From a virus: a DNA stretch of 20,185 nucleotides. The position numbers were made by a program, and so were the translations under genes. Location: positions 1 through 20,185 of the IMG/VR virus record IMGVR_UViG_3300006803_000128; one strand, given 5' to 3'. This document shows positions 1 to 20,185 of the stretch, one piece after another. The notes under the pieces were generated by a model, which searched no databases, was not told where the DNA came from, and was given only the letters and a program-made list of their open reading frames with translations. Each line of letters begins with the position of its first letter. Position 1 is the stretch's first letter.

Positions 1-1187
1 CCAGCGTTCACGCCTAATCTTACGTTAGATGTTCCTGCTGTTGGAGTGGATGGAGCGCCATCTGCCGCTATTTCAAAAACGACTGTATCGCTGGTTGCAA
101 ACTTCATGGGGATAGCGTCTTGTGTCGCTAGAAAAGCGGCAGCAGAAGTCAGTCCCATCTCAAACGTATTGTTGCTAGTCGTTTCTTTTATAAGAACTAT
201 TGGGTGCGTGGCATCAAAAACATTTATACCGTTTGCATCTCCAGAGAAGTTACCGTTGTCAAACGTAGAGCCGCCAAACATGACGTTTCCAGTGCTTCCT
301 TCCAAGAAAAAAGCGTGAGTGTTTGCGTTTGACTCAACGCGAAAATCTACATCAGCACTTGCTTCATTGAATACAGCGCCGCCGTCTTGCGTCAAAGCAC
401 CATCAATATCCACCACATCAAGGTTTGTGGTGCCATCAACGTCTATATCGCCTGAGATGTCTAGGCTGGCAAACACAGAAGTGCCTGTCGCGGTAACAGT
501 GCCTGATACGTCGGCGTTACCGTTGATGTCTATAAGCGTAGCAGTAAGATCAATCTCATCCGTCGCACCCAGCGACAAGACCGTAGCAGACGAGCCTTGA
601 ATGAACTGGCTCGCGTCGTTGAACATGATCTTGTTCGTAGAGTTCAGCGTTAGGCCAGATCCGTCTGTATGCGTAAGCGTAGTGTCGCCATCGGCACCGA
701 AGGTAATAACTGCGCTGTCGGAGGTAAACGTCAGGTCATCATCAATGAACAGGTCAGGAATAGACAGGTCTTGGAAAGCATCAACCATCGCACCGCCAGA
801 ACCAGCACCATCTGAATAGATAGCTTTGGTCTGACCATTCGGGACTGTGATCGTAGCCCCACTGCCCTGCTTAATAATGATTGTCTGTGAGCCGCTAGTA
901 GCATTCTCTATAAGCCACAGCTTGCTAACAGTGTTTGGGCCAATAGTTATAGTGCAAGCAGAGTCTAAAGTGCCAGTGTACTTGAGGAAAATACTGCGCC
1001 CAGGGTCAGTAGAACCATCAGCAATAGTAGTAGTGTGCGTGTCTGCATTTGTGGTAATTGCCTCTGTGCCAAAGGAAAATGCCTCTGCAATTAGCTCGAG
1101 GTTAGTATTTGTACTCGTGCCCCATGTCCCGGATTCATCTCCAGTGGCGATTTCTTTGAGCCGTAAGTCGTTTACATAAGTTGCCAT
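1..1187 (-). CDS. Tail fibre-like protein, C-terminus cut by the window edge
   Basis: Partial gene: 395 codons are visible and the frame is still open at position 1. The start ATG at 1187 has a GAGGT ribosome site about 7 bases upstream, one base after the stop of the preceding gene. The N-terminus (MATYVNDLRLKEIATGDESG) is followed by a Thr/Ser/Gly-rich beta region. From about residue 195 the chain has short repeating hydrophobic-Asp-Gly units (LIDINGNADVSG, LDISGDIDVDG, LDVVDIDG) typical of trimeric beta-helical fibres. From memory, near-identical openings occur in fibre genes of uncultured marine phages. It should act outside the virion in host contact. The receptor-binding tip and any self-cleaving chaperone domain would lie beyond the left edge. 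The family call is an inference; the virion role also rests on its place at the end of the late operon. Confidence 0.72.
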   Translation of the reverse strand, partial: MATYVNDLRLKEIATGDESGTWGTSTNTNLELIAEAFSFGTEAITTNADTHTTTIADGSTDPGRSIFLKYTGTLDSACTITIGPNTVSKLWLIENATSGSQTIIIKQGSGATITVPNGQTKAIYSDGAGSGGAMVDAFQDLSIPDLFIDDDLTFTSDSAVITFGADGDTTLTHTDGSGLTLNSTNKIMFNDASQFIQGSSATVLSLGATDEIDLTATLIDINGNADVSGTVTATGTSVFASLDISGDIDVDGTTNLDVVDIDGALTQDGGAVFNEASADVDFRVESNANTHAFFLEGSTGNVMFGGSTFDNGNFSGDANGINVFDATHPIVLIKETTSNNTFEMGLTSAAAFLATQDAIPMKFATSDTVVFEIAADGAPSTPTAGTSNVRLGVNA

Positions 1188-1188
1188 A

Positions 1189-1851
1189 TTAAGCTACCTC
1201 TTCCCAATTCGGTGTTTGACTGTCATCAATAATAGACCAGCTTGAATCTTGGCCTGGTATAATTTTTCCCCAAACCAACGCGCCGCCACACAAACCATCA
1301 GCAGACACACCTGTAACAGCAACGTCAGCCGCTGCAGTCGCAGTGACAGTTCCAATCGCTGATGTAAGTTCAAACCCAGAAACACTGATCGTGTTGTTTG
1401 TAACCAGCGAGATAGTACCAAGCGCAGACGTACCAGCGTTACCTGTAACGGATACATTTGCTGCGGCGTCTGTCGTAATCGATCCGACTGATGCCGTTCC
1501 AGAAACGCCTGTGACAACGGCTGTTCCTGCTGCATCGACGGTGATCGTACCAATTGCAGACGTTCCGACATTGCCTGTAACTGATGCATTAGCGGCTGCT
1601 GTAACCGTGACTGAACCGACTGCACTTGTGCCTGCAACGCCTGTGACGCTTGTGTTAGCCGCTGCCGCAACGGTGACAGATCCAACTGCGCTCGTTCCTG
1701 CAACGCCTGTAACCGAAGTATTAGCTGCTGCCGCAACTGTAACTGTGCCAACGGCTGAAGTCCCTGCGACACCCGTGACAACAACTGGGATTGGTTCACC
1801 CCATGTGCCTTGGCCCCAAGTGCCTCTACCCCAGCCAGTAACATTCGCCAC
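1189..1851 (-). CDS. Repeat-rich beta protein, probable tail or fibre component
   Basis: A 220-residue protein. The first 20 residues hold three W-G steps (GWGRGTWGQGTWGEP). Residues 25-178 are seven tandem 22-residue units with the pattern VTGxxGTSAxGxxTV plus an Ala-rich linker, decaying toward the C-terminus. A non-repetitive Trp-containing tail (SWSIIDDSQTPNWEEVA) ends the chain. The regular Val/Thr/Gly pattern predicts a beta-solenoid or stacked beta-strands. The stop codon lies one base before the fibre start, so the two are probably co-translated. Function is unknown; a fibre accessory or baseplate-decorating role is the simplest reading. The repeats keep the other minus frame and one plus frame open over almost the same span; I chose this frame for its sensible composition and fit to the neighbouring stop and start. 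Confidence 0.7.
   Translation of the reverse strand: MANVTGWGRGTWGQGTWGEPIPVVVTGVAGTSAVGTVTVAAAANTSVTGVAGTSAVGSVTVAAAANTSVTGVAGTSAVGSVTVTAAANASVTGNVGTSAIGTITVDAAGTAVVTGVSGTASVGSITTDAAANVSVTGNAGTSALGTISLVTNNTISVSGFELTSAIGTVTATAAADVAVTGVSADGLCGGALVWGKIIPGQDSSWSIIDDSQTPNWEEVA
1318..1779 (-). repeat. Seven tandem 66-bp coding repeats
   Basis: Residues 25-178 of the gene at 1189-1851 are seven units of exactly 22 codons (7 x 66 = 462 bp). The first three units are nearly identical in protein (GTSAV followed by VTVAAAANTS or a close variant); later ones keep only the VTG, TSA and G-x-(V/I)-T positions. This looks like growth by unequal crossing-over or slippage, with the youngest copies nearest the 5' end. 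Confidence 0.85.
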
Positions 1852-1861
1852 ACGTTAAGTC

Positions 1862-1951
1862 CTATTGATTATGACTTTGATCTTGTTGTTGTTTGACCCA
1901 TTCTAAATACTCTTCTTCAGTCATACGCCTCTGTTGAGCTTGTTGAGCCAC
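1862..1951 (-). CDS. Tiny Gln-rich ORF (29 aa) in a tail-gene gap
   Basis: A possible 29-residue gene with GTG start at 1951. An internal ATG at 1924 would give 20 residues (MTEEEYLEWVKQQQDQSHNQ) and has AGAGG just upstream, though only 3 bases away. The chain is hydrophilic (AQQAQQRRMTEEEYLEWVK) and may form one helix. It fills the otherwise empty 106 bases between two virion genes and starts 6 bases after the preceding stop, as coupled phage genes do. Against it: it is very short and its ribosome sites are weak. Function unknown. Confidence 0.4.
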   Translation of the reverse strand: MAQQAQQRRMTEEEYLEWVKQQQDQSHNQ

Positions 1952-1957
1952 AACATA

Positions 1958-2389
1958 TTAAGCGATTCTTATTATCGCGTTAGATGCATCAGCTGCAGGA
2001 AACTGAATGGTGAAATCACCAGCAGTCGATGTTTTATCACCACCAAAATCAAGAGCACACACTGCTGGATCACCAGAAGCACTGTCATTAAATATGAGTG
2101 CCCCTCTGGCAGTCACCGTTGCATTTGAAAATGTCAGATCGGCGAAGTCTGTGAGTGCTGTAGTCCCTGATGTGCTCGGATCAACTCGCGTAAGCGAAGC
2201 ACCTTTTGCGGTGTAGTTCGTGCCACTCACCTCATTTGAAGTTGTGTAAGCAGTCGTGCCTGCACCTAAACTTGCAGAGCTAGTGTACAAAGCAAGGTTG
2301 AACGTGCTACCACCAGAGTTCTTGAAGTTATGAACTGCTTCCATAAGCTCTTGTTTAAAACTGGTGCATATTGCTGTCGTAATAGCCAT
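1958..2389 (-). CDS. Small beta-rich virion protein of unknown role
   Basis: A 143-residue protein (MAITTAICTSFKQELMEAVH...) with a short N-terminal helix, then Ser/Thr/Gly-rich alternating hydrophobic segments (NLALYTSS, YTTSNEVSG, ALTDFADLTFSNATVTARG, AVCALDFGGD). This pattern predicts a compact beta-sandwich. The start has a strong AGGAGG site 5 bases upstream and overlaps the preceding stop as TAATG. I recall similar proteins in marine phage late operons but no assigned function. Decoration, neck or tail-tip roles are all possible; position among connector and tail genes is the only guide. Confidence 0.62.
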   Translation of the reverse strand: MAITTAICTSFKQELMEAVHNFKNSGGSTFNLALYTSSASLGAGTTAYTTSNEVSGTNYTAKGASLTRVDPSTSGTTALTDFADLTFSNATVTARGALIFNDSASGDPAVCALDFGGDKTSTAGDFTIQFPAADASNAIIRIA

Positions 2390-2679
2390 TATAGCCTCCT
2401 GATTATATTAGCCATTTCACTTTGGCCCTGTTTTTCTAACTCGCCAATAAGTGTGGTTCTATCACTCTTAATAGCCTCTTTAATATAGTACAAAGCTGTT
2501 GCCCTGACTGCATCTTTGAACGCTTCGGCTTGCTCTGCAATCATAGGGTGACAATTGCCTCCAACACTCACAACACGATCTGCTATTGTTTGCGCCCAAA
2601 ATTCAGGGTCATGACCTTTGTGGCTTGTTGTGGTGATAGAGACATTACCTATCTCACTTTGTTGCTCACTAAAAAACAC
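2389..2679 (-). CDS. Small helical phage protein, function unknown
   Basis: A 96-residue protein. The start is GTG at 2679, two bases after the preceding stop, with only a weak purine stretch upstream, so translation is probably coupled. Residues about 25-96 are mostly amphipathic helix (WAQTIADRVVSVGG, AFKDAVRATALYYIKEAIK, IGELEKQGQSEMANIIRRL), and it ends in a basic IIRRL. No catalytic motif is seen. Its constant company with connector and tail genes suggests a virion-assembly part, but no function can be named. Confidence 0.62.
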   Translation of the reverse strand: MFFSEQQSEIGNVSITTTSHKGHDPEFWAQTIADRVVSVGGNCHPMIAEQAEAFKDAVRATALYYIKEAIKSDRTTLIGELEKQGQSEMANIIRRL

Positions 2680-2681
2680 AA

Positions 2682-3317
2682 TTACGCTCTACTAATATCG
2701 TACCTAGATTCATCTCGTGCGCCATACCCTTCACCCAACTTTTTCAAAGCAGCCACTGCAGCGATGAATCGTTGTTCGTATTGTGCAACTTCTTCAGGGA
2801 TCTTCAAGAATGTTGCCGCCTCTACCAACGTGCCATACAACAGAGCGTCAGGCGCATTGGTAGACAACCAAGTCGTGCCGCTATCAGATCCTGCAGTTAG
2901 CGAGTCAGGGCGATACTTGTAGTGCAGTTCAAAAGTAAATGTAGAGTCAGGTGTTGGGCCTAAAATAAATGTGGTGTCATCAAACAGTGCATAGTATTTA
3001 GGCGTGCCAGTGGTTGCCGGGTTAGGCGTGTAATCTCTAATGAATGACACATGTTTAAACAGCAAGTAAATGTACGCACTGCTAGATATGACAGCCAAAC
3101 TGTATGGTGCCAAGAAATCTGTAGGCGTAGAAAGATATGTGTTGCTCGCTGCAGCTGTACCTGTGACGTTCTTTCTAAACACAGGGAGCTCGACGTTTTT
3201 GAGAATGCGCTCTTCTGCCTCTTTGATGAACGTATTCAAATCAGCAACAAAAGTTGTTTCTGCAGTTTCACAATAATCTTGAACTGTGGATTTAAGTGTA
3301 GCTAGTGTAAAGCTCAT
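2682..3317 (-). CDS. Head-tail adaptor-like protein
   Basis: A 211-residue protein. The N-terminal part (residues 1-45) is helical and contains the FIKEAEERILKNVELP segment. It is followed by a beta segment ending in STPTDFLAP, then TGTPKYYALFDDTTFILGPTP and ELHYKYRPDSL. The C-terminus is helical (DALLYGTLVEAATFLKIPEE...). This order, an 'AEERI' helix then 'P-x-DFL' then 'K-YYAL' then a closing helix, is what I recall for SU10-type phage adaptor proteins, which form a ring under the portal and attach tail components. Assignment is by pattern and context, not by a search. The start overlaps the preceding stop as ATGA. A tail tubular A-like role is the main alternative. Confidence 0.6.
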   Translation of the reverse strand: MSFTLATLKSTVQDYCETAETTFVADLNTFIKEAEERILKNVELPVFRKNVTGTAAASNTYLSTPTDFLAPYSLAVISSSAYIYLLFKHVSFIRDYTPNPATTGTPKYYALFDDTTFILGPTPDSTFTFELHYKYRPDSLTAGSDSGTTWLSTNAPDALLYGTLVEAATFLKIPEEVAQYEQRFIAAVAALKKLGEGYGARDESRYDISRA

Positions 3318-3655
3318 GATATGACCACCGTTACTGTGCCTATTTCGCCTGTGGCAGCTTCTTGAGAGAACTCGCTGCCTATCACATCACCAGTGACAGA
3401 CATCACGCTATTTGCGTCTATTGTGCGTACAACACCAGCACCTGCAACAATACTCGCAGGAACATCTGGCCTAGGATGACGCAATGCTTCCGGGTCTGCT
3501 AAATGGCGTACAGGCTCTAATTGCGGATGTTTTGGCTCAAAGCATTCTGGACAAACACGAAATCCATTCCACTCTTCTCTAAGCTGAGTGTACTTGTATT
3601 GAAAGCCGCATCGATCACATATGGCTATTGAATGTTTGCCAGATGCATAAGCCAT
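3314..3655 (-). CDS. Zinc-ribbon protein in the connector cluster
   Basis: A 113-residue protein with two CxxC knuckles, C13-x2-C16 and C35-x2-C38, separated by 18 residues containing aromatic and charged positions (FQYKYTQLREEWNGFRV). This is a classic zinc-ribbon or rubredoxin-like knuckle pair. It is followed by a Pro/His-rich linker (FEPKHPQLEPVRHLADPEA) and a C-terminal Val/Gly/Thr-rich part likely to be beta. It sits between two connector-like genes, overlaps both, and is therefore made at the same time as the neck. A structural zinc site in a neck or virion protein is the simplest idea; nucleic-acid binding during packaging is an alternative. Function is unproven. Confidence 0.65.
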   Translation of the reverse strand: MAYASGKHSIAICDRCGFQYKYTQLREEWNGFRVCPECFEPKHPQLEPVRHLADPEALRHPRPDVPASIVAGAGVVRTIDANSVMSVTGDVIGSEFSQEAATGEIGTVTVVIS

Positions 3656-4335
3656 TACGCTCGCCTATAAGATCTAATACCAGGGGCTATGTTAAGAGAA
3701 GCTCTATCCTCATCTTGATCTGCAGCCCTTGCAAACTCTTCTTCATAAAAAGCTTTGAGCATCTGAACACGATCTGGCGCTTTCTTGAGCGCGATGTAAT
3801 ACGCAAGACCAGCAGCCAAACATGGATAGAACCTAAAGGGCGTATCCACTGTGTTTACAGATGCGTCTGCATCTTCAATGCGCACCAACCTATTGATAAG
3901 AACTTGATCAGTAGCGTTTTCTGAAGCAGGCCAAATGTAGAGTCTAGGCGTGAGTTGCTTATCTAAGAACCATTGAGTGGGCCTGGCTTTGGTATCTTTG
4001 TTTGGGATATTCCAATATTCAGACCGCCCAATCTGACTCATCTGTATGTCAGTGACTTCACTGTTCTCTGTCCTACGCAGGATCACATCAAGCACATCAA
4101 TCGTGCTTGCAGACAAATCAAGGAACTCATCACCTAGAGACAGAGTTGTAGTCGAATTTGTAACCGTCCACTGGTTTAGTCCCCTGTTTGCCCAATCGGC
4201 AAACAAGAGATTCAATGACCTGCGAGCGGTTACCGCATCATAAGAGGTGCGAAGCTCAAGCCCGCACCTCTCAAACGCTTCTTCGATGAACTCAGCTACG
4301 TCTGGAGTAAAGTCACTGCTACCAGAAGTTGTCAT
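3655..4335 (-). CDS. Connector / tail accessory protein, P22 gp4-like by pattern
   Basis: A 226-residue protein. It opens with a helical region (DVAEFIEEAFERCGLELRTS) leading to ARRSLNLLFADWANRGLNQW, an arrangement I associate with P22 gp4-type tail accessory factors that extend the portal channel. A central beta region follows (TTLSLGDEFLDL, IDVLDVILRR). Further on come RPTQWFLDKQLTPRLYIWP and a helical end (LAAGLAYYIALKKAPDRVQMLKAF). The start ATG at 4335 overlaps the preceding stop as TAATG, without a good ribosome site of its own. Its place beside the adaptor-like gene and downstream of the head genes supports a neck role. Homology is suggested, not tested. Confidence 0.58.
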   Translation of the reverse strand: MTTSGSSDFTPDVAEFIEEAFERCGLELRTSYDAVTARRSLNLLFADWANRGLNQWTVTNSTTTLSLGDEFLDLSASTIDVLDVILRRTENSEVTDIQMSQIGRSEYWNIPNKDTKARPTQWFLDKQLTPRLYIWPASENATDQVLINRLVRIEDADASVNTVDTPFRFYPCLAAGLAYYIALKKAPDRVQMLKAFYEEEFARAADQDEDRASLNIAPGIRSYRRA

Positions 4336-4739
4336 TAGCTGTAGCTCTTAATGACTTCTAGAATTACCGTGTAGGTATCTCCGCTGCTTGCACCAATCGT
4401 GGTGAACTGAACGTCGCCAGTTTTGCCACTGCCAGCGTTGTTGGGTATGCCAGAAAACGGTGTGTAATCATGCATACCATTTGAGTCAGGAGACAATGCG
4501 ATAATCAAAGTATCAGTAGTTGCGTCGTTTAAAAGCTGAACGCCCATGCCAACGCACTGCCACCATATCTTAGATATCGCCACCTCGGTGCAAGAATCGC
4601 CACCACTGTTTTTTGTAAGCGCACTTACATCAATTTTAGTGACGGCGCTTTCGCCAGTACCATCACTGATGTTCGTGAACTTCAAAACAGCTTTGCGATT
4701 GTCATCCTGTATTGTTTGGGATGTTACTGCATCAGCCAT
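4335..4739 (-). CDS. Small beta-rich virion protein
   Basis: A 134-residue protein. It begins MADAVTSQTIQDDNRKAVLK, then FTNISDGTGESAVTKIDVSAL, and ends with a strand-like TYTVILEVIKSYS. Trp-Trp and Cys occur near residue 60 (ISKIWWQCVGMG). Composition (Ser, Thr, Gly, Asp, short hydrophobic strands) fits a beta-sandwich capsid or neck decoration. AGGGGA lies a few bases upstream of the ATG. It follows the 182-residue gene by 12 bases and precedes the gp4-like gene with an overlap. The function is not known; it recurs, to my memory, in marine phage contigs. Confidence 0.62.
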   Translation of the reverse strand: MADAVTSQTIQDDNRKAVLKFTNISDGTGESAVTKIDVSALTKNSGGDSCTEVAISKIWWQCVGMGVQLLNDATTDTLIIALSPDSNGMHDYTPFSGIPNNAGSGKTGDVQFTTIGASSGDTYTVILEVIKSYS

Positions 4740-4751
4740 TGTTGTCCCCTA

Positions 4752-5300
4752 TTATGCGATTTGCACATACTCAATGATGAACGTAAAAGAACCAGCGGTG
4801 GTTGCATCAACAGTGTTAGTAATGTTGCAGAAGATAGTTCTTGCAGCAGAAGTGTACTGAACAGAAGCAGGAGCCGTAGTGCCGCTTTGCGTCTGAGTCA
4901 CAAGCGTTGTTGTGGTTACGTTGTGCTCAACAACAGTTGTACCGCCGTCCAAAATCTCATCAGTTACCGCCGCAACAATCTGTGCGCCAGAAGATGAAGT
5001 ACCGACCTCATAACCAATGTCACCCGTACCAATAACTGGTGAGGTGTCACAGAAGATCTTGATGTCAGTGATGATTGTGTTTGCAGGCTGCGTGAACTCA
5101 CCAATAGTAGGGCTGTCACCCGCTGTGGTGTTAACCGTAACGCCTGTAGCAAAGCCAACGTGCTTTACAAACTTGCCTGTGAAGATACCAGTAGACGCAA
5201 TATCTACGACATCTGTAACAGCACCAGAAGTTCCGTCTTTAGAAACTACTTTAAAACCGTTCTCTGATCGGACTGAACCTTTAAAAGTTGTATTAGCCAT
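4752..5300 (-). CDS. Beta-rich virion protein, possible head decoration
   Basis: A 182-residue protein of low complexity rich in Thr, Val, Gly and Ala (VTVNTTAGDSPTIGEF, GTTVVEHNVTTTTLV). It ends FTFIIEYVQIA, very like the end of its 134-residue neighbour (VILEVIKSYS), so the two may share a fold. The start ATG at 5300 has AGGAGA 6 bases upstream. It is the first gene after the capsid terminator, so it depends on read-through or on an unseen promoter in 5301-5376. Decoration or fibre-anchoring is inferred from composition and place only. Confidence 0.6.
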   Translation of the reverse strand: MANTTFKGSVRSENGFKVVSKDGTSGAVTDVVDIASTGIFTGKFVKHVGFATGVTVNTTAGDSPTIGEFTQPANTIITDIKIFCDTSPVIGTGDIGYEVGTSSSGAQIVAAVTDEILDGGTTVVEHNVTTTTLVTQTQSGTTAPASVQYTSAARTIFCNITNTVDATTAGSFTFIIEYVQIA

Positions 5301-5376
5301 ATGAGTCTCCTGTCTTGGCTATGTCAGGCGCGGGATGCTCCTGTCAGGGATTAAATACTTATACAGTAGAAAAAGA

Positions 5377-5399
5377 AAAGGGGCAACAAGTGCCCCTTT
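5377..5399 (-). terminator. Intrinsic terminator after the major capsid gene
   Basis: On the minus strand a 9-bp perfect stem (AAAGGGGCA / TGCCCCTTT, 5-base loop CTTGT) is followed by a T-rich run (TCTTTTTC, at 5370-5376). It lies 24 bases past the capsid stop codon. A terminator here, with several virion genes still downstream, would give more capsid mRNA than connector or tail mRNA. The reverse strand also has T's after the stem, so it may act weakly in both directions. Confidence 0.85.
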
Positions 5400-5406
5400 C
5401 TTTCAA

Positions 5407-5422
5407 TGTTCCATGTGAAACA
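5407..5422. other. parS-like near-palindrome
   Basis: TGTTCCATGTGAAACA differs at two of 16 positions from the widely conserved chromosomal parS (TGTTTCACGTGAAACA). It ends one base before the capsid stop codon and lies just before the terminator stem, outside any reading frame. It may be a ParB-type binding site, another protein's operator, or a second weak hairpin. Only the sequence match is seen; binding is inference. Confidence 0.35.
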
Positions 5423-6331
5423 TTAAGCGCCTTGTGATGCGAACACTGCGCGTGGATTACTGAAGCCGAAGCTGTATCGCTCCCTGGCTTTGTATCGCAC
5501 GTTACCAGTGTTGAAGTCACCTTCCATAGAAGTGGCAATCGGGCTTCGCTCAAAGTGCTTGAAGCCGTCTGGCACATCAGTCATGACAAAGAATGCATCA
5601 GTGTCAGTCAAGAAGTGGTTGACTGCGTAGCCTTGAGGCAGCAGACCCATGTTCCTGATTGCGTTGATGTCGTTGTCAGCTGTTTCTACTCGTCCGGGAG
5701 TTTCCAACAATCGATCCGCTACGAACTGAAGTTGAGGAGGAACAATCAGCTTGGTTCCTTGCAGAGCCAAGATCATGTTTCGATCATCAACAAAAGTTGA
5801 GATGCTGATCAATGCGTTCTCTAACGAAGTTTCGTTGAGATCTGAAAACGCAGAAGGACGGTTTGAGAACGTGCCGCCACCAGCAAGAGGGTGATCAGTA
5901 GCGACAAGAGACTTGCCGTCACCGCCTAAGAAGCTTGAGCTAAACGCATTGTTCAATACGTTAGCAGCTTTCACCTGCTTGGTGTGTGCCATGCTACGAG
6001 CCAGCGCCTTTGTATAACGTGCGCCAAGGCGGTCATACAAATTATCTTCAACCGCTTCCTCGGTGAGCGCGAAAGCAAGCGCCACGGTCTCGTGCGTGTA
6101 GCGCGCAGTAAACCCTTCAGAAGCTTGGTCGTAACCAACGCTTTGTCCTTCAGATTTATCGCGTGCATTTCCAAAGCCTACGATCAGAACTTCTTCTTCA
6201 AACGCTCGGTCTGAAGATTCGGTTTCAAAGATCTCAGCATGCTCGTTTTCATAACGAGCGTATTCCATGCCAAATAAAGCGTTGAGACCAGGCTCTAGCT
6301 CTTTGGCTAATTGTGCTCTTGAAATAGCCAT
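5423..6331 (-). CDS. Major capsid protein
   Basis: A 302-residue protein. The N-terminus (AQLAKELEPGLNALFGMEYARYENEHAEIFETE) is helical. Then come an acidic EEEVLIVGFGNARDKSEGQ stretch, an ARYTHETVALAFALTEEAVEDNLYD helix, KALARSMAHTKQVKAANVLNNAF (like the spine helix of HK97-fold shells), the loop LVATDHPLAGGG, and a closing beta segment KARERYSFGFSNPRAVFAS. This layout matches Mu gpT-like and related marine phage major head subunits as I know them. It comes directly after scaffold and decoration candidates and is followed by its own strong terminator, as expected for the most abundant virion protein. AGGAGG lies 7 bases before the ATG. Length suits an HK97-fold coat protein without a large delta domain; the scaffold is a separate gene. 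Confidence 0.85.
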   Translation of the reverse strand: MAISRAQLAKELEPGLNALFGMEYARYENEHAEIFETESSDRAFEEEVLIVGFGNARDKSEGQSVGYDQASEGFTARYTHETVALAFALTEEAVEDNLYDRLGARYTKALARSMAHTKQVKAANVLNNAFSSSFLGGDGKSLVATDHPLAGGGTFSNRPSAFSDLNETSLENALISISTFVDDRNMILALQGTKLIVPPQLQFVADRLLETPGRVETADNDINAIRNMGLLPQGYAVNHFLTDTDAFFVMTDVPDGFKHFERSPIATSMEGDFNTGNVRYKARERYSFGFSNPRAVFASQGA

Positions 6332-6342
6332 TAGTTAGCCTC

Positions 6343-6927
6343 CTATGCTAAGCCCGCGCCTTTTTGGCCGAATATTGAGTTCTGAATAACAACGAGTACG
6401 TTGGTATTCGCCGTAGCAACATCTGAGTTCTCTGGATCACCAGAGATATCGATGGCCTTGATGGGCAATCCTGCAGTTGTTGCACCCGTTGATACCTCAA
6501 GCTCAGCGCCAGAAATACCTGTTACGGTGCTACCTGCGCTGGTGTATACGATATCGAAGTTGCCGAAGAGATCGGCAATCGGGAATGCAGCATCAGCCTG
6601 CACTTCATAAACTACCATTGGATCATCGATGATGAACGCAATAATGTCTGAAGCGTTGGTGCTTGCAGGGTAAAAGTTGCTGAACACTTGCTCACTTGTC
6701 GTGGGGTCAGTGTATTGACAGCCGTTAAATACGCCAACGATAGGCACAGTGCCTCCGTCTGCGTGAACCTCTACCGTACCACCTGTAACTTGGGCAACCA
6801 TATCTCCTTGGAAGATAGCAGTGCCATAGTTAGCGGCGATTCGATATCGGCTTTGTCCTCCCGTATAGGGGGCACCGCCCACCATACGCACTGGACGCAT
6901 ACCAAAAGCGGCATCTTGATTTGCCAT
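6343..6927 (-). CDS. Head decoration or minor capsid candidate
   Basis: A 194-residue protein starting MANQDAAFGMRPVRMVGGAP. It is rich in Gly, Val, Thr and Ala with regular strand-like segments (AIFQGDMVAQVTGGTVEVHA, IVGVFNGCQYTDP, MVVYEVQADAAF). No catalytic motif is seen. It is the gene immediately before the major capsid gene, 11 bases apart, and its stop forms TAGGAGG, the capsid gene's ribosome site. That coupling and the beta-rich composition fit a capsid-stabilising or decoration protein. I recall the same pair in many marine phage contigs, without an experimental role. Confidence is high for a real virion-cluster gene, low for the exact function. Confidence 0.68.
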   Translation of the reverse strand: MANQDAAFGMRPVRMVGGAPYTGGQSRYRIAANYGTAIFQGDMVAQVTGGTVEVHADGGTVPIVGVFNGCQYTDPTTSEQVFSNFYPASTNASDIIAFIIDDPMVVYEVQADAAFPIADLFGNFDIVYTSAGSTVTGISGAELEVSTGATTAGLPIKAIDISGDPENSDVATANTNVLVVIQNSIFGQKGAGLA

Positions 6928-6963
6928 TTTTGAATCTCCTAGTTAAACACAATCAAAATGAGG

Positions 6964-7443
6964 CTACGTTGATTTGTTGCCTCGGCCAAAAGATACCTGC
7001 GTCTTTCTCTCTTTTGAGATTGGCATTGCAGGATGTTCGTCACGCATCAAATCATTATCTACAGCATTCATCTGTTGATCCGTTTGTTGCGCGAAATAAG
7101 CATTTCGCTCCTCCACAGTCTCTTTTGGAATCTTGGTTAACATCAAACCACCGACACCGACTGTCCCTGCATGGTTACCTTCATCGATAACTGGCAGTTC
7201 ATAGCCTTGAACTTCGCTTGGATGTACAGGTTCGTACCCTTCACGAAAGCGCATGTGCACGTTAGTTTTATCTGCTTCACCGCGTATGTGGGTTCTCACC
7301 CAACGATACTGCATTCCATCAGGAGCCTCTGGGGTTTCCAATACTTGAGGTGGCGTCCATGGTTTTCTTGCAGCCTTGGTAGACCGTGAAGAAGCGCCTC
7401 GTGGGGTTCTATTAGAACCTGGTGTAGTAGTTTCTTCGCTCAT
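6964..7443 (-). CDS. Virion-assembly protein of unknown function
   Basis: A 159-residue protein. The first 35 residues are disordered, rich in Ser, Thr, Arg and Pro. The core contains WTPPQVLETPEAPDGMQYRW, VRTHIRGEADKTNVHMRFREGYEPV and GGLMLTKIPKETVEERNAYF. The C-terminus is charged (KERKTQVSFGRGNKST). It overlaps the scaffold stop by 4 bases (ATGA), so output of the two is probably linked. The conserved-looking 'W-R-H...N-x-x-M-RF-x-x-GYEPV' core is one I recall beside scaffold genes of aquatic phages. It could be a scaffold partner, head-completion factor or internal protein. Function unknown. Confidence 0.62.
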   Translation of the reverse strand: MSEETTTPGSNRTPRGASSRSTKAARKPWTPPQVLETPEAPDGMQYRWVRTHIRGEADKTNVHMRFREGYEPVHPSEVQGYELPVIDEGNHAGTVGVGGLMLTKIPKETVEERNAYFAQQTDQQMNAVDNDLMRDEHPAMPISKERKTQVSFGRGNKST

Positions 7444-8498
7444 GAACTTTGTAACCTCATCTTTTGTTTTGCGTACTCTTTGAACGGCACCCCTAATTTT
7501 CTAGCAAGTTGCTGTTCGCTGGGGCTTAGCTCGACTGTACGATTGTTTTGACTGCGTCCACTTCCAGTTATGCGCGTATTGGAGACAACAGTTTGGACGG
7601 GTTGTTGTTTGCCTCCTGCGGGAAACTTATGAGGAAGTTCTTCCCTCATACGTCTATCTATCTGAGAGTAGTATTCATCAGACTCTAAGTCAATTCCACT
7701 ACCCTGCAATTCATTATGTATGGCAAACGCTACGTTTGTCATCACGGTGTCTGTTCCGAACCATTCGTTGCTTGTAGCCCACTGCTGTGCTCGCTCAGAA
7801 GGTTCTTCGTAAGCAGGCTGTTCAGTCGGCGTAAAATCCATTTGAGGATCTTGTTCAACTTGTTGGCTCTGTTGATCAACCCACGCATCGTACTGCACTT
7901 TGTAGTCAGCAAGTTCTTGCCGATACTTTGCAAGTGCATTTCGATCAGCCTCTGCTCGAGCAAGCATCTGCTGTGCTTCAGCCATGGCTTCTGGATCACC
8001 AGATTCATACGCAGTCTTCAGGTTACGCTTTGCAGCCATAGCCTGTGTATCAACACGGTTCTCCATCTCTTGGCTGTAGTTTTCTTGAATCTTTAGATTC
8101 TGTTCAGCACTAGAGGTTTGAGTGTTTTTCAGTTGAGCAGCTAAAGCTTCGTTTTGTTCTTTGATCTCTTTGGCGTACTGCAATGCCTGCAGTTCACGCC
8201 GCTGATATTCTTTAGCTTGCTTTACAGCTTGATTGATTCTGTTCTGAGCAGTTCTTGCTTTTACCTCAACTTCAGAAAGTTCTTCTTCCGTATTTGGCTC
8301 TGCAGTTTCAAAGTCTTCTTGAACAGCGTCTTCTGTGACAGGTGCAAGTTCTTCAGCTTCCTCTTCAGAAAACTCAATAATTGCATTCTCTTCTTGAACT
8401 TCTTCTTCAACTCTACGCCCTTCTGGAAGCGCAGCTTTGTTTATGTCTTCTTCACTATCTAGCTTTGATAAAGCTTCTGTCAGTGTTTCTTCAGCCAT
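7440..8498 (-). CDS. Scaffolding protein
   Basis: A 352-residue protein. Residues about 1-80 are very acidic (runs of E and EE). Residues about 80-215 are a long heptad-like coiled coil rich in Gln, Ala, Glu and Lys (AKEYQRRELQALQYAKEIKEQ, AKYRQELADYKVQYDAW). A Pro/Gln linker follows, and the C-terminus is basic (SPSEQQLARKLGVPFKEYAK, then QKMRLQSS). Acidic N-terminus, central coiled coil and a short basic helical C-terminus that binds the coat are the usual features of tailed-phage scaffolds, which shape the procapsid and then leave. It lies between the co-chaperonin and capsid genes. No protease domain is visible, so removal may use exit or an unseen protease. Confidence 0.78.
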   Translation of the reverse strand: MAEETLTEALSKLDSEEDINKAALPEGRRVEEEVQEENAIIEFSEEEAEELAPVTEDAVQEDFETAEPNTEEELSEVEVKARTAQNRINQAVKQAKEYQRRELQALQYAKEIKEQNEALAAQLKNTQTSSAEQNLKIQENYSQEMENRVDTQAMAAKRNLKTAYESGDPEAMAEAQQMLARAEADRNALAKYRQELADYKVQYDAWVDQQSQQVEQDPQMDFTPTEQPAYEEPSERAQQWATSNEWFGTDTVMTNVAFAIHNELQGSGIDLESDEYYSQIDRRMREELPHKFPAGGKQQPVQTVVSNTRITGSGRSQNNRTVELSPSEQQLARKLGVPFKEYAKQKMRLQSS

Positions 8499-8506
8499 GT
8501 TTTCAC

Positions 8507-8947
8507 CTATGCAGACTTGATATCGTCAGGGTTGATAATTGTGCCAATCACTTCATCGTCATTGATGATGCGAACTTCATGATCGTCTTCCAAAGAGAAA
8601 CGAGCGCCTGCGTATCTACCGATAAGCACCCAATCGCCTTGCTTGCACCATGGTTCACCACCAAACTTATCGTAATCTTGATAAGCCAATGGGCCGACTT
8701 TCATGACGTAACACACAGATGTCGCCAAGTTCTCCTTGCTCACAGTGGACTCAAGGAGTTGTATGCCACCATCTGTGACACCTTTGCCTTTGTATGGAAG
8801 GACTAACAATCTCCACCCAGAGGGTTCAGGCATTCTTTCAACCAAAGATTTGTCTAACACGGTAGGGTCTAAAACCCTTTCTTTTTCACTCACATATGCA
8901 TCCGTAACGGACGGTTTTGCGATGGAATCTACTGCTAGATCACTCAT
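8507..8947 (-). CDS. GroES-like co-chaperonin
   Basis: A 146-residue protein; ATG at 8947 is preferred because GAAGGAG lies about 9 bases before it. A TTG at 8965 would add six residues. The GroES-like domain starts near residue 42 (PSGWRLLVLPYKGKGVTDGG). Residues 60-66 (GGIQLLE) match the GroEL-binding mobile loop, GGIVL in bacterial GroES. The end is KQGDWVLIGRYAGARF, then EVRIINDDEVIGTI, which matches the GroES barrel and its final strand (D-x-V-LI... DDEVIG). An extra 40-residue N-terminal extension is present. It would cap host GroEL to fold phage proteins, most likely the coat protein, as T4 gp31 does. Its position just before scaffold and capsid supports that. The start overlaps the preceding stop by 8 bases. 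Confidence 0.82.
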   Translation of the reverse strand: MSDLAVDSIAKPSVTDAYVSEKERVLDPTVLDKSLVERMPEPSGWRLLVLPYKGKGVTDGGIQLLESTVSKENLATSVCYVMKVGPLAYQDYDKFGGEPWCKQGDWVLIGRYAGARFSLEDDHEVRIINDDEVIGTIINPDDIKSA

Positions 8948-9140
8948 CGGTGGGGTCTCCTTCAAACTGCAACGCTTCTCTTATTTCCTCACGCAGGGTG
9001 CGAAGCATCGATAACTCACCCATTGCAAACTTGTAGTCCTCCATAGACTTGATATTGCCCGACGTTGTGTAATCGACAATACCTTGCTCATATTGTTCAA
9101 ACTTCTTCATCATGTAAGAAGCGAGAGCTATTGAATCCAT
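8940..9140 (-). CDS. Small helical protein next to the co-chaperonin
   Basis: A 66-residue acidic protein that looks like two helices (SIALASYMMKKFEQYEQGIVD and SMEDYKFAMGELSMLRTLRE). Its stop overlaps the co-chaperonin start, so the two are co-translated. It starts one base after the 487-residue gene ends. No known motif is recognised. A small assembly factor or chaperonin partner is possible, but only the linkage supports this. Confidence 0.58.
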   Translation of the reverse strand: MDSIALASYMMKKFEQYEQGIVDYTTSGNIKSMEDYKFAMGELSMLRTLREEIREALQFEGDPTDE

Positions 9141-10604
9141 TTATTTAATCGGGTTCCTCGGCATTGGTGGCGCTATACCAACAGGCATAGGCTTGCCTGT
9201 GCCCGGATTAACAATTGCGCCACTTGCTATTTGAGGTGGTGGCGGTGGGCCACCTAATCCTGCAAATGGTGCGAGTGGGGCCATTGGTACAGGAGCTCCG
9301 TACCCACCAAACTGCACTTGTGGCACAGCAGATGTCGGCATTTGGAAGCCCGGATACCCACCTTGTTGTATGTTTGAACCTGCTTCCATCATGCGCTGTG
9401 TATAATTCTCACGCACCCCAGGGTCAAAAGACTGCCCAAGTATGTTGGTAGGCACATACGTTTCACGCACACCCTGCAACGGATCCATGCTCACAAACTG
9501 TGGAGGTGGTGGGGCAGAGGGTGCGGGTGTAGCAGTGGGTGTAGTAGATTTAGAAAAAATGTCTTTAGCGGCATCTATAACCTCTTGAGGTATTTCTTTT
9601 GGCCCTTCATCAGGCATTGCTGCTTTGTACTTAAATTTTGGAAGCTCAACCTGCCCAGCGCCTGGTATATCTACCACTGTAGGAGCGGAGATTGCTTGTC
9701 CTGCAACAATTGCAGCGGCATCTGCGCGTATTTCATCAGCAGTTTTTGCTTTCGCTTGTTTTTCTGCCGTTTGTTCCTGCACAACCCTTGTTGCATCTTG
9801 AACTTCTTTTGCAAGAGCCAACAGTTTACTTGAACTTGTTTTTGGATCAGCAGCTGCCTCTCTCAACTCTTGCGCTTTAGCGGCGAGTTCTGTGGGAGTG
9901 ATTATGGCTGCTGGTGGAGTAGCCGCAACAACAGGTTCTGCCTTTGGTGGTCCAGGCTCGGCAACTTTTGTGGCTGGAGGTGTGTACCTGCCGCCAGTTG
10001 CCTTGGTCACTGCTTCAGCAATCTCATCTCGTGTAGGTGTTTTGAAGTCTGGCAACAAAACTCTTTTTTCTAAATCTTTTAAAATTTCCTGAATCTTTTC
10101 TTTGTCAGGCAAAGCTATCTTGGGCGCGTCTTCTGTAATGCGAATGGGCTTTGGAGGCACAGGTGCTTCAGAGCCAGGGCCACGGCCTATATCAATTTTA
10201 GATTCTGCAGCAGCCTTTGCTTCTGCGTCTGCTTTGGCCTTAGCCTCTTTCTCAGCCTTAGCTTTGGCTTCTTTCTCTTTTCGCTTTTTCTTTGTCTCTG
10301 CAAGCAACGCTTCAGCTTTCTTCTTGGCTTCAGCAGCACCCGCTATATTGCGATCAGCTTGTTCTTTCTTGAGCTTGTCACGCTTTTTTTCAGCAGCAGC
10401 GCCTTCATCTGTAGGATAAAGCTTTTGAACCTGTCTCTGACCAGCTTCGCCAAAGAGCGCAGGCACATACTTGCCTGTCTCTGGGTTCAGTATTTGTTTT
10501 TGACGGCCACCACTGCGCTGCCATTTCTGCAACGCCATCCTGCCCCGAACACCACGAGAACGAGGTTTGGGTATCTTGACCGTGCGATACTTAGGCTCAG
10601 CCAT
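9141..10604 (-). CDS. Large disordered Ala/Lys/Pro-rich virion-cluster protein
   Basis: A 487-residue protein. The N-terminus is basic (KYRTVKIPKPRSRGVRGRM). Residues about 65-135 are a highly charged Ala/Lys/Glu helix (KKRKEKEAKAKAEKEAKAKA) like TolA-type stalks. Residues about 140-370 alternate Pro-rich linkers with short helices. The final ~120 residues are Pro/Gly/Gln-rich with FGGYGAPVPMAPLAP and GLGGPPPPP. No enzyme motif is visible. It lies between portal-proximal basic proteins and the co-chaperonin. Possible roles are an internal (ejected) protein, an assembly organiser or a packaged DNA-binding factor. The amino-acid bias is real in this frame and is kept from end to end, so the ORF is credible. 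I do not recognise a family. Confidence 0.6.
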   Translation of the reverse strand: MAEPKYRTVKIPKPRSRGVRGRMALQKWQRSGGRQKQILNPETGKYVPALFGEAGQRQVQKLYPTDEGAAAEKKRDKLKKEQADRNIAGAAEAKKKAEALLAETKKKRKEKEAKAKAEKEAKAKADAEAKAAAESKIDIGRGPGSEAPVPPKPIRITEDAPKIALPDKEKIQEILKDLEKRVLLPDFKTPTRDEIAEAVTKATGGRYTPPATKVAEPGPPKAEPVVAATPPAAIITPTELAAKAQELREAAADPKTSSSKLLALAKEVQDATRVVQEQTAEKQAKAKTADEIRADAAAIVAGQAISAPTVVDIPGAGQVELPKFKYKAAMPDEGPKEIPQEVIDAAKDIFSKSTTPTATPAPSAPPPPQFVSMDPLQGVRETYVPTNILGQSFDPGVRENYTQRMMEAGSNIQQGGYPGFQMPTSAVPQVQFGGYGAPVPMAPLAPFAGLGGPPPPPQIASGAIVNPGTGKPMPVGIAPPMPRNPIK

Positions 10605-10613
10605 TTGACGTTC

Positions 10614-10805
10614 CTAGTAGATGCCAGAAAACTTCTTACCACGCAGCGCAGCGCCAAAGCCACGCATTTCACCCGCGCCATAAGGCTTGGATGTAGTCGG
10701 TGTGGCTACAGATTCTTCTTTTGCGTAGTTAACAGTGCCTTGGTCTTTGATGCTGACTTTGCTGTCAGTGACCTTGGGCTGTGGAAAACTGGTTTGTCTT
10801 TTCAT
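10614..10805 (-). CDS. 63-aa protein ending in an RGxGAALRG motif
   Basis: A 63-residue, probably unstructured protein. Its last 18 residues (EMRGFGAALRGKKFSGIY) resemble the C-terminal tails of the two basic proteins at 14310-14831 and 14831-15808 (RGVGxAxRGYGKALK). The start overlaps the previous stop as TAATG and the stop is TAG, just before the next gene's AGGAAC site. Role unknown; the shared tail suggests all three bind the same partner. Confidence 0.55.
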   Translation of the reverse strand: MKRQTSFPQPKVTDSKVSIKDQGTVNYAKEESVATPTTSKPYGAGEMRGFGAALRGKKFSGIY

Positions 10806-11071
10806 TACTTCTTACCTTTCGGTGCGGGTTTCTTTTTGGCAGGCGCTTTCTTTGCTGCAGCCTTCTTCTTTGCAGGTGCTTTCTTGACTGCAACTTCGGC
10901 TTCAACTTCAGCCTCGACCTTTACTTCAACTTCTTCTTCGCTCAATTTATTTATGTCATCAAGCATTTCAGCAGCAACTGCAGTAACTTTTTCAATACCA
11001 AGACGAGCTTCTTCTTCGCTCTTGTTCTGGGCCTTCTGTGTCGCGGCCATCTTTTGACGTACTGAACTCAT
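10805..11071 (-). CDS. Histone H1-like basic tail protein
   Basis: An 88-residue protein in three parts. Residues 1-30 are mixed-charge helix (MAATQKAQNKSEEEARLGIE). Residues 30-62 are an acidic helix ending in EVEVKVEAEVEAEVAV. The last ~25 residues are Lys/Ala/Pro repeats (AKKKAAAKKAPAKKKPAPKG), like the tails of bacterial H1-like proteins. Such tails bind DNA nonspecifically. AGGAGG lies 4 bases before the ATG and overlaps the portal stop (TAGGAGG). It may condense DNA, be packaged, or neutralise charge in assembly. Because composition alone drives the comparison, the DNA-binding call is tentative. Confidence 0.6.
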   Translation of the reverse strand: MSSVRQKMAATQKAQNKSEEEARLGIEKVTAVAAEMLDDINKLSEEEVEVKVEAEVEAEVAVKKAPAKKKAAAKKAPAKKKPAPKGKK

Positions 11072-11079
11072 TTGTCCTC

Positions 11080-13602
11080 CTAATTTCCGAAGAAATCTTT
11101 AGCTATATTCTCCGCTGTCTTTGCCATTTGGGCAGAACGCTGAACATTAATGCGCTCTCTGGCAATTTGGTCTTTCATCTCAGCAGTCGCTGCTTGAACT
11201 TCCATGCGATCTTCTGCTAATTCTTTATTATTATCAACACGCTCTTGCTCAATATCTATGCGCTGCTGTGCCTCACGCGCCTTTCTATCCATATCTTCTT
11301 CTTTGATATCAAGCTCGCGGTCTCTTAGTTTGACCAATGGATCATCTGGCATTTGCGGTGATAACGCTGGGCCAAGCTGCTCAAGCAACTGCGTCGTAAT
11401 CGTCGCAACCTTGTCTTCCATAATCGGCATCATCTGCTGCTGCATAGCCTGTAACTGCTGCTGCATCATAGGATTCATCTGAGCCTGCTGTTGCATCATC
11501 TGCATCTGCTGGTTCATCTGCATGATCTGCGGGTCTTGTTGCGCCATCTCGCGTGCCTTGAAGTCAATGTGCTGATAGATGTGCGATTGGATCATCGCAG
11601 CGGCCTGCATCTGACCTTGCGGTACGTTCTGCACAATCGGTGACTGCAACAAAGAGATGTGTGCTGTGATGTGCGCATCATGATCTTGATCTGGAAATGC
11701 TTGTGCAGGTTGACCTTGCAGGAACCCAGCGTTCTCCATGCTTGGAGATACGGGCTGTGGCTGCGGTGGTGGTGGCAATAACTGCTCAATCTGCTGCACA
11801 CCCATCGCTTCGTACATACGCCGATATGCGTTATAGATCCCCTGCGGGCCATGAATCTGAGGGTTCGACTGAACCATTCGCATCATCTCTTGGGCCATCA
11901 TCACACGTTGGCTCATGGAGAAGATATTCGGGTCAGACACAGGAATGATGTCGATGCGGTCATCAAAGTCAGTTGCCATCAACTGCTGCTGACCATTCGC
12001 AATCATATAGGGATATGTCTTGAGCGGTGACTCTTTCACCACTCTTGCAAGCAGGTTGAACTCAACGCGCTGGCTGTAGTGCAACCGCTTGTGTATCGCG
12101 CTCATCACACGACTGCCCTTTTCAAGCAGCGCAATCGTTGTGCCTACAGGTGCTTCCTGATTACCATCACCCACTTGCATATCTGCAATCGATGCAAACC
12201 GCTTGCCTGCATCAACCAACATACCCAATAGCGAAAGAAGCGTGCCACTTGGCTCTTTGAACGGCAAAGGCAATAACGCATCGCGCAGTGACCCACCCGG
12301 AGCATCCATATCCCTGAACTCACCTGGCTGCAACGGCGTGTCATTGTCACGAATCCGTATGCCACGAGCCTTGAAACCTGCAGGCAGATTCGCCAACGTA
12401 CCCGCATCAATCAACTGACGCAGGATAGAAGTCGATGCCTGAGACAACCCACCAATCATGTGGGTCAATCCGAATCCATAAAAGCCGACGCCGGGCAAAA
12501 ACTTGTAATGCACAAAGTAATCAATGCGCTTACGCATTGGATCATTCTGTAAATAGTTCCTGCGAATCGACAGAACCGTGTTCTGAGTGGGTGATAAAGT
12601 AACAATGTATGGCAGCTTGATGCCTGTCTCTTCACCCTGCGCATCAAGGTCTTCATACCCTGGGATATCAAGATCAACGTGCATCTCAAACAACTCGCAG
12701 TCATCGTTTGAACTGCCTGATGGCTTAACACCCTGCAACTCATCAATCTCTTCTTCGACTTCATCTGTATCGATGTAGTCTGTCGCATCTTTCATCTTAG
12801 TCTTGCGATAGAAACCAGACTGCTGAAGCTTGCGCACATCGTTCATCGACATATCAATCGAATGCGTGATACGCGGTGCATTGTCTAAACTGGTGGTGCC
12901 ATACGGCACAATCAACTTCTCAGACGGGATGAAACGAGAAACAGGCCGACCTACGGCTGGGTCAAAGTGCACCTTACGAAACGCACTGCCTGACAACGGG
13001 AGATAAAACAACAGCTGATCCGTTTCAGGATCGTACTCTTTCATCTCCTGCGTGATCATGAAGTTCATGTACTCCTGAACACGCGCAGCTTGCAAATCAG
13101 TCTCTGGTGTACCAAAGCCCAATGTCTGTGTCTTAACAGGCCCGCCAGATGGCAACATCTCTTTGTATGCTTGAGCCTGAAACTGTGTGACCGATTCCGC
13201 GAGAAGAGGGTGAACAACGCCAGAGGCACCATCAAACGGCTCTGTGCGGTCTTCAAACTTCATCCCAAGGAACTCAAGTCCTTCCTTGTACTGGTCTTCC
13301 CAATCTTTGCGAGAAGACTTGTCATCCTTAATATCACCCATGCAGTCGCTGTAGATGCGACCTAAATCCTGTGAGTCCATCTCTTCTGCAAGGTTGGCAT
13401 CAAATGCAACAGGCATATCATCTGCCATCTCATCCATGCCAAACACCATGGTGCCGTCATCAAGGATGGCTTCATCGCCCTGTTCAATCTCATCGAACAT
13501 AGCGCCCTCTTCAGGAGCGATACTGACAACAACCTCTTTGGAGTTGTCTTCAATGCCCAACTCATCTACATCAATATCGTCTACGCCGCGTTCAATTGCC
13601 AT
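11080..13602 (-). CDS. Portal protein, P22-type large portal
   Basis: An 840-residue protein; the length fits the long P22/SU10-type portals rather than the ~500-residue kind. The first 90 residues are very acidic. The core begins DWEDQYKEGLEFLGMKFEDR, then PFDGASGVVHPLLAESVTQF. Further core landmarks are LPLSGSAFRKVHFDPAVGRP (wing), a PGVGFYGFGLTHMIGGLSQA segment, and TTIALLEKGSRVMSAIHKRL near residue 500 (clip and stem). The C-terminal ~200 residues hold a Gln/Met-rich coiled coil (QQMQMMQQQAQMNPMMQQQL) and then a Lys/Glu/Arg helix, probably the barrel. It makes the 12-fold vertex for DNA entry and tail attachment. AGGT lies 8 bases before the ATG. The stop TAG is part of the next gene's ribosome site. 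Confidence 0.9.
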   Translation of the reverse strand: MAIERGVDDIDVDELGIEDNSKEVVVSIAPEEGAMFDEIEQGDEAILDDGTMVFGMDEMADDMPVAFDANLAEEMDSQDLGRIYSDCMGDIKDDKSSRKDWEDQYKEGLEFLGMKFEDRTEPFDGASGVVHPLLAESVTQFQAQAYKEMLPSGGPVKTQTLGFGTPETDLQAARVQEYMNFMITQEMKEYDPETDQLLFYLPLSGSAFRKVHFDPAVGRPVSRFIPSEKLIVPYGTTSLDNAPRITHSIDMSMNDVRKLQQSGFYRKTKMKDATDYIDTDEVEEEIDELQGVKPSGSSNDDCELFEMHVDLDIPGYEDLDAQGEETGIKLPYIVTLSPTQNTVLSIRRNYLQNDPMRKRIDYFVHYKFLPGVGFYGFGLTHMIGGLSQASTSILRQLIDAGTLANLPAGFKARGIRIRDNDTPLQPGEFRDMDAPGGSLRDALLPLPFKEPSGTLLSLLGMLVDAGKRFASIADMQVGDGNQEAPVGTTIALLEKGSRVMSAIHKRLHYSQRVEFNLLARVVKESPLKTYPYMIANGQQQLMATDFDDRIDIIPVSDPNIFSMSQRVMMAQEMMRMVQSNPQIHGPQGIYNAYRRMYEAMGVQQIEQLLPPPPQPQPVSPSMENAGFLQGQPAQAFPDQDHDAHITAHISLLQSPIVQNVPQGQMQAAAMIQSHIYQHIDFKAREMAQQDPQIMQMNQQMQMMQQQAQMNPMMQQQLQAMQQQMMPIMEDKVATITTQLLEQLGPALSPQMPDDPLVKLRDRELDIKEEDMDRKAREAQQRIDIEQERVDNNKELAEDRMEVQAATAEMKDQIARERINVQRSAQMAKTAENIAKDFFGN

Positions 13603-13619
13603 ATTGTTTTACCTGCAGG

Positions 13620-14300
13620 CTACTCTCTGTCTGCGTACAAATTATCAAAGATCTGTCGCGTATCCAGAACGTAATCTAAATCGGACTTGCTGTAATGTAT
13701 ATGCTGAGATGGCTTAAAGTCTGGGGCACCCTCACCTGTCTCAAACCACGCAGGATGCGTGACCCTCACCCTGTTATTGGGCAAGGCTACAATATTTCCC
13801 GTCCACTCACCAGCATCTAACAACTCCATCACATGGCTTTGCTTGTGCTGCGCAGGATCATCTGCAATCTCGTTCTCTGCATAATCCACAGTGAACAAAT
13901 ACTTCGCAGGGTAAAAATCACCATCGATCTTCGCAAGCCACGGGCATGGCGTTGCACGATCTAGAACATATACAGCGTGAGTGTGACTAGAACAGTCCCA
14001 AGGCTGGGCATGATGTACCGCCATAGGTTCTGGCCATTCGTCCAGGGGGGTATCCGCAACAAGCGCGGTGATTGGCATTCTTGCCCACATGGCCCCGCCG
14101 TGGACGTTGGATTCTTCCTCATCATCATCCGATTCGCAGCCCGTAAAGATCACCTGAAAACTCAAGCACCTCGTGGGCATGGTGGTGACGGCGATAACCA
14201 TGGCGTGTAAAAAATCTCCATGGTATCGCTCGTGATTGACAGTATATTCCCTTCTCACCCACGCCTTGAAATGCGGGATGTTGCTTTGTAGATAGGGCAA
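13620..14300 (-). CDS. Conserved phage protein, unknown function
   Basis: A 226-residue protein with a TTG start at 14300; AAGGA lies 7 bases upstream. It is rich in His, Trp and Cys for a phage virion-cluster gene. Visible segments are LQSNIPHFKAWVRREYTVNH, NVHGGAMWARMPITALVADT, AQPWDCSSHTHAVYVLDRAT, CPWLAKIDGDFYPAKYLFTV, NNRVRVTHPAWFETGEGAPD and FKPSQHIHYSKSDLDYVLD. These invariant-looking Trp/His/Pro blocks suggest a folded globular protein, perhaps an enzyme or a lattice-binding head protein. I recall the same protein between terminase and portal in many marine phages, always unnamed. It ends 17 bases before the portal start. No function is assigned. Confidence 0.68.
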   Translation of the reverse strand: MPYLQSNIPHFKAWVRREYTVNHERYHGDFLHAMVIAVTTMPTRCLSFQVIFTGCESDDDEEESNVHGGAMWARMPITALVADTPLDEWPEPMAVHHAQPWDCSSHTHAVYVLDRATPCPWLAKIDGDFYPAKYLFTVDYAENEIADDPAQHKQSHVMELLDAGEWTGNIVALPNNRVRVTHPAWFETGEGAPDFKPSQHIHYSKSDLDYVLDTRQIFDNLYADRE

Positions 14301-14309
14301 AACTTTTCC

Positions 14310-14831
14310 TTATTTTAATGCTTTTCCGTAACCTCTCATCGCAACACCTACTCCACGAGGCTTTGTTTTGTTGCGAGATCGTGTGGTCTTACCTGCAACC
14401 GTTTTGGCTGCAGAGGCTAGACCGCCGTTGGCTTTTTTGACAGGGGTAACTCTTCTGCCGGTTTTCGTGTTGTAGGTTACACCTCCAACCTGAAAAGTTT
14501 TTTCTCCTTTAAGCTCTGCTTCATCTCTGGCTTTCCGAACTTTGTCACCTAGCTTTATCCTAGGCTCAGACATTTTGTTCAACCCCTGCCCCATAAATAC
14601 GCCACCAGGGATGGCGACAGCTGCTACAGCCCCAACTTCTTTTGCTTTTTGTTTATTTTTTTTATCTCTCTGTCGTTGTCGAAATGATGGTTCCCTGATT
14701 GCAGATCTCATGTCTCTGCGAGAAGAAGGCTCAGCAGTGTCTTGTGTCTTCTTTGCTCGTGCCTTCTGCGCTGCAGTCATCAGCTTTTGACGCGCTTTAG
14801 TAATACCCTTCAGTAATTTTGGCTTACTCAT
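14310..14831 (-). CDS. Basic low-complexity protein, module-sharing member 1
   Basis: A 173-residue, strongly basic protein. Residues 1-65 are Lys/Arg/Gln helix (ARQKLMTAAQKARAKKTQD). Residues 66-84 are a short hydrophobic Gly/Ala/Val stretch (VGAVAAVAIPGGVFMGQGL) that may insert in a membrane or pack in a core. Then comes GEKTFQVGGVTYNTKTGRRV, related to a segment in the next protein. A linker with KANGG follows, and the last 17 residues are KPRGVGVAMRGYGKALK. The start overlaps the previous stop (TAATG). Role unknown; perhaps an ejected internal protein or a packaging accessory. Confidence 0.6.
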   Translation of the reverse strand: MSKPKLLKGITKARQKLMTAAQKARAKKTQDTAEPSSRRDMRSAIREPSFRQRQRDKKNKQKAKEVGAVAAVAIPGGVFMGQGLNKMSEPRIKLGDKVRKARDEAELKGEKTFQVGGVTYNTKTGRRVTPVKKANGGLASAAKTVAGKTTRSRNKTKPRGVGVAMRGYGKALK

Positions 14832-15808
14832 TATTTCAACGCCTTGCCGTATCCACGAAGCGCAGCACCCACACCGCGTGGCTTGCGTGATACCGCGCCA
14901 CCCTTGGAGTAACCCTTCTTGGCCATGCCGCCTTTCGCATAACCTTTCTTCGCCATGCCACCGTTCTTCATGCGCTCCATACGCTTTTCACTGGCTCGTA
15001 CTTGACGTTGCTTTTTGGCTGCAGGAGTCTGCCGAGTGTACTTGGTTTCTTCAGCCCGTCGATCTGCTTCAGCAAGCTTCTTCTGCGTAGGCGTCTTCTT
15101 AGCCTTAGTCGGCGTAAGACCTGAAGTTTTGTTGGTGTCCTTTATGGCTTTATTGAGAGCGGCTTTACCGTACTCCTTTTCAAAAGCCCTTCTACCAAGC
15201 TTCGATAGCTCTCTGACCATATTCACAACTAGGTCGCCCTTGCTAAACCCAGGGACTCCACGAGCCTTGAGTATGTCTTTCTGCGTGACCCTTCCATCAC
15301 CCGTCATATCAGGGAACTTGCTCGCAGAACCACCAGCCTTCATCCCACCGGGCATCATCATCTTCTTGCCGCCTTTAGCGCCACCCTTAGATGCCATTTT
15401 AGATTTCATCATGCCGCCCATGGCCTTTCCAGCAGGCTTGGGCCGACGATTCGGGCCACTTGCAGGAGAACCAGCTACTTTTTCTTTTCTCTTAGGTCTG
15501 GACTTACCCGGAAGGAAATCAATTGCACCGCGTGCTCCTCCAAACTTGCCGTCATCGCCCAACAAGAACTTACGAATGCCGCCAACCTTCTTCTTGGCTG
15601 CAGGCTTCTTGGCAGCAGCAGTACGCTTGGCTTTCTCTGTGTCTAATTCAGTGGTGTATTTCTTGCCGTTCCAAGTAAACGTCTTGGCACCCTTGTTTCG
15701 GTGATGACGGAAAGACTCCTTGAACGGAACACCACCCTTGCTTACGCCGACGTTGTATTTCTTCTTGGCGGCAGTGGTTGGTTTTTCTGCAGGGGTGTCT
15801 TTTTTCTT
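14831..15808 (-). CDS. Basic EF-loop protein; ORF has no start codon at its apparent N-terminus
   Basis: A 325-codon open frame that follows the TAG of the upstream gene without a shift. It reads KKKDTPAEKPTTAAKKKYNV and so on, and has no ATG, GTG or good start for 80 codons; TTG codons at 15568 and 15565 lack a ribosome site. Yet residues 18-56 look conserved (YNVGVSKGGVPFKESFR; KTFTWNGKKYTTELD), so the N-terminal region is real coding sequence. GGGGGAG lies 8 bases before codon 1 (AAG), where ATG would be expected. Residues 167-178 match an EF-hand/dockerin loop (DMTGDGRVTQKD). The rest is Lys/Gly/Met-rich, with AKKGYAKGGMAKKGYSKGG repeats and the end KPRGVGAALRGYGKALK. A lost start, a sequencing error, or an amber-interrupted fusion with the upstream gene all fit. 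Confidence 0.6.
   Translation of the reverse strand, partial: KKKDTPAEKPTTAAKKKYNVGVSKGGVPFKESFRHHRNKGAKTFTWNGKKYTTELDTEKAKRTAAAKKPAAKKKVGGIRKFLLGDDGKFGGARGAIDFLPGKSRPKRKEKVAGSPASGPNRRPKPAGKAMGGMMKSKMASKGGAKGGKKMMMPGGMKAGGSASKFPDMTGDGRVTQKDILKARGVPGFSKGDLVVNMVRELSKLGRRAFEKEYGKAALNKAIKDTNKTSGLTPTKAKKTPTQKKLAEADRRAEETKYTRQTPAAKKQRQVRASEKRMERMKNGGMAKKGYAKGGMAKKGYSKGGAVSRKPRGVGAALRGYGKALK
15275..15310 (-). other. EF-hand/dockerin-like calcium loop
   Basis: Codons for DMTGDGRVTQKD give Asp, Thr, Asp at loop positions 1, 3, 5, Gly at 6, a hydrophobic Val at 8 and Asp at 12. This is the canonical 12-residue calcium loop; the last position is Asp, as in dockerin loops. It is followed by ILKARG, which resembles an exiting helix. 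One loop alone may be structural. Calcium binding is inference. Confidence 0.5.
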
Positions 15809-16132
15809 CTATTTATCTCCCCCAAACAAGCTCATAGCGCCGACGCCGCCTGCACCAGCTGCAATGCGCTTACGTCCAGACCTAGCAACAGCAGCGCGTT
15901 GTCCTCTGGTGGCCATGCGAGATCCTGTGCCTTTACCCGTTTGTTCAAGACCAAAACCTTTACCAAGATTGCGAGTAGATGTTTCAGGTAGGCGCTTAAC
16001 ACCTTGGGCCTTTTTACCGCCCGCCCGAATTGCAACACCTTGCTCTAGTTCACGAGCGGCTCTTGCTGCTCTTTGTGCTCGTGCTTTAGCTCTTTGACCA
16101 AGGCTTACCGCCTTTTCTGCTCTCTTTACCAT
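15809..16132 (-). CDS. Small Arg/Ala-rich protein directly after terL
   Basis: A 107-residue basic protein with ATG at 16132. GAGGAG is 7 bases upstream and starts at the TerL stop, so the two are co-expressed. Residues 1-32 are Ala/Arg/Lys helix (AKARAQRAARAARELEQGVA). The middle is Gly/Thr/Arg-rich (NLGKGFGLEQTGKGTGSRMA) and the end is GAGGVGAMSLFGGDK. No motif is known to me. The gene's amber stop lies in frame with the next reading frame, so what is drawn as two genes may once have been, or may be, one. A packaging accessory or internal protein is possible from place alone. Confidence 0.6.
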   Translation of the reverse strand: MVKRAEKAVSLGQRAKARAQRAARAARELEQGVAIRAGGKKAQGVKRLPETSTRNLGKGFGLEQTGKGTGSRMATRGQRAAVARSGRKRIAAGAGGVGAMSLFGGDK

Positions 16133-16143
16133 GGGAGATCTCC

Positions 16144-17607
16144 TCAATAATATGCGCGCTTCGCTCGGTAGACTTCCTCTTCCTCCTCGTCAGAATAAAG
16201 ATTAATGAAGTTACCTTGTCTGAATCTTAATATCGCCTGCGTGGTCGTGTCTACATAATCATCGTTAGGCGCAAACGGGAATGCCGCACACTCCTCAATC
16301 ACTTCTTCCGCAAATACATAGTTTGGTGCCCACACCATCCCCGCTTCAAACACAGGACTTACCGCATGGACACGAGTCATCTTGTCGTTGCCCCTTGATG
16401 GCCTGTAATTCACCACAGGGATACCCATAGCCCTCAACTCATGCGTCAATGGCGTACCACTCGCCTGTGCCTCAATCAAAACCATGTCAGGCTCAAACTC
16501 GTTGTACTGCTCCTGTGCAACCGCCTTCAACTCAGGGAAATCCCACCTACCCTTCTGCGCATCCAGCAAGATAAGCGCCTCACCTTCACCATCAGATGGC
16601 CTAAATACGCCCCAAGTCGTAATCGCACTGTAGTCTGCTGTCTCTTTCTTACTAAATGCGGTGTCATAGCTCTGAATTATGTACGAACACGGAGGTGGAT
16701 CGTCCTTTTCCCATGTATTCCACCACTCACGCTTGATAATCGCGCCCTCTTCCGACGTAGGGTTCTGCTGATACTGCGCATTCCACTTGGAAACAGGGAT
16801 CGACGCCTTGACGGCATCCAATTCCTCCCTCTTCCAGAACTCTGGCCACAAAACATTGTCCGAATCTTCAAAAATGGCAGGTAATTCCACCACTTCCCAC
16901 TGATCCGCGTTATTTTCCGTCTGCCGATTCAACAATCTGCCCGTCAAATCAGCCGTAGACCATCGCGTCATCACGATCACAATCGTTCCACCAGGCTGCA
17001 AACGCTGTCTCGGCCCTGATGTGTACCACTCATAGCACGAATCCAACAACGGCAGGCTCATCGCGTCCTGCTCAGAGTGCGGATCATCAATAATTAATAA
17101 ATCTGCACCCCTACCCGCTATGGCACCACCCACACCCGCTGCAAAATATTCACCCCCTCCCCCGGTCTGCCATTTCCCAGCACTTTTTGAGTCAGCCGCC
17201 AATGAAGCTTCAGGAAAAATGTTCTTATATTCATCCGTATCCATAAGGTTCCTAACCTTACGGCCAAAATTTATGGACAAATCAGCCGTGTGCGTGGTCT
17301 GCATGATCTTCAAGTCAGGCTTGAGTCCCATCATCCAACTCGGAAAGTAGATCGAGGCGAACTCACTCTTCGTATGACGCGGGGGCATGTTCACAATCAA
17401 CCGCCTCAACTCACCCTTGGCAACACGGGTGAGCTTATCCGCAATCAATCGGTGGTGTTCGCCCTCAATGAAGCTGGGCCAGATGTAGCGGATGTACTCC
17501 ATGAACGAGTCATGGCATGCATCGCGGGCATTCAAAAGATCTAAACGCTCCTGCAACTGAAGGATCTCCTTCATCTGCGACTCAGACAGGTGCGACAAGT
17601 TAGTCAA
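16144..17607 (-). CDS. terL: Terminase large subunit
   Basis: A 487-residue, full-length terminase motor that pumps DNA into the procapsid and cuts it. The N-terminal ATPase has Walker A-like PPRHTKS (residues 75-81), Walker B LLIIDDP (170-176), and VMTRWSTADLTGRL (212-225), typical of the coupling motif. The C-terminal RNase H-like nuclease shows SYDTAF (313-318, Asp315), LIEAQASGTPL (377-387, Glu379) and NDDYVDT (448-454), giving the expected acidic metal-binding set. The visible start is TTG at 17607, with CAGGGA about 10 bases upstream; no earlier ATG or GTG precedes an upstream stop, and ATG codon 12 is the fallback. It is the first gene of the late operon, behind a good promoter. No small-subunit gene is adjacent. 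Confidence 0.93.
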   Translation of the reverse strand: MTNLSHLSESQMKEILQLQERLDLLNARDACHDSFMEYIRYIWPSFIEGEHHRLIADKLTRVAKGELRRLIVNMPPRHTKSEFASIYFPSWMMGLKPDLKIMQTTHTADLSINFGRKVRNLMDTDEYKNIFPEASLAADSKSAGKWQTGGGGEYFAAGVGGAIAGRGADLLIIDDPHSEQDAMSLPLLDSCYEWYTSGPRQRLQPGGTIVIVMTRWSTADLTGRLLNRQTENNADQWEVVELPAIFEDSDNVLWPEFWKREELDAVKASIPVSKWNAQYQQNPTSEEGAIIKREWWNTWEKDDPPPCSYIIQSYDTAFSKKETADYSAITTWGVFRPSDGEGEALILLDAQKGRWDFPELKAVAQEQYNEFEPDMVLIEAQASGTPLTHELRAMGIPVVNYRPSRGNDKMTRVHAVSPVFEAGMVWAPNYVFAEEVIEECAAFPFAPNDDYVDTTTQAILRFRQGNFINLYSDEEEEEVYRAKRAYY

Positions 17608-17639
17608 TTGGTTTTTTCCCTGAGTTGTGCGTGGTGAAT

Positions 17640-17668
17640 GTTATATATACACATAACTATTATGTCTA
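17640..17668 (-). promoter_or_regulatory. Sigma-70-like promoter for the late operon
   Basis: On the minus strand the -35 TAGACA (17668-17663) matches TTGACA at five of six positions. A 17-bp spacer leads to the -10 TATAAC (17645-17640), five of six to TATAAT. Predicted transcription starts near 17633, about 26 bases before the terL start. No phage-type single-subunit RNA polymerase promoter or gene is seen here, so host polymerase is the likely reader, perhaps with an activator. Confidence 0.65.
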
Positions 17669-17689
17669 CACATACAGGGGGGGTGCGGG

Positions 17690-17713
17690 TGCGACAAGTC
17701 GCAGACTTTTTTT
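17690..17713 (+). terminator. Weak plus-strand terminator or attenuator
   Basis: TGCGAC / GTCGCA forms a short stem (in practice 5 bp with a CAAG loop). It is followed by GAC and seven T's (17707-17713). On the plus strand it could stop antisense transcription coming out of terL. The stem is short and the T-run begins three bases late, so strength is doubtful. Confidence 0.4.
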
Positions 17714-17723
17714 GGGTTGGCTC

Positions 17724-17738
17724 CCTAGGGTACCTAGG
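17724..17738. promoter_or_regulatory. Near-palindromic CCTAGG pair, possible protein site
   Basis: CCTAGGGTACCTAGG has two CCTAGG half-sites separated by GTA, each itself a palindrome. It lies between the two divergent promoters. It may bind a regulator. No paired copy was noticed elsewhere in the control region, so the call is tentative. Confidence 0.3.
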
Positions 17739-17889
17739 TCGCATGAGGCCGCGCCTTAGCCTATCGGTCAGGGCCGGCCACGAATGCGGGCCGTTAGTTT
17801 GTGGTCGCTCCGCACAAGGCTGCGCTTGCAATGGTTTAACAATGGGATAGGTGCGGCAGATTATCGCGTATACATGGCGAATACATTAG

Positions 17890-17919
17890 TTGTACTTCAT
17901 ATGTATATAGGTGTATAAT
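17890..17919 (+). promoter_or_regulatory. Promoter for the plus-strand accessory genes
   Basis: A perfect TATAAT -10 at 17914-17919, with a weak -35 TTGTAC (17890-17895) 18 bp upstream. The DNA between is AT-rich (CATATGTATATAGG). Transcription would start near 17926, inside the palindrome that follows. It precedes the 79-residue gene by about 60 bases. Confidence 0.65.
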
Positions 17920-17937
17920 TCTCGACATTGTCGAGAA
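17919..17937. promoter_or_regulatory. Perfect 19-bp palindrome over the -10/start site
   Basis: TTCTCGACATTGTCGAGAA has two 9-bp arms around one central base, with no mismatch. It shares the last T of the TATAAT box and covers the predicted transcription start, the classic place for a dimeric repressor. A hairpin at the mRNA 5' end is a second possible role. The binding protein is not in this window. Confidence 0.65.
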
Positions 17938-17984
17938 GGGACGCGGCAATACATTAAAGCAAAATTGTCCCACAAGGAAAAACG

Positions 17985-18224
17985 ATGGAAGTAAAAACAA
18001 TACAGCCGCAGACGCGACCGACTTATTACGAGAAGCTAGAGATTGCTGGCATCGCGAAAACTCGGCACGTTTCATTAAAGTGCGCGATGGGTGATCTACA
18101 CACCGCGTACTGCAAGATGGATTCGCAAAACCGCGCACTGTTTAACGAAATGCTCGAAGGCATGACACTGCGCGAAGCGCTAATTGACTTCGCATTATCC
18201 GAGTCGGTTAACATCGACTTATAA
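17985..18224 (+). CDS. Small accessory protein (79 aa), unknown
   Basis: First plus-strand gene: 79 residues starting MEVKTIQPQTRPTYYEKLEI. ATG at 17985 has AAGGA about 6 bases upstream. Two helical stretches are likely (MGDLHTAYCKMDSQNRALFN and MLEGMTLREALIDFALSES); the second is acidic. No HTH signature or catalytic motif is clear. It sits behind the operator-covered promoter, so it may be an early or lysogeny-type gene. A terminase small subunit cannot be excluded from size alone, but nothing supports it. Its stop codon begins the shared 3' element TAACCAACA plus a GC hairpin. Confidence 0.65.
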   Translation: MEVKTIQPQTRPTYYEKLEIAGIAKTRHVSLKCAMGDLHTAYCKMDSQNRALFNEMLEGMTLREALIDFALSESVNIDL

Positions 18225-18229
18225 CCAAC

Positions 18230-18250
18230 ACGGGGGGCAATGCCCCCCAT
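18230..18250 (+). terminator. GC hairpin after the 79-aa gene (no T-run)
   Basis: GGGGGGC / GCCCCCC forms a 7-bp stem with loop AAT (18232-18248), 7 bases after the stop codon. Preceding bases TAACCAACA match those before the clear terminator at 19190. ATTCCCCC, not a T-run, follows, so it probably protects or processes RNA, or is a decayed terminator, rather than ending transcription fully. Confidence 0.45.
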
Positions 18251-18275
18251 TCCCCCAAAGCATAAAGGTAAAAAG

Positions 18276-18590
18276 ATGATAGACGTTAAAGCATTATCGG
18301 CGCAGGAATTAGAAGCGCAACGCAAGATCAGCGAGGCGGCAATTAAGCGCAGTAAGGAAGGCATGCGGCTGGCCGCGATCAATGCCGAACTGGCCGAGCG
18401 CAAAAAGGAAGGCAAGCGCAAGGCGTTAGATTCATTTGCGAATTATCAAAAGACCAGCGGCAAGGTATACATGCCATTCGTTAGCCCACTGTCAGGCGAG
18501 ACTGAGCGCGGCATATTGGTGCCATGGAAAATTACCGAGCGTAACCAAACAGCCAAAACTGTGCTCGCGGTATCGTTCGACCTAGGTTAG
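18276..18590 (+). CDS. Charged helical accessory protein (104 aa), unknown
   Basis: The preferred start is ATG at 18276 (MIDVKALSAQELEAQRK), because AAAGG and the leader shared with two other genes lie directly upstream. An ATG at 18240 would sit inside the hairpin. Residues 5-60 form a Lys/Glu/Ala-rich helix (AIKRSKEGMRLAAINAELAE). Residues 65-104 look folded (KVYMPFVSPLSGETERGILV). No known family is recognised. It follows the 79-residue gene with no separate -10 seen, so it is probably on the same transcript. Confidence 0.65.
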   Translation: MIDVKALSAQELEAQRKISEAAIKRSKEGMRLAAINAELAERKKEGKRKALDSFANYQKTSGKVYMPFVSPLSGETERGILVPWKITERNQTAKTVLAVSFDLG

Positions 18591-18625
18591 TCGCCAGCGT
18601 AGTGCCCGTCGCCCTTGGGCGGGTA

Positions 18626-18654
18626 TTGCGATGCTGACTAGCATCAATTAAAAT
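18626..18654 (+). promoter_or_regulatory. Promoter for the membrane-protein cassette
   Basis: -35 TTGCGA (18626-18631), a 17-bp spacer and -10 TAAAAT (18649-18654). The -10 and the following GTAACCCCAAAGC match the promoter before 19482 (TATAAT, then GTTACCCCAAAGC). A hairpin GATGCT / AGCATC lies in the spacer (18630-18645) and another GC hairpin (CGCCC / GGGCG, near 18610-18621) just upstream; the latter could end the previous transcript. Confidence 0.6.
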
Positions 18655-18681
18655 AGTAACCCCAAAGCAAAAGGAAAAAAG

Positions 18682-18876
18682 ATGATACCGACTGAATCAA
18701 TAACCATGGCCATATACCTGTTATGTGGTCTCACACTCGCCGCGTTCGGGATCCTGCTTACAGGCTTCTACTACTTTGGCGAACTGGCCATGCCTGGCGT
18801 ATTCGCATGGGTGGCACCGCTCATGATACCGCTAGGCATTGTGACCATCATCGTCGGCGAAAGGGAGGCGCGATAA
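18682..18876 (+). CDS. Small membrane protein with two TM segments
   Basis: A 64-residue protein. Residues about 9-31 (AIYLLCGLTLAAFGILLTGF) and about 38-58 (AMPGVFAWVAPLMIPLGIVT) are hydrophobic helices long enough to cross a membrane. A short loop (YYFGEL) joins them and the tail is charged (GEREAR). It would sit in the host inner membrane. The ATG follows AAGGA and the shared leader. Holin-like or superinfection-exclusion roles are possible by size and topology, but no lysis gene is nearby and nothing specific supports either. Its stop lies just before the next start. Confidence 0.65.
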   Translation: MIPTESITMAIYLLCGLTLAAFGILLTGFYYFGELAMPGVFAWVAPLMIPLGIVTIIVGEREAR

Positions 18877-18878
18877 TC

Positions 18879-19184
18879 ATGGCAAATCCATTCGGAAAAA
18901 CACGCGACGTTGATAACCCATACGCGACTTATGTGGGTTGGAGCTCTGACCTTGGCCCAATCGAAATCCGCGTGCTAAGGCGGTACAAGGGATCGGTTAA
19001 AACCGAATCGAAGGATCCGTATGCGCGCTGGTACACGGCGGCGAAATCCGACGCGACATTCGGCAGCTGGGAATACGGCGACCAGTACGTTAATGAAAAC
19101 CCATACGGCATAGGCATTCGGAATCAATTCCAACTGTTTAAGGCCGACCCTGAGTGGGTCGAGCAATACGCTCGACGAGTCTAA
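18879..19184 (+). CDS. Aromatic-rich accessory protein (101 aa), unknown
   Basis: ATG at 18879 (MANPFGKTRDVDNPYATYVG) has GGGAGG about 10 bases upstream, which reaches into the end of the previous gene; the two are coupled. An open frame continues upstream but overlaps the membrane gene and has an Arg/His-rich shadow composition. The chain is rich in Tyr, Trp and Gly (RWYTAAKSDATFGSWEYGDQ, VNENPYGIGIRNQFQLFKAD), giving a compact globular prediction. No family is recognised. The gene ends at the strong terminator at 19190. Confidence 0.62.
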   Translation: MANPFGKTRDVDNPYATYVGWSSDLGPIEIRVLRRYKGSVKTESKDPYARWYTAAKSDATFGSWEYGDQYVNENPYGIGIRNQFQLFKADPEWVEQYARRV

Positions 19185-19189
19185 CCAAC

Positions 19190-19216
19190 ATGGGGGCTTC
19201 GGCCCCCATTTTTTTT
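19190..19216 (+). terminator. Strong intrinsic terminator with TTCG loop
   Basis: ATGGGGGC / GCCCCCAT makes a perfect 8-bp stem with a TTCG tetraloop, followed by eight T's (19209-19216). It starts 6 bases after the stop of the 101-residue gene. The DNA before it (TAACCAACA) is shared with the hairpin at 18230. Confidence 0.92.
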
Positions 19217-19274
19217 GCGCGGATCCCGCTTAACCTGGCCCACCTGGCCGGAGCTCCCTGGCTCGAGCTGCGGG

Positions 19275-19420
19275 CATAAATATATACAAAGGCCCAAGGC
19301 CGCAAGCGGGCCGCAAGCAAAAACATATATAAACAATGAAGGCCGCAAGCGCCAGGGGCGCATGCACAAACATATAAAAAAGGCCGAAGGCCGCAAGCGG
19401 GCGCAAATGCCAAGCGGGCG
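19275..19420. repeat. Three imperfect repeats, AT-rich block plus AAGGCCGCAAGC
   Basis: AAGGCCGCAAGC occurs at 19296, 19339 and 19387 (spacings 43 and 48), with each copy preceded by an AT-rich block such as ATATATAAA or CATATAAAAA. CCGCAAGCGG within the copies is a small inverted repeat. An iteron-like origin, a protein-binding array or a recombination leftover are all possible. Confidence 0.55.
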
Positions 19421-19426
19421 ACGCGC

Positions 19427-19454
19427 TTGTGTCGTGTGGTCATTTTGTTATAAT
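19427..19454 (+). promoter_or_regulatory. Promoter for the gp88-like gene
   Basis: -35 TTGTGT (19427-19432), a 16-bp spacer and a perfect -10 TATAAT (19449-19454). Transcription would start close to the conserved CCCCAAAGC at 19460. The region lies just after the repeat array and a terminator, so the gene looks like an independent unit. Confidence 0.6.
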
Positions 19455-19481
19455 TGTTACCCCAAAGCATAAGGTGAAACG

Positions 19482-20099
19482 ATGAAAGTATCAGAAGCGA
19501 GGGCCGCAGTTGGTGGCCTATCAGTACCAAGCAAGATGCCGTGCTATTCCTTCGGGATTAGTGCCGACCATTGCAAAACGGGCAGCAAGCTTGCCCAGAT
19601 TGAGGGCAGCATATGCAATACATGCTATGCCCAAAAAGGCGCGTATAAGTGGACGCCTACTAAGAACGCGCACGAGCGCAGAATAAACCTAATCGGCACC
19701 AGCAATTGGGTTGATAACATGGTTCGCGCTATCAATAACGCGGATTATTTTCGCTGGTTTGACAGTGGCGATTTGCAGAGTGATGAAATGCTCGCCGATA
19801 TTGTGCGCGTCGCACTCGCTACCCCTGACACCAAGCACTGGTTACCCACTCATGAAAACTTCATGGTGTCGCGGTACTTGCGCAAGCATGGCAAGTTCCC
19901 AAGCAATCTAACCGTGCGCGTATCTGCTGCCATGGTAGACGGCGAACCCCCCAAGCGATTTGCGCTCACTAGCACAGTGCACCAACTAGGCAAGCCTATT
20001 GGCCGCGAGTGCCCATCATCCAAGCAGGGTAACAAGTGTGGCGATTGCCGCGCATGCTGGAACCCGCGCATTAAGAACATCAGTTACAAGTACCACTAG
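19482..20099 (+). CDS. Cys-rich gp88-like phage protein
   Basis: A 205-residue protein with ATG at 19482; AAGGTG is 7 bases upstream. Eight cysteines occur at 21, 31, 45, 48, 177, 186, 189 and 192. They form CNTCYA (45-50) and CxxxxxxxxCGDCRAC (177-192), a likely metal or iron-sulfur site. The core alternates strands and helices (YFRWFDSGDLQS, DEMLADIVRVALATPD, KHWLPTHENFMVSRYLRKHG, LTVRVSAAMVDG), which resembles a TIM-barrel. I recall this layout from a phage 'gene product 88' family; CxxCYA also appears in the phage Gp37/Gp68 (DUF5131) proteins. Activity is unknown. It has its own promoter and leader and a GC hairpin follows, so it behaves like an added 'moron' gene. Confidence 0.68.
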   Translation: MKVSEARAAVGGLSVPSKMPCYSFGISADHCKTGSKLAQIEGSICNTCYAQKGAYKWTPTKNAHERRINLIGTSNWVDNMVRAINNADYFRWFDSGDLQSDEMLADIVRVALATPDTKHWLPTHENFMVSRYLRKHGKFPSNLTVRVSAAMVDGEPPKRFALTSTVHQLGKPIGRECPSSKQGNKCGDCRACWNPRIKNISYKYH

Positions 20100-20121
20100 G
20101 GAGGGCGGGATCCGCCTCCCT
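20099..20121 (+). terminator. GC hairpin after the gp88-like gene
   Basis: GGGAGGGCGG / CCGCCTCCC pair around GATC, with one bulged base, directly after the stop codon. There is no T-run, so intrinsic termination is doubtful. The remaining bases to 20185 are GC-rich with CTCGAG and GAGCTC palindromes; I see no gene in them. Confidence 0.4.
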
Positions 20122-20185
20122 GGACCTACGCTGGGGAAAGCCGGGACGCGCCTGGCCGACCTCGAGCGGAGCTCCCGCAGCCCGC

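Follow-up and report, generated by a model that had tools for sequence, protein, structure and literature searches.

Organization of the locus

The DNA analysed here, hereafter called the window, is a viral stretch of 20,185 nucleotides (IMG/VR record IMGVR_UViG_3300006803_000128). On its minus strand, the terminase large subunit gene precedes a frame (16132-15809) that starts with ATG, has a Shine-Dalgarno-like GAGGAG sequence on its 5′ side and encodes 107 amino acids. This frame ends with the amber codon TAG at 15811-15809. Immediately 3′ of the TAG, and in the same phase, another frame of 325 codons (AAG counted) opens on AAG (15808-15806) and closes at the TAA at 14831; its earliest ATG, GTG or TTG is the TTG at 15565. 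The minus-strand letters across the junction are TTTGGGGGAGATAAATAGAAGAAAAAAGACACC. An earlier note on this DNA had described a long frame opening on AAG without a start codon, an upstream gene stopping at TAG in the same phase, and a GGGGGAG sequence 8 bases 5′ of the AAG, and our re-reading of the minus strand agrees with it on all of these points. The features of the region, which is flanked by the gene for the terminase large subunit and by the next KGG-rich gene, are as follows.

14831-16132, minus strand: very probably a single gene, interrupted in the window; the intact product has 433 amino acids in the sister contig (continuous ORF in L055; homologues L004, L056 and L006)
15812-16132, minus strand: N-terminal part, 107 amino acids, rich in Lys, Arg and Ala; the sole product expected if the TAG terminates translation
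15809-15811, minus strand: TAG at codon 108, where the sister contig and a more distant relative both read GAG (Glu)
14831-15808, minus strand: C-terminal part, 325 codons and stop, without a start of its own; contains the YNVGVSKGGVPFKE..KTFTWNGKKYTTEL module, the EF-hand-like DMTGDGRVTQKDIL, KGG repeats and the KPRGVGAALRGYGKALK tail
15817-15823, minus strand: GGGGGAG, with a chance likeness to a Shine-Dalgarno sequence; codes for Gly-Gly-Asp and is identical in both relatives, with no start after it

Elsewhere in the window, at 10604-10616, a 63-amino acid gene (10805-10614) also stops at TAG, in the phase of the 487-amino acid gene that comes next, and both the TAG and the frame relation are found in a relative. 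This arrangement looks ordinary, as the 487-amino acid gene opens on an ATG of its own, with AGGAA upstream of it.

Codon 108 in related contigs

Scanning IMG/VR with the downstream frame yielded the sister contig IMGVR_UViG_3300025508_000352 (L055), which overlaps the window by 6,016 bases and is 99.6% identical to it, with 27 differences. None of these lies in the first 4,374 bases, and all 27 fall within the following 1,642. The very first is the T/G difference at 15811, where the window reads TAG and the sister reads GAG (Glu), and an uninterrupted ORF of 433 amino acids runs across the site in the sister. A more distant relative, IMGVR_UViG_3300025168_000962, which is 81-93% identical to the window over the long aligned segments, also carries GAG at this site, within the identical peptide GGDKEKKKDTPAEKPTT, and is the same as the sister over about 75 bases around the GAG. 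Close alignment over codon 108 is available from these two contigs only: when viral_contigs was scanned for the junction pattern with the first base of the codon left open, two contigs matched, both with GAG. GAG is the codon at position 108 in L055/L002 and L057/L067. Moreover, the codons 3′ of the TAG differ between the window and the sister only synonymously, except in one small tail block, and the frame was therefore kept as coding sequence until very recently. A further window-only G-to-T change relative to both relatives lies at 14214 and converts Glu to Asp in a 226-amino acid gene; both this position and 15811 belong to the part of the overlap in which the window and the sister diverge.

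More distant homologues are likewise continuous. L004, L056 and L006 carry continuous homologues of the gene, and in L056 and L006 no stop occurs anywhere in the N-terminal part, in the YNVGVSKGGVPF...FTWNGKKYTTEL module or in the KPRGVG.A.RGYGKA.K tail. Among the distinct relatives that bear the FTWNGKKYTT module and have a 5′ stop in view, all 55 have a Met 5′ of the module in that same uninterrupted frame; for 46 of them the distance from this Met to the module is 80 codons or more. Homology to the relatives reaches upstream of both AAG 15808 and TTG 15565, contrary to the possibility, raised in the earlier note, of homologues that start near 15565 with no conservation upstream. Judging from these comparisons, the adjacency of the two frames is more than a matter of chance, since they are jointly homologous to one continuous ORF in the relatives.

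The region 16132-14831 is very probably one phage gene with a single-base GAG-to-TAG change (Glu108 to amber) in this contig, which would have arisen as a recent point mutation or as a consensus or assembly error, and not as a programmed signal. The alignment of homologues over the junction, which the earlier note had proposed, gives one gene, with GAG in both contigs that align. One of its options, a fused Lys-rich protein split by a change of AAG to TAG, was correct as to the fusion, seen in the 433-amino acid ORF of the sister, and incorrect as to the ancestral AAG, as both aligned relatives have GAG. In the proposed scheme, one base would have turned the GAG of codon 108 into TAG, and only this contig carries the amber. 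Should the base be real, we infer that translation would halt at the TAG after 107 residues, leaving the module-bearing C-terminal part unmade, apart from trace read-through, and that the accessory gene would have been recently inactivated, with loss of its function. Two other routes to the junction were rejected: insertion of one base into an ATGA in which stop and start overlap, since the junction differs from the sister by one substitution, and a frameshift on the A-rich AAAAAAG 3′ of the TAG, since the relatives need none. For annotation, the region is better recorded as one interrupted gene than as two genes or a recoding event, and a single close sister contig can resolve such a case of an “ORF without a start”.

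Alternative readings of the amber codon

Could the two frames be separate genes, the second having either lost an ATG by change to AAG or taken the AAG or TTG 15565 as its start? The GGGGGAG located 8 bases 5′ of the AAG would fit such an arrangement. However, the relatives carry this AAG as a Lys codon inside a continuous ORF, the GGGGGAG is conserved as coding sequence, and the homology extends 5′ of both candidate starts, which makes the two-gene arrangement extremely improbable. The lost start that the earlier note had considered fails in particular because neither the sister nor the more distant relative offers a start at this point; both read a sense codon. The earlier note had preferred amber read-through, in which functional read-through or suppression yields a short form of 107 amino acids and a long form of 433 amino acids. 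The frame does stay open for 325 codons past the TAG, and a UAG followed by A, as here, can be somewhat leaky. Against this stand the sense codon at the site in the relatives, the failure to find any tRNA gene, suppressor or other, in the window and two related contigs (all three being fragments), and the folding of the RNA 3′ of the stop, which is no better than that of shuffled sequences (z of -0.9 and -1.1, in a test that does not cover pseudoknots). A conserved stop codon with flanking coding sequence is absent, as both contigs aligning over the site read a sense codon. With the TAG in this contig only, read-through is thus unsupported and very unlikely. A true amber allele that the host partly suppresses, so that the strain carrying it would make a head-region accessory protein in a short and a long version, is likewise highly unlikely. 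A literature search on phage read-through returned nothing on this case. Reassignment of TAG found no support, in agreement with the earlier note, because TAG is the ordinary stop of six other window genes, namely the portal gene, whose stop is TAA in the relative, and five others.

In programmed read-through, exemplified by the leaky UGA of the Q-beta coat/A1 protein, a stop is likewise followed by a long in-frame extension, while the relatives of the window gene have a sense codon, and neither a conserved stop, nor a conserved context, nor RNA structure is found. Some crAss-like phages are TAG-recoded and carry a suppressor tRNA; they share with the window an in-frame TAG within a gene, whereas the window has one such TAG only, no suppressor tRNA was found in the contig fragments covered, and TAG is the normal stop in six genes. 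The gene also resembles naturally occurring nonsense (amber) alleles and pseudogenes among the accessory genes of phages, in which one base changes sense to amber, the frame is otherwise intact, sister genomes keep the sense codon and the gene is seemingly dispensable; the difference is that the TAG of the window may instead be a consensus error. Be it a mutation or an error, the split of this gene is very probably not a new way of making proteins.

For the single-base GAG-to-TAG change itself, we regard a young nonsense allele as about as likely as a consensus error. We give roughly an even chance to a real, recent nonsense allele that segregates in the phage population with loss of the accessory gene. 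This fits the finding of no homologue in related isolates, which carry other genes between terminase and portal, and the genuine strain variation between the window and the sister in this neighbourhood. Nevertheless, the allele is seen in one contig only, and the downstream frame has not decayed; the allele, if real, must therefore be very young. The chance that the TAG arose as an error of consensus calling or assembly, with GAG in the phage itself, falls a little short of even. The restriction of the TAG to this contig is consistent with such an error, as is the type of change, since G-to-T is frequent among damage and sequencing errors and the change at 14214 is a second window-only case. 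In addition, the TAG sits where the divergence between the window and the sister begins, and strain variation there hampers assembly. On the other hand, comparison with the more distant relative reveals no interruption, by frameshift or nonsense, in the other aligned sense-strand genes of the window, and the contig is therefore not generally error-rich.

Gene role and shared sequence modules

By their terminases, the closest isolates are the HTVC023P-type pelagiphages, with 57-60% amino acid identity to the window terminase; the window portal is 45% identical to that of HTVC023P. The core genes that PMC9599517 names for this type include the terminase and GroES, and the window likewise has the related terminase large subunit and a GroES co-chaperonin gene. 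A term search of PMC9599517 gave no hit for the portal or for stop codons. In contrast to the window, HTVC023P and HTVC027P have other genes in the terminase-portal interval, and a search of 50,697 phage records, these two Pelagibacter phages included, found no homologue of the gene at 16132-14831. Its loss should therefore be tolerable, and by this comparison the gene looks accessory. Searches of PHROGs, Pfam and NCBIfam assigned the gene to no significant family, and a homology search of bacterial genomes gave only two weak matches to the module. Its basic, low-complexity composition and its location among the clustered head genes hint at a protein that may associate with the virion or with DNA.

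Several parts of the gene recur elsewhere. The YNVGVSKGGV(P/S)F.EAF.H.R..G.KTFTWNGKKYTT module (15640-15757), for which PHROGs, Pfam and NCBIfam gave no significant match, is common across uncultivated phages in diverse protein contexts: it is N-terminal in L049 and L051, and internal or C-terminal in others. The FPDMTGDGRVTQKDIL sequence at 15269-15318 resembles a calcium loop of the EF-hand or dockerin type, and FPDLTGDGKVT-like sequences occur within small separate genes in the relatives L006 and L048. The C-terminal tail KPRGVG.A.RGYGKALK is common to the adjacent genes 16132-14831 and 14831-14310 (tails at 14870-14893 and 14310-14409), and recurs in neighbouring genes of the relatives. 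The differences between the window and the sister cluster in the tails of these two genes, and the sister tail variant AAKTITSGTTRSRN resembles L014, which belongs to another phage lineage. This clustering, together with the L014-like variant of the sister, suggests that tail-to-tail recombination may have occurred.
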